This document shows, piece by piece, positions 1 through 64,000 of a stretch of DNA of 64,000 nucleotides. The notes under the pieces were generated by a model. The model searched no databases. It was given only the letters and a program-made list of their open reading frames with translations, and was not told the origin of the DNA. Position numbers and translations under genes: made by a program. Origin of the DNA: Bifidobacterium breve (GTDB taxonomy: Bacteria > Actinomycetota > Actinomycetes > Nanopelagicales > Nanopelagicaceae); the NCBI GenBank assembly GCA_945890205.1, contig CAMDCL010000002.1, positions 18,195 to 82,194 on the forward strand. The letters run 5' to 3'. Every line of letters starts with the position of its first letter. Position 1 is the first letter of the stretch.

Positions 1-16
1 CAATCAAAGGATACTT

Positions 17-1705
17 GTGGCTGTATTTAGTGCGCTCAAAAACAAGATGAAGGCAAAAAATTCATCCAAGAAGGTTGCACCTGTAAAGAAAGCTGCACCT
101 GCAAAGAAGGCGGCGCCAGTTAAAAATAAGGCCGTTGCGAAAAAGAGCGTTGCAAAGAAAGCTGCACCTGTTAAAAAAGCTGCGGTGAAGAAGGCGGCCC
201 CTGTTAAAAAGGCTGCTCCTGCAAAAAAGATTGAACTTAAAAAGGATTTAACAGCAAAAGATGTTCAGCAGATTGTTGATGCAAAAAATGCTGTGCTTCG
301 CCAAAATGAGGTTCTTGCAGAGCTTGATTCCCGCGGTGTTACCTCCATCAACCGAATTCCAAAAAAGGCTGATAAGGATTTAGTTGATGAGGCCCGTGCG
401 CTCGCAGCTGAGGTTCCGGTTTTAATTGAGAAGTTACGTAAGAGTGGACTTGGATCACCTTCACGTATTCTAAAAAAGGCCGAGTACCAACTCATCGCTC
501 CAAAGCCAGAACCGGTAAAGGCTGCTCCAAAGATCGATGCTAAGACTGGCAAGGCGATCATTACAAAGATTGATGGCGAAGAGGTTGAACTTGAAGAGGT
601 TGAATTAGAAGATGTTGAAACCCTTATTAAGGAAGTTGTCGAAATCATCGACAGCGAGGAAGAGGATAAGGGCAATCAGCCACGTGTTGTAGATCTTGCA
701 TCTGATGATGCAAATCAAGGAAATGAAGAGAACGCCTTTACATTAAAGGCATCTGAAGAAGATGATGCACCGGCACAGACGGTTATGACTGCGGGAGCAA
801 CCGCTGACCCTGTGAAGGATTATCTGAAGCAGATCGGCCGCGTAGCGCTGCTTAATGCAGAGCTTGAAGTAGAGCTTGCTACACGTGTAGAAGTAGGACT
901 TTTCGCCGAAGAAAAATTGAAGCACGAAAAGAAGCTTGAGAAGAAGTACAAGCGCGAACTTGAATGGCTTGTTGAAGATGGCAAGCGCGCAAAGAATCAC
1001 CTGCTTGAGGCAAACCTTCGTTTGGTTGTATCTCTTGCAAAGCGTTACACCGGTCGTGGAATGTTGTTCCTGGATTTGATCCAGGAAGGTAACTTGGGTC
1101 TAATCCGTGCCGTTGAGAAGTTTGACTACACAAAGGGTTACAAGTTCTCGACATATGCAACCTGGTGGATCCGCCAGGCGATTACCCGTGCGATGGCTGA
1201 CCAGGCTCGTACCATCCGTATTCCAGTTCACATGGTTGAGGTTATTAATAAGTTGGCACGTGTACAGCGCCAGATGCTTCAAGATCTTGGTCGCGAACCA
1301 ACCCCTGAAGAGCTAGCTAAAGAGCTAGATATGACACCTGAAAAGGTGGTCGAAGTTCAAAAGTATGGTCGCGAACCAATCTCACTTCATACGCCTCTGG
1401 GTGAAGAAGGAGACTCTGAATTCGGTGATTTGATTGAAGACTCTGAAGCGGTTGTTCCAGCTGATGCGGTTTCCTTCACATTGCTACAGGAGCAGTTGCA
1501 TTCGGTTCTAGACACCTTGTCAGAGCGTGAAGCGGGCGTAGTTGCAATGCGATTTGGTCTAACTGATGGACAGCCAAAGACACTTGATGAGATCGGAAAG
1601 GTTTACGGAGTTACTCGTGAACGTATTCGTCAGATCGAATCAAAGACAATGTCAAAGCTTCGTCACCCATCACGTAGCCAGGTTCTGCGCGATTATCTAG
1701 ATTAA
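17..1705 (+). CDS. sigA: primary RNA polymerase sigma factor (RpoD/SigA/HrdB type)
   Basis: Housekeeping sigma-70 factor that directs RNA polymerase core to -10/-35 promoters. GTG start at 17 with an AAAGGA ribosome binding site six bases upstream. The 562-residue protein has a Lys/Ala/Pro-rich N-terminus (about residues 10-75, repeated KKAAP units), an acidic linker (about 190-225), region 1.2 from about residue 262 ([11 protein letters not shown]), region 2 from about 329 ([43 protein letters not shown]), region 3, and a region 4 helix-turn-helix near 521-540 ([20 protein letters not shown]). Long basic N-terminal extensions are known from actinobacterial HrdB/SigA. A CDGSH gene follows 9 bases after the stop. 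The family call is certain. It is the principal sigma by full-length region structure. Confidence 0.97.
74..232 (+). repeat. degenerate tandem repeats coding KKAAP in sigA
   Basis: About ten imperfect 12-15 base units encode [16 protein letters not shown] in the sigma factor N-terminus. The units differ at synonymous positions (gcaccTGTAAAG versus gccccTGTTAAA), so the protein repeat seems conserved while the DNA has drifted. The peptide resembles basic histone-H1-like tails. A nonspecific DNA-binding role is inference. Confidence 0.7.
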
Positions 1706-1714
1706 GAGTTAGTT

Positions 1715-1906
1715 GTGAGCAACCCAAAGGTATTCATTAATCCAAAGAGCGGATCTATTCGCTTGACTGGAACGGTGGACATTGTCGATTCTGAGGGCAA
1801 GCTCATTGAAACAATTGAAAACCCAAAGTTTTGTGGCTGTGGCCACTCACAAGAAAAGCCCTTCTGCGATGGTTCGCATAAGGGCTTTCTCGATAAAAAA
1901 GATTAG
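1715..1906 (+). CDS. CDGSH iron-sulfur domain protein
   Basis: A 63-residue protein whose C-terminal half holds the complete CDGSH signature (CGCGHSQEKPFCDGSH), which binds a 2Fe-2S cluster through three Cys and one His. Members are small redox or Fe-S transfer proteins and the physiological role is open. GTG start 9 bases after the sigA stop. TAAGAG lies exactly six bases before the GTG and includes the sigA stop codon, which hints at a separate leaderless transcript, though it lacks the final T of TANNNT. The 3' end overlaps the convergent downstream gene by 4 bases. Confidence 0.9.
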   Translation: MSNPKVFINPKSGSIRLTGTVDIVDSEGKLIETIENPKFCGCGHSQEKPFCDGSHKGFLDKKD

Positions 1907-2115
1907 CTTTTAGATTCAATCAGCTTTTCTGATTCATCTTGAATCTTTGCAGCAATAGGCTTGAGCTTTTCAGCGTACTCTTTGCCGTGGTGAGCACAGA
2001 ACATCAATTCTCCGCCATTAAGAAGCACTGCACGGACATAAGCTTGCGCGCCGCATCGATCGCATCGATCTAGGGCGTTAAGAGGTACCGATTCAAGCAA
2101 CAACTGATCTGTCAT
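1903..2115 (-). CDS. small zinc-ribbon-like protein (DUF7455 type)
   Basis: Short actinobacterial protein with a paired Cys/His pattern: DRCDRCGAQAYV, then FCAHHGKEY. This suggests a single zinc ribbon. Homologues are commonly encoded beside the primary sigma factor gene in Actinomycetota and their role is unknown. I start it at MTDQ (2115) because family members begin just before the LxALDRCDRCGAQA core. Longer in-frame starts exist at 2124, 2142 and 2175, and an AGGAG about 11 bases before the 2142 ATG leaves the choice unsettled. It converges on the CDGSH gene with a 4-base overlap. Confidence 0.75.
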   Translation of the reverse strand: MTDQLLLESVPLNALDRCDRCGAQAYVRAVLLNGGELMFCAHHGKEYAEKLKPIAAKIQDESEKLIESKS

Positions 2116-2305
2116 TTCTCGCATTTCTCTCTCCGTTTCCATGTACTGCTTCACTCCTATGGAACAGGAAACCACATTTATTTATTCCCCGCTCGTTATA
2201 TTTCAATTAATTTCACTAATTAACGCTGAATTAACACTGAGAGTCGACAAATTCCATTATCTGAGACCCTTTCGGCGCGCTTACGCTGAAAAATAGGGTG
2301 AGACG

Positions 2306-2313
2306 GATAATCT
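2306..2313 (+). promoter_or_regulatory. candidate -10 element of parE
   Basis: GATAATCT lies 8-10 bases before the ATG at 2322. No Shine-Dalgarno sequence is visible, and a -10 here would exclude the upstream GTG at 2298 as the start. The 2116-2321 gap holds nothing else I recognise beyond A+T-rich sequence at 2175-2245. Confidence 0.35.
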
Positions 2314-2321
2314 TTCGCCCC

Positions 2322-4403
2322 ATGGCCGAGAAAGATGGAGTTGCGACCCCCACGCAAGATAGCTATACCGCAAAGGATTTAGCGGTTCTCGAAGGCCTAG
2401 ATGCGGTTCGCAAACGTCCAGGTATGTATATCGGTTCCACCGATTCACGTGGCCTTATGCACTGCTTGTGGGAGATCATCGATAACTCAGTAGATGAATC
2501 ACTGGCCGGTCACTGCAAGAAGATTGAAATTAACCTTGAATCAGATGGATCTGTTGAGGTCCATGATGATGGTCGCGGTATTCCAGTTGATAAGGAGACC
2601 AAGACCGGCTTAACCGGTGTCGAAGTTGTTCTTACCAAGCTACATGCAGGAGGAAAGTTTGGCGGAGGATCATATGCAGCCTCTGGTGGCCTTCATGGTG
2701 TTGGTGCATCTGTTGTAAACGCTCTTGCATCTCGATTAGATGTTGAGGTTGATCGCGATGGAAAGATTTATTGGATGTCATTCCAGCGCGGAACGGCAGG
2801 TATCTTTGATGGCGATGGTCCAAAGGCTCCCTTTGAGCCAAAATCAGGTTTGCGTGTAATTGGAAAGATTTCATCAAAGATTACCGGAACACGAATTAAG
2901 TGGTGGAGTGATCGCCAAATCTTCCTTAAGGAAGCCGAGCTAGATCTTGAAGATATTTACGCACGTGCTCGTCAGACCTCATATCTAGTTCCGGGATTAA
3001 CACTGATTGTTAATGACAATCGCACCAAGACCAAAACCTCTGAAACCTTCTTTCACAAGAGTGGAATCACCGAATACTGTAATTTTCTACAGCCTGATGA
3101 GCCTGTTGGCGATGTCATCCGCATCTACGGCACCGGCCACTACCAAGAGACGGTTCCTGTTCTAGATGACAAGGGCCATATGGTTTCTACTGAGGTAGAG
3201 CGCGATATGGAGGTTGATATCGCGATGAAGTGGGGCAATGGTTTTGAGACTACCCAGCGCTCATTTGTTAACATCATTGCAACTCCAAAGGGTGGAACTC
3301 ACATCGTTGGCTTTGAAAAAGCTCTGGTCAAGGTTGTCAATGAAGCGCTTCGCTCTACAAAGACCTTGGCTAATAAAGAGATCGATGTCATCAAAGATGA
3401 TGTTCTCGAAGGATTGACCGCGGTAGTAACTGTTCGTATGTCTGAGCCACAGTTTGAAGGCCAGACAAAGGAGGTTCTCGGAACAGCGGCAGCTACTCGA
3501 ATCGTCTCAGCGGTAGTTGCTGAAAGGATGAAGGAGTACTTCAATACTTCTAAGCGGATCGATAAGGCAAATGGTCGCCTTGTTTTAGAAAAGATCGCGG
3601 CGGCATCACGTACACGAATTAGCGCACGTGCCCACAAGGATCTTCAGCGCCGCAAGAACGCACTTGAGTCATCATCACTGCCTACCAAGCTGTCAGATTG
3701 CCGTTCAGAGGATGTCACACGTACTGAACTGTTTATCGTAGAAGGTGACTCAGCGCTGGGCACAACCAAGGCTGCGCGTAACAGCGAGTTCCAAGCCATT
3801 TTGCCGATTCGCGGAAAGATTTTGAATGTACAAAAGGCTTCACTGTCCCAGATGCTTGAAGATAAAGAGTGTGGATCGATTATTCAGGTAATCGGCGCAG
3901 GCTCTGGAAAATCCTTTGAGTTAGATGAGGCTCGTTACGGTCGCATTATCTTGATGTCAGATGCTGATGTTGATGGCGCGCACATTCGTTGTCTGCTCTT
4001 AACCCTGATGTATCGCTACATGCGCCCACTGATTGATTCAGGCCGTGTATTTGCAGCGATTCCACCTCTACACCGCATCGAAGTTATGGGTGGGGGAGGC
4101 AAGAAGGGCGAGTACATCTACACCTACAGTGATGATGAGATGAAGAAGCTCACTGCAGATTTAAAGAAGAGTGGAAAGCGCTGGAAGGAGCCTATTCAGC
4201 GGTACAAAGGCCTTGGCGAAATGGATGCCGATCAGCTCCGTGAAACCACGATGGATCCAGATGCTCGTACCTTGCGTCGTATTACCGTTTCAGATGCAGC
4301 CGCCTCAGAGGCGATGTTTGAGCTGTTGATGGGTAGCGATGTTGCACCACGTAAAGAGTTCATTGCTAACGCGGAAATCGACCGCGATCACATCGACGCT
4401 TAA
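2322..4403 (+). CDS. parE: DNA topoisomerase IV subunit B (GyrB/ParE family)
   Basis: ATPase subunit of a type IIA topoisomerase. With ParC it decatenates and relaxes DNA. The 693-residue protein has a GHKL ATP site (EIIDNSVDE; DDGRGIPV; GGLHGVGASVVNALA), transducer domain, TOPRIM domain with EGDSALG and the metal-binding DADVDGAHIRCLLLTL, and the C-terminal QRYKGLGEMDADQL motif. The ATG at 2322 is preferred because homologues start near this Met. It lies beside the primary sigma gene, as in other actinobacteria. The partner parC is encoded about 1.6 kb away on the other strand, beyond an ABC-F gene, so the two subunits are not co-transcribed. Gyrase B proper is expected elsewhere. Confidence 0.92.
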   Translation: MAEKDGVATPTQDSYTAKDLAVLEGLDAVRKRPGMYIGSTDSRGLMHCLWEIIDNSVDESLAGHCKKIEINLESDGSVEVHDDGRGIPVDKETKTGLTGVEVVLTKLHAGGKFGGGSYAASGGLHGVGASVVNALASRLDVEVDRDGKIYWMSFQRGTAGIFDGDGPKAPFEPKSGLRVIGKISSKITGTRIKWWSDRQIFLKEAELDLEDIYARARQTSYLVPGLTLIVNDNRTKTKTSETFFHKSGITEYCNFLQPDEPVGDVIRIYGTGHYQETVPVLDDKGHMVSTEVERDMEVDIAMKWGNGFETTQRSFVNIIATPKGGTHIVGFEKALVKVVNEALRSTKTLANKEIDVIKDDVLEGLTAVVTVRMSEPQFEGQTKEVLGTAAATRIVSAVVAERMKEYFNTSKRIDKANGRLVLEKIAAASRTRISARAHKDLQRRKNALESSSLPTKLSDCRSEDVTRTELFIVEGDSALGTTKAARNSEFQAILPIRGKILNVQKASLSQMLEDKECGSIIQVIGAGSGKSFELDEARYGRIILMSDADVDGAHIRCLLLTLMYRYMRPLIDSGRVFAAIPPLHRIEVMGGGGKKGEYIYTYSDDEMKKLTADLKKSGKRWKEPIQRYKGLGEMDADQLRETTMDPDARTLRRITVSDAAASEAMFELLMGSDVAPRKEFIANAEIDRDHIDA

Positions 4404-4412
4404 TTCAACCCT

Positions 4413-6011
4413 TTAGTCGATAGCAACTAGGTCGAAGTACTCCTCTTTCCACAAATCCTCATCGCCATCTGGCAATAAGATCACACGCTCTGGCTTTAGC
4501 GCTTGCACCGCACCCTCATCGTGAGAAACCATAATGACCGATCCTTGGTACTCAGCAAGTGCGCCAAGAATTTCGGCACGAGATGCTGGATCTAAGTTGT
4601 TAGTTGGCTCATCCAGTAGCAAAACATTTGCAGCAGATACAACTAGAACCGCTAAAGCCAAACGAGTTCTTTCACCACCAGACAAAACTTTAACTGGTTT
4701 ATGAACATCATCACCAACAAATAGAAATGAACCCAAGGTATTGCGAGCTTCAGGTTCGCGAATGTCTGGGGTTGCAGACATCATGTTCTCTAAAATGGTA
4801 CGTTCGAAATCAAGTGATTCATGCTCCTGAGCGTAATAACCGATCTTTAAACCATGACCATGTTCTACCTTGCCGGTATCTGATTCAATCTCTCCTGCAA
4901 GAATACGAAGCAGGGTTGTTTTTCCGGCACCGTTGAGACCAAGGATCACAACACGTGAACCCTTGTCGATTACACATGAAACATCGGTAAAGATTTCCAA
5001 TGATCCATAATTCTTGGAAAGCTCTTCACCAGATAGTGGAGTCTTGCCACATGGGGCAGGGGTAGGAAAGCGCAGCTTTGCAACCTTGTCAGCGACTCGA
5101 ACATCATCCAAACCGCTACGAAGCTTTTCAGCGCGGCGCAACATTCCTTGAGCCGCGGTTGCCTTCGATGCCTTTGCACGCATCTTTTCACCCTGCTTTT
5201 GCAGAATCTCTGCACGCTTTTCTGCGTTGGCGCGCTCCTTCTTACGGCGGTGCTCATCCTGCTCACGTTGTAACAGGTAAGCCCTCCAGCCAAGGTTGTA
5301 TACATCGATGCAGTTACGGTTGGCATCTAGGTAGAACACCTTATTAACAACGGTTTCGATCAAGTTCACATCGTGAGAGATGATGACCAGACCACCTGAG
5401 TACTTCGATAAAAACTCACGCAGCCAGACAATCGAGTCAGCATCTAAGTGGTTAGTCGGCTCATCCAGTAGCAAAGTTTCCGCACCGCTAAAGAGAATTC
5501 GAGCTAACTCGATACGACGACGTTGACCACCTGAAAGTGTTGAAAGCTCATTTGCAAAGACCGCTTCAGAGACACCAAGAGATGTTGCAATGGCCTCCGC
5601 CTCTGCTGTTGCGGCATATCCACCCGCTGCAGAAAATTCAGCCTCAACGCGTGTGTAGCGATCCATCGCCTTTTCTAGAGCTTCACCTTGGGCGGTGGCC
5701 ATCTCCTCTTCAACTGAACGCATACGTGATGCGATCTGATCTAAATCACGGGCAGATAAAATTCGATCAATTACCGTGCCTGGTTCATCGCCGGTGCGTG
5801 GATCCTGCGGAAGGTAACCAATCTTTCCGGTGCGATTTACCGCACCACCTGCCGGCATAGTTTCACCAGCCAGAACCTTTGCAAGGGTTGATTTACCAGC
5901 ACCATTTCGACCAACAAAACCGATGCGGTCACCGCTGTTAATACGAACAGTCACGCCCTTAACAAGCAGGCGAGCACCTGCACGAAGTTCGAGCGCTTGG
6001 GTTGAAATCAC
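4413..6011 (-). CDS. ABC-F family ATPase
   Basis: Duplicated ABC ATPase without membrane segments, the architecture of ribosome-binding ABC-F proteins. The first domain has Walker A GRNGAGKSTLAK, signature LSGGQRRRIELARIL and Walker B LLLDEPTNHLD. A charged linker (EHRRKKERANAEKRAEIL) joins it to the second domain, with GLNGAGKTTLLRIL, LSGGERTRLALAVL and LLLDEPTNNLD. 532 residues. GTG start at 6011. TAGAGT lies five bases before it and there is no ribosome binding site. It starts 21 bases after the parC stop and converges on parE with a 9-base gap. Which ABC-F subfamily (EttA, Uup, antibiotic resistance) cannot be settled by eye. Confidence 0.9.
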   Translation of the reverse strand: MISTQALELRAGARLLVKGVTVRINSGDRIGFVGRNGAGKSTLAKVLAGETMPAGGAVNRTGKIGYLPQDPRTGDEPGTVIDRILSARDLDQIASRMRSVEEEMATAQGEALEKAMDRYTRVEAEFSAAGGYAATAEAEAIATSLGVSEAVFANELSTLSGGQRRRIELARILFSGAETLLLDEPTNHLDADSIVWLREFLSKYSGGLVIISHDVNLIETVVNKVFYLDANRNCIDVYNLGWRAYLLQREQDEHRRKKERANAEKRAEILQKQGEKMRAKASKATAAQGMLRRAEKLRSGLDDVRVADKVAKLRFPTPAPCGKTPLSGEELSKNYGSLEIFTDVSCVIDKGSRVVILGLNGAGKTTLLRILAGEIESDTGKVEHGHGLKIGYYAQEHESLDFERTILENMMSATPDIREPEARNTLGSFLFVGDDVHKPVKVLSGGERTRLALAVLVVSAANVLLLDEPTNNLDPASRAEILGALAEYQGSVIMVSHDEGAVQALKPERVILLPDGDEDLWKEEYFDLVAID

Positions 6012-6016
6012 ACCGA

Positions 6017-6022
6017 ACTCTA
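6017..6022 (-). promoter_or_regulatory. candidate -10 element of the ABC-F gene
   Basis: TAGAGT on the minus strand, five bases before the GTG start. The same hexamer serves as a putative -10 ahead of psuG and the TPP riboswitch. Confidence 0.4.
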
Positions 6023-6032
6023 TCGGTACAGG

Positions 6033-7565
6033 TTAAGCAGCACCAATTCGCGTACGACGAGGTGTTGCATAGGACTTGCCGACAGCGGTTAACTCTTCAG
6101 CGACTTGAGCCTTGATCGCATCCTCACTCTTGAGCAACTTAGTCAACTCTGCAATTGCGCTCTTGAGTTCCTTTTGCTCAGTCTCAAGTTCAATCTTGCT
6201 CATCTTGGTCAATCGACGGAGAGGCATATCTAAGATGTAGGTTGCTTGTTCATCATTGAGTTTGAAGTCTTTGATCAACTTTTCTTTAGCAGCAGCTGCA
6301 TCATCACTGCCACGGATAATTTTAATGACCTTATCAATATCAATAATGGCTTTGAGTAAACCATCAACAAGACCTAGTCGGCCTTCCGCCTTTGCCTTGC
6401 GGAACTCTGAACGACGGCGAACAACTTCGATACGGTGATCGATGAATACTCGTAGAAGCTCCTTCAAACCAAGGGTTTGTGGGCGACCCTTCACCAATGC
6501 AACTGCGTTAATTGCAAATGCATCCTCCATTGGAGTTAATGCATATAACTTCTCTAAAACCTCTTCTGGCTCGAAGCCATTTTTGATTTCAATAACAACA
6601 TTTGTACCGGTCTGACCATCAGATAGATCAATGATGTCGCTGATTCCTTGAATCTTCTTAGCTTTAACTAGCGCTGCAATACGTTCAACAACCTTTTCAG
6701 GTCCGATTGTGTATGGAAGCTCCTTGATGACGATGCCCATCTTGCGAGAGGTCACCTTTTCAATCTCAACGGTTGCGCGGACTTTGAAAGATCCCTTGCC
6801 CGTCGCGTAGGCCTCGCGAACACCATCTAATCCGACGATCTCGCCACCTGTCGGGAAATCTGGTCCCGGTACAAACTTCATCAACTGCTTAACAGTTGCA
6901 GCTGGGTTTTCGATAAGAAACTTTGTTGCAGCGATGACTTCGCTCAAGTTATGAGGTGCCATATTTGTCGCCATACCCACTGCGATTCCAGAGCCACCAT
7001 TTACTAGCAGGTTGGGATATGCAGCGGGTAAAACAGTTGGCTCTGATAGCTGACCATCGTAGTTAGGACCAAAATCAACTGTGTCCTCATCGGCCTCGGC
7101 AACCATCGACATTGCAGCTGGTGCTAAACGTGCCTCGGTGTAACGCATCGCTGCAGGACCAGCATCCAAAGATCCAAAGTTTCCGTGACCATCAATTAAT
7201 GGCAGACCCATGGAAAAACTCTGCGCCATACGAACTAATGCATCGTAAATTGCACCATCACCATGTGGGTGCAACTTACCCATAACTTCACCAACAACAC
7301 GTGCACTCTTTACATGTCCGCGCTCTGGGCGAAGACCCATATCCGCCATCTGATGAAGGATGCGACGATGAACAGGCTTTAAGCCATCACGTGCATCAGG
7401 AAGAGCGCGTGAGTAAATAACTGAGTATGCATACTCTAGAAAAGATTCTGAAACCTCTTTGGAAACATCGATATCAACGATCTTTCCTGGGTACTCGCCG
7501 GGCTTTGGTCCAGCTGGTTTCTTACCCTTTGCCGCAGATTTCGCGGGAGTCTTCGCAGTTGCCAT
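6033..7565 (-). CDS. parC: DNA topoisomerase IV subunit A lacking its C-terminal domain
   Basis: Cleavage-religation subunit of topoisomerase IV. 510 residues, while GyrA/ParC proteins are usually 750-850. The N-terminal winged-helix/tower part is intact: DGLKPVHRRILHQM, the AAMRYTE motif with the catalytic Tyr at about residue 142, and the GxxVxxxGSGIAVGMATN-like loop. The protein ends at the RRTRI motif, which in GyrA marks the junction to the C-terminal beta-pinwheel. Only 21 bases separate the stop from the next gene, so the wrapping domain is absent rather than frameshifted. The N-terminus has a short Ala/Lys-rich tail (MATAKTPAKSAAKGKK). ATG start at 7565. Loss of the pinwheel predicts altered handedness preference; that is inference. 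Confidence 0.9.
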   Translation of the reverse strand: MATAKTPAKSAAKGKKPAGPKPGEYPGKIVDIDVSKEVSESFLEYAYSVIYSRALPDARDGLKPVHRRILHQMADMGLRPERGHVKSARVVGEVMGKLHPHGDGAIYDALVRMAQSFSMGLPLIDGHGNFGSLDAGPAAMRYTEARLAPAAMSMVAEADEDTVDFGPNYDGQLSEPTVLPAAYPNLLVNGGSGIAVGMATNMAPHNLSEVIAATKFLIENPAATVKQLMKFVPGPDFPTGGEIVGLDGVREAYATGKGSFKVRATVEIEKVTSRKMGIVIKELPYTIGPEKVVERIAALVKAKKIQGISDIIDLSDGQTGTNVVIEIKNGFEPEEVLEKLYALTPMEDAFAINAVALVKGRPQTLGLKELLRVFIDHRIEVVRRRSEFRKAKAEGRLGLVDGLLKAIIDIDKVIKIIRGSDDAAAAKEKLIKDFKLNDEQATYILDMPLRRLTKMSKIELETEQKELKSAIAELTKLLKSEDAIKAQVAEELTAVGKSYATPRRTRIGAA

Positions 7566-7590
7566 TGGGGCATTCTGCCAAGGGTCAGCC

Positions 7591-8472
7591 TTAATTTAGG
7601 GGAGGGCGCGCCCCAACTGATGAAACACACTTTGCTGCCAGTGCAGCTCCTGCAGAAAGTGCTTGTGTGAGATCACTTGTCTCCAGCCACTTCGGAATAA
7701 ATCCAGCAGCAAAGGAGTCACCAGCACCAGTTGTATCTACAACATTGGTAGTAACCGCGGAAACCTTGGCGGTTTCAGAACCATGAATCGCCATTGCACC
7801 CTTTGAGCCCAATTTAATTACCACTAAAGGAGTTAACTTCGAGAGATTTTCTTCAGCGGTTACAACATCAGTTGCAGCTCCTAGGTACAAGGCTTCTTCA
7901 CTGTTTAAGAGGATTCCATCCATCAATGAAACCCAGGACAAGACTTCTTCACGGCTAACAATCTTCATCGCACCCGTTGTTGTTGGATCAAAATATATTG
8001 GCTTTCCAGCTGCCTTGATCTTTTTAATCATCGCAAGGACTGCTTCTCGGCTACGGAAATCAAGAAGTGCATACCCAGATAGATACACACCATCGATGTC
8101 ATCTAGCGGTGGCAGGTCAGATGCCTCAAGGTCGGCGTTTGCACCATTGTCAGGAAACATGGTGCGCTCACCATTGGCATCTACCAGAATTACAACAACA
8201 CCTGTTGGCCGTCCACTGTGCATCAAATTGAGGTGTTCTACACCATACTTATCTAGATCTGAAATAAGGGCAAAGCCAACGGGATCATTACCGGTACGCG
8301 CGACTAAATGAGCCCTTGAATTGGTGCGGGTAATCCAGGTTGCAACATTTGCTGCTTGCCCACCGGGGTGGCTTGAAATTCTGCTGGCGGTGTCATTTCC
8401 ATAGTTAATTGGCTCTTTAAGCTGCGAGATTACATCGAGGGCTAAATCACCAATGCAGAGAATCTTTTTCAT
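7591..8472 (-). CDS. psuK: PfkB-family carbohydrate kinase, probable pseudouridine kinase
   Basis: Ribokinase-fold sugar kinase, 293 residues. N-terminal PfkB signature GGQAANVATW, and C-terminal anion-hole/catalytic motif DTTGAGDSFAAGF with the catalytic Asp. The ATG start overlaps the last 4 bases of psuG upstream, so the two are translationally coupled. That pairing supports pseudouridine kinase, which phosphorylates pseudouridine at the 5' position before PsuG cleaves the C-C bond. The substrate is inferred from context alone. A generic PfkB kinase is the alternative. Confidence 0.85.
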   Translation of the reverse strand: MKKILCIGDLALDVISQLKEPINYGNDTASRISSHPGGQAANVATWITRTNSRAHLVARTGNDPVGFALISDLDKYGVEHLNLMHSGRPTGVVVILVDANGERTMFPDNGANADLEASDLPPLDDIDGVYLSGYALLDFRSREAVLAMIKKIKAAGKPIYFDPTTTGAMKIVSREEVLSWVSLMDGILLNSEEALYLGAATDVVTAEENLSKLTPLVVIKLGSKGAMAIHGSETAKVSAVTTNVVDTTGAGDSFAAGFIPKWLETSDLTQALSAGAALAAKCVSSVGARPPLN

Positions 8473-9371
8473 TGAAGCGCCACCGCAATCTGTGCGCCCA
8501 ATAGACAGTTAGCTTTAATGATTTCTGAATTGATTGCCAGAGATTCACCCTTTGATGTGGTGTGAAAGTGTTCCAACAGGAATGGAGTAACAGCTTTACC
8601 AACAACACCTTGCTTATCGGCCTTTTCTAATCCAGATTTCAAAATCTCATCATGCAGAGCCTTATTCATCTCTTTGACCACTGGATTTGCGACCACAAGG
8701 GCTTTGCTCAAAGTTCCAACCTCTGCACGTGCCTTGATGATGGCGGCGATCTCTTCAGGAGAATCGACTCGGTGCTCTATGGTGTAACCAGAATCTGTTA
8801 GGTAGAAACCTGGAAATGCGGTTGTCTTATAACCAACAAGGCTGATCGCTAAGGTTTCAAGTCTTTCTAAAGTCGCTGGCACATCTAAGATTGATTTCAC
8901 ACCAGCGCAGATCATGGTCATATCAACATTGGCTAGTGCGGTTAGATCTGCAGACTCATCAAATGATTCATTTGCTCCTCTATGAACTCCACCAAGACCA
9001 CCAGTTGCAAAGATATGGATGCCAGCAAGTGCTGCAATGTGCGCAGTTGCAGCAACTGTAGTCGCCGCACTCTTTCCTTGAGCAACAATTATTGGAAGAT
9101 CACGGATAGATGCCTTTGAAATATCATCACGATTTGCGATCGCTTCCAGCTCAGATCGCTCTAACCCAACCAAAATCTTTCCATCAAGCAGTGCGATAGT
9201 CGCAGGAACAGCACCGGCATCACGAATGATTCGTTCGCACTCGCGTGCGACCTCAAGATTTGAGGGACGTGGCAAGCCATGACTGATAATGGTTGATTCC
9301 AGAGCAACTACAGGCTTTCTGGCCTTGAGCGCGTTGGCAACCTCAGCCGATAGCTTGATCGCTTTTTCCAT
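8469..9371 (-). CDS. psuG: pseudouridine-5'-phosphate glycosidase
   Basis: Cleaves pseudouridine 5'-phosphate to uracil and ribose 5-phosphate during RNA nucleoside salvage. The 300-residue protein matches the family along its length: ALESTIISHGLPRPSNLEVARECE at the start, TGGLGGVHRGANESFDESADL in the middle, LVGYKTTAFPGFYLTDSG, and a C-terminal NxxLLGAQIAVAL. ATG at 9371 is chosen over a TTG six bases earlier because TAGAGT lies exactly six bases before the ATG, placing transcription start on the codon. Operon with psuK (4-base overlap). Confidence 0.93.
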   Translation of the reverse strand: MEKAIKLSAEVANALKARKPVVALESTIISHGLPRPSNLEVARECERIIRDAGAVPATIALLDGKILVGLERSELEAIANRDDISKASIRDLPIIVAQGKSAATTVAATAHIAALAGIHIFATGGLGGVHRGANESFDESADLTALANVDMTMICAGVKSILDVPATLERLETLAISLVGYKTTAFPGFYLTDSGYTIEHRVDSPEEIAAIIKARAEVGTLSKALVVANPVVKEMNKALHDEILKSGLEKADKQGVVGKAVTPFLLEHFHTTSKGESLAINSEIIKANCLLGAQIAVALQ

Positions 9372-9377
9372 AGCCAA

Positions 9378-9383
9378 ACTCTA
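9378..9383 (-). promoter_or_regulatory. -10 element for leaderless psuG-psuK
   Basis: TAGAGT on the minus strand, six bases before the psuG ATG, with no ribosome binding site between. It lies in the 38-base divergent gap to the phosphodiesterase gene. Confidence 0.6.
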
Positions 9384-9409
9384 GTGCACACTCGTGGGAA
9401 GATAAGCAC

Positions 9410-10510
9410 GTGCATTTGTCCCAGGTAACTCCATCAATCTTTTCATCCCTTGGGCTGGACAGTGCTGTTGATCACTTAGCGCTTGGCCAGTCACCGATGG
9501 GGCGAGAACTTTTATTTTTAATCGATGGCTTTGGCTTTGATACTTTGTCGCAGTACGCCGATGTAATGCCAACGATGAGCCGGATGTTTAATCAAGGATT
9601 GGTACAGACATCATTTCCTTCTACGACTGCCACATCACTTGCAACATTAACTACGGGCGAACTTCCGGGTGTGCATGGAATGTTGGGATATACCGTCCAA
9701 GTTCCACGCAGTGGTGGACGTTTACTTAACGCTTTGAAATGGGATGAGCGAGTAGATCCTGAAAATTGGCAGCCGGTCGAAACTCTTTTCCAACGTGCCT
9801 CTAAAGTTGGTATTTCTGTCACACATGTTGCAGCAAAGCGTTATGAAAACTCTGGTTTCACCCGCGCTGTATTTCGTGGAGCTGAGTACAAAGGCGCCAA
9901 TGTCACCGCTGATCTGATAAATGAGACAAAGCTTGCCCTTCAAAAGACTCCCTCCTTTGTGTATCTGTATGTAAATGACTTAGATACCGCAGGTCATGCA
10001 GATGGAGTCGGAAGTGACAAATGGATTGCAGCGCTTTCTGCAACTGATCAATTGGTCTCTCAGCTTATGAGAGAGGTACCTAAAGGAACACGCATCTGGG
10101 TTACTTCAGATCACGGAATGATTAATGTGCAAGAAAAGATCATCATCGGCAAGGACAATCCATTGTTAACCGGCATCAGTGTGATTGCAGGAGAACCGCG
10201 TGCTCGTCATTTGTACTTAGAAAGTGATTCGGTGCATGCTCGTGAAGATGTTGCATCACTATGGCAGCAATATTTGCAGGAAAAGGCTTTGGTATTAACC
10301 CGCGAACAAGCTATATCTAGCGATCTATTTGGTGCGCAATTGAGCGCTGATTCCATTGATCGAATGGGTGAGGTAATTGCAATTGCTCGCGGGGGATTAG
10401 TTTTACTAGATCCAGAACGTGCAGATAAAGAAGGTGCAATGGTCGGACATCATGGTGGAGATAGTGAGATTGAATCTCAGGTCGGATTACTGACAACCAC
10501 GCTGAGTTAG
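9410..10510 (+). CDS. alkaline phosphatase superfamily phosphodiesterase/pyrophosphatase
   Basis: Type I phosphodiesterase/nucleotide pyrophosphatase-like protein, 366 residues. Metal-site pattern of the superfamily: LIDGFGFDTL (metal Asp), SFPSTTATSLATLTTGELPGVHGMLGY (Thr nucleophile region), YVNDLDTAGHADG (Asp/His), SDHGM (Asp-His) and a final GHHGG. No signal peptide, so it is probably cytoplasmic. GTG start at 9410, 38 bases from divergent psuG; GGGAAG about 8 bases upstream may be a weak ribosome site. Such genes sit beside sepH in many actinobacteria. The substrate is unknown. The 3' end abuts convergent sepH with no gap. Confidence 0.85.
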   Translation: MHLSQVTPSIFSSLGLDSAVDHLALGQSPMGRELLFLIDGFGFDTLSQYADVMPTMSRMFNQGLVQTSFPSTTATSLATLTTGELPGVHGMLGYTVQVPRSGGRLLNALKWDERVDPENWQPVETLFQRASKVGISVTHVAAKRYENSGFTRAVFRGAEYKGANVTADLINETKLALQKTPSFVYLYVNDLDTAGHADGVGSDKWIAALSATDQLVSQLMREVPKGTRIWVTSDHGMINVQEKIIIGKDNPLLTGISVIAGEPRARHLYLESDSVHAREDVASLWQQYLQEKALVLTREQAISSDLFGAQLSADSIDRMGEVIAIARGGLVLLDPERADKEGAMVGHHGGDSEIESQVGLLTTTLS

Positions 10511-11344
10511 TTACTTGTCCTCAGGCTTGATGCCAAACATGATTTCATCCCAGCTGGGAACCTTTGCACGTGCAGTGATTCCATCACGAGAGGCCTCATC
10601 ATCTGGCTCTTCACGGATTACAGCTAAGCGTGGAACCTCACGGATCGGTTCAATCTCTTCCTCAATCTCATCCTGAAGATCCTCTTTGCGGAACTGGCTG
10701 TACACATCGATGATGCGACGCTCCGAGGGGTGAGATGTCTCGGTGGGGACAAGGGCTGCGGTTGGAAGTTGGCGTGGTGCGGGCTCATCACCCATCATCC
10801 AGCGCGCATTCTCATCCATAGATGTAACGGTGCGAAGGGTTGCATCAAAGCTCCACTGTGCAATTCCAATACCTGAACTATTTGGATAGTGAAGTTCGAT
10901 AGTCCAAGTTCCATCTTCTAGCCGCCATGTATCCCATGACAATTCAGATGAATCAATATTACGTGGTGCTAAACGTGAGATAACGGTTCCAAGCAGAGTA
11001 ACTGGATCACGTCCACCTTCTTTACGAATAGCAATTTGCTGTGCTTGATCAATAATGTAAATACGTTCCGAAAGAATTGGTCCGGCAAAACGTTCTATCT
11101 TTTCAATGGTGGTTTGATTTTCGCGAGCAATTTGCTCTGCGGTTTGTCCTGCACGCAGCAATCGCTGGATCTCTTTGATTGAAATTGTTGGCTCATCATT
11201 GGATGGAACCGCCATCAATCGTTGCTGATTGACAGTTGCACGTAATGTGTCAGAGACTCGAACAGTAAATTCCTGTCCATCATTGTCATGCAATGAAAGG
11301 TAGAGACCATCTTCGGTCTTTCCATTAAGTCGTAGTTCAGTCAC
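10511..11344 (-). CDS. sepH: septation protein SepH
   Basis: Actinobacterial cell-division protein (DUF3071) that stimulates FtsZ assembly in Streptomyces and Mycobacterium. 277 residues. The N-terminal conserved domain covers about residues 1-165, with a helix-turn-helix-like segment (TISIKEIQRLLRAGQTAEQIARENQTTIEKIERFAGP), followed by the conserved WDTWRLEDGTWTIELHY and WSFDATLRTVTSMDENARWMMGD. The C-terminal part is low-complexity and acidic and ends near DEIMFGIK. GTG start at 11344. It overlaps the upstream MFS gene by 8 bases, so they share a transcript. Confidence 0.9.
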   Translation of the reverse strand: MTELRLNGKTEDGLYLSLHDNDGQEFTVRVSDTLRATVNQQRLMAVPSNDEPTISIKEIQRLLRAGQTAEQIARENQTTIEKIERFAGPILSERIYIIDQAQQIAIRKEGGRDPVTLLGTVISRLAPRNIDSSELSWDTWRLEDGTWTIELHYPNSSGIGIAQWSFDATLRTVTSMDENARWMMGDEPAPRQLPTAALVPTETSHPSERRIIDVYSQFRKEDLQDEIEEEIEPIREVPRLAVIREEPDDEASRDGITARAKVPSWDEIMFGIKPEDK

Positions 11345-12578
11345 GAGGCTGAGAGTAGCCGATGAGGCCCTTATAAGTCTGGAAATACGGAAGCGTGGCT
11401 ACACATGCCGCGATCATAAATCCCAGGGGAACCCAATATGCGATGTCTGCACCAAATCTGTCGATGATTTGGCCAGATAAAGCGCTAGCTAGCGCGCCGC
11501 CCATCGGCATTCCTGCAACCACCCATGTCAGCGTTTCAGTAATTTGATCTGGAGGCACCGCACCTTCTGCAACCCCATAGGCGTTAATAACTAGGGGAGC
11601 GATCGCAAAACCATTAAAGAACAATGCAACAGCTAGCCAGGTGATTGACTGCACAAAGAGCATCGGAATCGAAAGAATTGTCAGTGCAAATAAAAAGATC
11701 AAGAATCGTGTAGCACTTGTTAATCTCCACTTAATCACACCATTCATAATTGCGGCAACGGCGCTACCCGCCGCCCATATGGCAAGCAGGACTCCAGAAA
11801 GGCCGGCTTGACCTCGAGCTTCAGCAAAGGCGACGGTCACAATTGCGATCGAGCCAAAGAATCCACCGAGCAATGTTGTTGGAAGTACCACCGCTTGTAC
11901 CCGCTTGTTTCTGATGACAGCTGGATGCGGATCAACTTCTCGCTTCGGATTTGCCGGAGGCTCGGTATCTTTCTGCATCACAAAGAGCGGAACACCTACG
12001 GCAAGAAAGATAATTCCAGAGATAATTCCTGCAGCTGGTGCAATTGTTGTTGCGCAGGCGGTCACAATGATCGGTCCAAGAATAAAGACCACCTCATCCA
12101 TCAACGCTTCAAAAGAGTATGCGGTATTTACAATATGTCGATCCTGTTCATCCTCAGCGGTAGTTGTCTTATCGGGACTCAAAACATGCAACCACCGTCT
12201 ACGCACCAAGCCACCTGTGTTCACTGAGAAAGCTTCAGTAATGATGATCGCTACAAACCATGTCCACACCGGGGTTTCATTGAGAACTAAAACTGTAAAT
12301 ACACAAAAGGCAAATACCTTGATGGGTATGACTCTGACCAACATCGCGCTTTGCCCGATGCGATCTGCAACACGTGACCAATGCGGTGTAGCCAAAGCTA
12401 TGACGACAGATGCGGTAGCGCTCAAAGCACCAGCAATCGCATATGAGTCACTGACTGCAACAACGATAAAAATAAGTGCAAGTGAATCCATTGAAATAGG
12501 CATGCGCGCAATGAGGCCAGGAATAGAAAATTTGAGGGCACCAGGTAAGCGAAACAAGGTCATGTAGTCAGTGAACAC
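11337..12578 (-). CDS. major facilitator superfamily transporter
   Basis: Hydrophobic 413-residue protein with about twelve predicted membrane segments and an MFS loop 2-3 motif (HWSRVADRIGQSAMLVRV). The substrate cannot be read from the sequence. The GTG at 12578 is chosen because TAGTCT lies exactly six bases before it; ATG 12563 and TTG 12584 are alternatives. It overlaps sepH by 8 bases and is divergent from the FAD oxidase gene with only 46 bases between starts. Confidence 0.85.
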   Translation of the reverse strand: MFTDYMTLFRLPGALKFSIPGLIARMPISMDSLALIFIVVAVSDSYAIAGALSATASVVIALATPHWSRVADRIGQSAMLVRVIPIKVFAFCVFTVLVLNETPVWTWFVAIIITEAFSVNTGGLVRRRWLHVLSPDKTTTAEDEQDRHIVNTAYSFEALMDEVVFILGPIIVTACATTIAPAAGIISGIIFLAVGVPLFVMQKDTEPPANPKREVDPHPAVIRNKRVQAVVLPTTLLGGFFGSIAIVTVAFAEARGQAGLSGVLLAIWAAGSAVAAIMNGVIKWRLTSATRFLIFLFALTILSIPMLFVQSITWLAVALFFNGFAIAPLVINAYGVAEGAVPPDQITETLTWVVAGMPMGGALASALSGQIIDRFGADIAYWVPLGFMIAACVATLPYFQTYKGLIGYSQPRD

Positions 12579-12584
12579 GCGCAA

Positions 12585-12590
12585 AGACTA
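12585..12590 (-). promoter_or_regulatory. -10 element for leaderless MFS-sepH operon
   Basis: TAGTCT on the minus strand, six bases before the GTG at 12578. No Shine-Dalgarno sequence. Confidence 0.55.
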
Positions 12591-12612
12591 TCTTTGATTA
12601 ACAGGAATTATG

Positions 12613-12618
12613 TATAGT
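12613..12618 (+). promoter_or_regulatory. -10 element for leaderless FAD-oxidase operon
   Basis: TATAGT, close to consensus, ends six bases before the ATG at 12625. It overlaps an in-frame ATG at 12610, which is therefore unlikely to be the start. Confidence 0.65.
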
Positions 12619-12624
12619 TTCGTC

Positions 12625-14019
12625 ATGGCGACCAGGCAACGAGTAGAACTTAGCTCTGAGCAAATCGCGGCTTTTAAGTCGATTTTTCAAGATCGTTGTG
12701 TAACAACCGAGTCGGTTTTAGATGAGCATGGTCGTGATGAGTCTGCATTTCCACCAGTTATGCCTTCGGCAGTAATTTATGCAAAGAGCACCGAAGAGGT
12801 CTCTCAGGTGATGAAAATGTGTTATGAGCAGAGTATTCCTGTCGTGCCATTTGGTGCTGGAACTTCACTGGAAGGACATGTTCTACCAATCTTTGGTGGG
12901 ATTAGCTTGGATATCTCAATGATGAACAAAATCCTAGAGATAACCTCTGAAGACCTTTTAGTGCGAGTCCAGGGTGGCGTACACAGAGTTGCACTTAATG
13001 AAAAATTAGCAAACTCTGGTTTGTTCTTTTCAGTTGATCCTGGAGCCGATGCAACACTAGGTGGTATGGCATCGACAGGTGCTTCGGGGACCACCACAGT
13101 TAAGTACGGATCCATGCGTGAGAACGTCTTGGCGATGACAGTAGTTTTGTCAGATGGAACAGTAATTAACACAGGACGCCCAACCAGAAAGTTATCTGCC
13201 GGCTATGACTTAACCCGATTAATAATTGGCTCTGAGGGAACTTTAGGGATCATTACCGAGTTGACCCTCCGAGTCTTTGGAATACCGGAGAAAATGTCAG
13301 CCGCTGTTGTGCGTTTTGAGAGTCTAGAGGATGGCGTTAAGGCTGCGGCCACAATTGTACAAATGGGAACAAATATTGCCCGCTGCGAATTCTTAGATAT
13401 AGCCAGCGTTGAATCTGTCAATAAACACAGCAACCTCAATCTGTCACCCAAGCCGACATTATTTTTTGAATTCCATGGCAGCCAGGTGAGCGTTGAAAAT
13501 GATGCTCAGATCGTAAAAGAGATAGTGAGCGAGTTTAATGGCTTTGAGTTTGAGTGGACCTCTGATGAAAGTTCTCGTAGAAGGCTTTGGCAAGCAAGAC
13601 ATGACTTGTATTGGTCAAATCTTCATAATAATCCTGGAAAAAGAGTCGTCAGCACAGATATGGCGGTCCCACTTTCTCGGTTAGCCGAGGCGGTTGATAC
13701 CTGCGAGAAGATACTCTCTGAGAGTAGATTCAAATTTTGCATTTTTGGACATGTTGCTGATGGAAATTTTCACTGCACAATTATTACTGATCCGAAGTTC
13801 CCAGAGGAGCTACAAGAGATTAGGGTTCTAACTCACACAATGACTTCAGCGATTATCGCTATGAATGGAACATGTACTGGAGAACACGGGATTGGTTTAG
13901 GAAAGATAGATGCTCTTGTGGAGGAAGCTGGGCAATCTAGTGTAGATACAATGATTAAAATAAAAAATGTTCTAGACCCGAAGAATATTCTTAACCCAGG
14001 CAAGGTTTTGAAGGTTTAG
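12625..14019 (+). CDS. FAD-linked 2-hydroxyacid oxidase/dehydrogenase (GlcD / D-lactate dehydrogenase family)
   Basis: Flavoprotein of the VAO/PCMH fold that probably oxidises a 2-hydroxyacid to its 2-oxoacid. 464 residues. The N-terminal FAD-binding domain contains PVVPFGAGTSLEGH, DPGADATLGGMASTGASGTTTVKYG and IIGSEGTLGIITEL. The C-terminal oxidase domain holds FGHVADGNFH and the hallmark NGTCTGEHGIGLGK. Start at 12625 from the -10 spacing. First gene of a three-gene unit with an acetoacetate-decarboxylase-like gene (2-base gap) and an SDR gene. Arginine is often AGA/AGG (for example an AGA-AGG pair at 13579), unlike the flanking genes. Glycolate, D-lactate or another hydroxyacid cannot be told apart. 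Confidence 0.88.
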   Translation: MATRQRVELSSEQIAAFKSIFQDRCVTTESVLDEHGRDESAFPPVMPSAVIYAKSTEEVSQVMKMCYEQSIPVVPFGAGTSLEGHVLPIFGGISLDISMMNKILEITSEDLLVRVQGGVHRVALNEKLANSGLFFSVDPGADATLGGMASTGASGTTTVKYGSMRENVLAMTVVLSDGTVINTGRPTRKLSAGYDLTRLIIGSEGTLGIITELTLRVFGIPEKMSAAVVRFESLEDGVKAAATIVQMGTNIARCEFLDIASVESVNKHSNLNLSPKPTLFFEFHGSQVSVENDAQIVKEIVSEFNGFEFEWTSDESSRRRLWQARHDLYWSNLHNNPGKRVVSTDMAVPLSRLAEAVDTCEKILSESRFKFCIFGHVADGNFHCTIITDPKFPEELQEIRVLTHTMTSAIIAMNGTCTGEHGIGLGKIDALVEEAGQSSVDTMIKIKNVLDPKNILNPGKVLKV

Positions 14020-14021
14020 TA

Positions 14022-14786
14022 ATGAGTCTCGGAAAATTAGATATTTGGTCAACACCCAAACTTGCTCCGCTGTATCCAAGATTTCCAATTCAATATCGCA
14101 ACGTTCAGATTTTGACCTCAATCTACGAGACTTCACCCGAGGCTATTGCTGAACACATAGCTCCTCCTCTCACATCCCTTAACAATTATGTAATGATCCA
14201 CAATTACTTTATGCCTGATGTAGAAGGCATGGGGGTTGTTGAAGAGACTAATGTGATGGTTGGAGTCTCGGTCAAGAACCTCAAAGGTGATGAATTCATT
14301 GGGGGGTTCAGTACTAATCTTCTGATTAGCTCAGAGGTTGGATTAGCTCAAGGTCGTGAAGTTCATGGCCAACCGAAGAAATTAGGCAGCACCAAGCTCG
14401 AAATTAGCTCAGAGTCAATAGTAGGTAAGGTGTTTCGGGGCGAGAGTCTTGTGGCTCAGATTCACTCCTCATTCAAATCAGAGGAATCCTCAATTGAGCA
14501 ACTCTCAAAGTATTTCCCATTTGCGCAGAATATCAATCACAAAGTAATTAGAAATATCGATGGTAGTCAAGGAATTAATCAGATTACTGCGCGAACATTG
14601 TCGGCTGTTCAGGTAAAAGGGATATGGAGCGGTAATTGCACAGTAGAGCTGTATCCAAATACGGAAGCGCCATTCCATCTCCTTCCTGTGGTCAGAAGTG
14701 TTCGATCCTTTTATTGGGAGGCGGATTTTGCTTTGGTTCCGGGAGTAATTATTCGAGATTTCATAAAGGAGGAATCAAATGAGTGA
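14022..14786 (+). CDS. acetoacetate decarboxylase family protein
   Basis: 254 residues, the usual length of the family. The Schiff-base lysine region is present (GREVHGQPKKLGSTKLEI; two adjacent Lys as in classic ADC), as is a central GGFSTNLLISSEVGLAQ segment. Classic members decarboxylate acetoacetate, while relatives act on other 3-oxoacids or as aldolase-dehydratases, so the substrate is open. It starts 2 bases after the FAD oxidase gene and overlaps the SDR gene by 8 bases. The last codons contain AAGGAGG, the ribosome site for the SDR gene. Confidence 0.85.
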   Translation: MSLGKLDIWSTPKLAPLYPRFPIQYRNVQILTSIYETSPEAIAEHIAPPLTSLNNYVMIHNYFMPDVEGMGVVEETNVMVGVSVKNLKGDEFIGGFSTNLLISSEVGLAQGREVHGQPKKLGSTKLEISSESIVGKVFRGESLVAQIHSSFKSEESSIEQLSKYFPFAQNINHKVIRNIDGSQGINQITARTLSAVQVKGIWSGNCTVELYPNTEAPFHLLPVVRSVRSFYWEADFALVPGVIIRDFIKEESNE

Positions 14787-15525
14787 AAATACTTCATTGA
14801 AAAATCAGATCATTCTTGTTACCGGTGCTGCAAGCGGGATTGGAAGACAGATAGCGATTGATCTTTCTTCTCGAGGTGCTCAAGTTGCGGCTTGTGATAA
14901 GAATCTAGATGCACTTCACGAACTAGCCAATCAGCACGCAATGAGTGTCTACGAAGTTGACTTCTTGGATGAAAAATCGATCATGGATCTAGTTGTAAAG
15001 GTGGAGAGCAAACAAGGTCCACTTTCGGCTGCGATTAATTGTGTAGGAATATTGGGCAAAAACGGAGACAAGATTGAATTTTTAGACATTCAGGATTTTG
15101 ATAATGTGTGTGCGATTAACTTGCGAGGGGCAGTGATTTTAACTAAGGCGGTTATTGCGGGAATGGCAGAGCGTGGATACGGTCGCATCCTGCATATCGC
15201 AAGCATTTCAGGCAAGGAGGGTAACCCATATTTAGTTGCATACTCTGCAACAAAGGCGGGATTAATTGGAATGGTCAAGAGCGTGGGAAAAGAGTACGCA
15301 ACAAGCGGAGTAACTATCAATGCAATGGCACCTGCTCTTATAGAATCTCCAATGAGTGAGAGCTTTTCAGAGCAGCAGATGACCGCTCTGAAGGCCAAGA
15401 TTCCGATGGATCGACTTGGTAAAAGCCAGGAAGTTGCAGATATGGCTGCATGGATTATTTCGCCAGCTTGTAGTTTTACTACCGGGTTTACATTTGATTT
15501 ATCTGGCGGAAGAGCTACATATTAA
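14779..15525 (+). CDS. short-chain dehydrogenase/reductase
   Basis: Rossmann-fold NAD(P)-dependent oxidoreductase of 248 residues. Cofactor motif TGAASGIG at about residues 15-22, catalytic Ser in HIASISG, the YSATK Tyr/Lys pair, and the C-terminal TGFTFDLSGGRA typical of FabG-like enzymes. The strong AAGGAGG ribosome site lies inside the preceding gene. Genes 12625-15525 probably form one catabolic route: hydroxyacid oxidation, decarboxylation, and ketone or alcohol interconversion. The order of reactions is inference. Confidence 0.88.
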   Translation: MSENTSLKNQIILVTGAASGIGRQIAIDLSSRGAQVAACDKNLDALHELANQHAMSVYEVDFLDEKSIMDLVVKVESKQGPLSAAINCVGILGKNGDKIEFLDIQDFDNVCAINLRGAVILTKAVIAGMAERGYGRILHIASISGKEGNPYLVAYSATKAGLIGMVKSVGKEYATSGVTINAMAPALIESPMSESFSEQQMTALKAKIPMDRLGKSQEVADMAAWIISPACSFTTGFTFDLSGGRATY

Positions 15526-16299
15526 ATGACGACACAGATCGATCAAGTTGAACTTCTTGATCTTGCCTTGAGTATTGCTAAAAGAGCTGGCGATCTGTTG
15601 GTGGATCGTCCTGCATCATGGGATCTCACAGTAAAAACAACTGCGATTGATATCGCAACTCAGATGGATCTTGCAAGTGAAAAGTTGATTGTCGAAAGTA
15701 TTTTGGCGGCACGTCCAGATGACGGGGTTATTGGAGAAGAAGGAACTGCGCGCCCAAGTAAGAGCGGGGTGACATGGGTCATCGATCCTGTCGATGGAAC
15801 CGTTAATTACTTTTATGGATTGCCAGGTTGGTCAATCAGCATCGCTGCTAAAGATGAAAGCGGAACTTTGGTTGGGGTAGTCCATAGCCCAACTGTTAAT
15901 TCGACCTGGCATGCAAGTAAAGGTGCTGGTGCTTTTCTTAATGATGTAAAGATTGGGTGCAACGATCCAATTGAACTCAATCGCGCCTTGCTATCAACCG
16001 GCTTTGCATACGATGTTCGAGATCGAATTGAACAGTTAAAGATTGTGAATGTCTTGTTGCCTCAGATTCGGGATCTTCGTCGAATCGGTTCTGCCGCCGC
16101 CGATATCTGTCATGTAGCCACAGGTTTGGTTGACGGGTACTTTGAAACAGGATTGCATGAGTGGGATTTAGCCGCAGCTGAGCTGATCGCCCGTGAAGCG
16201 GGAGCGGTTGTGAGCACCCGTCCATGGCATGGCCTCAATCTGACGGTGGCCGCTGGCCCCCACCTATTTACCGCCCTCAACGCTCACATTCCTGAGTAA
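15526..16299 (+). CDS. inositol monophosphatase family phosphatase
   Basis: Mg-dependent sugar-phosphate phosphatase of 257 residues. Family motifs: GEEGT (metal Glu), WVIDPVDGTVNYFYGLPGWSISIA (metal Asp residues) and the C-terminal WDLAAAELIAREAGA. It could be inositol-1-phosphatase (SuhB-like) or the IMPase-type histidinol phosphatase (HisN) of actinobacteria; the sequence alone does not decide. The ATG follows the SDR stop codon directly (TAAATG). Codon use returns to that of the main genome, so it may predate the cassette before it. Confidence 0.88.
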   Translation: MTTQIDQVELLDLALSIAKRAGDLLVDRPASWDLTVKTTAIDIATQMDLASEKLIVESILAARPDDGVIGEEGTARPSKSGVTWVIDPVDGTVNYFYGLPGWSISIAAKDESGTLVGVVHSPTVNSTWHASKGAGAFLNDVKIGCNDPIELNRALLSTGFAYDVRDRIEQLKIVNVLLPQIRDLRRIGSAAADICHVATGLVDGYFETGLHEWDLAAAELIAREAGAVVSTRPWHGLNLTVAAGPHLFTALNAHIPE

Positions 16300-16407
16300 G
16301 CCCTACTCGTTGGAGGCCGATTTACGGTTCTGAGCGTGGCTATGGCACAATACGCAGTCTGCACCGCCAAAGCGTGTGCTTTATCGAAATGACAAAAGGA
16401 TCTGATT

Positions 16408-16938
16408 ATGAACACTCTTGACGCGATCGATGCAGCCTCGCTGCGCAAAGACATCCCACAGTTCCGTGCTGGTGATGAGCTCAAGATCCATGTTCGTGTT
16501 ATCGAAGGTAACAAGAGCCGTCTTCAGGTTTTCCAAGGAATCGTAATCCGTCGCCAAGGTGATGGGGTTCGCGAGACCTTCACAATCCGTAAGGTTTCAT
16601 ACGGCGTTGGCGTTGAGCGTACCTTCCCAGTTCACACACCAGTTATTGAAAAGATTGAGTTGGTAAAGAAGGGCGAGGTACGCCGCGCCAAGCTGTACTA
16701 CCTACGTGATCTTCGCGGTAAGGCTGCAAAGATTCGCGAAAAGCGTGATGGGGTTGAAGGTTACGGCGATGGAATTCTTTCAACTCCTGCAGCTGTAGTA
16801 GTGGCAGCGCCGGTTGTTGAAGCGGTTGTCGAGGCCCCAGCGGTTGAAGAAGTTGCTGTGTCCGAGGTTGCAGCTGTAGAAGCGACAACAGATGTTGTAG
16901 TTGAAGCTGAAGCAACTGAAGCTCCAAAAGCTGAATAA
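16408..16938 (+). CDS. rplS: 50S ribosomal protein L19 with C-terminal extension
   Basis: L19 lies at the 30S-50S interface. Residues 1-115 match the family ([73 protein letters not shown]). About 55 extra residues, rich in Ala, Val and Glu, follow, against a usual total of 113-120. An AAAAGGA ribosome site lies about 8 bases before the ATG, with a leader of up to 108 bases behind the IMPase gene. The usual upstream partners rpsP, rimM and trmD are absent here. lepB follows by 8 bases. Confidence 0.95.
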
Positions 16939-16946
16939 TCTCTTCA

Positions 16947-17603
16947 ATGCGCCATAAGGGATCGCTCCTTAAGGAGCTCCCAATCCTTGTTGTTGTTGCT
17001 CTCATTGTCTCCCTTTTTATTAAGACATTTTTAGTGCAGTTTTTCTATATTCCATCTGGATCCATGGAAAATACTTTGCAAATTAAGGATCGCGTTGCGG
17101 TCAATAAGGTCCCATTTATCTCCGACACGATTAAGCGCGGAGATGTCGTTGTATTTCGAGATCCAAATAATTGGCTTCCAGAGCCATATGACAACTCAAC
17201 AAACCGCTTGATTTCAATGGCAAAGAGCGCACTTGTGACTGTTGGTGTTCTGCCAAACCCTACAAAGCAGTACCTGGTAAAGCGGGTTGTTGGCGTAGGT
17301 GGTGATCGCGTTGTGTGTTGCACAAAGGATGACACTCTCACCATCAATGGCGTTGAAGTAATCGAGCCCTATATCTTTGCTGGCAACAAGCCATCTGAGA
17401 TTAACTTTGATGTAACGGTGCCCAAGGGCAAGTTATGGGTAATGGGAGATCATCGCGGAGCTAGTGCCGACTCTCGCTATCACCAAGATGATATAAATAA
17501 GGGCTTTGTTCCTGAGTCCAAGGTAACTGGACGTGTTGTTGGTGTGATTTGGCCCTTTAAGAACATTACATATATTCCAAGAGTTGATGTATTAAACAAG
17601 TAA
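16947..17603 (+). CDS. lepB: signal peptidase I
   Basis: Membrane-bound serine protease that removes signal peptides from exported proteins. 218 residues. An N-terminal membrane anchor (LPILVVVALIVSLFIKTFLVQ) is followed by the catalytic-Ser motif PSGSMENTLQIKDRVAVNK, the catalytic-Lys motif KRVVGVGGDRV, and box E GDHRGASADSR. ATG at 16947, 8 bases after rplS; rnhB follows by 4 bases. This rplS-lepB-rnhB order is conserved in actinobacteria. Confidence 0.94.
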   Translation: MRHKGSLLKELPILVVVALIVSLFIKTFLVQFFYIPSGSMENTLQIKDRVAVNKVPFISDTIKRGDVVVFRDPNNWLPEPYDNSTNRLISMAKSALVTVGVLPNPTKQYLVKRVVGVGGDRVVCCTKDDTLTINGVEVIEPYIFAGNKPSEINFDVTVPKGKLWVMGDHRGASADSRYHQDDINKGFVPESKVTGRVVGVIWPFKNITYIPRVDVLNK

Positions 17604-17607
17604 CCGC

Positions 17608-18216
17608 ATGAAGGTTATCGAACAGCTTTTATCCAATGCTGGAATCTCACCGATTGCAGGTGTTGATGAGGCAGGTCGTGGTGCATGTGCAGGTCCGCTA
17701 GTAATCGCTTCAGTTGTTCTTAATGATCCATTCGCAGCAGAGCTAGCGGTTGTGCGGGATTCAAAGGAGATCGCTGAAAATAAGCGGGATGCTGTCTTTG
17801 ATCTGATTCATCAGATTGCTGCATCGATCAGTGTAATTACTGTTCCTGCACGCGATGTTGATTCACGTGGTGTGCATGCTGCAAATTTAGATGGAATGCG
17901 CCGTGCTGTTCAGGGATTAACAGTAGAACCGGCCTATGTATTAACTGATGGATATGCAATTGAGGGCTTAGGGGTTCCTAACCTTGCGGTCTGGAAAGGT
18001 GATCAAGTCGTTGTCTCCATTAGCGCTGCATCGGTAGTTGCCAAGGTGGTCCGTGACCGCATCATGCGTGAGATGGATCTGGAGTTTCCGCAGTATGGCT
18101 TTGCTGGCCATAAGGGATATATCACCGCCGCACATACACAAGCCCTAAATGAGCATGGTCCATGTGCACAACACCGTAGATCCTTTGCCAATATCGCTGC
18201 CTTAATCCACAAGTAA
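17608..18216 (+). CDS. rnhB: ribonuclease HII
   Basis: Cuts the RNA strand of RNA-DNA hybrids and removes ribonucleotides from DNA. 202 residues with the HII signature GVDEAGRGACAGPLV (catalytic Asp-Glu), DSKE, the VLTDG Asp, SAASVVAKVVRDRIM and GFAGHKGY. It follows lepB by 4 bases. Confidence 0.94.
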   Translation: MKVIEQLLSNAGISPIAGVDEAGRGACAGPLVIASVVLNDPFAAELAVVRDSKEIAENKRDAVFDLIHQIAASISVITVPARDVDSRGVHAANLDGMRRAVQGLTVEPAYVLTDGYAIEGLGVPNLAVWKGDQVVVSISAASVVAKVVRDRIMREMDLEFPQYGFAGHKGYITAAHTQALNEHGPCAQHRRSFANIAALIHK

Positions 18217-18235
18217 GTTCAGTAATTCAGTTACA

Positions 18236-18267
18236 CATGATCGAGGTACTTATCCTCCCTGATCATG
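18236..18267 (+). promoter_or_regulatory. inverted repeat spanning the yraN start codon
   Basis: CATGATC-GAGG and CCTC-(CCT)-GATCATG form an 11-base-pair stem with a three-base bulge and a TACTTAT loop. The 3' arm includes the yraN ATG (18265). No T-run follows, so it is not a classical terminator. A TATCCT -10-like hexamer sits in the loop and 3' arm, so an operator is as likely as an RNA hairpin. Confidence 0.45.
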
Positions 18268-18630
18268 AAGACCAAGAATAATAAAAGTACCGGAGCGCTA
18301 GGCGAAGAAGCGGTCGCTCAATTTCTCATCACAAGACGGTGCGAGATCATTGAACGCAACTGGCGAATACGTGAAGGCGAGATCGACATCATCGCGCTTA
18401 ACCCAACAGGGATATTTTCATTTGTGGAGGTTAAGACTCGAAGTTCAGTTGCCTTTGGCCATCCCTTTGAAGCGATCAATAGAGATAAGGCCCACCGAAT
18501 GCAGCGGCTGGCACTTGCCTGGCTTGCAACACATGGATGTCTTGGATGTGATTACCAGATAGATGTAGCAGCGGTACTTGTCCAAGCCAATGGAAAACAC
18601 ACAATTGAGTATCGCGAGAAGTTGCTATGA
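18265..18630 (+). CDS. yraN: YraN family endonuclease-like protein (UPF0102)
   Basis: 121-residue member of the restriction-endonuclease-fold UPF0102 family. The motif GEIDIIALNPTGIFSFVEVKTR carries the D-(x)n-ExK nuclease-like core, and GALGEEAVAQFL is at the N-terminus. The cellular role is poorly known; linkage to rnhB and comM is widely conserved. The stop overlaps the comM start by 4 bases. Confidence 0.88.
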   Translation: MKTKNNKSTGALGEEAVAQFLITRRCEIIERNWRIREGEIDIIALNPTGIFSFVEVKTRSSVAFGHPFEAINRDKAHRMQRLALAWLATHGCLGCDYQIDVAAVLVQANGKHTIEYREKLL

Positions 18631-20147
18631 CACTAGCTCTGACCCGCTCGGTAGCGCTCTTAGGTTTAGAGGGACACCTTGTAAGTATTGAGGTTGATAT
18701 TGCAGATGGTTTACCAGGGTATGCATTGTTGGGATTACCTGATGCAGCCCTTTCTGAATCCCGTGATCGAGTACGAAGCGCCATCGTTAACTGTGGAGAA
18801 ATCTGGCCTAACCGCAAGGTAACGGTCTCATTGTCACCTGCTTGGTTACCAAAGAGTGGTTCTAGTTTTGATTTAGCAATTTGCATAGCGCTGCTATCTG
18901 CACATGAAACGATTGCACGGGAAAGGGTGGAGGATCTACTTTTTCTTGGCGAGCTATCACTCGATGGCAAAATCCGTTCGGTGCGTGGAGTTCTTCCTGC
19001 GCTGATGGCTGCATATAAGGCCGGAGTTCGTACCGCCGTTGTTCCAACAGCAAACTTTGAAGAAGCGCAGTTAATGCAATCTATGACAATTGTTCCGATG
19101 GAGCATCTGAAACAAGTGTTGCGTTGGCTTCGCACAGGCGAACGAGAAGTTGTTCAAGAGATAGATCTGCAATGGGAGCAAACCGATATTCGATTAGATT
19201 TTGCAGATGTTGCAGGCCAATCCGCTGCGCGACAAGCTGCAGAGATTGCAGCGATCGGCGGACATCACATCTTGTTGATAGGTCCACCTGGTGCGGGTAA
19301 AACGATGATCGCTGAAAGAATTCCAACGATTATGCCTGCTTTATCTATCGATCAAGCGCTAGAGGTAACCGCTGTCCATTCAATTGCAGGAACCTTGACC
19401 CAACGTTCGCCCCTGTCATTGCTTGCTCCAATAGTTTCGCCACATCACACAACAACACGGATCGCTATGGTCGGTGGTGGCTCACATGCAATCAAGCCAG
19501 GTGCCTGCTCCCTTGCCCATTACGGAGTTTTATTTGTAGATGAGGCTCCAGAGTGCGGTCCGGGTGTATTGGATTCGCTGCGCCAACCTCTGGAATCTGG
19601 AACGGTCACTATTGCTCGCAGCATCGGCAATCTAACCTTCCCTGCACAGTTTCTCTTGGTGCTAGCTGCTAATCCATGTCCATGTGGCAAGTTCACAGGT
19701 CGAGGTCGCAACTGCACCTGTACCTCACAACAGGTGCGTCGATACTTAGGAAAGCTATCGGGTCCGCTCATGGATCGTATTGATCTGCGGGTGCAGGTCG
19801 AACCAGTGGGTCGGGTTGATATGGCGCGTAACGAGCTAGGTGAAAGCAGCCAGGTGATTCGAGAACGGGTAATCGCTGCACGCAAGGTAGCTGAAAAACG
19901 TTTTGCTGGAATGGGATGGAGTTTGAACTCTCAGATTCCAGCACGGGCCTTACGTTCAACATTTCAACCCGAACGTGGTGCGATGAACTTTTTGCATGAT
20001 GAACTAGATCGTGAGCACATTACGGCACGAGGCCTTCATAAGATCATTAGAACTTCGTGGAGTTTTGCAGATTTACATGGGCACCCAGTACCAACGATGC
20101 AGGATGTACAGGATGCCCATGCCATGAGAGGCAAGGTTGAAGCGTGA
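18627..20147 (+). CDS. comM: ComM/YifB family AAA+ ATPase (Mg-chelatase-like)
   Basis: 506-residue protein. The N-terminal Lon-protease-like ChlI domain contains LPDAALSESRDRVRSA. The AAA+ domain has Walker A GPPGAGKTMIAERIP near residue 218 and Walker B LFVDEAPE, followed by the NPCPCG cysteine segment. ComM is a hexameric helicase that promotes branch migration during natural transformation. Its stop overlaps dprA by 4 bases, so the transformation-linked pair is translationally coupled. Confidence 0.92.
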   Translation: MTLALTRSVALLGLEGHLVSIEVDIADGLPGYALLGLPDAALSESRDRVRSAIVNCGEIWPNRKVTVSLSPAWLPKSGSSFDLAICIALLSAHETIARERVEDLLFLGELSLDGKIRSVRGVLPALMAAYKAGVRTAVVPTANFEEAQLMQSMTIVPMEHLKQVLRWLRTGEREVVQEIDLQWEQTDIRLDFADVAGQSAARQAAEIAAIGGHHILLIGPPGAGKTMIAERIPTIMPALSIDQALEVTAVHSIAGTLTQRSPLSLLAPIVSPHHTTTRIAMVGGGSHAIKPGACSLAHYGVLFVDEAPECGPGVLDSLRQPLESGTVTIARSIGNLTFPAQFLLVLAANPCPCGKFTGRGRNCTCTSQQVRRYLGKLSGPLMDRIDLRVQVEPVGRVDMARNELGESSQVIRERVIAARKVAEKRFAGMGWSLNSQIPARALRSTFQPERGAMNFLHDELDREHITARGLHKIIRTSWSFADLHGHPVPTMQDVQDAHAMRGKVEA

Positions 20148-21004
20148 ATGAACATTTAGCTCGCGTAGCTTTGCTCAGCAATATTGAGGGTGGACACACA
20201 TTCTGGAGCGCTGAGATCTCGACCCACAGCGCACTTACTGTTTACAACAAATTACTTAATGGGGGATATGACCCAATTAAGTATGAAAAGTTGATCAGCA
20301 ACTTACGGCTGACCAATGCAGATAAGTTGTTAAGTGAGATTGATAAACATTATGCACGTTTGGTTACCCCAGCAGATGAAGATTGGCCTGAACAGCTCAA
20401 TGATCTTGCAGCGCCGCCTATCGGCTTGATTGTGAAGGGAAATATCAGCGCCCTGCATCAGCCCTCTTTAGCGATTGTTGGAACGAGAAACCCAACCTCA
20501 TACGGTGCACGGATTGCTGGAGATTTTGCAGCAGGGTTTGTAGATCGGGAATGGGCGATCATCAGTGGCGGTGCATACGGAATAGATTCATATGCACATA
20601 AGGGTGCACTGATTGCAGAGGGGGTAACTGTTGCAGTAGTTGCCTCCGGGATCGATATTAACTATCCAGCCGGTAACGCTCGATTGTTTGCTGAAATCTG
20701 CGAAGCAGGTGCGATGGTTACCGAATTTATGCCTGGACATAAAGCCTTGCCCAACCGTTTCTTAACACGCAATCGCATCATCGCCGCACTGTCAAAGGCC
20801 ACCCTTGTTGTCGAAGCCGCCTTTCGAAGCGGATCTTTGCGAACGGCGCGCGATGCAGCCGAGATATTTCGACCAGTAATGGCGATTCCGGGACCAATTA
20901 ACTCACCGACCAGCGAAGGATGTCACCGACTAATTGGTGAGAGAGCTGCAGAGATCGTGACATCTGTGGCAGATGCGGTGGAGTTTGTTGGCGTTAATCA
21001 ATGA
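20144..21004 (+). CDS. dprA: DNA processing protein DprA
   Basis: Binds incoming single-stranded DNA and loads RecA. 286 residues covering the Rossmann-like core: LAIVGTRNPTSYGARIA, ISGGAYGIDSYAHKGAL, VAVVASGIDINYPAGN, PNRFLTRNRIIAALSKATLVVEA and the GPINSPTSEGCHRLI loop. It is shorter than the usual 360-380, lacking a C-terminal winged helix. Coupled to comM upstream; era begins 12 bases downstream. Confidence 0.92.
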   Translation: MNEHLARVALLSNIEGGHTFWSAEISTHSALTVYNKLLNGGYDPIKYEKLISNLRLTNADKLLSEIDKHYARLVTPADEDWPEQLNDLAAPPIGLIVKGNISALHQPSLAIVGTRNPTSYGARIAGDFAAGFVDREWAIISGGAYGIDSYAHKGALIAEGVTVAVVASGIDINYPAGNARLFAEICEAGAMVTEFMPGHKALPNRFLTRNRIIAALSKATLVVEAAFRSGSLRTARDAAEIFRPVMAIPGPINSPTSEGCHRLIGERAAEIVTSVADAVEFVGVNQ

Positions 21005-21016
21005 GAGAATAAGGCC

Positions 21017-21937
21017 ATGAGTGATTTCCGTTCGGGCTTTGTCGCCATTGTTGGCCGACCAAACGTTGGAAAATCAACTTTGATTAACGCTCTCGTTGGA
21101 AGCAAGATCGCAATTACCTCACACCATCCCAACACAACACGTACAGCGATTCGTGGCATTGTTCACCGCCCCGAGTTTCAGGCGGTCCTTGTAGATACAC
21201 CAGGTGTACACAAGCCAAAGACATTGTTGGGTCATCGTTTAAATCAAGTTGTTGATCAAAGTATGGACTCAGTCGATATTGTGATTATGTGTATTCCTGC
21301 CGATGAAACATCTGGCGCTGGGGATACCTTTATCGCTGCAGAAATTGCAAAGCACCCAAGAGCTAAAAAGTTTGCGGTCATTACCAAGACAGATTTAATC
21401 TCAAAGGAAAAATTAGCAGCGCGCTTACTAGGCATCATGAAGATCGCCGAAGGCTTTGTCTGGGATGAGATCATTCCAGTATCTGCAGCCATCCATGATC
21501 AGGTGGATTTACTCAATGAATTAATTGGAAAAAACCTTCCGGCAGGACCTCAGTACTACCCAGAAGGAACAACCAGTGATCAAGCGATCGAGCAGTTAAT
21601 CTGCGAATTTATCCGTGAAGCTGCTCTGCAAGATGTGCGCGAAGAGCTGCCGCACTCAATCGTTGTGACTATCGATGAGTTTGGTGAGCGAGAAGAAAAA
21701 GGTTCACGCCCATTTTTTGATGTCCATGCAACTATTCACGTGGAACGCGATACCCAGCGGGCAATCCTGTTGGGCCACCAAGGCGCTCGTTTAAAGGAGA
21801 TCGGTATTCGCGCACGTGCAGATATTGAACGCGCACTTGTTGCAAAGATCTTTTTGGGGCTTCACATCAAGGTTTCAAAGGAGTGGCAAAAGGATCCAAA
21901 GTTGCTGGCAAAGCTTGGATTTGGTGACAGGACGTAA
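21017..21937 (+). CDS. era: GTPase Era
   Basis: Ribosome-assembly GTPase that binds the 16S rRNA 3' end. 306 residues with G1 GRPNVGKSTLIN, G2 TTRTAIRG, G3 DTPGVHKPK, G4 TKTD and G5 VSAA, then a C-terminal KH domain (LLGHQGARLKEIGIRARADIERAL; HIKVSKEWQKDPKLLAKLGF). It lies directly behind dprA, away from its more usual ybeY/recO neighbours. A short AAGG sits 2 bases before the ATG, so start recognition is probably coupled to dprA translation. Confidence 0.94.
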   Translation: MSDFRSGFVAIVGRPNVGKSTLINALVGSKIAITSHHPNTTRTAIRGIVHRPEFQAVLVDTPGVHKPKTLLGHRLNQVVDQSMDSVDIVIMCIPADETSGAGDTFIAAEIAKHPRAKKFAVITKTDLISKEKLAARLLGIMKIAEGFVWDEIIPVSAAIHDQVDLLNELIGKNLPAGPQYYPEGTTSDQAIEQLICEFIREAALQDVREELPHSIVVTIDEFGEREEKGSRPFFDVHATIHVERDTQRAILLGHQGARLKEIGIRARADIERALVAKIFLGLHIKVSKEWQKDPKLLAKLGFGDRT

Positions 21938-21946
21938 AAGTAAGGT

Positions 21947-22810
21947 CTAAGCCGCTAGGCTCTTTCTGCTTGCAAGGTATGAACCAATCAACACCAAGGG
22001 CAATCCAACAATAATTCCTGCCGTTAGCGGCTCTCTCAAGATGATGACACCCAGAACAACTGCTACTGCAGTATTTACGTAAGTAACTAGTGAACCGCGG
22101 GCAGGACCAATCTCATCCATTAATTTGAAGAATAATATGAATGCGATTGCTGTACTGAATACTCCAAGAGCAATAAGGGATACGGCAGAGTTGAGAGAAA
22201 CGCTAGAAGGCCACTGCGCTATGGCAACAGGTGCCCAGAAAACAGTTGTCAAAGCCATTGCTAATCCGTTGATTGCAATGCCATCGACCAAAGGTAAGTT
22301 TGAGGTAACCATAATTACTGCGTAGGCATAACCCATAGAGGCCAGGATCACCATTGCGATAGAGAGTGGATCGCTGCTTCCAGTGAAACTTTCAATACCG
22401 ACCACCAGAATCAACCCGAGGAAACCAACAACAATTCCCACGATTCGTTTGAACTGCCAGACTGAATGATCACCGCGTAGAGAGGTGATTATCGTTGCAA
22501 AGATTGGAACAGTAGAAACCAGTAATCCAGCTAGACCAGAGTTGATCTTCTGTTGAGCGGTCGTAATAAGGATCCAGGGGCCAATCATCTCTAACAATGC
22601 ATAAAAGGCAACAAACTTAAAGCCCAGGACCGCCCCTTTAAACTTTTTGCGGTAAATCGCAATCGGAATCAAAATAGATGCCCCGATTAATGTACGTCCG
22701 GCTACGACGGCAGCGGGTGGGAAATCTTCAACGGCAACCTTCATAAGAAGATAAGGAATGCCCCACAAAATTCCAACCAAAACAAAGTGGAACAGGGATT
22801 TACGACTCAT
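21947..22810 (-). CDS. EamA/DMT-family transporter
   Basis: 287 residues with about ten predicted membrane helices arranged as two EamA repeats; the second ends VVLGVIILREPLTAGIIVGLPLVLIGSYLA, the typical C-terminal repeat pattern. The substrate (metabolite or amino acid efflux or uptake) is not predictable. The ATG touches the stop codon of the glgM-like gene upstream, so it is co-transcribed with it. It converges on era with a 9-base gap. Confidence 0.85.
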   Translation of the reverse strand: MSRKSLFHFVLVGILWGIPYLLMKVAVEDFPPAAVVAGRTLIGASILIPIAIYRKKFKGAVLGFKFVAFYALLEMIGPWILITTAQQKINSGLAGLLVSTVPIFATIITSLRGDHSVWQFKRIVGIVVGFLGLILVVGIESFTGSSDPLSIAMVILASMGYAYAVIMVTSNLPLVDGIAINGLAMALTTVFWAPVAIAQWPSSVSLNSAVSLIALGVFSTAIAFILFFKLMDEIGPARGSLVTYVNTAVAVVLGVIILREPLTAGIIVGLPLVLIGSYLASRKSLAA

Positions 22811-23971
22811 TTATCCAATCACCTTGCGGTAGAGATCCACAGTCAACGCTGCAACGGCATCCCATCCAAATAGTTTTTGAGCTCGAACACGTCCTGCTAC
22901 TCCATACTTTTTTAGAAGTTCTGGTTGAGACATCAAGCCAGTTATGGATTCGGTCAATGCTTTCTCAAAAGGTGCGGCCTCGCCGTAGTAATCAACTAGT
23001 TCGCCGGTCTCTTTATCTGCAACAACCTCTGGGATTCCACCTACACGTGAGCCCAGAACCGCGGTTTCACAGCCCATTGCTTCAAGGTTCACAATTCCGA
23101 GCGGTTCATAAATTGATGGGCAGATAAATAAATCGGCGGCGGTAAGCATCGCCGTTAATTGATCATGTGGGAGCATCTCTTTAATCCACCACACATTGCT
23201 GCGGGTAGATTGAAGTTCGGCAATTAATGCTGCAACCTCGTTGCCAATACCTTCTTCATCAGGAGTTCCAGCGGCCAAGACCAAGCCAAACTCTGCAGGA
23301 ACATCCTTCCAAGCACGCAGTAAATGCGCCAAACCCTTTTGACGGGTAATTCTTCCCACAAATAGTGCGTACGGTCCCTTAACTCCAAAGCTCTCAGGTA
23401 CAGATGCATCATGGTTAGGTGCAAATTTATTGGTGTCAACACCATTTCGGATTGTAACTACCTTAGATGGATCAACGGCAGGGTAGGCCTTTAATACATC
23501 TGCACGCATTCCATCACTAACTGCGATGATTGCACTTGCTGCTTCATATGCGGTTTTCTCCGCCCATGATGAGATGCGGTAACCGCCACCCAACTGTTCA
23601 GATTTCCAGGGACGCAAGGGTTCAAGAGAGTGAGCGCTAACAATGTGGGGGATCCCGTGTTGAAGCGCAGCAACATGGCCAGCCATATTTGCATACCAGG
23701 TGTGTGAGTGAACAACATCTACATGTCCAAGATGAGTTGCCATCTCTAAGTCAATTGCTAAGGCTTGAACCGCAGGATTTGCATCTGCAAAACCAACAGG
23801 TAATGAGTAACCAAAAGCATCATCTCTCTTACCACCAAAGCAGTGAACATCGACATCAACATCCTTGATGGTGCGAAGGGCTTGCGTTAACTGGAGGACA
23901 TGGACCCCAGCGCCACCATAGATGGCCGGTGGCCACTCCTTGGTAACGATTCCAACCTTTAACGCGGCCAT
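22811..23971 (-). CDS. glgM: GT4 glycosyltransferase, annotated as glycogen synthase, probably GlgM (maltose-1-phosphate synthase)
   Basis: 386-residue GT-B glycosyltransferase. The N-terminal nucleotide-sugar motif KEWPPAIYGGAGVHV (KxGG-like), FVGRITRQKG, and the E-x7-E motif in CPSIYEPLGIVNLEAMGCETAVLGSRVGGIPEV. Length and divergent position beside glgC match the mycobacterial Rv1212c-Rv1213 pair, where the enzyme makes alpha-maltose 1-phosphate from ADP-glucose and glucose 1-phosphate for the GlgE route. Classic GlgA is longer (about 470-480). The symbol is inferred. Only 50 bases separate it from glgC. Confidence 0.8.
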   Translation of the reverse strand: MAALKVGIVTKEWPPAIYGGAGVHVLQLTQALRTIKDVDVDVHCFGGKRDDAFGYSLPVGFADANPAVQALAIDLEMATHLGHVDVVHSHTWYANMAGHVAALQHGIPHIVSAHSLEPLRPWKSEQLGGGYRISSWAEKTAYEAASAIIAVSDGMRADVLKAYPAVDPSKVVTIRNGVDTNKFAPNHDASVPESFGVKGPYALFVGRITRQKGLAHLLRAWKDVPAEFGLVLAAGTPDEEGIGNEVAALIAELQSTRSNVWWIKEMLPHDQLTAMLTAADLFICPSIYEPLGIVNLEAMGCETAVLGSRVGGIPEVVADKETGELVDYYGEAAPFEKALTESITGLMSQPELLKKYGVAGRVRAQKLFGWDAVAALTVDLYRKVIG

Positions 23972-24009
23972 CTCTTTGTAAACCTCTTCCTAGTACAAGG
24001 GTGAAAGGC

Positions 24010-24015
24010 TATCGT
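24010..24015 (+). promoter_or_regulatory. -10 element for leaderless glgC
   Basis: TATCGT ends six bases before the glgC ATG. No ribosome binding site and no clear -35. Confidence 0.6.
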
Positions 24016-24021
24016 TAAGAC

Positions 24022-25245
24022 ATGGCCAAACTGCAACTTCCGCTCAGCATCGTTCTTGCTGGTGGCGAAGGAAAGCGATTAATGCCCCTTACTGCAGATC
24101 GTGCCAAGCCCGCTGTTCCATTTGGTGGCTCATATCGATTGATAGATTTTGTTTTATCCAACCTTGCCAATGCAAATATGCTCAAGATTGCGGTTTTGAC
24201 CCAGTACAAATCTCACTCATTGGACCGTCACATCACAACAACCTGGCGAATGTCCTCCTTGCTTGGAAATTACATCACCCCAGTTCCTGCACAACAGCGT
24301 TTAGGACCACGTTGGTATACAGGAAGTGCAGATGCGATCCTGCAGAACTTCAATTTAATTCAGGATGAAGATCCAAAGCATGTTTTAGTTTTTGGTGCAG
24401 ACCACGTGTATCGCATGGATCCTATGCAGATGTTCCAGCAGCATGTTGAATCTGGAGCTGGTGTAACAGTTGCAGCGATTCGCATGCCCCGCTCTGAGGC
24501 GCATGATTTTGGGGTAATCGAATTAGCTGATGATGGAATCACCATTAAGGCATTCCATGAAAAGCCTGCTAACCCACCTGCGATGCCAGGTCACCCTGAT
24601 CTCTCATTAGTTTCAATGGGTAACTACATCTTTAAGCGCGATGTTATGGAAGAAGCGCTAATCCTAGATTCTGAAGATATTGAATCTCGCCATGATCTTG
24701 GTGGAAACATCATTCCTTTCCTAACATCACAAGGTCAGGCCAAGGTGTACGACTTTGCCAACAATGTTGTACCTGGCGAAACTGAACGCGATAAGGGTTA
24801 CTGGCGAGATGTAGGTTCAATTGATGCGTACTACGACGCGCATATGGATCTAGTTTCAGTTCATCCAATCTTTAATCTTTACAACCGGCAATGGCCATTG
24901 CTGACAAACCCACCATCACTGCCCCCTGCCAAGTTCAGCGAAGGTGGATCGGCACATGATTCAATCGTTGGTGCAGGATCAATTATCTCTGGTGGAATAC
25001 TGCATGGATCAGTTGTTTCCTACGATGTTTCAGTTGGAAAAGCTGCCATCGTTGAAGGAACGGTCATCATGCCAAATGTAAGAATTGGCGAGAAAGCCAT
25101 TATCCGTAAGGCTATTTTGGATAAGAGCGTTGTTGTAGATCCAGGTGCGCAGATTGGTGTTGATCTAGAACGTGATCGTCAACGTTTCACAGTCAGCGAT
25201 GGCGGAATCGTTATTGTCGGTAAAGGCGTGCGCGTTACCGTTTAA
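24022..25245 (+). CDS. glgC: glucose-1-phosphate adenylyltransferase (ADP-glucose pyrophosphorylase)
   Basis: Makes ADP-glucose from ATP and glucose 1-phosphate, the donor for glycogen or maltose-1-phosphate synthesis. 407 residues. N-terminal nucleotidyltransferase motif [49 protein letters not shown] and [19 protein letters not shown], then a C-terminal left-handed beta-helix (hexapeptide-like repeats around [11 protein letters not shown] and [20 protein letters not shown]). The start codon coincides with the predicted transcription start. Divergent from the GlgM-like gene. Confidence 0.95.
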
Positions 25246-25251
25246 GGCGCT

Positions 25252-26655
25252 TCACCAGCTCTCAGTATTGCTCTTTAACTCTTTATATCGCTGCATAACA
25301 TCAGGAGTTGCAACGCTTTTGTGATGAGTAACTTCTCCCAAATCCCATGTTGGCATTTCACCCAGTAAGGCCCATGCAGCCTGTTTAGCCGCACCATCTG
25401 CAACGTATTCACCTGCTGGTGGAACCAGTACCTCGCGGCCAAATAGCGCACTTGCAATAACTGGCACCGCTGGATTCTTAGCCGCTCCGCCAATGAGCAA
25501 AATACGATTGACTCCAACACCTAATGCAACGAGAGCATCAACAGCATCAGCTAAACCTGCAAGCATTCCCTCAACCATCGCACGAGCAATATCCTCTTGA
25601 TTTGAGTTGTTCAGATTCATTCCAGAAAAGACACCTGTGGCCTTTGGGCGGTTAGGTGTTCTTTCGCCTTCAAAGTAAGGCAGAAGTGTTAAACCATTGG
25701 CACCAGGCTTTGCCGCAAGGGCAAGTTGTGCAACCTCATCATGTGTCTTTCCTAATATTTTGCATGCAGCATCCAAGATCCGTGCAGCGTTTAATGTACA
25801 GACCAATGGCAGGTAACGTCCCGTTGCATCTGCAAAGCCTGCAACCGCACCACTTGGATCATGGGTTGCTGTATCAGAGACTGCAAAAGCGGTACCACTT
25901 GTTCCTAATGAAACAACAACATCCCCAGGCTGTGCTTGTAAACCTAAGGCAGCTCCAGCATTGTCTCCAGCACCTGCTGCTATCGGAATTCCAGAAAGAG
26001 TTGTTCCGCCAAAATGTGAAGGCGCGATAATCCTTGGAAGGGTCAACTCTTGGTCATGACGAAGTGCAAGGCGCACGATATCTTCGCGGTAATGAGATGT
26101 GCTGGGATCGAAGTAACCAGTACCTGATGCATCGCTGCGATCGGTAAAAAGCTTGGATAAATCCCCGCCACCCTGAAGCTGCCATGACAACCAATCATGC
26201 GGCAGGGCGATAGATGCAACGCGGGCTGCGTTTTCAGGTTCATGATCTGCCATCCATCGAACCTTGGATGCTGTAAAGGATGCAACTAACTTAGAACCTA
26301 CTTTTCGTGCAATCTCTTGATCACCACCAACTTCACCGTTGAGATCATCGGCTTCCTGTGAAGATCGTGTGTCATTCCATAACAGCGCTTTTCTAATGAC
26401 TTGACCCTGTGCATCGATCGCGACCATTCCATGCTGCTGAGCTGCTATAGATATCGCTTCAACATCAGCTAATCCACCCGCATCGGCAAAGGCTGAATTC
26501 AATCCATTCAGCCAATGTGATGGATCAACCTCTGTGCCATCGGGATGGGAGGCGCGTCCTTGGCGTACTAACGCACCTGTGTGAGCATCGCGAATAACAA
26601 CCTTTACGGATTGGGTTGAGGAGTCCACGCCGGCGATGAGTTGTTGATTAGCCAT
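25252..26655 (-). CDS. xylB: xylulokinase (FGGY family)
   Basis: Phosphorylates D-xylulose to xylulose 5-phosphate for the pentose phosphate pathway. 467 residues. N-terminal GVDSSTQSVKVVIRD phosphate-binding motif, SIAAQQHGMVA (xylulokinase-like MHG-type site), ALLWNDTRS, and GAGDNAGAALGLQAQPGDVVVSLGTSGTAF; C-terminal LLIGGAAKNPA. Other FGGY kinases are possible, but the QQHGM and LWNDTRS segments favour XylB. ATG start with the -10 six bases upstream. No xylose isomerase or transporter is adjacent. It converges on glgC with a 6-base gap. Confidence 0.88.
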   Translation of the reverse strand: MANQQLIAGVDSSTQSVKVVIRDAHTGALVRQGRASHPDGTEVDPSHWLNGLNSAFADAGGLADVEAISIAAQQHGMVAIDAQGQVIRKALLWNDTRSSQEADDLNGEVGGDQEIARKVGSKLVASFTASKVRWMADHEPENAARVASIALPHDWLSWQLQGGGDLSKLFTDRSDASGTGYFDPSTSHYREDIVRLALRHDQELTLPRIIAPSHFGGTTLSGIPIAAGAGDNAGAALGLQAQPGDVVVSLGTSGTAFAVSDTATHDPSGAVAGFADATGRYLPLVCTLNAARILDAACKILGKTHDEVAQLALAAKPGANGLTLLPYFEGERTPNRPKATGVFSGMNLNNSNQEDIARAMVEGMLAGLADAVDALVALGVGVNRILLIGGAAKNPAVPVIASALFGREVLVPPAGEYVADGAAKQAAWALLGEMPTWDLGEVTHHKSVATPDVMQRYKELKSNTESW

Positions 26656-26661
26656 GGGGCA

Positions 26662-26667
26662 AGGCTA
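26662..26667 (-). promoter_or_regulatory. -10 element for leaderless xylB
   Basis: TAGCCT on the minus strand, six bases before the xylB ATG. No ribosome binding site. Confidence 0.55.
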
Positions 26668-26749
26668 GACTGTGCCAGTCAGCGTTGACCACAGGTGGCG
26701 GAAAGTATTTGAGCCACTCAATCAAACAATAAAATTGTTGGAGTAAATC

Positions 26750-27775
26750 ATGCGTATTGGTGTCCTCACTGGCGGCGGAGATTGCCCTGGTCTTAATGCG
26801 GTTATCCGCGCGGTAGTTCGCAAAGGTGTAAAAGAGTACGGTCACGAGTTTGTTGGATTCCGTGATGGGTGGAAGGGACCACTAGAGGGTCTGACTATGC
26901 CTTTGAATATTGAAGTAACCCGTGGAATCTTGCCTCGCGGTGGAACCATTCTTGGCTCATCACGCACAAACCCTTTCAAGATCGAGGGTGGCGTAGAAAA
27001 GATTAAAGAAAACCTCGAGAAGGCTGGCATCGATGCGTTAATCGCAATTGGTGGAGAAGACACTCTCGGTGTTGCTACCAAACTCGATGCACTTGGCGTC
27101 AAGGTTATTGGTGTTCCAAAGACAATCGACAACGATCTTAATAACACCGATTACACATTTGGCTTTGATACATCTGTCAATATCGCGGTAGAGGCTATTG
27201 ACCGTTTGCACACGACAGCCGAGTCTCACCACCGTGCATTGATCGTTGAAGTTATGGGCCGTCACGCAGGTTGGATCGCTCTTCACTCAGGTCTTGCAGG
27301 TGGGGCAACATGTATCTTGATTCCAGAGCAGAAGTTCTCTGTTGAGAAGGTATGTGAGTGGGTTGAATCCCGTTTCAAATCTCACTACGCACCGATCATC
27401 GTTATTGCAGAGGGTGCAATCCCTCAAGATGGAGATATGGTGACAAAGGATCAGACCCTCGATGCCTTTGGACATGTAAAGCTTTCAGGTATTGGTGACT
27501 GGCTAGCTGGCCAGATTGAAGAGCGGACAGGCAAGGAGGCTCGTACATCTGTACTGGGACATATCCAGCGCGGTGGAACTCCAACAGCCTTTGACCGTGT
27601 CTTGGCTACTCGCTTTGGTCTCCATGCGATCACAGCCGCTCATGAAGGTGACTGGGGCAAGATGGTTGCCCTACATGGCACAAACATTGCTCGAGTTCCA
27701 CTTGCAACCGCTACTGAAAAGCTAAAGACGGTGCCGCTAGAGCTATACAAGGAGTCAGAGATCTTCTTCGGTTAA
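26750..27775 (+). CDS. pfkA: 6-phosphofructokinase, residues of the pyrophosphate-dependent type
   Basis: 341-residue group A phosphofructokinase. The phosphoryl-donor loop reads GGEDTLGVATKL and the catalytic loop GVPKTIDNDLNNTDYTFGFDT. In E. coli numbering these give Asp104 and Lys124, the pair that marks pyrophosphate-dependent enzymes such as that of Amycolatopsis methanolica; ATP enzymes have Gly104. Substrate-site motifs EVMGRHAGWIA and LGHIQRGGTPTAFDR are intact. GGAG lies 8 bases before the ATG, so this gene has a translated leader, unlike its neighbours. Pyrophosphate use is inferred from residues and would make the step reversible. Confidence 0.93.
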   Translation: MRIGVLTGGGDCPGLNAVIRAVVRKGVKEYGHEFVGFRDGWKGPLEGLTMPLNIEVTRGILPRGGTILGSSRTNPFKIEGGVEKIKENLEKAGIDALIAIGGEDTLGVATKLDALGVKVIGVPKTIDNDLNNTDYTFGFDTSVNIAVEAIDRLHTTAESHHRALIVEVMGRHAGWIALHSGLAGGATCILIPEQKFSVEKVCEWVESRFKSHYAPIIVIAEGAIPQDGDMVTKDQTLDAFGHVKLSGIGDWLAGQIEERTGKEARTSVLGHIQRGGTPTAFDRVLATRFGLHAITAAHEGDWGKMVALHGTNIARVPLATATEKLKTVPLELYKESEIFFG

Positions 27776-27804
27776 TTGCGTCTCGCACCGACTCTTAGAC
27801 ACTC

Positions 27805-27810
27805 TAAACT
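27805..27810 (+). promoter_or_regulatory. -10 element for leaderless DAHP synthase gene
   Basis: TAAACT ends six bases before the ATG at 27817. No ribosome binding site. Confidence 0.6.
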
Positions 27811-27816
27811 TCTCCA

Positions 27817-29163
27817 ATGAGCACACACTTAGACTCTCTCTTTACTCCTGGCCTTGTTGCTGCTCAGCAACCAACCTGGCCAGGTGGAGTTGATGGTCCA
27901 CAGGTAAAGGCGGCGGTAGCAGAGCTCAAAGCGCTGCCACCACTTGTCTTTGCTGGTGAGTGTGATGATTTGAAGGCGCGTATCGCGCTCGCGGCAGAGG
28001 GAAAAGCTTTTTGGTTACAAGGTGGAGATTGTGCTGAAACATTTGTAGCAGCCACCGCGGACTCAATTAGAAATCGAATAAAGACAATTCTTCAAATGGC
28101 TGCGGTGTTGCAGTACTACTCAAGTCTTCCAGTAATCAAAGTTGGCCGAATGGCGGGGCAGTTTGCCAAGCCACGCTCAAGTGATTTTGAAACCCGTGGA
28201 GATGTAACACTTCCGGCTTACCGCGGAGATGCGGTTAACGATATTGAGTTTACTGAAAAGGCACGCACGCCAGATCCCATGCGCTTGGTTCGTGTCTACA
28301 ACACATCAGCTGCAACCCTCAACCTGGTTCGCGCATTTACACAAGGTGGTTTTGCAGATCTTCGCCAGGTTCATGAATGGAATAAGGGTTTCATCCGCGA
28401 TTCAAAGGTGGGCGATCGGTACGAGAAGATGGCTAATGAGATTGGCCGCGCTCTTGCCTTTATGAAATCAGCAGGGGTAGATCCTGAGAGCTTTAAATCA
28501 GTTGATTTCTTTGCAAGCCATGAAGCGCTCATCATGGAGTATGAAAAGGCCTTGACCCGTATCGATTCACGAACCGGAGATGCCTATGATGTTTCAGGCC
28601 ACTTCATCTGGATTGGTGAGCGCACACGACAGCTCGATGGCGCACATGTTGATTTCGCATCAAAGGTCCGCAATCCAATTGGTATCAAACTTGGGCCAAA
28701 ATCCACGGTAGCAGATGCACTTGCCTTGATCGACAAGTTAGATCCAAACCGCGAGCCAGGTCGCATTACCTTTATTACACGTATGGGTGCAAAGAATATT
28801 CGACAGCTTCTACCTGCACTTGTCGATGGTGTAACAAAATCTGGTGCAAAGGTGCTGTGGGTCTGCGATCCCATGCATGGCAATACATATGAGGCACCAT
28901 CGGGGTACAAGACCCGTAGCTTTGATGATGTTATGGATGAGGTAAAGGGGTTCTTCGAGGTACATAAGGCGCTGGGAACACATCCTGGTGGAGTCCATAT
29001 CGAACTTACCGGTGATGATGTCACCGAGTGTGTCGGTGGAGGCGAAGAGATTTCGCATGAGGATCTAGCCTCGCGATATGAAACAGCGTGCGATCCACGA
29101 CTTAACCACGCTCAATCCTTGGAGCTTGCATTTTTAGTTGCTGAAATGTTGCGCGATCGCTAA
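27817..29163 (+). CDS. aroG: 3-deoxy-7-phosphoheptulonate synthase, class II
   Basis: First enzyme of the shikimate pathway, condensing phosphoenolpyruvate with erythrose 4-phosphate. 448 residues, class II (plant/actinobacterial) type: LPPLVFAGECDDLK, FWLQGGDCAETF (metal Cys), VGRMAGQFAKPRS, HFIWIGERTRQLDGAHVDF, ITRMGA, WVCDPMHGNT and GVHIELTGDDVTEC. Class II enzymes are the normal form in Actinomycetota. Start codon six bases after TAAACT. The ogt promoter overlaps its stop codon. The gene symbol is used in the mycobacterial sense. Confidence 0.94.
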   Translation: MSTHLDSLFTPGLVAAQQPTWPGGVDGPQVKAAVAELKALPPLVFAGECDDLKARIALAAEGKAFWLQGGDCAETFVAATADSIRNRIKTILQMAAVLQYYSSLPVIKVGRMAGQFAKPRSSDFETRGDVTLPAYRGDAVNDIEFTEKARTPDPMRLVRVYNTSAATLNLVRAFTQGGFADLRQVHEWNKGFIRDSKVGDRYEKMANEIGRALAFMKSAGVDPESFKSVDFFASHEALIMEYEKALTRIDSRTGDAYDVSGHFIWIGERTRQLDGAHVDFASKVRNPIGIKLGPKSTVADALALIDKLDPNREPGRITFITRMGAKNIRQLLPALVDGVTKSGAKVLWVCDPMHGNTYEAPSGYKTRSFDDVMDEVKGFFEVHKALGTHPGGVHIELTGDDVTECVGGGEEISHEDLASRYETACDPRLNHAQSLELAFLVAEMLRDR

Positions 29164-29166
29164 TTT
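29161..29166 (+). promoter_or_regulatory. -10 element for leaderless ogt, overlapping a stop codon
   Basis: TAATTT begins on the TAA stop codon of the DAHP synthase gene (29161-29163) and ends six bases before the ogt GTG. Confidence 0.55.
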
Positions 29167-29172
29167 TGGTCA

Positions 29173-29646
29173 GTGCCACTCTTCTTAACATCTCACAAGA
29201 CCCCTGTAGGCACACTCAACTTACTGGCCGATGATCAAATCCTTATTGGTGCAAATCTTTCTACTCCATCCGCCTTCAACGCTGGAAAAGATGTAAAGAT
29301 CGTTAAATCAATTCCAGTTATCTCTGATCTCATCGATGATTACTTTGATGGGGATCTCACCGCCCTCAATGGAATCAAGGTTCGCCAACCAGGGGCTGCC
29401 TTTTCGCAAGCGGCCTGGAAAGCGATGCGCAAGATCACTCCAGGCAAAACCTGGTCATACTCAGATTTAGCGGATAAAGCTGGCAGCGCAGCTGCTGTGC
29501 GTGCGGCCGGAAGTGCATGTGCTAACAATGCGATCATGCTGGTTGTTCCCTGCCACCGAGTTGTAAAAACAGGGGGAGCGTTAGGAAATTACGCCTACGG
29601 TGTTGATAAGAAGCGGTGGCTCTTAAGCCACGAGGGCTTTCTTTAA
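29173..29646 (+). CDS. ogt: methylated-DNA-protein cysteine S-methyltransferase
   Basis: Repairs O6-methylguanine by transferring the methyl group to its own cysteine. 157 residues. The active-site motif VVPCHRVV carries the acceptor Cys, preceded by the helix-turn-helix Arg finger (AVRAAGSACANNAIM) and followed by GALGNYAYGVDKKRWLLSHE. GTG start from -10 spacing. The last 24 bases overlap the convergent threonine aldolase gene. Confidence 0.93.
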   Translation: MPLFLTSHKTPVGTLNLLADDQILIGANLSTPSAFNAGKDVKIVKSIPVISDLIDDYFDGDLTALNGIKVRQPGAAFSQAAWKAMRKITPGKTWSYSDLADKAGSAAAVRAAGSACANNAIMLVVPCHRVVKTGGALGNYAYGVDKKRWLLSHEGFL

Positions 29647-30657
29647 AATTTCAATCGCCTCGGCACACTGTGCATCATCAAAATCAAGATGGGTAACAAG
29701 GCGCACATACTGTGGACCAAGTGCGCTAATCCATAAACCTGCATCCTTGCAACGTGCTGCAAGTTCAGCTGCGGTAATTGGAAGTGCTGTCAGATCTAGG
29801 CCAACGATATTTGTATGAACAGTTGTTGGATCGATTAATGAAGAATCAATTGCCGCGATCGCCACAGCTAACTCTTGGGCACGTCGGTGATCCTCAGATA
29901 ACCGCGCAATATTGTTATCAAGTGCGTAGTGAGCACCAGCTGCTAGCAAACCAACCTGACGCATTCCTGCGCCATAACGTTTGCGCCACACACGTGCTTT
30001 TCCTACACGCTCCTTAGTAGAAAGCATTACCGAGCCAATTGGCGCACCTAAACCCTTTGATAAACACACAGAGATTGTGTCGAAGTACCTTCCATATTCA
30101 GTGAAGGAGACACCAGATGCAACATGTGCGTTCCAGATGCGGGCACCATCTAAGTGCAGAGCAAGACCTAACTCAGCTGCACCTTTGCGAAGAGCGGCGA
30201 TTTCAGTAATTGGCTGAACCGTTCCGCCACCAAAGTTGTGGGTATTTTCAACAGCGATCGCGGTCGTTGATACTAGGTACGGTCCGCTGTTAGGGCGTGC
30301 TATTTCAAGAGCATCTGAAGCCTTGAGCAGGCCGTTTTTGGCTGGAAAGGTGCGTGTAGTAATTCCACTAAAAACCGCTGCCGCGCCAAGCTCTGCTCGA
30401 ACTATGTGGCTATTTGTTTCAGCGATTAACTCTTCACCAGGAGCGACCAACATACGAATAGCTAACTGATTTGCTAATGAACCAGTTGGTGTGAAAACCC
30501 CGGCCTCTTTTCCAAAGAGTGCTGCAACTCGTTCTTCAAGTGAGTTAACCGTTGGGTCATCGCTGTAGACATCATCACCAACAGGTGCTTGTGCAATCGC
30601 CTCGCGCATCGCCGCCGATGGACGGGTCACTGTGTCGCTACGAAGGTCAATTGCCAT
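29623..30657 (-). CDS. ltaE: low-specificity L-threonine aldolase
   Basis: PLP enzyme splitting L-threonine or allo-threonine to glycine and acetaldehyde. 344 residues: N-terminal IDLRSDTVTRPSAAMREAIAQAPVGDDVYSDDPTVNSLEERVAALFGKEAGVF-type sequence, LHLDGARIWNA (cofactor Asp/Arg) and SVCLSKGLGAPIGSV with the PLP Lys. ATG at 30657, six bases after TAGGCT. It overlaps ogt at its 3' end. It may supply glycine in a reduced genome; that is inference. Confidence 0.92.
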   Translation of the reverse strand: MAIDLRSDTVTRPSAAMREAIAQAPVGDDVYSDDPTVNSLEERVAALFGKEAGVFTPTGSLANQLAIRMLVAPGEELIAETNSHIVRAELGAAAVFSGITTRTFPAKNGLLKASDALEIARPNSGPYLVSTTAIAVENTHNFGGGTVQPITEIAALRKGAAELGLALHLDGARIWNAHVASGVSFTEYGRYFDTISVCLSKGLGAPIGSVMLSTKERVGKARVWRKRYGAGMRQVGLLAAGAHYALDNNIARLSEDHRRAQELAVAIAAIDSSLIDPTTVHTNIVGLDLTALPITAAELAARCKDAGLWISALGPQYVRLVTHLDFDDAQCAEAIEILKKALVA

Positions 30658-30663
30658 TAGACC

Positions 30664-30669
30664 AGCCTA
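30664..30669 (-). promoter_or_regulatory. -10 element for leaderless threonine aldolase gene, overlapping a stop codon
   Basis: TAGGCT on the minus strand; its TAG is the stop codon of the EamA transporter gene upstream. It ends six bases before the ATG at 30657. Confidence 0.6.
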
Positions 30670-31530
30670 CTTCTGTTCCTTCAGTACGATCAAATACATT
30701 GCGATAACAACTAAAACTCCACCTATCGCGCTTTGAAGCGTAAGTATTTCGCCTCCGAAAAGGATCGCAAAGAGCGCGGCAAAGACAACCTCCATGGTCA
30801 AAATGACTGCAACCTTTGTGGCGCTCATATGTGCCTGTGACCATGTTTGAACAATAAAGGCGATAGCGGTTGCAAAGACCGCAGTAAAGACAACGACCGC
30901 CCACACACCCGAATCAGGTGGCGCGGAGTATCCCCCCGGAATCGAGGCAACTCCCGACAAGATTGCACACATCGTTAGCTGAATAACTGTCATCGCGTAA
31001 ACATCACGTCCTGATGACCACTTACTTAAAGCGATAATGTGAGCTGCAAATAAAAAGGCGCTTGCTAAGACAAACATTTCGCCAATACCAACTGAGAATC
31101 CACGGATTGATAGCAAACCCAAGCCCACCGTTGCAAGCATGATGCAGAGCCAAACAAAGCGAGTGATCTTCTCCTTCAATACCAGCCAGGCTAAAACTGG
31201 TGTGAGAACTACATACAAACCTGTGATGAATCCAGTTATTGCCGCACCTGTTCGTTCTAGACCAAGGGTCTGAGCGATGTACCCCAGTCCTAAGAAAACG
31301 CCAGCCAATGATCCGCGTTGCAATAGATCCTTATTGAAATGCTTCACCGTTTGGGGGCGAATCAATAACATAACAAGGACAGCCAGAGAGAATCGAGTAA
31401 AGAGGAAGTTGTTGACACTCTGGCGCTCAATCGCATCCTTCATGACTACGAAGGCAAAGCCCCAGGCTGCAGCGACCGAGAGCAAGGCCCATGGTGCTAA
31501 TTTGAGTTGAAGTTGATGACGGGCAGACAT
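30667..31530 (-). CDS. EamA/DMT-family transporter
   Basis: 287 residues, about ten membrane helices in two EamA repeats (first ends near GLERTGAAITGFITGLYVVLTPVLAWLVLKEKI, second near EVVFAALFAILFGGEILTLQSAIGGVLVVIAMYLIVL). Substrate unknown. The start ATG overlaps the nfo stop by one base (TGATG), so it is co-transcribed with nfo. It is only distantly similar to the DMT protein at 21947-22810. Confidence 0.86.
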   Translation of the reverse strand: MSARHQLQLKLAPWALLSVAAAWGFAFVVMKDAIERQSVNNFLFTRFSLAVLVMLLIRPQTVKHFNKDLLQRGSLAGVFLGLGYIAQTLGLERTGAAITGFITGLYVVLTPVLAWLVLKEKITRFVWLCIMLATVGLGLLSIRGFSVGIGEMFVLASAFLFAAHIIALSKWSSGRDVYAMTVIQLTMCAILSGVASIPGGYSAPPDSGVWAVVVFTAVFATAIAFIVQTWSQAHMSATKVAVILTMEVVFAALFAILFGGEILTLQSAIGGVLVVIAMYLIVLKEQK

Positions 31531-32393
31531 CAGCCGCGCAACTTCTTCAGCAAGGCAACTTCCTTGCCATGTTCTACTTCCTGTCCAGGTGTTTCAAGAA
31601 TTAACGGTGCGTTTGCAACAGCTGGGTGAGACAGTAGCTCCTTAAATGGGTCAACACCGATGTGGCCATCTCCAATATTTTGATGGCGATCCTTGAGCGC
31701 CCCACACACATCCATCGAATCATTTGCATGCACTAATTGAAAGCGTTCGATTCCTGCAACCTCAACCAATAGATCAATGGTTGCGCTCATGCCGCCCTTA
31801 ACCGAGATGTCATGTCCTGCCGCAAATACATGGCAGGTATCTAGACAGATACCGACCTTTGGATGGTATTCCAGCGCCTTTAAATACATCTCTAAATCAT
31901 CTAACTTTTTAACCAGGCTTTGACCTTGACCTGCGGTTGGCTCTAGCAAAAGGTACGGCGCATCATCACCCAACGCATTAAGGATCGGCATCATGCCTTC
32001 ATGAATCTGCTTCCACGCCTTTTCAACATGGTTAACATCCACAGCAGAGCCTGTATGAATAACAACTCCCAGTGCGCCGATCTCCGCCCCCCGCTTTAAA
32101 GAATACTGAGTTGATGCGAGAGAGTTCAGATATGTGGCCTCTGTTGGAGATCCCAAGTTAATTAAGAATGGAGCGTGAACATAAGTTTCGATATCAAGCT
32201 CTGCAGCTTTGATTTTAAAGGCATTATCTAGTTCAGGTTTTGACTCTGGCATCGCCCATGTCCGAGGACTTGAAGCAAAAACCTGAATCGCTTCAGCGCC
32301 GATCTCTTGAGCATAAGCAATTGATCTCTTGGCCATTCCACCAGTAGTCGGGGTATGGGCACCGATACGGGGCTTTTTAACTGGTGTCGGCAT
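31530..32393 (-). CDS. nfo: endonuclease IV (AP endonuclease)
   Basis: Zinc-dependent repair nuclease that incises DNA at abasic sites. 287-residue TIM barrel with the family signatures GAHTPTTGGMAKRS at the start, LEPTAGQG (metal Glu), KVGICLDTCHVFAAGHD (metal Asp/His), HANDSMDVCGALKDRHQNIGDGHIG and ILETPG. ATG six bases after TAGGGT, which lies in the 3' end of the kinase gene. Followed by an EamA gene. Confidence 0.94.
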   Translation of the reverse strand: MPTPVKKPRIGAHTPTTGGMAKRSIAYAQEIGAEAIQVFASSPRTWAMPESKPELDNAFKIKAAELDIETYVHAPFLINLGSPTEATYLNSLASTQYSLKRGAEIGALGVVIHTGSAVDVNHVEKAWKQIHEGMMPILNALGDDAPYLLLEPTAGQGQSLVKKLDDLEMYLKALEYHPKVGICLDTCHVFAAGHDISVKGGMSATIDLLVEVAGIERFQLVHANDSMDVCGALKDRHQNIGDGHIGVDPFKELLSHPAVANAPLILETPGQEVEHGKEVALLKKLRG

Positions 32394-32397
32394 TGCC

Positions 32398-34293
32398 TTA
32401 CCCTACGGTAATCGTCACCGTGCTGCCACGTTTAACCTTTGTGTTGACCACTGGTGAAACTCTCTTCACAGTTTTTTTCTTATTATTTCCGATTACAACA
32501 ACCTTGACCTTCAATCCTAGGGATTCAAGCATCGCCTTTGCAGCGTTTGCCTCCATAGTAACTACCGTCTTTGGTATAAATGTATATCGAGGACCCTTTG
32601 AAATCTGTATGACGACCCGAGCGCCTTTGTTCATGCTTACTCCACCAGCAGGAGTTTGTGAGATAACAGCCAGCTCTGGCACATTGTCATTAAAGGCGTA
32701 TCCGACTTCAACGGAAAATCCAGTTTCAGTCAGTTCATTTAATGCTTGCTCGCCACTCTTTCCAAGGTATGAAACAAGAGCAATCTGCTCAACCCCCTTA
32801 GAGACCACCAAGTTAATTGTGGTGTCACGTTTAACAGATGTGCCTGAAACTGGGGATGAAGAGATTACAAACCCTTTTGGTATTTCTGTGCTGAAAACCT
32901 CTCGAATCTGACCTACCAAAAGTGGTGACTTCTTTAATACCGTTTGAGCTGCTTCAGGGGTCAAACCTGTAGTCATAGGAACTGAATAACGTTCTGGTCC
33001 CTTAGAAATAATTAACTTTACCGATCCGGCCGCATCAACCTTGTCGCCACCTGCAGGAATACTTTCGATGATCCTGCCCTTAGCAATCTCTTCATCAAAT
33101 CGATTCTCAACAACCGTAGTCAACCCTAGGGGCGCGATGATGTTCACCGCCTCCTCATAACTTCCACCAATAGTGGATGGAACAACTACTCGAGATCCAG
33201 GCCCAACTAAGCTCCACCAGCCACCCACACCAAGTGCTACCGCCAGAACCAATGCAACCTTGCGATTGCGTCGAACACGTTTACTTGCACGCTTCTTCTT
33301 CTCCTCTTTGCGGCGAATCTCCTTCGTTGTCTCTACAACGACAGGAGTTTGCTCAACAGGTACAACCTCTTTAACCTTTTTGCGAGGCTTTTCCCTAATT
33401 GGTTCGACGGGAAGATCTAGCCCCAAATCCATTTGATTCTTCCGCGGATCCAAATCGATCTGAATCTGCTGCAACCTTGCCAGAAAATCTCCAGCGGTAC
33501 GAGGGCGCTCATCTGGATTTTTTGCGGTAGCAGATGCGATCAGATCATCAAGGGCTTGTGGAATATCTCGACGCTTGCTGCGCAACCGTGGGATCTCCTC
33601 ATTGACATGCATATATGCAATTTGAATTGGAGTCTCGGCCGAGAATGGTTTATCGCCAATAAGCATTTCGTAAGCGACGATGCCGGTTGCATAAACATCG
33701 CTTCGAGAATCAGCAACCCCACGCTGAACTTGCTCAGGGGAGAGATATGAAACGCTTCCAAGGATGACACTTGATTCAGCGGTCATGGTTGAACCAATAA
33801 TCTCGCCACGAGCAAGACCAAAATCTGCGATCTTGATGCGGCCATCCTTTGAAATCAAGATATTTTCCGGCTTAATGTCACGATGCACGATTCCCAAAAG
33901 GTGAGCGGCAGCTAATGCGCTCAGGATGGGTGTCAGATAGTTAATTGCATCCATAATCTCAAAGCGGCCACGTTCATTGAGATACTCACGAAGAGTGTGG
34001 CCTTCAATAAGCTCCATCACTAAAAAGATTGCGGGAACTCCACTTTGATTCCAGCCTTGATCCTGCACCGCAACAATATTGGGGTGGGATAGTGCGGCAG
34101 CAGCCTTAGCCTCCTTTATAAAGCGAGAGACAAAGGCCTCATCTTGAGCAAGATGCGGGTGCATGATTTTGACCGCAACTTTTCTATCAAGTCGTGTATC
34201 AATCGCTTCATAGATAGAAGCCATTCCACCGTTAGCGACCTGACGCAGTAATTGGTAACGCCCATCAATGAGCTCTCCGGTCAGATCAGACAT
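32398..34293 (-). CDS. PASTA-domain serine/threonine protein kinase (PknB-like)
   Basis: Membrane receptor kinase of 631 residues that senses muropeptides or lipid II in relatives. Kinase domain about 10-270: glycine loop VANGGMASIYEA, VAVKIM, catalytic HRDIKPENILI, DFGLARG and GSVSYLSPEQV. A basic juxtamembrane stretch (EKPRKKVKEVVP; EEKKKRASKRVRRNRK) precedes one membrane helix near residues 343-362, then four PASTA repeats of about 65 residues. The ATG at 34293 is chosen over TTG 34299 because TAAAAT lies exactly six bases before it. It is not beside pbpA/rodA as in many actinobacteria. Confidence 0.93.
   Translation of the reverse strand: MSDLTGELIDGRYQLLRQVANGGMASIYEAIDTRLDRKVAVKIMHPHLAQDEAFVSRFIKEAKAAAALSHPNIVAVQDQGWNQSGVPAIFLVMELIEGHTLREYLNERGRFEIMDAINYLTPILSALAAAHLLGIVHRDIKPENILISKDGRIKIADFGLARGEIIGSTMTAESSVILGSVSYLSPEQVQRGVADSRSDVYATGIVAYEMLIGDKPFSAETPIQIAYMHVNEEIPRLRSKRRDIPQALDDLIASATAKNPDERPRTAGDFLARLQQIQIDLDPRKNQMDLGLDLPVEPIREKPRKKVKEVVPVEQTPVVVETTKEIRRKEEKKKRASKRVRRNRKVALVLAVALGVGGWWSLVGPGSRVVVPSTIGGSYEEAVNIIAPLGLTTVVENRFDEEIAKGRIIESIPAGGDKVDAAGSVKLIISKGPERYSVPMTTGLTPEAAQTVLKKSPLLVGQIREVFSTEIPKGFVISSSPVSGTSVKRDTTINLVVSKGVEQIALVSYLGKSGEQALNELTETGFSVEVGYAFNDNVPELAVISQTPAGGVSMNKGARVVIQISKGPRYTFIPKTVVTMEANAAKAMLESLGLKVKVVVIGNNKKKTVKRVSPVVNTKVKRGSTVTITVG
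32400..32405 (-). promoter_or_regulatory. -10 element for leaderless nfo
   Basis: TAGGGT on the minus strand within the last codons of pknB, six bases before the nfo ATG. Confidence 0.55.
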
Positions 34294-34299
34294 GAGCAA

Positions 34300-34305
34300 A
34301 TTTTA
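34300..34305 (-). promoter_or_regulatory. -10 element for leaderless PASTA kinase gene
   Basis: TAAAAT on the minus strand, six bases before the ATG at 34293. No ribosome binding site. Confidence 0.6.
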
Positions 34306-34348
34306 TGGAGCCCGCCAAGTAGTGGGCATAAGGGCGCGCCCAAAAACC

Positions 34349-34840
34349 TTATGAAGTGAGTTTAAACTCGCAGTTTTCACGGGTTTGATCGGTATCAAAG
34401 TGAATTGATTGTTGGATCTGCCATTGGCGCATTTCTTTTTCAAGATGGGCCCCATCGCGAGCCAAGACTCTTTGCAAGCCAGTTTCAGAATCAATATCTA
34501 ACCAATAGGTTATTGCTCCAGCCTCTCGTACAATTGCTTGAGCAGCTCCAACCCCTTCGATAATCAAGTAATCGGTTGGGGTAATGATCTCTTCACGATC
34601 AAACTTCATTAAATGCCAGTTAAAGATCTTGATGGTGCACGCTCTACCTGCAAGATGGGCCGAGGTAATGCGATCCAAAATCTCCATCAAGGCGTTACTG
34701 AGTGCGTTTTCCCAACCGTTGTACAAATCATCCATATGAACTGTTCGGACAGTTGAGTGGGTTGAGTATTCCGCCTCTAACTTGGCTGCAAGAGTAGTTT
34801 TACCTGCCCCTGCTGGACCATCAATAGCTAAGAGAACCAC
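34349..34840 (-). CDS. small P-loop kinase (uridine-kinase-like), possible thiamine-salvage kinase
   Basis: 163-residue P-loop phosphotransferase: Walker A AIDGPAGAGKTTLAAKLE at the N-terminus, a uridine-kinase-like HMDDLYNGWENAL segment, and a Walker B-like DYLIIEGVGAAQ. No lid domain typical of adenylate kinases is obvious. The first 20 bases overlap the end of the PnuC-family gene, so both are read from the TPP-riboswitch transcript. On that context I infer a kinase that traps imported thiamine or a precursor by phosphorylation. A nucleoside kinase is the alternative by homology. It has no resemblance by eye to thiamine pyrophosphokinase or ThiN. Confidence 0.75.
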   Translation of the reverse strand: MVLLAIDGPAGAGKTTLAAKLEAEYSTHSTVRTVHMDDLYNGWENALSNALMEILDRITSAHLAGRACTIKIFNWHLMKFDREEIITPTDYLIIEGVGAAQAIVREAGAITYWLDIDSETGLQRVLARDGAHLEKEMRQWQIQQSIHFDTDQTRENCEFKLTS

Positions 34841-35396
34841 GCCAGCGCTTCCATCCCAAAATGGCGACTATCGCAAAGACTCCGTACAGAAGCGCGGTAA
34901 ACCAATACCCAAGTGAAAGGTATTGAATCGTTGCAACCACATTGACGATGAGCCAAAGTACCCAAGTCTCATACTTCTCATAAACCATTAGCAATTGCGC
35001 AACAATTGAGCCGATAAGAATGAAGGCATCGGTCCAGGTTGCCGCTGCACCAATATCTGATAAGACTGGAGACAAAATGGCAACGCTAACTATTGTTCCA
35101 ATCGCGATTCCTACTCTGCTTCTAGTGGAAATAGTTCCAGGCACGGCACCAGTTGGGGCCCAACCAAACCATCCATAAATCGCTGCACCGATAAATACAA
35201 TTTGCAGCATCGCACTTGCGAAAAGGTCTACCTGGTAGAAAAAAACACCGTACAAACTGCTACTCAATACCCACCAAGGCCACGTGATTCTTTTTCCTGT
35301 TGTACCGAGATATACCCCAATAAATGAGGCCACCGCTGCTATAAATTCGAGAATAGATACTTCATAGCCCCATGCTGTAAATAAAGTGGTTGACAT
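34821..35396 (-). CDS. pnuT: PnuC-family vitamin transporter, probable thiamine transporter PnuT
   Basis: 191 residues with about seven membrane helices. PnuC-like features include GAAIYGWFGW and YEKYETWVLWLIVNVVATIQYLSLGYWFTALLYG (WxxW-type substrate site). PnuC proteins import nicotinamide riboside; related PnuT proteins import thiamine and are often under TPP riboswitches. The TPP aptamer just upstream points to thiamine. The AAGGAAT ribosome site, about 6 bases before the ATG, is part of the 3' strand of the aptamer. PnuC family transporters work by facilitated diffusion, and the linked kinase would trap the substrate. Confidence 0.88.
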   Translation of the reverse strand: MSTTLFTAWGYEVSILEFIAAVASFIGVYLGTTGKRITWPWWVLSSSLYGVFFYQVDLFASAMLQIVFIGAAIYGWFGWAPTGAVPGTISTRSRVGIAIGTIVSVAILSPVLSDIGAAATWTDAFILIGSIVAQLLMVYEKYETWVLWLIVNVVATIQYLSLGYWFTALLYGVFAIVAILGWKRWRGSLSY

Positions 35397-35401
35397 AGTT
35401 C

Positions 35402-35483
35402 ATTCCTTCCACATCCGCATTACCGGATCGGTCAATCGGTCGGTCTGAATCTCAGACCCTCTCAGCCTTGTGGGCTCCCGTAG
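35402..35483 (-). ncRNA. TPP riboswitch (THI element)
   Basis: On the minus strand the leader of pnuT contains the conserved TPP aptamer cores: GGGAGCC then GGCTGAGAGGG (the CTGAGA box, P2/J2-3), a perfect GGTCTGA/TCAGACC hairpin (P3 region), then GATCCGGTAATGCGGATG (P4/L5 with the UAAUG core) and GTGGAAGGAA at the 3' side. The ribosome site of pnuT lies within the last aptamer bases, so ligand binding would hide it directly. No terminator hairpin is seen between aptamer and gene, which suggests control of translation. Confidence 0.92.
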
Positions 35484-35488
35484 TTGTT

Positions 35489-35517
35489 ACTCTAGCGTGA
35501 AATCAGCTGGCGCTTAA
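35489..35517 (-). promoter_or_regulatory. promoter of the TPP riboswitch transcript
   Basis: TTAAGC (35512-35517) and TAGAGT (35489-35494) spaced 17 bases on the minus strand; the start would fall at the first base or so of the aptamer. The TAG of the -10 is the stop codon of crtB. Confidence 0.6.
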
Positions 35518-36394
35518 CAAATGCAGCCCCTGCAACACGGATTCTTCTGCCCGTTGATGTCTTTGCACGGTGATTAAAGATGTCATATCCAATTCTTTCG
35601 ACCTCATCGACGATGCCACAGTACAAAGTGCTGGCCGCTTCAATGCATGGACGACTCGATGCCTCCAACATTGCGATCCCAGGAGCGGCCTCTGCTTGTA
35701 ATTGACGCACACGCGCAATTTGGAACTTTAAAGCCTCAATAATTTCAGGGGTTAAGACCCGTTCTTCAAGCATTTCACGTGTAACACCAAACTGACCCAG
35801 CTCCTTAAGCGGTAGGTAAACACGACCACGATCTAGATCCTCATCTACATCGCGAATAAAGTTAGCCAACTGAAAAGCAATTCCAAGTTTCTTCGCTGCT
35901 TCAAAAGCATCCTCGTGCAGAGGGCCCAGAATTGGAACCATTTCGAGCCCAATTACAGCGGCAGACCCATAGACATACTCAAGTAAATCCTCATAACTTT
36001 CATACTCTTGTACAGTCAAGTCCATCGTCATCGAATGTAGAAATGCTTCAAAGTGTTGGTGGGGAATATCAAAGCGATTGACGGTATCAATCAATGCACG
36101 ACCCACATGATCTTGGCTTGTGCCTTTTTTTAGATCTGCAAGAACTCCGTTACCCCACTTGCTGAGAACTTCAGCTTTTTCCTCAACACTAAGCTCTGAG
36201 GCTAAATCATCAACAATTTCATCTGCATAGCGCGCAAAACCATACAGCGCATGAACAAAGGGACGTTTTGCTTTTGGCAGTAACAAGGTTGCCAGGTAGT
36301 ACGTCTTTCCATGCAATGCGTTGAGCCGCTTGCACTCTTCGTAGGATGCACGAAGATCGGGATCTGTAATCCCTGCAGCGGTTAACTCATCCAT
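35492..36394 (-). CDS. crtB: phytoene synthase
   Basis: Condenses two geranylgeranyl diphosphates to phytoene. 300 residues of the squalene/phytoene synthase fold with both Asp-rich metal sites: YADEIVDD and QLANFIRDVDEDLDRGRVYLP. The ATG abuts the crtI stop codon with no gap, making a tight crtE-crtI-crtB operon on the minus strand. Confidence 0.95.
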   Translation of the reverse strand: MDELTAAGITDPDLRASYEECKRLNALHGKTYYLATLLLPKAKRPFVHALYGFARYADEIVDDLASELSVEEKAEVLSKWGNGVLADLKKGTSQDHVGRALIDTVNRFDIPHQHFEAFLHSMTMDLTVQEYESYEDLLEYVYGSAAVIGLEMVPILGPLHEDAFEAAKKLGIAFQLANFIRDVDEDLDRGRVYLPLKELGQFGVTREMLEERVLTPEIIEALKFQIARVRQLQAEAAPGIAMLEASSRPCIEAASTLYCGIVDEVERIGYDIFNHRAKTSTGRRIRVAGAAFVKRQLISR

Positions 36395-37879
36395 TTACTT
36401 AACCGGACCCACAATACGTTCGGCGGCAAGACGACCTGAGATCAAAACCATTGGGACACCAACACCTGGTTGAGTTCCAGATCCGGCAAAGACAACATTT
36501 TCTATGCCCGCTGCCATATTGCGCGGCCTAAAAGGTCCTGTTTGAAAGAAGGTATGCGCGCTAGCAAATGGTGCACCTTGCTCCATACCCTGATTTTTCC
36601 AATCCAGAGGAGTTGTTACAACCTCAGTTTCAATCGCATCTCCAAAACCTGTGTATCCGCGTTGTTCAAGGATTTCAACCATGTGATCTCGGTATGGCTT
36701 AGTTTGCTTGGTCCAATCAATATCAGCCGTCAGGTTTGGGGTAGGGAAGAGAACATAGTAAGAGGTTTTCCCTGCTGGAGCTAAAGCTGGATCATCGAGT
36801 GAAGGAATTGTTACCAAAACACTCGGATCACTCATCAACTTCTTTTGCTTGATTAACTCATCAAAGACGCCATCCCACGATTGACCAAAGTGGATATTGT
36901 GGTGAGCTGCGAAATCGTACTTCTTTGAAGAACCCACCAACATAGTTACACAGGAAGGGGAGTAGTTAAGGCGCTTAACATTCAAAGGTGTCTTACCCAA
37001 TAGATCCCGCCATGCAACGGGTAGATCTGGATTCAGAATAATTGCATCGCATTCGATGCGTTGACCATCTTCTGTGATAACCGCCTTTGCGCGACCATTT
37101 TGCACATCTACCTTTGACACTGTTGTGCTGTATTTAAACTCAACACCATGCTTTTGAGCAGCAGCTGCCATTGCGCGAGGAACAGCATGCATTCCACCCT
37201 TAGGGAAGAAAACACCATTGACGGAATCCATATAAGCAATAACCGCATAAATGGCTAGCGCTTGCTGTGGGCTAACACCGGCATACATAGCCTGGAATGA
37301 GTACACCTTCTGCAGACGCGGATCCTTCATAAATTGATTGACCTTGGGCGATAAGCGACGGAAGCCACCTAAAGCGATAAGACGGGCAAGGTTGGGCGTT
37401 AAAAGATTGAATGGAGAATCAATATTGCGATCAATAAAATCATTCATCTCATACTTGTATAACTTGGTCACAAAATCTACATATCGTGCATAACCAGCGG
37501 CTTCTTCGGGGCTGATCTTGTCTGCAATCTCAGCTTCCATCTGTGCAGTGTTTGCATGAACATCTAATTGGGATCCATCTGCGTAAAAGGCACGATACAA
37601 AGGAGAAACAGGCATTAATTCAACCCAATCCTTCATATCTTCTCCGACGCAGCTAAAGGCATCTTGAATTAATGAGGGCATTGTTAAAACAGAAGGTCCT
37701 GTATCAAATGAGTATCCATCCTTTTGCAGCAATCCACTTCGGCCACCAGGAACAGCTTCACGTTCAATGACAGTTACCTTGCGACCTGCACCTGCAAGAC
37801 GTAGCGCAGCGCTTAAGCCGGCATAACCTGCTCCAACGATGACAACGTGATCTGTAGGACCTTTGACGCGAGCAGGCAT
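36395..37879 (-). CDS. crtI: phytoene desaturase (CrtI type)
   Basis: FAD-dependent desaturase converting phytoene to lycopene or a partly desaturated intermediate. 494 residues. N-terminal dinucleotide-binding motif VIVGAGYAGLSAALRLAGAGRKVTVIE, GGRSGLLQKDGYSFDTGPSVLTMP, and the C-terminal carotenoid desaturase signature around FAGSGTQPGVGVPMVLISGRLAAERI. It is immediately followed by crtB and preceded by crtE without gaps. The number of desaturation steps cannot be read from sequence. Confidence 0.94.
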   Translation of the reverse strand: MPARVKGPTDHVVIVGAGYAGLSAALRLAGAGRKVTVIEREAVPGGRSGLLQKDGYSFDTGPSVLTMPSLIQDAFSCVGEDMKDWVELMPVSPLYRAFYADGSQLDVHANTAQMEAEIADKISPEEAAGYARYVDFVTKLYKYEMNDFIDRNIDSPFNLLTPNLARLIALGGFRRLSPKVNQFMKDPRLQKVYSFQAMYAGVSPQQALAIYAVIAYMDSVNGVFFPKGGMHAVPRAMAAAAQKHGVEFKYSTTVSKVDVQNGRAKAVITEDGQRIECDAIILNPDLPVAWRDLLGKTPLNVKRLNYSPSCVTMLVGSSKKYDFAAHHNIHFGQSWDGVFDELIKQKKLMSDPSVLVTIPSLDDPALAPAGKTSYYVLFPTPNLTADIDWTKQTKPYRDHMVEILEQRGYTGFGDAIETEVVTTPLDWKNQGMEQGAPFASAHTFFQTGPFRPRNMAAGIENVVFAGSGTQPGVGVPMVLISGRLAAERIVGPVK

Positions 37880-38956
37880 TTAAGCACTCCTTTTAGTTGC
37901 GATGTTAGCTAGCTCGACGAGCAAAGCCTTTCCATCGTTGGTGAATAGTGGTGATTGAGCCGCCGAAAGGGCGGCAGCTGTGAGTCTTTCAATTGTTGAT
38001 TCAAGCTCGGCACGTGCACCTGTTGCTTCAATGATTTCCTGCAGTGCTGCAACTCCCTGCCCATCAAGATCTGGGCGACCAAAGTACTTCTTACAGGTTT
38101 GCGCCTGCGCAGGGGATTGACGTTCATGTGTCATTGCAATCAAAACAGTGCGCTTGCCTTCGCGAAGATCATCACCTGCAGGCTTACCAGTAATAGATGG
38201 ATCTCCAAAGACACCTAAGAGATCATCCCGAAGCTGGAAGGCTTCACCAAGTGGCAAACCATATGCCGATAGGGCAGCAAAAATCTCATTACTTGGGTGC
38301 GCACTTATTGCTGCGCCAAGATGTAGTGGACGTTCAATTGTGTACTTTCCTGATTTGTATCGTGCAATCTTCATCGATCGTTCGGTGCAGGTGTCCTTCT
38401 GTGTCTGCTCATGAATATCCAGAAACTGTCCAGCCATTAACTCAACCCGCATCTCGTTGTACAAAGGGATCATACGAGCGTACTGCTCTGTAGATATTCC
38501 AGCGCTGTTGAGCATTTGATCAGACCAAACAAGGGCTAGATCACCTAACAAAACCGCAGCCGATAAACCATATTGCGGAGCGAAGCCATCAAGTTCATCC
38601 TGCACATGCATTGTTTCAAAGTGTCGATGGATAGATGGCTTACCTCTGCGAGTATCGGATCCATCCATCAAATCATCATGAATGAGAGCACATGCTTGCA
38701 ATAACTCCAGAGCTGCCATTGCTCGTATAGTTGACTTTTCTATTGATCCACCAGCAGCGGTAAAGCCTGCATAGGCAAACAATGGGCGAAGACGCTTTCC
38801 ACTATCTAATAAGAAGGAGCTAAGGGCATCTGATACGGGTGAGAGATCTGATGAGATCGAATTCAGATATGCGCTCTCACGATTGAGGAAGATGCTTAGC
38901 TCTTCCTCAACGGCGCTACGCACGCTCTTTAATGTTGCCTTCGGCTCTGAACTCAC
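37880..38956 (-). CDS. crtE: geranylgeranyl diphosphate synthase (polyprenyl synthetase)
   Basis: Chain-elongating trans-prenyltransferase, 358 residues. First Asp-rich motif ALIHDDLMDGSDTRRG and second motif FQLRDDLLGVFGD bind Mg-diphosphate; GKRLRP is conserved upstream. The product length is inferred as C20 from operon context with crtB. GTG start at 38956, exactly six bases after TACCGT. Divergent from metF with only 22 bases between start codons. Confidence 0.92.
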   Translation of the reverse strand: MSSEPKATLKSVRSAVEEELSIFLNRESAYLNSISSDLSPVSDALSSFLLDSGKRLRPLFAYAGFTAAGGSIEKSTIRAMAALELLQACALIHDDLMDGSDTRRGKPSIHRHFETMHVQDELDGFAPQYGLSAAVLLGDLALVWSDQMLNSAGISTEQYARMIPLYNEMRVELMAGQFLDIHEQTQKDTCTERSMKIARYKSGKYTIERPLHLGAAISAHPSNEIFAALSAYGLPLGEAFQLRDDLLGVFGDPSITGKPAGDDLREGKRTVLIAMTHERQSPAQAQTCKKYFGRPDLDGQGVAALQEIIEATGARAELESTIERLTAAALSAAQSPLFTNDGKALLVELANIATKRSA

Positions 38957-38962
38957 GCGGTA

Positions 38963-38968
38963 ACGGTA
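38963..38968 (-). promoter_or_regulatory. -10 element for leaderless crtE-crtI-crtB
   Basis: TACCGT on the minus strand, six bases before the crtE GTG. It shares two base pairs with the opposing metF -10, within a GGTACC palindrome. Confidence 0.55.
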
Positions 38969-38972
38969 CCCT
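38967..38972 (+). promoter_or_regulatory. -10 element for leaderless metF
   Basis: TACCCT on the plus strand, six bases before the metF GTG, overlapping the divergent crtE -10. Confidence 0.55.
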
Positions 38973-38978
38973 CACTCC

Positions 38979-39833
38979 GTGGTATCGCGCACTTCGTACT
39001 CATTCGAGTTCTTCCCTCCTAAGGATGTAGAGGGTGAAGATCGGCTGTGGGCTGCCATCGAAGGGCTTAAATCAATCGCCCCAGACTTTGTCTCAGTTAC
39101 TTATGGTGCAGGTGGCTCAACCCGAGATCGATCGATTCGAATCGCTCGAGAGATCACACAACGCACCGGAATCTCAACTGTTGCACATTTAACCTGTGTT
39201 GGATCAACTCGCCAAGAGTTATTGACCATTTTGCAAAGCTATAGAGATGCAGGAATCACAAGCATCTTGGCTTTGCGGGGAGATCCAACTGGTGGCCCCA
39301 GTGCGCCGTGGACCGCAACAGAAAATGGTTTGAATCACGCCGATGAATTAGTACAAATGGCGGCAGAGTTTGGTGGCTTCACCATCGGCGTTGCAGCATT
39401 TCCAGATGGACATCCTGCATCTAACGGAGATTTTGATAAAGATGTAAATGTACTGATTCGTAAAGAACAACTGGGCGCAACCTTTGCGACAACACAATTT
39501 TTCTTTGAAGCAGATCGCTATATCCAATTAGTTAATAAGCTAAGGGCGCGAGGATCAAAGCTCACAATCATTCCCGGGATCCTGCCAGTTACTAATGTGA
39601 AGTTACTGCACCGCATGGCCGAACTTGGCGGCACCCCGATCCCACGCAACATCGCAGATGCCTTTGCACAGGTTGAAAATGATCCGCAAGCTGTGCGTGC
39701 CCTTGGAGTAGAGATAGCAACATCACTCTGCAAAGAGTTGCTAGCCGCTGGAGCTTTAGGCTTACACTTTTATACAATGAATAGCTCAACAGCTACCCAA
39801 GAGATCTACAGAAAGTTAAATGATGCTCAATAA
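38979..39833 (+). CDS. metF: methylenetetrahydrofolate reductase
   Basis: Reduces 5,10-methylene- to 5-methyltetrahydrofolate with FAD for methionine synthesis. 284 residues; SYSFEFFPPKDVEGEDRLW at the N-terminus, FVSVTYGAGGSTRDRS, HLTCVGSTRQEL, ILALRGDPTGG and FATTQFFFEAD. GTG start set by -10 spacing. Its last 14 bases overlap the CDP-alcohol phosphatidyltransferase gene. It lies between the two carotenoid blocks. Confidence 0.93.
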   Translation: MVSRTSYSFEFFPPKDVEGEDRLWAAIEGLKSIAPDFVSVTYGAGGSTRDRSIRIAREITQRTGISTVAHLTCVGSTRQELLTILQSYRDAGITSILALRGDPTGGPSAPWTATENGLNHADELVQMAAEFGGFTIGVAAFPDGHPASNGDFDKDVNVLIRKEQLGATFATTQFFFEADRYIQLVNKLRARGSKLTIIPGILPVTNVKLLHRMAELGGTPIPRNIADAFAQVENDPQAVRALGVEIATSLCKELLAAGALGLHFYTMNSSTATQEIYRKLNDAQ

Positions 39834-40446
39834 ACAAGAGTTCAAAGCAAAATGGAGTTCTTTGCATAACAACGCTGAAACAAAGGGCATCGTTGGCGCA
39901 TGGCTCAATATCTCGTACCGCTTTGGCTTGATCTGCACCTTGCTTCGTATTTCTCCTAACGCCCTTACCTATTTAGGTTTACTGGGTGCGGTCGGAACAG
40001 CCTTAACAGCCCAAACCTGGTGGTCAATTGCCTTCTTAGTTTTCTCGCTATTTTGCGATGGAATCGATGGAAGTGTTGCAATATTCCAACAGCGTGACAG
40101 TAAATGGGGCGCGACCCTTGATTCAGCTGTAGATCGAATCAGTGAAGCGTTGTGGTTCTACACCCTGTATGTAATCGGTGTTCCAGCATGGATCCCAATC
40201 GCTCTTTGGTGTGTAGCCGCCTTTCAAGAGTACGCACGTACCAAGTTAGTTTCACTAGGCGTCAGTGACTTAGGTGTCGTAACACCTGCTGAGCGTCCAA
40301 TGCGTGCAAGTTATATCTTTATTATTTTGGTGCTGGATTTGGTGGGGCTTCCAGGAGCGACCGCTTTGTCAATCGCCTTCTTTGTGATTCAGTGCTACAG
40401 CTTTGTTAGTGTCGTGCGTTTTTCTCGTAGCCAATTGCTTCAGTAA
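39820..40446 (+). CDS. CDP-alcohol phosphatidyltransferase family membrane protein
   Basis: 208 residues, about five or six membrane helices. The catalytic signature DGxxAR(x8)Gx3Dx3D appears as DGSVAI-FQQRDSKW-G-ATL-D-SAV-D: all metal-binding acidic residues are present, but the conserved Arg after Ala is Ile. The family joins CDP-activated lipids to alcohols (inositol phosphate, glycerol phosphate and others); the acceptor is unknown here. The start overlaps metF by 14 bases, and the end overlaps the convergent crtD-like gene by 41 bases. Function may be altered if the Arg is essential. Confidence 0.8.
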   Translation: MMLNKQEFKAKWSSLHNNAETKGIVGAWLNISYRFGLICTLLRISPNALTYLGLLGAVGTALTAQTWWSIAFLVFSLFCDGIDGSVAIFQQRDSKWGATLDSAVDRISEALWFYTLYVIGVPAWIPIALWCVAAFQEYARTKLVSLGVSDLGVVTPAERPMRASYIFIILVLDLVGLPGATALSIAFFVIQCYSFVSVVRFSRSQLLQ

Positions 40447-41902
40447 CTAAATCTCCACTTATTCCGACAAGCGGTAATCCACCACCGGGATGAGCAGAGC
40501 CTCCGACCAAGTACAAACCCTTTATAGGTGAGCGGTTCTTGGCGCGCATAAAGGCGGCGCGAGCTCCGTTGCTAGATGTTCCGTAAATCGCACCACCTGG
40601 AGCATGAACTGAAGCTTCAAGATCTGCTGGTGTTCTAATAGTTAAAGACTCCAAGCGATCTCGCACCGAGATGCCGCGGGCTTCAATTTGATCAATGATG
40701 GTGTTGGCGTAATTACGAGCAAACTCTTTATCATTCCAATCAAACTGTCCATGTGTTGGAGCGTTCACCAAAACAAACCAGCCTTCAAGGGTTTCATCTC
40801 TGCTCATCTCGGGATCTTGCGGAGCGCAAATATAGATTGTTGGATTTTCAACGGGTTTGCCATGGATAAAGATTGCATCAAATTCAGCATCGTAATTTTC
40901 TGGAAACAAAATAGTGTGATGGTTCAGAGTTTGATCTGGATCCTTACGCATTCCTAGTAACAAACAGAAGCCAGCAACTGAAACATCTGCATTGTCGATG
41001 TTTTTGCGGGCCTTTCTCAAGGTGCGCTCATGTCCCTTAATTAACTTGTTATAGACCAATGAAGCATCAGCATTAGCAACAACGGCATCTGCTTCAACAA
41101 CTGCTCCATTAGCCAGGATTACTCCGGTGGCTCTCTTACCTTCAGTAGTGATAGCTGAAACAGGGGAGTTCAAGTGGAAGGTAACGCCGACATCTAAGGC
41201 ACGCTGATGGACAGTTGCAGCCAGTTGGCCTAATCCGCCCTTTACATGCCAAGCCCCAAAGCTCTCCTCAACAAAGGCAATTGTTGATAAAACCGCAGGG
41301 GCTTTGCGCGGATCAGATCCACTGTAGGTAGCGTAGCGATCCATGATGTAACGCAGGCGTTGATCCTTAACTATCTCATCTGCATGAGCTCGTAAGGTCT
41401 TCCATGGTGCAATTATCTTCATATCGCGCAGGAAGGTAATCCGTTTCAACAGCGAGATAGGCGATTTCAACTCTGATTCAATAAATGGTCCACGACTTAC
41501 ATCCCACATGCGCTCTGCGCGCTTCATAATGCGATCCCATTGCTGGGCACTTTCTGCACCAAAGGATTTAGAAATTGACTCCAAAGTTTTGTTTCTCGAT
41601 AAGTTAGAAAACTTTACGCTACCGCCATCAGCAAATCGATAATCAAAGGAGGGATCGACAGACTCAATCGGACAGACAAAGCCCATTGGCTTTCCGGTGC
41701 GCTGAAAGAAATCCTTATAGACAGCTGGCAAGGTCAACAAGGATGGTCCGGTATCAAATGCAACTTTGCCGATCCATTCGGTTCGGCATTTTCCACCTAC
41801 TTGATCAGATGCTTCGTATAGAACAACCTCATGACCTCCACGTGATAAACGTGCAGCAGCGGTCATTCCGCCCATACCTGCACCAATTACCACGATCTTC
41901 AT
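40406..41902 (-). CDS. CrtI-family carotenoid desaturase/oxidoreductase (CrtD-like)
   Basis: Second CrtI-family flavoprotein, 498 residues: KIVVIGAGMGGMTAAARLSRGGHEVVLYEA at the N-terminus, GGKCRTEWIGKVAFDTGPSLLTLP, and a C-terminal YLVGGSAHPGGGLPLVGISGDLV typical of CrtD/CrtO-like enzymes. The ATG at 41902 is set by a GGAAAGG ribosome site 9 bases upstream and an ATGA overlap with the glycosyltransferase stop. With cruF upstream in the operon, 3,4-desaturation of a 1-hydroxylated acyclic end is the likely job (CrtD role). A ketolase role is possible. The 3' end overlaps the opposite-strand gene by 41 bases. Confidence 0.88.
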   Translation of the reverse strand: MKIVVIGAGMGGMTAAARLSRGGHEVVLYEASDQVGGKCRTEWIGKVAFDTGPSLLTLPAVYKDFFQRTGKPMGFVCPIESVDPSFDYRFADGGSVKFSNLSRNKTLESISKSFGAESAQQWDRIMKRAERMWDVSRGPFIESELKSPISLLKRITFLRDMKIIAPWKTLRAHADEIVKDQRLRYIMDRYATYSGSDPRKAPAVLSTIAFVEESFGAWHVKGGLGQLAATVHQRALDVGVTFHLNSPVSAITTEGKRATGVILANGAVVEADAVVANADASLVYNKLIKGHERTLRKARKNIDNADVSVAGFCLLLGMRKDPDQTLNHHTILFPENYDAEFDAIFIHGKPVENPTIYICAPQDPEMSRDETLEGWFVLVNAPTHGQFDWNDKEFARNYANTIIDQIEARGISVRDRLESLTIRTPADLEASVHAPGGAIYGTSSNGARAAFMRAKNRSPIKGLYLVGGSAHPGGGLPLVGISGDLVTEAIGYEKNARH

Positions 41903-42963
41903 ACTGTGCGACCTTTCCACATCACCGTTGTACGCACTAAGTATGAGTAAACAATCAGGTAAATCAGTGCAAGGATTGATATTGGATGCAACACACTATC
42001 TAGAACTCTTCCACCGCTCTTAATTGCGCTGAGTACTCGAGTTCCGACCATGGCTGCAAAGCCAAGCCATCCGTATGGATTACCCAATAGACCCACAATC
42101 AAGGGGGCGATACTTGTAGCAATAAGAAATGCGATGACAAAGAACGTGCCAAATAGAGATCCAAAGGCTTTGTTGAGAGATTTGCCATACCCAGCTTTTA
42201 TCTCACTCCATGATGCATACATGCGGGTCTCTGCTATATCTGAACCGTTGATCACCGTTCCAGCTGATCCACTAGTGATTAAATGACGCGCCAGGAAGAC
42301 ATCATCGATCACTGCATCTTTGACGGATTGATAACCATCTATTGAAATTAACGCAGAACGTCGTACAACAAAGAACTGTCCATTAGCAACCGCCATAGAT
42401 TTTTGCTGTGCTCGTTCAGCAAATCTCAGTGGCACTGTTGTAAGCCAGGACCATTGCAGCAATGGTTGGATCAATCTCTCGGCAAAGTTTTCTGCAATCT
42501 GACGTGGATAAGGCGAGACAAAGTCCAATCGAGCACCATGCATCAGCGTTACCGCCTTATTAATCGCATCATTTGTTAAACGCACATCTGCATCAATAGA
42601 AACCAACACCTCTTTATTACTTGCCTCATAAAGTTGCTGCAGCGCCCAGGTTTTGCCGATCCAGCCTTCTGCAAGAGGCGCACCTTTAATGATTGTAAAA
42701 CGTGGGTCACCAGCTGTAAATCGCTGCAGAAGTTCGTAGGTGGAATCCTCTGAGTTGTCATCTAATAGGTAAAAGTGAAAAGGACCATCTTGAGCTGACA
42801 GTGATGCAACCAACCCCTCAACATTTTCAGCCTCATTGCGCATCGGAACAACCACATCTACAGAGTTCTGCAGATCAGAGTTTGCTTTAGGTGTGCGGAT
42901 TTGAAGGAAGTTCAGGGCAGCGATCGTTAGCAATATAAGGGGAAGTAAAGCGAATACGATCAT
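41899..42963 (-). CDS. family 2 glycosyltransferase, carotenoid glycosyltransferase candidate (CruG-like)
   Basis: 354 residues. An N-terminal membrane helix precedes a GT-A domain (VDVVVPMRNEAENVEGLVASL, FYLLDDNSEDSTYELL, ISIDADVRLTNDA with the metal DxD), and C-terminal helices (FGSLFGTFFVIAFLIATSIAPLIVGLLG; SILALIYLIVYSYLV). Such GT2 enzymes attach sugars to hydroxycarotenoids, for example CruG in Synechococcus acting after CruF. It is sandwiched between cruF (7-base gap) and the CrtD-like gene (4-base overlap). The sugar and acceptor are inference. Confidence 0.85.
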   Translation of the reverse strand: MIVFALLPLILLTIAALNFLQIRTPKANSDLQNSVDVVVPMRNEAENVEGLVASLSAQDGPFHFYLLDDNSEDSTYELLQRFTAGDPRFTIIKGAPLAEGWIGKTWALQQLYEASNKEVLVSIDADVRLTNDAINKAVTLMHGARLDFVSPYPRQIAENFAERLIQPLLQWSWLTTVPLRFAERAQQKSMAVANGQFFVVRRSALISIDGYQSVKDAVIDDVFLARHLITSGSAGTVINGSDIAETRMYASWSEIKAGYGKSLNKAFGSLFGTFFVIAFLIATSIAPLIVGLLGNPYGWLGFAAMVGTRVLSAIKSGGRVLDSVLHPISILALIYLIVYSYLVRTTVMWKGRTV

Positions 42964-42970
42964 CGAAGAG

Positions 42971-43774
42971 TTATGGTCTTCCGACCCATCGGTTAAAAAA
43001 GTACGGTACTAACAGCACACCAAGGATCGCACCTGAAAAGAGTGCGATACCGGGACGACCAAAGAAAAATAGATTTCCAACGACTCCAGAAAACCAGGTC
43101 CAAAAAAGTAGAACATCTGCAGCAATTAATGATCCGCCGACCTTGCGTCGATCCCGTGGGGTCGCAAAGTGCAGGATCGTCATCAACGCCATGGTAGATA
43201 GCAACCAACCAAAGGTATTAGACAATGGGATTTCTGGTTGGAATGGAACATGAGCTCCAGTAACTACCCATGTCCATCGACCATCGCTAACCATAAGTGG
43301 ATCCAAGAAGAGATCCCACGCTGTCATTAATAATGCGCCATATAAAAACACCCAAGATTTACCGATGCGACGTGCAGCGACTAAACATGGATGAGCGATC
43401 ATTACCCAGGCAAATGGAACAACCAAGGGAACACTTAATAACTTAGCTCCCAATGTTGAAGAGTATGTGTACTCACCAAAAGGCCAGCTAGTTGTTACAC
43501 CAATTTGCTCAATCAAAAACCCAAATGCCAGAGTAATTCCCAGCAAGCTCCAACCGTATCGAGCACCATATGAAGCCACACCATGAAGAAACATGGCAAG
43601 TGCAGCTAGATACACAGATGCAACTGTGATGACCTGCAACGCTGTGCCCTCTACCAATGGATAAGCGATCTGCATCAATATTGCTAAGCCAAGTGCAACA
43701 CCCATGACTTTGATCAGCAGGGGAGATGCGCCACCTCTGGCCCTACGACGGGGCGTGTAATGGCGAATGGACAT
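42971..43774 (-). CDS. cruF: carotenoid 1,2-hydratase family membrane protein (CruF-like)
   Basis: 267 residues, seven or eight hydrophobic helices; matches the carotenoid-biosynthesis membrane family that includes CruF of cyanobacteria and bisanhydrobacterioruberin hydratase. Characteristic segments are FLIEQIGVTTSWPFGEYTYSSTLGAKLLSVPLVVPFAWVMIAHPCLVAARRIG and TAWDLFLDPLMVSDGRWTW. It would add water across a terminal double bond of an acyclic psi end, giving a tertiary hydroxyl for glycosylation. ATG at 43774, 40 bases after crtA; no ribosome site is seen. Confidence 0.87.
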   Translation of the reverse strand: MSIRHYTPRRRARGGASPLLIKVMGVALGLAILMQIAYPLVEGTALQVITVASVYLAALAMFLHGVASYGARYGWSLLGITLAFGFLIEQIGVTTSWPFGEYTYSSTLGAKLLSVPLVVPFAWVMIAHPCLVAARRIGKSWVFLYGALLMTAWDLFLDPLMVSDGRWTWVVTGAHVPFQPEIPLSNTFGWLLSTMALMTILHFATPRDRRKVGGSLIAADVLLFWTWFSGVVGNLFFFGRPGIALFSGAILGVLLVPYFFNRWVGRP

Positions 43775-43814
43775 AGGTGTAAGTCTGCCTTATTCCATTT
43801 ATTTAATACAGTTA

Positions 43815-44465
43815 CTACAAAGATCCCCGTACTTCACGCACAGCAAATCGAGCAAAAAGCTCCTCTGAATACCAGTTAAAGGCCGATGTATCTGCAATCG
43901 CCTTTTGATGCGCCGCACCCTTGTATGCAAACTCTCGAATCGCAGCCGCTGACTCCCACAGTGAAAAAGTGCCCTGAAGTCCAATAGGGGCTTCACCAAT
44001 TCCAATCGCTGCAACCAAGCCAGGTGCAGATTTCAATGAAATCGTTACAGGCGGCACCGATCGCCAAAATCTAAAGTTCTGACTCCACTTAATGCGCGCA
44101 CGAGTAATTGCCGCAACCTGTCCATCCCAATCTTTGGCGGTTGCAACAAAGGGTTCCTTGCCCGCCCACTTGCCATGAGATGAAATCGGTTCCAGCACTG
44201 CACGAAACTCAGATACTGAACCCTTGCGCCAACGGTTAATAACAGTTGATGTATCAAAGTTTTCAAGATCTTTAACAACGGCTACTAAACCCCACTGCAG
44301 CGCATTGGCATCACTGGGCGTAAAGGTTTCACCCTTGCCCGTGCCTAATGATTTGTGAAATGAAACATTCTTATCTGCCATTAAGAAGAAACGATCAAAG
44401 CCCATTGCAAAGATCGCATTCACCACACGTGATGGCTTAATTGTCCAGAAGTAAGCAACAATCAT
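43815..44465 (-). CDS. crtA: spheroidene monooxygenase family protein (CrtA-like)
   Basis: 216 residues resembling CrtA, the acyclic carotenoid 2-ketolase: FRFWRSVPPVTISLKSAPGLVAAIGIGEAPIGLQGTFSLWESAAAIREFAYKG-type core with the downstream HQKAI...NWYSEELFARF. In purple bacteria CrtA introduces keto groups at C-2 of spheroidene-type carotenoids. The ATG at 44465 is chosen because it overlaps the ybaK stop by one base (TAATG), coupling the two genes. A longer upstream reading frame has no support. The reaction in this organism is inference. Confidence 0.83.
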   Translation of the reverse strand: MIVAYFWTIKPSRVVNAIFAMGFDRFFLMADKNVSFHKSLGTGKGETFTPSDANALQWGLVAVVKDLENFDTSTVINRWRKGSVSEFRAVLEPISSHGKWAGKEPFVATAKDWDGQVAAITRARIKWSQNFRFWRSVPPVTISLKSAPGLVAAIGIGEAPIGLQGTFSLWESAAAIREFAYKGAAHQKAIADTSAFNWYSEELFARFAVREVRGSL

Positions 44466-44950
44466 TAATCGCCAACAACCATAGGTTCTGCACCAGTACA
44501 TTCAAGTAACTCTGCAAATGTTGTTGGATACACCGCATGAGGGTGGCCCGCAGCAGCCCACACAACTTCATACTCATTTAATGCCTGATCAATAAGAATC
44601 GTTGCGGGGCAGGTCCAGCCGATTGGAGCAACGCCCCCGATGGAAAACCCTGATTTTTCCTTTACATAATCAGCATCCACTCGTCCAAGTTTTTCAATAC
44701 CTAATTTCTTGGCGACCAAATCAGTGTCGACACGATGGCGTCCACTTGTAATAATTAAAAGCGGCGATTCATCTGGAAGTTTGAAGATAAGCGATGATGC
44801 GATCTGCCCAACTTCAATTCCTAAAGCCGATGCCGCCTCTTGAGCGGTACGTGCGCTATCGGAGAGAACATGGACCTCACCTGTTAATCCGTGATCAGCA
44901 AGGGCTGCAATTACACGCTTGACCGCTGCCTTTTCCTTGACGCCATCCAT
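44465..44950 (-). CDS. ybaK: YbaK/EbsC-type aminoacyl-tRNA deacylase
   Basis: 161 residues of the YbaK/ProX fold, which hydrolyses mischarged aminoacyl-tRNA in trans (for example Cys- or Ala-tRNA-Pro). Conserved parts: QIASSLIFKLPDESPLLIITSGRHRVDTDLVAKKLG, GFSIGGVAPIGW (substrate loop) and VWAAAGHPHAVYPTTFAELLECTGA. ATG at 44950 six bases after TAACCT. It is the first gene of the transcript that continues into crtA. The link to carotenoids is probably positional only. Confidence 0.9.
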   Translation of the reverse strand: MDGVKEKAAVKRVIAALADHGLTGEVHVLSDSARTAQEAASALGIEVGQIASSLIFKLPDESPLLIITSGRHRVDTDLVAKKLGIEKLGRVDADYVKEKSGFSIGGVAPIGWTCPATILIDQALNEYEVVWAAAGHPHAVYPTTFAELLECTGAEPMVVGD

Positions 44951-44956
44951 GAACCA

Positions 44957-44962
44957 AGGTTA
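44957..44962 (-). promoter_or_regulatory. -10 element for leaderless ybaK-crtA (carotenoid block 2)
   Basis: TAACCT on the minus strand, six bases before the ybaK ATG. The divergent MFS gene has TAGGCT at 44978-44983, nine bases before its ATG. Confidence 0.55.
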
Positions 44963-44992
44963 TCCAATTAATTCAAGTAGGCTCAGGACCAT

Positions 44993-46207
44993 ATGACTAC
45001 TGATTTATATGCCCTCGGGATGCGAGCACGTAATGCAATTTACGCCTCCTTCTTTCTGTTGGGCTTTCTAGGTCTTGCATGGATCCCACGCATTCCAGAG
45101 ATCAAGGACTCATTAAGTCTTAGTGATGGCCAATTTGGCTTAGTTTTATTGGCGAGCACAGTTGGCTCTATTCCTGGAGCACAGATTGCAGGAAGAGCGG
45201 TTCACTCCTTTTCATCCAAGCTTGTAGTGCGCATCGCTGGAGCGTTGCTTCCAGTAGGTGTCTTTGTCATTGGCATAGCCGATACTGTGCAGCTTTTATT
45301 GTTAGGGCTTTTCATTACCGGTTTTAACGTTGCATTTATGGATATTGCGATTAATGGCCAAGCTGTTGAGATTGAGAAACACACTAAAGGCCGATGGATG
45401 TCTAGCTTTCATGGTTTCTGGAGCATTGGTGCCTTTGCTGCAACCTTAATTGGCGGATTAATCGCAAACTTTGTTTCCCCCAGAGACAACTTAATTGCAA
45501 TCGCTGCAATTGGTTTGTTTGCATTTCAGTTTATTGCACATTATATGTTGCCTGCAGAACATGATGGTCACCTAGGCGAGCCAGGGAAAGATGATGCCGG
45601 CAAGGTTTCACTGTTTGGTAAAGAATCTTTAATTTTGTGGGCACTAGGAATCGGGTTGATGTGTTCTTTAATCCCCGAAGGCGGTGCCTACGAGTGGAGC
45701 GGAATTCTCTTGCAGGATCACATGGGTATCGGCAAAGGCTTAAACGCTGCAGCTGCGACAACCTTTTCGCTAGCAATGATCGCAAGCCGTTTGCTGGGGG
45801 ATCGTGCATTTGAAAAGTGGGGTCATGTAAACACTGTTAAATATGGTGGTTACCTTGGTGGCAGTTTGTGGGGTATTGGATTGTTTGTAGGAATGTCTAT
45901 CTCTGATTCCTATCCGACCGCTGGTCTAATAATTGTTTGCTTAGGTTTTGGTGCTGCCGGTTTTGGAATGGGTCCATTCTTTCCTGCATTTAACCTAGCC
46001 GCCGCATCAATTCCAGGCATCGCACCATCTGTTGGCTTAGCTCGCGTCGGTTTGATTGCGATCGCCTCATACTTTGGCGGACCAACTCTCATTGGTTTAC
46101 TAGCTGAAGTCACTTCGCTACCTGTTGCTTTTGCTTTCCCTGTTGCTCTTTACATAATTGTTGGATTGCAATCTAAATACATCAAGGTACGTTCGCTTAA
46201 GCAATAA
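44993..46207 (+). CDS. major facilitator superfamily transporter (YbjJ-like)
   Basis: 404 residues, about twelve membrane helices. It begins RNAIYASFFLLGFLGLAWIPRIPEIKDSLSLSDGQFGLVLLASTVGSIPGAQIAGRAV-like, a pattern of the YbjJ group of MFS proteins whose substrates are unclear. ATG at 44993; TAGGCT lies nine bases upstream and a short AGGA may serve as ribosome site. The last 11 bases overlap the convergent TSUP gene. Confidence 0.87.
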   Translation: MTTDLYALGMRARNAIYASFFLLGFLGLAWIPRIPEIKDSLSLSDGQFGLVLLASTVGSIPGAQIAGRAVHSFSSKLVVRIAGALLPVGVFVIGIADTVQLLLLGLFITGFNVAFMDIAINGQAVEIEKHTKGRWMSSFHGFWSIGAFAATLIGGLIANFVSPRDNLIAIAAIGLFAFQFIAHYMLPAEHDGHLGEPGKDDAGKVSLFGKESLILWALGIGLMCSLIPEGGAYEWSGILLQDHMGIGKGLNAAAATTFSLAMIASRLLGDRAFEKWGHVNTVKYGGYLGGSLWGIGLFVGMSISDSYPTAGLIIVCLGFGAAGFGMGPFFPAFNLAAASIPGIAPSVGLARVGLIAIASYFGGPTLIGLLAEVTSLPVAFAFPVALYIIVGLQSKYIKVRSLKQ

Positions 46208-46943
46208 CCCATGTCTGTAGCAGGGTAAAGATTGCAATCGCATATAGAAGGATTGCAAAGGCTTTTTTCAGTATTACAGGGTTAACCTGTCCGCTCTTTA
46301 TTGAGGCTAGACGAGCAACAATTACAGCCGCTACCGCCATTGCCAAGGGAATTACCCAGTTAACATCATCCCAGCTTTGGTAGTGGCCAAAGAATGCGGT
46401 GATGGAGTTAATTGCGATAATGGCAAGGGATGTCCCTGCAGCTTTTGCTGGCGGCACCTTAAAGAATAAAACCAAGATTGGTATTGCAAGAAATCCGCCA
46501 CCGATTCCAAACAACCCTGTGATCATTCCGATGATTAAAGAGATCAAAATCAGCCAGAACAATGGAACCTTCTTTTCGGTGCCAGCAACCGGTTTTATGA
46601 GCATCGTTGTTCCAGCGGTGATCAGCACTATCGCTAATCCAGTGGTGAGGACCGAGCTACTTATGCGGTAGACCAGGATAGAAAAACCTATGTTGGTACT
46701 GAGCCCCAGAGCCCAAATAGTGAGAGCTTCCTTAAAAAGCACCTCGTTATTTTTAATCTTTGGCAATAACCCGGAGATTGCGGCGGTCAATACAACAGCC
46801 AAGGCTGCGGTAGTTGCGGTTTGAGGAGTAAAGTCAAAGATGTAAAGAAGAATTGGAACGGCGAGCATCGCTCCACCTGCACCTATGAATCCCAGCACCG
46901 CTCCAATAAATCCGCCTGCAAGTAATCCACCGATGATTTCCAT
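46197..46943 (-). CDS. TSUP (TauE/SafE) family permease
   Basis: 248 residues, about eight membrane helices, with the duplicated family motif: GFIGAVLGFIGAGGAMLAVPILLYIFDFTPQTATTAALAVV near the N-terminus and GMITGLFGIGGGFLAIPILVLFFKVPPAKAAGTSLAII in the second half. TSUP proteins move sulfite, sulfonates or other organic anions; the substrate is unassigned. The ATG at 46943 is preferred over a TTG at 46961 on domain alignment; neither has a ribosome site. Overlaps the MFS gene by 11 bases. Confidence 0.87.
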   Translation of the reverse strand: MEIIGGLLAGGFIGAVLGFIGAGGAMLAVPILLYIFDFTPQTATTAALAVVLTAAISGLLPKIKNNEVLFKEALTIWALGLSTNIGFSILVYRISSSVLTTGLAIVLITAGTTMLIKPVAGTEKKVPLFWLILISLIIGMITGLFGIGGGFLAIPILVLFFKVPPAKAAGTSLAIIAINSITAFFGHYQSWDDVNWVIPLAMAVAAVIVARLASIKSGQVNPVILKKAFAILLYAIAIFTLLQTWVIA

Positions 46944-46959
46944 TGGGTCATCATGGTGC

Positions 46960-46994
46960 AAAAAAGCCCGCCGGCATAAAACCGACGGGCTTTT
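46960..46994 (-). terminator. rho-independent terminator of doxX
   Basis: Inverted repeat with arms AAAAGCCCGTCGG and CCGGCGGGCTTTT (one mismatch) and a 7-base loop; on the minus strand it ends in six T. It sits 29 bases after the doxX stop and before the TSUP start. Confidence 0.85.
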
Positions 46995-47023
46995 CTTATT
47001 GAATTTTAGGTTAACAGCTCCTA

Positions 47024-47437
47024 TTACAGATCGAAGAATGCACCTGTTACTGATGGACCAAAATCTGTACCAGTTGCTATTAGTGCAAAGATGATCAGAG
47101 CAGCACCAGCAAGTGAGAGGTTCTTGAAGAAGCTGATTGACTCATTTTGCTTAGCTGTTGCATCTGTTTCCTTCCAGAATGCGTGCATCAAGAATGATGT
47201 TGGGATCAGGAATAGCGCGATCAGTAGTGCGCCTAGATCTGCGTAAACGCCAAATGCGATGTAGAGACCACCGACGAGGATCATCAAACCTGATAGGACC
47301 ACGCCAAACTTTGCTGCTGGAACCTTCTTGTACTGGGCGTAGCCGGTCATCGCCTCAAGCTTGGTGAGGTGTGAAACTCCAGATGAGATGAAGAGCAAGG
47401 CGAAAAGTATGCGACCGATGATGAGGACTATGTCCAT
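47024..47437 (-). CDS. DoxX family membrane protein
   Basis: 137 residues with four predicted membrane helices; GRILFALLFISSGVSHLTKLEAMTGYA is the DoxX N-terminal pattern. Family members take part in poorly defined redox or quinone-linked functions. An AGGAG ribosome site lies six bases before the ATG, so it has a real 5' leader. It is a single-gene unit ended by a terminator at 46960-46994. Confidence 0.85.
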   Translation of the reverse strand: MDIVLIIGRILFALLFISSGVSHLTKLEAMTGYAQYKKVPAAKFGVVLSGLMILVGGLYIAFGVYADLGALLIALFLIPTSFLMHAFWKETDATAKQNESISFFKNLSLAGAALIIFALIATGTDFGPSVTGAFFDL

Positions 47438-47559
47438 TGAGACTCCTTGAGATATTGGTTGATTGTGAACTTACTGGGTAATAGTAGTTGAAATTTCAAC
47501 TAATTTTGACCACGACACCCCCACGCACTTGCCATTTGTCGGTGGGAAGGGCTACTTTT

Positions 47560-47573
47560 CGAACATCTGTTCG
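47560..47573 (+). promoter_or_regulatory. LexA-binding SOS box of the dnaE2-dinB operon
   Basis: Perfect palindrome CGAAC-ATCT-GTTCG, matching the Gram-positive/actinobacterial LexA consensus CGAACN4GTTCG and extending two more symmetrical bases each side (TTCGAA...TTCGAA). It lies 33 bases before the first gene of the translesion synthesis operon. The rest of 47438-47605 shows no other element I recognise. Confidence 0.9.
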
Positions 47574-47605
47574 AATACCCACAGCTGTGAAAGGTCTACC
47601 CAGAA

Positions 47606-47887
47606 ATGTCAGCCATGCAGGTTAACCCCGCCCTCGATGTCACTATCGATGGGGCAACAACTCCTATCGAGTTCACCTATAAAGGAAAACGGTTTCGCAT
47701 CCATGCGGTGTTATCTCGTTGGTGTGAAGCGGGTGGTTGGTGGAATCGAATCAGCGATGGAAGGTATCGCCCCGATGATCAGGCACGGGCTGTCTGGAGA
47801 GTAGAGGCGGCACCTATTGGTGCGCTGACAACCTTTGAACTAGAGCGTGATGAAGTAACAGGTCAGTGGATTATTCGTAAGGTATGA
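47606..47887 (+). CDS. DUF6504 family protein of the SOS mutagenesis operon
   Basis: 93 residues, basic and aromatic-rich (FTYKGKRFRIHAVLSRWCEAGGWWNRISDGR, WRVEAAPIG, FELERDEVTGQWIIRKV). Homologues sit directly before dnaE2 in actinobacteria, often after imuB; function unknown. ATG at 47606, with another in-frame ATG at 47615 possible. Its stop overlaps the dnaE2 start by 4 bases. The nearby SOS box makes it the first gene of the damage-induced unit. Confidence 0.85.
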   Translation: MSAMQVNPALDVTIDGATTPIEFTYKGKRFRIHAVLSRWCEAGGWWNRISDGRYRPDDQARAVWRVEAAPIGALTTFELERDEVTGQWIIRKV

Positions 47888-50800
47888 GCTTTATTCATCT
47901 CAATGTTGCCAGCGGGTATTCGTTGAAATACGGAACAACCCACCCCCATGATCTAGTCCAACGTGCAGCAGAGTTTGAAATGCCAGCGTTAGCGCTAACA
48001 GATCGTGATGGGTTAGCTGGTGCCATCCGTTTTACTCAAAGTTGTGTTGATTACGGGATCGCACCCATCATCGGAGTCAATTGCGCCATTGATCTGGGGC
48101 CAACAAAATTTGGATTGGGCAAAGGTCGCATCACCTTGCTGGCACATAGTGATGGGGGATGGCGCTCGCTGTGCAGATTGATGACATCGCTAACAATGAC
48201 TAGCCAAACTCGTGTGCCAGTTCTGACCTTAGATTTTTTACAACAGTTCAGTAACTACAGCACCAATGTTTATGCCATGCATGGCCCCGAAGCACCTATC
48301 AGCGATGCGATACAAAACCATCGCTTTGATCAAGCCTTACATATCTTTAATCAAACCCGTGATCTATTTGCCAATAATGCGATTGAATGCGTTTCACACC
48401 TAGTCGCAGGCCGCGGACCCCGCTCTACCGAGCATGCAGCGCGATCTTTAATCTTTGCCCGTGACAATGATATTGATGCGGTTATCACCAACGCTGTGCG
48501 TATGAAGGATCGCACCGATGGGCCGGTGGCAGATGTTTTAGATTGTGTGCGACAACTAGTTCCATTGCATGATCGCCACATTGAACGACGCAACGCTGAA
48601 GGATTTTTGAAATCAAGTGATGAGATGATTTCTTTGGCTGCCGAAATCGCACGGGCTGCAGGAGAACGAACACCGCGTGCACTGTTAAAGACAACGCGCG
48701 AATGGGCTGAACGCTCACTGCTCTCACCACAACGAGATATCGGTTTAGGGGGAGCCCACCTGCCAGAGCCCCATGTTGTAGGCGTCAATACCGCCCAAGA
48801 GATGCGTACCTTGCTGCGTTCTCGCAGTGAAGCCGGAATCAACTGGCGCTACAACAGCAGCGATCAGATCAGCAAAGCACGTGCACGTTTAGATGATGAA
48901 CTCGCAACCGTTGCAACACTTGGTTACGAGTCCTACTTTTTAACCGTTGCAGATATTGCAGATATGGCACGGGATGCCGGAATCCGTGTTGCAGCTCGCG
49001 GCAGCGGTGCAGGCTCCTTGATCTGTCACTTACTTGGAATCTCAGGTGTAGATCCGATGCAACATGGTTTATTGATGGAGCGTTTTTGCTCTCCCTTGCG
49101 CAGAGCCTTGCCAGATATCGATATCGATGTCGAATCTGCCCGGCGGCTCGAAATTTATGACATGGTCTTTAAAAGGTATGGCGATAGCAATTGGAGATCA
49201 CCTGCCAATCAATCACGGTGCGCAGTTGTTGCAATGGTCGATACCTATCGTGCCCGCCACGCAATCCGTGATGCAGGAGCAGCCCTTGGTTTACCCGGCA
49301 TGGAGATCGATATGTTGGCCAAATCCATGCCACATGTACGTGCCCGCAATATCGCAGCAACCCTTGAATCCTTGCCTGAACTTCGAAAGATAAATACATC
49401 TACGCCATTGATGGCGGCAACAATTGAGATGGCACAACGCCTAGATGGCCTGCCACGCCACCTTGCGATGCATCCATGTGCGATTGTTTTATCAGATGGT
49501 GGTTTTCTAGATCGCGCACCATTGATGAGCAGCGCTGGTGGTTACCCAATGGTCGCCTTTGATAAGGATGATGTTGAAGCGGTTGGGTTATTAAAGCTAG
49601 ATGTCTTAGGTGTTCGGATGCAATCAACTATTGCTTACTCCATGAAAGAGATCGAACGAGTTCACAAAGAGATAGTTGATATTGATGCGGTTGCGCTAGA
49701 TGACACAGCAACTTATGAGTTAATTCAATCAACGAGAACCCTTGGAATCTTTCAGGTGGAAAGCCCAGGACAGCGCGAACTTGTTGGAAAACTCGCACCC
49801 AAAACCTTTACCGATTTAATTATTGATATCTCTCTGTTTAGACCAGGGCCGGTTAAGAGCGACATGATCACGCCATTTCTTAAGGCTCGTCATGGGTGGA
49901 GCCCAGCACAGATAATTCACCCTGATTTATATGAGATTTTGGCCCATACCGAAGGTGTTGTTGTCTTCCATGAACAGGTTATTCAGATCATCGCAACGAT
50001 GACCGGGGTTTCATTGGCAACGGCTGATGAAAAACGCAGATCGCTAGGAGACCGCGCAGGTCAACAAGAAGTGTGTGATTGGTTCTTTCCTGCAGCAACT
50101 GCCAAGGGGTATGAGCTACCAATCATTCAAGAGATCTGGGATGTGCTGCGCGCCTTTGCATCCTTTGGTTTTTGCAAAGCACATGCTGCAGCCTTTGCGC
50201 TGCCTACATATCAATCGGCTTGGCTTAAGACCCATTACCCGGCAGCCTTTCTTGCAGCTGTCTTAACCCATGATCCCGGTATGTACCCCAAGCGTTTAAT
50301 TGTTGATGAGGCCAGGCAGATGGGGATCACCATCGCACCGATTGATGTCAACGCATCTGATGCGGTGTATCGGGTTGAAGATCATGGCAACGCGATCCGT
50401 ATCGCCTTATCAACTGTTGGTGGAATTAGTGATGGGGAAGTTCAATCAATTATCGCCGGTCGTCCTTACATCGACTTAAATGATTTTGTGCGCAGATCTG
50501 GGTGCAGCACACCGGTTACTGAAAGTTTGATTCTTACAGGTGGCTTTGATTCGCTGCATGCCGATGTCAATCGACGGGATCTATTGCTTCATTTTTCTGA
50601 TTTACAAAAATCACCCAGCGCTGCCATCTCTGGCGCGCAGATGAACTTGGGGTTTGATCCACCGGCGTTGATCAGCAGTGGGTTACCTGCAATGACCGCA
50701 GCTGAAAGCGTGAAGCACGAGATCGATCGATTAGGAATTGATATGTCCCGCCATATGATCGAGTTTTACGGTCAGTTCCTTAACGCAATCGGTGCGGTTC

Positions 50801-51126
50801 GCTCTAGCGATCTGCTGAAGCAGCGATCCCAATCATCGGTGTTAGTTGCAGGGATCAAGGTAGCGATGCAGACACCACCGGTGCGTTCGGGTAAGCGTGT
50901 CATTTTCCTCACCCTTGATGATGGATATGGTTGCAGTGATTCAACATTTTTCACCGATGTCCAAGGCGAGTACGCCAATGTTTTGTATTCGACCTCGTTA
51001 CTACTTGTTCGAGGTGTCACCCGTCGCACAGGTGCCAGAGGCATCTCTATCAGGGCTACCGGGGCTTGGGATTTACGTGCCGCTTACGAAAGTTGGAGCG
51101 CTAAACAAAGTACGCTCGCAATATGA
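47884..51126 (+). CDS. dnaE2: error-prone DNA polymerase III alpha subunit DnaE2
   Basis: C-family polymerase for translesion synthesis, 1080 residues as usual for DnaE2. N-terminal PHP domain (FIHLNVASGYSLKYGTTHPHDLV; LALTDRDGLAGAIRF), polymerase core with the catalytic-Asp motif ALPDIDIDVESARR near residue 409, AARGSGAGSLICHLLGI and the finger region LFRPGPVKSDMITPFL, plus an OB fold near the C-terminus. The DnaE2-type short PHP variants are visible (HLNVAS rather than HLHTHT). Coupled by 4-base overlaps to DUF6504 upstream and dinB downstream. Confidence 0.95.
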   Translation: MSFIHLNVASGYSLKYGTTHPHDLVQRAAEFEMPALALTDRDGLAGAIRFTQSCVDYGIAPIIGVNCAIDLGPTKFGLGKGRITLLAHSDGGWRSLCRLMTSLTMTSQTRVPVLTLDFLQQFSNYSTNVYAMHGPEAPISDAIQNHRFDQALHIFNQTRDLFANNAIECVSHLVAGRGPRSTEHAARSLIFARDNDIDAVITNAVRMKDRTDGPVADVLDCVRQLVPLHDRHIERRNAEGFLKSSDEMISLAAEIARAAGERTPRALLKTTREWAERSLLSPQRDIGLGGAHLPEPHVVGVNTAQEMRTLLRSRSEAGINWRYNSSDQISKARARLDDELATVATLGYESYFLTVADIADMARDAGIRVAARGSGAGSLICHLLGISGVDPMQHGLLMERFCSPLRRALPDIDIDVESARRLEIYDMVFKRYGDSNWRSPANQSRCAVVAMVDTYRARHAIRDAGAALGLPGMEIDMLAKSMPHVRARNIAATLESLPELRKINTSTPLMAATIEMAQRLDGLPRHLAMHPCAIVLSDGGFLDRAPLMSSAGGYPMVAFDKDDVEAVGLLKLDVLGVRMQSTIAYSMKEIERVHKEIVDIDAVALDDTATYELIQSTRTLGIFQVESPGQRELVGKLAPKTFTDLIIDISLFRPGPVKSDMITPFLKARHGWSPAQIIHPDLYEILAHTEGVVVFHEQVIQIIATMTGVSLATADEKRRSLGDRAGQQEVCDWFFPAATAKGYELPIIQEIWDVLRAFASFGFCKAHAAAFALPTYQSAWLKTHYPAAFLAAVLTHDPGMYPKRLIVDEARQMGITIAPIDVNASDAVYRVEDHGNAIRIALSTVGGISDGEVQSIIAGRPYIDLNDFVRRSGCSTPVTESLILTGGFDSLHADVNRRDLLLHFSDLQKSPSAAISGAQMNLGFDPPALISSGLPAMTAAESVKHEIDRLGIDMSRHMIEFYGQFLNAIGAVRSSDLLKQRSQSSVLVAGIKVAMQTPPVRSGKRVIFLTLDDGYGCSDSTFFTDVQGEYANVLYSTSLLLVRGVTRRTGARGISIRATGAWDLRAAYESWSAKQSTLAI

Positions 51127-52307
51127 GCGCAGATGAAAAGCCAACCCAGGCAACGATTCTGCATGTCGATATGGATGCCTTCTTCGCATCGGTTGCCGAA
51201 AAAGATAACCCCGAGCTAAAGGGCAAAGCGGTTGTCATCGGAATGGGTGCACGTGGAGTTGTCTCTGCAGCAAATTACGAGGCGCGCAAATTTGGTATTC
51301 ACTCTGCGATGCCGGTCGGGCAGGCACGTCGCTTAGCGCCCCATGCAATCTTCTTGCCAGTTGATATGGCTCGGTACCAAGAAGTCTCTGGTCACATTAT
51401 GGAGATCTTTGAGAGCTTTACCCCTAACGTTGAACCGGTCTCAGTTGATGAAGCCTTTCTCGATGTAACAGGTGCAAAGAAGTTGTTAGGTACGGGCCGT
51501 GAAATCGCTGCCGCAATCCGCGCCAAGGTTGAAGCACAAGAGGGGATTACATGCTCTGTTGGTATTGCACCATCAAAGTTTATTGCAAAGTTAGCATCAA
51601 CACATTGCAAACCTAATGGCATGCTTGAAATCACCAGTGATCGAATTCTTGAGTTTTTACATCCGCTACCAATATCTGCAATGTGGGGGGTAGGGCCAAA
51701 GACGGCAGAAGTGCTAGAACGCTTAGGACTTCGGACAATTGAAGATATTGCAAAGCTTCCACGTACAACATTAATCCGTGCGGTAGGAGAAGCGGCAGGT
51801 GCCACCTTGCATGAACTGTCGTGGGGTCGTGATTACCGCGATGTCGCACCACACGATGTTGAAAAAAGTATTAGCGCTGCAGAAACCTTTGCTAGAGATC
51901 TCGATAACCCTGAAGAGATTTTGCGGGAATACCTGCGTCTTTGTGAGCGCGCAACATCACGGTTGCGCGACAAGGGATTGTTTGCAAAGACGATCTCAAT
52001 CAAGGTTCGCTTTGGAGATTTCTCAACGATCAATCGTTCAAAGACTTTGCCGCTTCCGATCGATGGCACCCACGATGTATATGAAGTTGTGAAAGCCTTA
52101 TATCAAGGGCTACATATCGAGCGGGCACGTTTGCGTTTGGTGGGAGTATCCCTAGAGAGTTTGAGTGAGAGCGCTCCTGTTCAGCTGGTGTTAGGTGAGC
52201 GTGAAAAGGGGTGGCGCGAGGCGGAAACGGCAATGGATAAGGCCCGTGAGCGCTTTGGTGATGGCTCGGTGCGTCCAGCCCGCCTGATCACACCCGAAGA
52301 TGAGTAG
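51123..52307 (+). CDS. dinB: DNA polymerase IV (Y family), in the dnaE2 operon
   Basis: 394 residues. Catalytic acidic residues are intact: HVDMDAFFASV and SVDEAFLDVTGAKKL. Other motifs are SCSVGIAPSKFIAKLAS-like (TCSVGIAPSKFIAKLAST), the helix-hairpin-helix WGVGPKTAEVLERLGL, and a C-terminal little finger; a likely clamp-binding QLVLG occurs near the end. It overlaps dnaE2 by 4 bases. Most dnaE2 operons carry ImuB, a Y-family protein without catalytic residues; here an active-looking DinB takes that position. Confidence 0.94.
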   Translation: MSADEKPTQATILHVDMDAFFASVAEKDNPELKGKAVVIGMGARGVVSAANYEARKFGIHSAMPVGQARRLAPHAIFLPVDMARYQEVSGHIMEIFESFTPNVEPVSVDEAFLDVTGAKKLLGTGREIAAAIRAKVEAQEGITCSVGIAPSKFIAKLASTHCKPNGMLEITSDRILEFLHPLPISAMWGVGPKTAEVLERLGLRTIEDIAKLPRTTLIRAVGEAAGATLHELSWGRDYRDVAPHDVEKSISAAETFARDLDNPEEILREYLRLCERATSRLRDKGLFAKTISIKVRFGDFSTINRSKTLPLPIDGTHDVYEVVKALYQGLHIERARLRLVGVSLESLSESAPVQLVLGEREKGWREAETAMDKARERFGDGSVRPARLITPEDE

Positions 52308-52327
52308 CGGGTAGGCAAAAACTGTTC

Positions 52328-52333
52328 TATTGT
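52328..52333 (+). promoter_or_regulatory. -10 element for leaderless DUF3040 gene
   Basis: TATTGT ends six bases before the ATG at 52340. No ribosome binding site. Confidence 0.6.
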
Positions 52334-52339
52334 GGGGTT

Positions 52340-52693
52340 ATGCCATTATCCGATCGTGAAAAGCGCCTCTTGGAAGAGATGGAGGCTGCTCTTTTAACAG
52401 AAGATCCACGCCTAGTTTCCGCTCTTTCAGCAAAGGGACCGGTTTCACCATCTCGCAACCGCATCGTGGTTGGCGCGGGGTTAATCCTGCTTGGCTTGGT
52501 CACCCTCTTTGGCGGGTTGATCTCACAGATGACACCTATTGGAATCCTTGGCTTTGTAATCGCTCTGGGCGGGGTCATTACAGGGATCTCATCGATCTCA
52601 CCTATGGTCCGCGGCGCTCGCAAGCCTTCATCACGGACAAATTTAAGCGCTCGCCTTGAGCAACGTTGGGATAACCGCTCCAACGAGGAGTAA
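52340..52693 (+). CDS. DUF3040 membrane protein
   Basis: 117 residues. N-terminal LSDREKRLLEEMEAALLTEDPRLVSAL is the DUF3040 signature, followed by two membrane helices (VVGAGLILLGLVTLFGGLI; GILGFVIALGGVITGISSI) and a basic tail. Conserved in actinobacteria immediately upstream of mraZ and the division cluster; function unknown. Single-gene unit with its own -10 and terminator. Confidence 0.9.
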   Translation: MPLSDREKRLLEEMEAALLTEDPRLVSALSAKGPVSPSRNRIVVGAGLILLGLVTLFGGLISQMTPIGILGFVIALGGVITGISSISPMVRGARKPSSRTNLSARLEQRWDNRSNEE

Positions 52694-52714
52694 ATCCCCG
52701 CATAGCTCCACCTC

Positions 52715-52741
52715 AAGCCCCTCCATGTGAGGGGCTTTTTT
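52715..52741 (+). terminator. rho-independent terminator after the DUF3040 gene
   Basis: AAGCCCCTC-CATGT-GAGGGGCTT followed by a T-run. It isolates the division cluster from the upstream gene. Confidence 0.9.
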
Positions 52742-52753
52742 CATGCCCGCATG

Positions 52754-52839
52754 GTGGGGGGAGATGTGGGCAACATGGTTGAAAAGGGCTAAAAGTGGGA
52801 AAAGGTGGTTGAAAAAGGGGAAAAGTGGAGTAAAGTGGG
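52754..52839 (+). promoter_or_regulatory. array of MraZ-box repeats with 10-base period
   Basis: GTGG(G/A) cores recur at 52754, 52766, 52795, 52805, 52825 and 52835, with degenerate copies (TGG or GGG) near 52775, 52785 and 52815, that is one per helical turn on the same face. The best units read AAAGTGGGG or AAAAGTGGA. MraZ of E. coli binds TGGGN repeats with 10-base spacing and mollicute MraZ binds AAAGTGG-type repeats. The array overlaps the predicted mraZ promoter, consistent with autoregulation. Confidence 0.8.
52809..52836 (+). promoter_or_regulatory. mraZ promoter (TTGAAA-16-TAAAGT)
   Basis: TTGAAA at 52809-52814 and TAAAGT at 52831-52836, spaced 16 bases. The start would lie near 52843, giving a leader of about 35 bases with a GGAAGGGGG ribosome site. 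The -10 lies inside an MraZ box. Confidence 0.6.
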
Positions 52840-52877
52840 GAATTAAGAGGGCAAACCTGGGGAAGGGGGCGCTGAAA

Positions 52878-53309
52878 ATGTTTCTAGGCACCCACGAGCC
52901 ACGTCTTGATGACAAAGGTCGATTAATCCTTCCCGCCAAATTCCGCGAAGAGTTAGCAGCAGGTTTAGTAATTACTAAAGGACAAGAACGTTGTCTTTAT
53001 GTTTTTCCATCAAATGAGTTTTCAGTAATTACAGAGACGCTAAAACAAGCGCCAGTCACTGCTAAATCAGCACGTGATTACAGCCGTGTGATGTTTGCTG
53101 GCGCACACGATGAAATTCCTGATCGTCAAGGTCGCGTAACAATTCCGCAATCACTTCGTACATATGCAGGATTAGAAAAAGAGTGCGTTGTTATTGGTGC
53201 AAACACTCGCGTTGAAATTTGGGACGCAACTTCTTGGAATGAATATTTGGCAGATCGTGAAAAGAGCTTCGCTGATGTTTCAGAGGAGGTCTTTCCAGGT
53301 TTGTTCTAA
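52878..53309 (+). CDS. mraZ: division/cell-wall cluster regulator MraZ
   Basis: 143 residues, the usual length, from the ATG at 52878 ([25 protein letters not shown]). Two AbrB-like swapped-hairpin repeats carry the DxxGR motifs: DDKGRLILP and DRQGRVTIP. It is a dodecameric DNA-binding repressor of its own operon in E. coli. A longer in-frame extension back to 52743 runs through the operator array and is rejected. The mraW-type RNA structure begins at its stop codon. Confidence 0.95.
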
Positions 53310-53413
53310 CTCTCATTTGTGGCCACTGCCGACCCTTCGAACGTAGCGACGCCCCTTCCCCGGCGCCGTTACAACACAAAGATCCGTCGGCCGGCAGTGA
53401 CCAGAGATGAGAG
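53310..53413 (+). ncRNA. mraW-type structured RNA leader between mraZ and rsmH
   Basis: A long-range stem pairs CTCTCAT (53310) with ATGAGAG (53407-53413), then GGCCACTGCC with GGCAGTGACC and GAC with GTC, enclosing a conserved-looking apical part with CCCCTTCCCCGGCGCC. Position and layout match the actinobacterial mraW RNA motif, a candidate cis-regulator of the cluster. It leaves 68 bases before the rsmH ATG. Confidence 0.8.
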
Positions 53414-53481
53414 TCGCAAGGAAAGACAGCGGTAAAGAAGTACACAACTTAAAACAATCAATCACAGGAAAAGGGGGAGAG

Positions 53482-54435
53482 ATGACGAATACAACAGAAC
53501 ACATATCTGTAATGCGCGATCGTTGTGTCGATCTCTTGTCCCCAGCGATTGCAGCTTCAAGTAATCCAGTTGTAGTCGATGCGACTCTGGGTCTTGGCGG
53601 ACATACAGAAGCGTTACTTCAGAAGTTCCCACACTTAACTGTTATCGGCATCGATCGCGACTTAGATGCGATTGCAAAGGCCACAGAGCGCCTGGCACCA
53701 TTTGCAGATCGTTTAAAGACTGCACACTCAACTTTTGATGGCATTGCCGATGTAGTTGCTGGCTTTGGTTACAGGCACATTGATGGCGCATTGTTTGACC
53801 TTGGTGTTTCATCAATGCAACTAGATCAGGTCGAACGTGGATTTTCTTATTCCCAAGATGCACCGCTAGATATGCGTATGGATCGCACCCAATCCTTAAC
53901 TGCGGGGGAGATCGTGAATACATATGAACCAGGTCAGCTGGTTCGAATTCTTCGCACATATGGTGAAGAAAAGTTTGCAACACGTATCGTCGAATCAATT
54001 GTGAAGCAGCGCGCCATCGCTCCCATGAATTCAACTGCGCAGTTAGCAACCCTTGTAAAAGAGGCGATTCCTGCGGCTACTCGTCGTACTGGTGGAAACC
54101 CTGCAAAGCGCACTTTCCAAGCTCTTCGCATCGAAACCAATGACGAACTAGGCACCATTGCCCGCGCACTACCTGCGGCGTTAGAGCTTTTAAACGTTGG
54201 TGCTCGCTTAGTGGTTATGTCTTTCCAATCCCTCGAAGATCGCATCGTTAAGCAGCTCTTCGTAGCATCTACAACATCTGGAACACCACGCGATCTGCCC
54301 TTTGATCTTCCTGAATTTGCTGCCAAGTTTTCAATGATCACTCGCGGAAGCGAGACACCAACCGATGCCGAGCTTGAAGAGAACTCACGTTCTCAATCAG
54401 TGCGTCTTCGCGCTATCGAAAGGGTGGCCGCGTAA
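53482..54435 (+). CDS. rsmH: 16S rRNA (cytosine-1402-N4) methyltransferase
   Basis: SAM-dependent methyltransferase (formerly MraW), 317 residues. Motifs: HISVMRDRCVDLL, VVDATLGLGGHTEALL (SAM site), GIDRDLDAI, GALFDLGVSSMQLDQVERGFSYSQDAPLDMRM, PAKRTFQALRIETNDEL and FQSLEDRIVK. The ATG at 53482 is set by a strong GGGGGAGAG ribosome site; an upstream in-frame extension overlaps the RNA element and is rejected. It overlaps ftsL by one base (TAATG). Confidence 0.95.
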   Translation: MTNTTEHISVMRDRCVDLLSPAIAASSNPVVVDATLGLGGHTEALLQKFPHLTVIGIDRDLDAIAKATERLAPFADRLKTAHSTFDGIADVVAGFGYRHIDGALFDLGVSSMQLDQVERGFSYSQDAPLDMRMDRTQSLTAGEIVNTYEPGQLVRILRTYGEEKFATRIVESIVKQRAIAPMNSTAQLATLVKEAIPAATRRTGGNPAKRTFQALRIETNDELGTIARALPAALELLNVGARLVVMSFQSLEDRIVKQLFVASTTSGTPRDLPFDLPEFAAKFSMITRGSETPTDAELEENSRSQSVRLRAIERVAA

Positions 54436-54839
54436 TGGCTATGACCGCACTAGCTCCAGCGATTACTCGCTCAAAAGAAATTTTGGTTGAAAAGACATCA
54501 CAAGTTGCTCTCAAACTTGTTCCCAATGTCTCCGACGGAAAGCAAGCTGATCGTAAATTCTTTGCAATCTTTGTATCAATCGTTGGCGGTATTGGTCTCA
54601 TGCTTCTTCTCCTGATCAATACCTTGTTAGCGCAAGATGCATTTGAATTAACTAACCTCAAGCTAGAGGCAAAGCTAGTTAGTGATGAACGCGAAGCAAT
54701 TGCTCGCCAGATTGACAAGATCTCTTCCCCAGAAGCTCTTGCAAAATCTGCAACAGCATTAGGCATGAAGCCTTCTGAAAATCCAACTTTCTTATCACTA
54801 GATAAGCCAGTTATTGAGGTACCGGTTAAAAATGGGTAA
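54435..54839 (+). CDS. ftsL: FtsL-like cell division protein
   Basis: 134 residues with a cytoplasmic N-terminus, one membrane helix (FFAIFVSIVGGIGLMLLLLINTLLA) and an extracytoplasmic coiled-coil segment (LTNLKLEAKLVSDEREAIARQIDKI), ending with a LAKSATALGMKPS motif common to FtsL/septum formation initiators. Assigned by position between rsmH and ftsI and by topology, since FtsL sequences are weakly conserved. Confidence 0.85.
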   Translation: MAMTALAPAITRSKEILVEKTSQVALKLVPNVSDGKQADRKFFAIFVSIVGGIGLMLLLLINTLLAQDAFELTNLKLEAKLVSDEREAIARQIDKISSPEALAKSATALGMKPSENPTFLSLDKPVIEVPVKNG

Positions 54840-56649
54840 TTTTTCATTAGCGCATAAGCGAATCAGAGGCTTGGTCCTGATCCTTGCGGTAGTCATGTTT
54901 ATGTTTGGCCTTCGCCTAGTTCAGATACAGGCACTTCAAGCAGGCAACTATCGCGAACTCGCTGTTAATGAAATGGAAAAGGTAAGAACTCTTCAGGCAC
55001 CACGCGGAGATATCACCGATATCAATGGTGTGCCTTTTGCGCGAAGCGTTGCTGCAACGAGCATCGTGGTGGATCAAACCCAAATCACCGACCCTGCCAA
55101 AGTCGCAGCTTTTGTTGCTCCTATTCTTAATATGAAGGTTCAAGAGGTCCAAGAAGCGGTAACAGGTACTCGCAAATGGAACATGGTTGCTCGCAATGCA
55201 AAGCCTGCAACATGGTTAAAGCTCTCTGACGCCTTAGATCAATACAACTCACGATTTAAAGCAATGAGCCCTGATCGAATTATTGGTTTCTTCCCAGAAC
55301 GCAGCTATGTCCGCGAATATCCATCAGGAAATTTGATTGCATCACTTATTGGCTTTGTAAACCACGATGGTGTTGGCGCAACTGGACTCGAATCCAGCAT
55401 GAACTCAAAGATTAAAGGCATTGATGGCAAGTATTCATACGCCAATGGTTACAAGGCCGAAATCCCTGGCTCACAATCTGAAATTATCCCAGCGCAATCA
55501 GGTACATCGATTCGCTTAACAGTAGATCGCGATATTCAATGGGTAGCGTCAAAGGCAATTGCAGAGGTTGTTAAATCATCTCGAGCACTCAGCGGAACTG
55601 TCATTGTTATGGATCCAAAGACAGGGCACATTTTGGCACACGCTACCGCACCAACTTTTGACCCAAATGACACAACTAAAGTTTCTTTAGTTGCTATGCG
55701 TAACCCATCTGTCCTAGATGTTTACGAGCCTGGGTCCACAGGAAAAGTAATGACAATTGCCGCAGCGCTAGAGGAAAAGAAAATTACTCCGCAAACAGTT
55801 CTAACAATTCCGGACAAGTTAAAGCGTTCAGTAAAGGTGTTTCGTGATCACGAGCCACATCCAACACAGCGCTTAACAACTGCCGGAGTTCTTGCGGTTT
55901 CAAGTAACACCGGATCCATCAAAATTGGCGAAATGATTTCTAATGACAAGCTGTATGACTACTTAACAAAGTTTGGAATTGGTTCCAAGACGGGTTCAGG
56001 TTTGCCTGGTGAATCACGCGGAATTTTGCCTAAGGTTGCCGATTGGTCCGGAACTACAGCGCCAACGGTGGCCTTTGGACAGGGATATTCAGTAACAGCG
56101 ATGCAGGCAACAAGTGTTTTTGCCACGATCGCTAATGATGGAGTTCGTGTATCTCCAACGGTTATTGCAGGAACAAGTGATTCCAGTGGAAACTACACAC
56201 CATCTGCAACTCGCGAGAGTGTTCGAGTAATTAGCCCAGAGACGGCATCACAGATGCGTTTAATGATGGAGAGCGTAGTTTCTGCAAGTGGAACCGCGCC
56301 ATCTGCAGCGATTCCTGGATATCGTGTGGCTGGTAAGACTGGAACTGCACAACGTATTGATGACACATGTGGTTGCTATCGCGGCTACACCGCATCATTT
56401 ATTGGCTTTGCACCAGCTGACAAGCCTGCATATGTAATTTCTGTAACTATTCAAGATCCTAAAGGCTTGCACTGGGGTGGATACCTAGGTGGTCCAGTAT
56501 TTAAAAAGGTAATGTCATTTGTGCTTCAATCAAAGGGAATCGCGCCAACAGGCACCGTAGTTGACCCGCTTCCGTTGAACGAAAAAGCACTTCTTGCCGA
56601 AAGAAAGTTGATTGCAGATAAGAAGGCAGCAAATGTCAAGGCCAATTGA
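54832..56649 (+). CDS. ftsI: penicillin-binding protein 3 / septal transpeptidase FtsI
   Basis: Septal D,D-transpeptidase, 605 residues. N-terminal membrane anchor (GLVLILAVVMFMFGLRLVQIQAL), dimerisation domain (RGDITDINGVPFARSV), then the transpeptidase with SxxK in EPGSTGKVMTIAAALE, SxN in SSNTGS, and KTG in VAGKTGTAQRI. No PASTA repeats follow. The ATG at 54832, overlapping ftsL by 8 bases, has GAGGT about 10 bases upstream. The 3' end overlaps murE by 17 bases. Confidence 0.94.
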   Translation: MGNFSLAHKRIRGLVLILAVVMFMFGLRLVQIQALQAGNYRELAVNEMEKVRTLQAPRGDITDINGVPFARSVAATSIVVDQTQITDPAKVAAFVAPILNMKVQEVQEAVTGTRKWNMVARNAKPATWLKLSDALDQYNSRFKAMSPDRIIGFFPERSYVREYPSGNLIASLIGFVNHDGVGATGLESSMNSKIKGIDGKYSYANGYKAEIPGSQSEIIPAQSGTSIRLTVDRDIQWVASKAIAEVVKSSRALSGTVIVMDPKTGHILAHATAPTFDPNDTTKVSLVAMRNPSVLDVYEPGSTGKVMTIAAALEEKKITPQTVLTIPDKLKRSVKVFRDHEPHPTQRLTTAGVLAVSSNTGSIKIGEMISNDKLYDYLTKFGIGSKTGSGLPGESRGILPKVADWSGTTAPTVAFGQGYSVTAMQATSVFATIANDGVRVSPTVIAGTSDSSGNYTPSATRESVRVISPETASQMRLMMESVVSASGTAPSAAIPGYRVAGKTGTAQRIDDTCGCYRGYTASFIGFAPADKPAYVISVTIQDPKGLHWGGYLGGPVFKKVMSFVLQSKGIAPTGTVVDPLPLNEKALLAERKLIADKKAANVKAN

Positions 56650-58117
56650 AGAATTCAAGAGAACTCTTGAATCAGTTGCGGCAATTGCTAATGCTCAGTT
56701 AACCGGAGACCCAACGACAGTTATTACTGGCATCACACTTTCAAGCAACAGCGTTCAAGAAGGTGACTTATTCATTGCGCTACCTGGTGAGAAGACACAT
56801 GGCGCAGAGTTTGCAACAGATGCAATCGCACGAGGTGCTACCGCGGTTTTAACGGATACTGCCGGTGCCGCCAAGATCGCTGGCGTTCCTGTCATTGTCA
56901 GCAGCAATCCACGTCGAGCCGCAGGAGTGATTAGCGCTTGGTTTTATAGCGAGCCAATGCGTGATCTGTATAGCGTCGGTGTCACTGGCACAAACGGAAA
57001 GACAACAGTTACAACTTTACTTCACCAGATCATGTCGCTGGCTGGTCGTGAAAGTGGTCTTATCGGGACTGTAGAAACACGTATCGGTGAAGAAGTAATT
57101 GCGAGCAAGAGAACAACCCCCGAAAGTAGCGATTTGCAAGCGTTATCGGCGATGATGCGTGAGCGTCATATGCGCAATCTAGTAATGGAAGTTTCTAGTC
57201 ATGCGATCGCTCTTGAACGAATTCGGGGCAGCCACTTTGCTGTTGTTGCATTTACTAATCTTTCGCAAGATCACCTAGATTTTCATAAAACAATGGAGGC
57301 CTATTTTGCGACGAAGGCCAAGTTGTTTACTTTTGAGTTTGCAGATTTGGCTGTCATTAACATTGATGACGCCTATGGCCTCAAACTTAAGGAAATAACC
57401 GAGCTTCCAGTGATGACGGTTTCACGCCATGATCAGAGTGCGACTTGGCACTACGCATCCATCACTAAGGATTATGTCGGTGCTCATGTGGCAATTAGAG
57501 GCGGCGGGGGAATCCTGATTGAAGGAAAAGTTCATCTTCATGGTGGATACAACTTTGATAATCTCTTGATGGCAGTTGCAATTGCCACTGAAAGTGGAAT
57601 CGACCCAATTGATATTGCAGCGATCTTGCCGCAGTTAACCGGAGCGGCTGGTCGACTTGAATCAGTGCGACTGGGACAAAACTTCACCGCCCTTGTTGAT
57701 TATGCACATTCTCCAGATGCGGTTACTCGAGTTTTAGAGACTGCTCACGAAATTAGCGGCGGTCGAGTTATTGCAGTGCTTGGGTGTGGTGGCGATCGAG
57801 ATGCTTCCAAGAGAGCGCTTATGGGAAAGGCTTTACAAGAAGGCGCAGATGTAGCGATCTTTACAAGTGACAATCCACGATCAGAAAAAGCGGATGCAAT
57901 TCTGGTGCAAATGACCCTTGGCTTAGAGATTCAAGAGCCAAGTGCAGTGATTAAAGATCGTTCCGCAGCCATTAAAGCTGCAGTTAACGAAGCCAAAGAT
58001 GGCGATCTGGTCATTGTTTTAGGTAAAGGCCATGAAAAGGGTCAAGAGATCAACGGCGTTGTGCAGCCATTTGACGATCGCATTGAATTGGCTAAAGCGA
58101 TTGAAGATAAGAAATGA
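56633..58117 (+). CDS. murE: UDP-MurNAc-L-Ala-D-Glu:meso-diaminopimelate ligase
   Basis: Adds meso-diaminopimelate to the peptidoglycan precursor. 494 residues. ATP loop GVTGTNGKTTVTTLL, TTPESSDLQ, DHLDFHKTMEAYFATK (carbamylated Lys region), and the meso-DAP-specifying DNPR motif in TSDNPRSE, so the wall is likely A1-gamma type with DAP. ATG at 56633 inside the end of ftsI; stop overlaps murF by 4 bases. Confidence 0.95.
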   Translation: MSRPIEEFKRTLESVAAIANAQLTGDPTTVITGITLSSNSVQEGDLFIALPGEKTHGAEFATDAIARGATAVLTDTAGAAKIAGVPVIVSSNPRRAAGVISAWFYSEPMRDLYSVGVTGTNGKTTVTTLLHQIMSLAGRESGLIGTVETRIGEEVIASKRTTPESSDLQALSAMMRERHMRNLVMEVSSHAIALERIRGSHFAVVAFTNLSQDHLDFHKTMEAYFATKAKLFTFEFADLAVINIDDAYGLKLKEITELPVMTVSRHDQSATWHYASITKDYVGAHVAIRGGGGILIEGKVHLHGGYNFDNLLMAVAIATESGIDPIDIAAILPQLTGAAGRLESVRLGQNFTALVDYAHSPDAVTRVLETAHEISGGRVIAVLGCGGDRDASKRALMGKALQEGADVAIFTSDNPRSEKADAILVQMTLGLEIQEPSAVIKDRSAAIKAAVNEAKDGDLVIVLGKGHEKGQEINGVVQPFDDRIELAKAIEDKK

Positions 58118-59484
58118 TTACATTAACAGCGGGTGAAATCGGTCTTTTGGTCGGCGGAGAAATGCATTGCGACAAAGATCTACTGGTGTCTAAAGCACCT
58201 GTATTTGACTCGCGTAAAGCAACACCTGGTTGCATCTTTTTGGCACTGCAGGGTGAAGTTGCAGATGGACATGATTATGCAGCCGATGCTTATCGAGCCG
58301 GTGCAATGTTTTCATTGACGACTAAGCGCATCGATGGTCCTTGCATAGTTGTAGAGGATGTCATTGAAGCTTTATCGATCCTGGCGACTTTTGTTCGTAA
58401 ACGTCTGACCAACTTAACTGTTATTGGAATTACCGGCTCGCAAGGAAAGACCAGCACCAAGGATCTCATGTCTCACATGTTGTCTGCGGTTGGTCCAACC
58501 GTTTCTCCGGCTGGCTCATTTAACAATGACCTTGGATTGCCAATTACGTTGCTTGAATGCGATGAGAAAACTAGCTTCTGTATTTTAGAAATGGGCGCTC
58601 GTCGCACAGGCGACATCGCTCGTTTGTGCGGTATTGCGCAACCAAACATCGGAGTTGTTTTAACTGTTGGAACGGCGCACCTTGGAGAATTCGGCAGCGT
58701 AGAAGCAATCGCCCGCACTAAATCCGAACTTATTCAAGGACTAAATGATGACGGAATCGCAGTTCTTGGAAATTACGATTCCTACACCCCAGCGATGGCC
58801 TCGTTACATTCTGGTCGAACAATCAAATTTGGCGCAGGGTGTGAAATTCGTGCAACTGAAATCGAAATCCGCGAAGGTCGACCACACTTTGATTTGGTAA
58901 CTCCTGCAGGCCGTGATGCGGTCGGAATGAGATTAGTTGGCGAACATCACATAGCAAATGCTTTAGCTGTGGCAGCGGTAGGTACCGCACTTGAACTACC
59001 TATCGAATTAATTGCTAGTTCACTATCAACTGCCGAGAACTCCAGTAAATGGCGGATGGAAATTCATGATCTCTTTGGCCTGTTGTTGATCAATGATGCT
59101 TACAACGCGAATCCTGAATCGATGTCGGCAGCTTTGCGATCCCTTGTTCTGTTTGCGCAGGAACGGGGCGGTCAATCCTGGGCATTCCTCGGAAAAATGC
59201 ATGAACTCGGCGAGTCAAGCCCCGCACATCACGCTGGCATTGGCACCCTTGCACAGGAGCTCGGAATCGATCATCTCGTGGCTATTGCGGCTCCGGAGTA
59301 TGGGGATTCACTGGGCGGAACAGTCGTTCATCACTACGCCAGTATTGATGAGTGTCTATCGATGACAGATCATTTCTCTGCAGGAGATGTTGTTCTAGTA
59401 AAAGCTTCACGTTCAGAAGGTTTTGAAGTACTGGCTCAAAAGTTAGAGAGCCTGTGGTTAGACAAGAGCGGAGTTGAAAGTTGA
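58114..59484 (+). CDS. murF: UDP-MurNAc-tripeptide:D-Ala-D-Ala ligase
   Basis: Adds D-Ala-D-Ala to the UDP-MurNAc-tripeptide. 456 residues: DSRKATPGCIFLALQGEVADGHDYA, GITGSQGKTSTKDLM (P-loop), NNDLGLPITLL, EMGARRTGDI, and LLINDAYNANPESM typical of MurF. It overlaps murE and mraY by 4 bases each. Confidence 0.95.
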   Translation: MITLTAGEIGLLVGGEMHCDKDLLVSKAPVFDSRKATPGCIFLALQGEVADGHDYAADAYRAGAMFSLTTKRIDGPCIVVEDVIEALSILATFVRKRLTNLTVIGITGSQGKTSTKDLMSHMLSAVGPTVSPAGSFNNDLGLPITLLECDEKTSFCILEMGARRTGDIARLCGIAQPNIGVVLTVGTAHLGEFGSVEAIARTKSELIQGLNDDGIAVLGNYDSYTPAMASLHSGRTIKFGAGCEIRATEIEIREGRPHFDLVTPAGRDAVGMRLVGEHHIANALAVAAVGTALELPIELIASSLSTAENSSKWRMEIHDLFGLLLINDAYNANPESMSAALRSLVLFAQERGGQSWAFLGKMHELGESSPAHHAGIGTLAQELGIDHLVAIAAPEYGDSLGGTVVHHYASIDECLSMTDHFSAGDVVLVKASRSEGFEVLAQKLESLWLDKSGVES

Positions 59485-60539
59485 GACAGATCCTTATTGC
59501 GGGTGCTTTTGCCCTCATCTTTTCTATCTTCGGTACACGTGTTCTGATTGGCGCGCTTGCTCGCAAAGGTTACGGGCAGATTATTCGTGAAGATGGACCA
59601 AGCAGTCACCACATAAAGCACGGGACGCCAACTATGGGCGGAATCATTTTTATCCTGTCAGCAATCCTTGGATATCTATTTGCACACCTTGTGACAGGAA
59701 ATGCATTAACAGTGTCAGCGCTGTTAGTAATTGGCTTGGTCGTTGCTTTAGGTTTTATTGGTTTTCTCGATGATTGGCTTAAAGTAACCCGTCAAAATTC
59801 ACGCGGTTTACCAGGGCGCTACAAACTTTTGGGACAGGCGATTGCAGCGGGTGTATTTGGTTACCTTGGCTTGCAATTTGCAGATAAGGATTCATTAACT
59901 CCGATTTCTGAATATCTTTCTGGTGTTCGCGAAACTACAATTTACTTAGGGCCAGCCCTTGTCATCATTTTCATTATCATCATGGTGATGTCGGCAAGCA
60001 ACGGAGTTAATCTGACAGATGGCCTGGATGGCTTAGCAACCGGTGCGTCGATCATGACTTTCTTGGCTTTTGTTTTGATTGGGGTATGGGAGTTCGGTCA
60101 AAGTTGCGCACTCAATGCAACTGCCGGGTGCTATGCAGTTCGAGATCCGCTTGACCTGGCAGTCCTTGCAGCTGCATTTGCCGGAGGTTGCACAGGTTTC
60201 CTTTGGTGGAACACTCCGCCGGCCAAAATCTTTATGGGGGACACAGGTTCTCTTGCTCTAGGTGGTGCAATTGCGGGACTTGCTGCAACGTTACGCGTAG
60301 AACTGCTACTTATTCCTCTTGGTGGTCTCTTCGTAATCATCACTATGTCCGTGTTGATCCAAACCGCGTACTTCAAAATGAGCGGCGGAAAGCGTGTTTT
60401 CAAAATGGCACCTCTGCATCACCACTTCGAATTAATTGGTTGGGCTCAAATTACTGTCGTCATTCGTTTCTGGATCATCGCAGGATTATGCGTAGCAATT
60501 GGTCTTGGACTTTTCTATGCGCAATGGGTCGTCAAGTAA
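59481..60539 (+). CDS. mraY: phospho-MurNAc-pentapeptide transferase
   Basis: Integral membrane enzyme making lipid I from undecaprenyl phosphate. 352 residues, about ten membrane helices: GPSSHHIKHGTPTMGGIIFI, FLDDWLK (catalytic Asp region), SNGVNLTDGLDGLATG, FMGDTGSLALGG and MAPLHHHFELIGW. Start is TTG at 59481, with GGAG seven bases upstream inside murF; a rare start choice in this cluster. Confidence 0.94.
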   Translation: MRQILIAGAFALIFSIFGTRVLIGALARKGYGQIIREDGPSSHHIKHGTPTMGGIIFILSAILGYLFAHLVTGNALTVSALLVIGLVVALGFIGFLDDWLKVTRQNSRGLPGRYKLLGQAIAAGVFGYLGLQFADKDSLTPISEYLSGVRETTIYLGPALVIIFIIIMVMSASNGVNLTDGLDGLATGASIMTFLAFVLIGVWEFGQSCALNATAGCYAVRDPLDLAVLAAAFAGGCTGFLWWNTPPAKIFMGDTGSLALGGAIAGLAATLRVELLLIPLGGLFVIITMSVLIQTAYFKMSGGKRVFKMAPLHHHFELIGWAQITVVIRFWIIAGLCVAIGLGLFYAQWVVK

Positions 60540-60542
60540 TTC

Positions 60543-61922
60543 ATGTCTACCGACTTTGCCAAAAGGAATGTTCTGGTATTAGGTGCCGGAGTAACTGGAA
60601 GTTCTGTTGCTCGCTTTCTGAGTTCGCAAGGTGCCAAGGTGACGCTCACTGATGACAATTCAGCCGGTGTATTAAAGCCTGAAGAGGTTGATGTCAATAA
60701 CTTTGATGCAGCAGTGATTTCACCAGGATGGCGGCAGGATCATCCCTTGGTGGCAAAGATTCTCAATAGTTCTCTAGAGCTTTGCAATGAAATCGACATT
60801 GCCTGGAACTTGCGATCTTTGCGTGCACCAAGTCAAAAGTGGATTGCCGTTACTGGTACAAATGGCAAGACAACCACAGTTGAAATGACTGCGGCGATTT
60901 TGAAAGCAGCAGGAATTAAGGCAACTGCATGTGGCAATGTTGGTGACACTGTTATTGATGCGATCGATCGAGATGACGCTTATGATGTTTTGGTTTTAGA
61001 GCTATCAAGTTTTCAATTGCATTGGGCTCAAGAGGCACAATTTGTTGCTGCAGCAATTCTCAACATAGCCGATGATCACTTAGATTGGCACGGTAGTTTC
61101 GAAGCTTATGCTGCTGCAAAGTTTTCAATTCTAGATCGAGCAGAAATTGCGATTCTAAACGGTGATGATGGGGCGGTTGTAACACGAGCAAACCGCTATA
61201 GCGGACGCAAAGTTTTCTTTTCATTAGATACCCCGGCTCCAGGTGAAATCGGAGTGGTAGAAGAGTTGCTAGTTGATCGCGCATTTGTAAGTGATCCACA
61301 ACAGGCATCGATGATCAGCGAATTGGCTGAAATTGTTCCAACAGTCCCGCACAATGTTTCTAACGCTCTAGCTGCAGCTGGGTTAGCCCGCGCCATCGAT
61401 GTCCCTTACGAGGATATTCAAAAAGCGCTGCAAACTTTTCGTCCAGGTCGCCATCGCATCGAGGTAATTCATGAAGCAGATGGAGTTACCTGGGTTGATG
61501 ACTCCAAAGCAACCAACCCGCATGCCACCGCAGCCTCATTGATGTCGCACCTTTCAGTTGTGTGGATCGCTGGTGGATTGGCAAAGGGTGCGGACATGGA
61601 TTCGTTGATTGAAAGATGTGCACCAAGGATTAAAGTGGCAATCCTGATGGGTGAAGATCGCGGGCTCATCGAAGCTGCTTTGATCAAGTACGCACCTACA
61701 ATTCCAAGAATTCTTCTTGATGCCCCGACTGATTACACGCGCGGGGGAGAGTCCAATTCATTGATGGAATCTGTTGTTAGCGTTGCATCAAAACATGCAG
61801 TTTCAGGAGATGCGGTTTTGTTAGCACCCGCATGTGCATCCATGGATCAATTCATCTCTTATGCAGATCGTGGAGACAGATTTTCTGCGGCGGTTCGAAA
61901 GGTGATTGCGCATGAAGCGTGA
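60543..61922 (+). CDS. murD: UDP-MurNAc-L-alanine:D-glutamate ligase
   Basis: 459 residues: N-terminal Rossmann domain VLVLGAGVTGSSVARFL, P-loop AVTGTNGKTTTVEM, NIADDHLDWHGSFEAYAAAK and DDSKATNPHATAASL, and the C-terminal PACASMDQF motif of MurD. ATG 3 bases after the mraY stop. The final 11 bases overlap ftsW. Confidence 0.95.
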   Translation: MSTDFAKRNVLVLGAGVTGSSVARFLSSQGAKVTLTDDNSAGVLKPEEVDVNNFDAAVISPGWRQDHPLVAKILNSSLELCNEIDIAWNLRSLRAPSQKWIAVTGTNGKTTTVEMTAAILKAAGIKATACGNVGDTVIDAIDRDDAYDVLVLELSSFQLHWAQEAQFVAAAILNIADDHLDWHGSFEAYAAAKFSILDRAEIAILNGDDGAVVTRANRYSGRKVFFSLDTPAPGEIGVVEELLVDRAFVSDPQQASMISELAEIVPTVPHNVSNALAAAGLARAIDVPYEDIQKALQTFRPGRHRIEVIHEADGVTWVDDSKATNPHATAASLMSHLSVVWIAGGLAKGADMDSLIERCAPRIKVAILMGEDRGLIEAALIKYAPTIPRILLDAPTDYTRGGESNSLMESVVSVASKHAVSGDAVLLAPACASMDQFISYADRGDRFSAAVRKVIAHEA

Positions 61923-63072
61923 GGAAACCATTTTTACCAAGCCGGTAAATCTTTACTACATGCTTCTAGGCAGCACTTTGGCCCTAAGTCTTTTGGGGCT
62001 CATTATGGTTTTTTCTGCCTCATCGATTTATTCGTTGGGGTCACGCGGCACTACTTATGGGGTCGTTATCCGTCAGTTTCTCTTTCTGCTGATCTCTTTA
62101 CCGATGGCATGGGTTCTTTCGCGCCTATCGCTTAGACAATGGAAAACCATTGCACGCTTTGGTGTATTGATCTCGGTCATTCTCCTGGCACTTGTTCAAC
62201 TAATAGGTAAGAGCGTTAACGGAAATCACAACTGGATTAGCCTTGGTTTTGTCGATGTTCAACCAAGTGAAATCGCTAAGTTCTTAATGATTTTGTGGGC
62301 CGGACATATGCTCGCAATTCGAGAACGTGCCGGTGCGATTTACAGCAATGTAGTTGTTTTGATTGGTCCAGCGTTCTTACTGTGCATGATGTTGGTAATG
62401 GCTGGTCGAGATCTAGGCACCGCTTCGGTGTTTGCCTTTATTTTGGCAGGATTGCTGTGGGTTTCAGGTTTGCGTTTAGGGGCCTTTGGAGCTGTAGTAG
62501 CTGTTGGTTTAGCTGGAATTGCAGTCTTTATTTTGACCGCTCCGCATCGCGTAGAACGTTTTGCCGTTTTCCTCAATCCGTTTGCTGAAGATCAATACAA
62601 ATTTTCAGGTTGGCAGCCGGCACATAGCTTGCTTGGCCTTGCCAGCGGTGGACTTTTTGGGGTTGGCCTTGGTGCGAGTCGCCAAAAATGGGGAAATCTT
62701 GCAGAAGCGCACACAGATTTTATTTTCGCAGTAATCGGTGAAGAACTTGGATTGTTTGGAACTTTAGCAACCTTACTTTTATTGGCGCTGCTGCTTTTTT
62801 CAATCTTTAAATTAGCATTACGCGCAAGTGATCCAATGGTCCGATATGTTTCCGCTGGTTTGGGTTGCTGGTTTGCTATTCAAACAGTTCTTAACATCGG
62901 TTCTGCAATAAGTGTCTTGCCCGTGGTTGGTGTGACTTTGCCACTAGTTTCTTACGGCGGTTCTGCGCTTATTGCGACATACATGGGAATTGGGTTTGTT
63001 TTAGGCGCGGCGCACAGAGACCCAGTAATCTATAAAGGATTACAAGAGACGGGAATTAAATGGCTACGGTAG
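61912..63072 (+). CDS. ftsW: septal peptidoglycan glycosyltransferase FtsW (SEDS)
   Basis: 386 residues, about ten membrane helices. SEDS signatures: LIMVFSASSIYSLG, GNHNWISLGFVDVQPSEIAKFLMILW, AGRDLGTA, LGLGASRQKWGNLAEAHTDFIFAVIGEELGLFG with the catalytic-Asp loop region, and LPVVGVTLPLVSYGGSALIATYMGIGFVLG. ATG at 61912, within the murD end; an upstream TTG at 61906 is less likely. It polymerises lipid II together with FtsI. Confidence 0.94.
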   Translation: MKREETIFTKPVNLYYMLLGSTLALSLLGLIMVFSASSIYSLGSRGTTYGVVIRQFLFLLISLPMAWVLSRLSLRQWKTIARFGVLISVILLALVQLIGKSVNGNHNWISLGFVDVQPSEIAKFLMILWAGHMLAIRERAGAIYSNVVVLIGPAFLLCMMLVMAGRDLGTASVFAFILAGLLWVSGLRLGAFGAVVAVGLAGIAVFILTAPHRVERFAVFLNPFAEDQYKFSGWQPAHSLLGLASGGLFGVGLGASRQKWGNLAEAHTDFIFAVIGEELGLFGTLATLLLLALLLFSIFKLALRASDPMVRYVSAGLGCWFAIQTVLNIGSAISVLPVVGVTLPLVSYGGSALIATYMGIGFVLGAAHRDPVIYKGLQETGIKWLR

Positions 63073-64000
63073 TTCTTGCTGGTGGAGGCACCGCAGGACA
63101 CATAGAGCCCGCACTTGCTGTCGCACGTCAATGGATGAAAGCTAATCCGTCAGATAAGTGCATTTTTCTTGGCACTAAGAGCGGACTCGAAAACACCCTT
63201 GTGCCAGCAGCCGGGTTTGAACTTCGACTTATACCTAAAGTTGCAATCTCCAGAACTCCCTCTGTTTCGTGGCTGCGAATTCCATTTGATTTGATTTCTT
63301 CGGTTGTTTCATCCATCAAGGTAGTAAAAAAGGGCGATGTTCTGGTCGGTTTTGGCGGTTATGTCAGCGCGCCTGCTTATTTGGCTGCCGCACTTTCTCG
63401 CACACCGATTGTCATCCATGAAGCAAATGCAAAACCAGGGTGGGCTAATCGCTTAGGTGCATCCTTTACATCCCATCTAGCAGTGGCTCACCCAGTCGAC
63501 CAAGGAAAGTTTTCAGATGCGCTACTTGCAGGTTTGCCACTTCGCTCTGATGTCGCTACCGCATGTGTCGCTTCGGCTTCACATTGGGGGACGGCCCGAA
63601 CAGCTGCAAAGGTGCGCTTAGGTTTTCCGGCAGATGCCGCACTTGTTTTCATCATGGGAGGATCCCAGGGTTCCCTGGCAATAAATGCCGTTATTGCTGA
63701 TGCCGTGTCAATCTTTAATCACAAAGGCATTTCTGTTCTTCATTCAGTTGGAAAGCTCAATGCTTTGCCACATTCACAAGGGGGCTACAAGCCAGTTGCA
63801 TACGTTGATGCGATGGCAGATGCTTACTTAGCCGCTGATTTAATTATTGCCAGAAGCGGTGCGGTGACCTGTAGCGAATTTAGGGCTTTGGGTCGATACG
63901 CTCTTTTCGTGCCGCTACCAATAGGAAATGGAGAACAGTTCGTAAACGCTGCATCCTTGGTAGCTGATGGTCGGGCCGAAATCATTACTCAAAAAGAATT
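63060..64000 (+). CDS. murG: UDP-GlcNAc lipid I transferase MurG (partial, runs off the window)
   Basis: Adds GlcNAc to lipid I to give lipid II at the inner membrane face. 313 codons are visible before the window ends. The N-terminal motif VVLAGGGTAGHIEPALAVA, VGFGGYVSAPAYLAA, IHEANAKPGWANRLGA, the second-domain FIMGGSQGSLAIN, and ARSGAVTCSEFRALGRYALFVPLPIGNGEQFVNA are typical. ATG at 63060 overlaps ftsW by 13 bases. The missing C-terminus is a window edge effect. Confidence 0.94.
   Translation, partial: MATVVLAGGGTAGHIEPALAVARQWMKANPSDKCIFLGTKSGLENTLVPAAGFELRLIPKVAISRTPSVSWLRIPFDLISSVVSSIKVVKKGDVLVGFGGYVSAPAYLAAALSRTPIVIHEANAKPGWANRLGASFTSHLAVAHPVDQGKFSDALLAGLPLRSDVATACVASASHWGTARTAAKVRLGFPADAALVFIMGGSQGSLAINAVIADAVSIFNHKGISVLHSVGKLNALPHSQGGYKPVAYVDAMADAYLAADLIIARSGAVTCSEFRALGRYALFVPLPIGNGEQFVNAASLVADGRAEIITQKE

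Follow-up and report, generated by a model that had tools for sequence, protein, structure and literature searches.

Few bacterial regulators are as conserved as MraZ. It acts as a repressor in both E. coli and M. genitalium (PMC8475190). At the E. coli K-12 mraZ promoter (Pmra) three GTGGG boxes follow one another on the same strand with 10-bp spacing, downstream of the -10 (PMC7761207). PmraBc of B. cenocepacia carries four 7-nt repeats with 3-nt spacers, which lie 3' of the -10 and cover the start site, in a fragment that is bound by MraZ in vitro (PMC7761207), and the MraZ site of the Mollicutes, (AAAGTGKN3)3, has three core repeats (PMC5282649). For S. aureus, a G-quadruplex is reported from the region of the mraZ promoter (PMC11796246). 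Its motif lies 3' of the promoter and may overlap MraZ boxes.

Here we describe an array of boxes upstream of mraZ in a 64-kb stretch of actinobacterial DNA (the whole stretch analysed is referred to below as the window). The array resembles the E. coli site in its GTGGG boxes, their common strand, the 10-bp spacing and the position at the mraZ promoter, whilst differing from it in having eight or nine boxes that run from the -10 upstream to about -89. Its unit is also like that of B. cenocepacia, and equals the 10-bp unit of the Mollicutes, AAAGTGGNGN. On the strength of its sequence and setting the array is very probably an MraZ operator; the kind of operator is already known, and what is new is the length and placement of the array.

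Results

Setting of the array and the mraZ gene

The source of the window is a Planktophila-like actinobacterium of the Nanopelagicaceae, the assembly (1.27 Mb, 62 contigs) having Candidatus Planktophila among its closest named relatives in the genome collection. A polymerase-like ORF, a dinB-like gene and a SCO2097-family gene are followed by a terminator-like hairpin, the array and mraZ, and 3' of mraZ come an rsmH-like gene, an ftsL-sized ORF, a PBP-like ORF and a murE-like ligase gene (names of neighbours other than MraZ and SCO2097 come from reading the translations). The array thus sits at the mraZ promoter heading the dcw cluster. The intrinsic terminator-like hairpin (52715-52737, forward strand; 9-pair stem, T-rich tail), found by a scan, closes the upstream gene, and the array starts just 3' of it.

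The single mraZ copy in the assembly (52878-53309, forward strand, ATG at 52878) encodes a protein of 143 amino acids that scores 138.6 bits against TIGR00242 (cut-off 98.35) and matches the solved MraZ chains 1n0e, 9qlr, 9qlg and 9sx6. Two DxxxR repeats, D11-R15 and D82-R86, which we take to be the MraZ signature, are invariant across 14 aligned MraZ proteins. The AlphaFold model of this MraZ, with a mean pLDDT of 47 from a shallow alignment, was set aside. Translation of mraZ from further upstream, as an N-terminal extension through the array along the in-frame ORF 52743-53309, was considered and rejected since relatives begin MFLG and the lengths of their open frames differ.

Boxes and helical phase

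Nine GTGG-like boxes lie 5' of mraZ on the forward strand within about 85 bases (52754-52838), six of them GTGG and three degenerate, and all nine of those counted in an earlier sequence-only reading of the window could be located. Moving upstream, box 1 (GTGG, 52835-52838), the anchor of the array, overlaps the predicted -10 and is followed by box 2 (GTGG, 52825-52828), box 3 (AAGG, 52815-52818; ATGG or GTGG in some relatives) and box 4 (GTGG, 52805-52808), which abuts the -35 on its 5' side. Beyond these are box 5 (GTGG, 52795-52798; phase -40), box 6 (AGGG, 52785-52788; phase -50), box 7 (ATGG, 52775-52778; phase -60), box 8 (GTGG, 52766-52769; near phase -70), 9 bp from box 7, and box 9 (GTGG, 52754-52757), where the G run begins 12 bp from box 8. 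The exact helical periodicity proposed in that reading therefore holds for the seven boxes from 52775 to 52835 and breaks down at the outermost two, which are off the 10-bp register by 1-2 bp. The range named there also runs on to position 52877, and its last ~39 bases are leader and ribosome-binding site, with no boxes.

The score for seven boxes in phase was 9.5, compared with a mean of 4.9 and a maximum of 9.0 in dinucleotide shuffles, none of 20,000 of which matched it, and at periods of 7-9 and 11-13 phase scores were 3.5-6.0. Six in-phase GTGG pairs gave P = 0.001 whilst the GTGG count alone was marginal (P = 0.05), so that the signal is one of phasing rather than of G-richness. The array thus contains at least three boxes beyond chance, all in one orientation, with a GTG core (AAAGTGK / TGGG) and a 10-bp unit. 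The consensus box from relatives, AAAGTGGNGN, conserves the T at box position 2 and the A-rich spacers. Box and spacing are those of published MraZ sites, directly 5' of a genuine mraZ, which bears out the earlier assignment to an MraZ-type operator. No RNA family was found at the array.

Since the strand is G-rich, and by analogy with the S. aureus mraZ promoter (PMC11796246), the same letters could be read as a G-quadruplex, i.e. a nucleic-acid structure and not a protein operator. We regard this as extremely improbable: on inspection the conserved G tracts are only GG and stand 8 bases apart, which suits a quadruplex with its short loops poorly, the conserved T and A-rich spacers together with a fixed phase to the promoter hexamers speak against it, and boxes 3-7 were without structure in a single-strand DNA fold, albeit with a tool that does not model quadruplexes.

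Promoter and leader of mraZ

A consensus promoter scan placed a predicted -35 (TTGAAA, 52809-52814) and a predicted -10 (TAAAGT, 52831-52836) on the forward strand, confirming that the promoter TTGAAA-16-TAAAGT (52809-52836) is embedded in the array, in a fixed register to the boxes. The typical Actinomycetes mraZ promoter, TTGACN-16-TANNGT, is similar and has boxes in matching register at 0, -10 and -20, and the promoter hexamers keep this register in most of the Actinomycetes sampled. A TTG-type -35 at the register of the window was present at 49 of 55 non-Planktophila Nanopelagicaceae loci and 56 of 73 loci from other Actinomycetes, but at only 16 of 29 Planktophila loci.

Outside the phased array, GGGGAAGGGGG (52859-52869, forward strand) is the likely ribosome-binding site of mraZ, a region conserved among Planktophila leaders. 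In most of these leaders a small hairpin-like inverted repeat (e.g. GCGGGCACGAAAGTCCGC) comes right after the array; the leader of the window (52839-52877, 39 bases) is shorter and lacks that repeat when compared with the leader of another Planktophila locus (L004).

Conservation and extent in relatives

The comparison of mraZ upstream regions covered 16 Nanopelagicaceae genera with 84 loci, of which 29 belong to the genus of the window, and 78 anchored loci from a named genome collection, which come partly from the same genomes as the 84. Other Actinomycetes were represented by 73 anchored loci from 33 families, and the distant phylum sample by 26 anchored loci out of 54, the other 28 not being anchorable; beyond the phylum the comparison was limited to the literature and E. 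coli. Loci were anchored automatically on the GTGG overlapping the -10, which put a few of them (e.g. L227) out of place. Each genus had a single vote, and a GG counted as in phase if it was no more than one base off.

Non-conservation among relatives, which the sequence-only reading had named as counting against its own interpretation, was not what this comparison found. GG was in phase at 0, -10, -20, -30 and -40 in 16/16 Nanopelagicaceae genera and at -50, -60 and -70 in fractions of 0.81, 0.82 and 0.66, compared with 0.00-0.34 for the half-phase control. The array in this family reaches upstream to about -80. Other Actinomycetes families have invariant boxes at 0, -10 and -20, with a +10 box in 0.89 and a +20 box in 0.72 of families and fewer boxes upstream, usually amounting to four or five in total, centred on the promoter. 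The +10 box occurs in just 0.26 of Nanopelagicaceae genera which, taken with the phased upstream boxes, indicates that the array of this family was extended upstream and mostly lost 3' of the -10. It also follows that the three boxes of E. coli, although counted correctly in the earlier reading, are the wrong yardstick, since four or five are usual in other Actinomycetes.

How much longer the array has become depends on the count. By a loose chain count the means were 7.2 boxes in Planktophila (mode 8), 6.9 in the other genera, 5.2 in other Actinomycetes and 4.5 in the distant phylum sample, and the Planktophila chain was about three boxes shorter once upstream flanks were shuffled. When the count used a strict weight matrix that allows for local composition (G-richness), the corresponding values were 5.3, 5.1, 4.8 (class) and 4.2 (phylum). 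By the strict matrix the lengthening is therefore modest; it is real in phase and consists partly of weak boxes. Degenerate forms (AGGG, GGGG) make up the outer boxes, which differ between species, one genus (g17) and some others have five boxes only, and the best period for TGG spacing in Planktophila was 10.3 bp. Long arrays are not unique to the Nanopelagicaceae, since four other families (f18, f20, f26 and f28) also average more than six boxes by the loose count.

Specificity and probable growth by units

A spaced four-box pattern had one exact site within the window and was exact only at mraZ in 10 of 11 Planktophila genomes. Across these 11 genomes one-mismatch matches outside the array numbered 3, as against 2 for a reversed control, and a wider MraZ-box regulon was accordingly rejected, off-target matches being at control level.

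The window array contains a 30-bp internal repeat, GTTGAAAA occurring at 52778 and again at 52808. In a close relative (L219, a BACL15 MAG), in which MraZ is 99% identical and the mraZ gene agrees at 422/432 nt, the array is a net 10 bp shorter with one or two substitutions at the junction, and the two sequences are otherwise identical from terminator to ATG. This 10-bp difference (as assembled) together with the internal repeat points to growth by whole units, and the array has probably evolved by both gain and loss of 10-bp units. Among relatives in general, any preference of array indels for multiples of 10 is blurred by indels in the spacers and by misaligned repeats.

These features bear on whether the operator might consist of the promoter-proximal boxes 1-5 only (four or five boxes), the outer G-rich units being decaying, unbound products of slippage. 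The degenerate and variable outer boxes, strict weight-matrix counts near the class average, the genus with just five boxes and the net 10-bp indel between close relatives would all suit such a reading. Neutral decay ought, however, to lose phase, whereas GG stays in phase at -50, -60 and -70 at the frequencies given above, with 0.05-0.34 at the neighbouring half-phase positions, and we consider a restriction to boxes 1-5 rather unlikely.

Discussion

A long array is common to the Nanopelagicaceae, against four or five boxes in most actinobacteria, and what we see is therefore a known switch whose array has become longer and changed position. We think it likely that the array is the auto-operator of mraZ, the first gene of the division and cell-wall cluster, and that it has lengthened to eight or nine boxes from the four or five that are usual in actinobacteria. 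With one GTGG in every 10 bp, all facing one side of the helix, each unit would probably be contacted by a single subunit of an MraZ ring. Boxes 1-3 lie in the spacer between -35 and -10 and over the -10, and boxes 4-9 extend from the -35 upstream to about -89; with boxes lying across the promoter, bound MraZ would exclude RNA polymerase. The simplest mechanism would be that an MraZ ring, holding several boxes along the promoter at once, represses its own gene. The extra upstream boxes may give the ring additional contacts or room to slide between registers, and with them higher occupancy at a given MraZ level, and so would raise avidity. The sequence-only reading had proposed that a ring bound to many turns could make autoregulation of the cluster steep.

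The position of the outer boxes also lends itself to net activation, in which MraZ on the boxes 5' of the -35, phased on the helix, would aid RNA polymerase and boxes 1-3 would repress at high MraZ levels. Upstream of the -35 is the usual position of an activator, and the Nanopelagicaceae array, having left the surroundings of the start site, now lies there and keeps phase with the promoter. Boxes 1-3 nonetheless overlap the core promoter in every genome read, and MraZ represses in E. coli and M. genitalium (PMC8475190), which makes activation quite improbable. Autorepression remains our preferred reading, and within it the array length might be matched to ring size, eight boxes filling an MraZ octamer with the DNA wrapped round the ring. 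The eight-box mode and the period of ~10.3 bp are compatible with octamer wrapping and do not prove it, and we hold such a match to be unlikely; if true, octamer wrapping would put the division cluster of a streamlined freshwater bacterium under control that is close to switch-like.

Natural arrays with two to about nine in-phase boxes offer a series for how box number and position set repression, and their position slides with the lineage: 3' of the -10 in E. coli, over the promoter in most Actinomycetes, and upstream of the -35 in the Nanopelagicaceae. The window and its close relative, whose arrays differ in net length by 10 bp and at one or two substituted bases, come near to a natural experiment.

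A separate observation concerns the region between mraZ and rsmH, where the window (53304-53423) holds a divergent, full-length match to the mraW RNA (RF01746), which at 26.2 bits (E 0.0011) falls short of the gathering score of 50 and has a fold z-score of -5.5. The CUUCCCC loop of this RNA was seen 3' of mraZ at all Nanopelagicaceae and other Actinomycetes-class loci read, and is missing from nearly all loci outside the class. In the window the loop (53355-53361) is exactly complementary to GGGGAAG (52859-52865) in the Planktophila mraZ ribosome-binding region. Long-range pairing with the loop could possibly mask the mraZ start, or the complementarity may be a chance likeness to any purine-rich ribosome-binding site. 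Many relatives have GGGGAGG instead, which pairs with CUUCCCC via one G-U, the loop itself being invariant.
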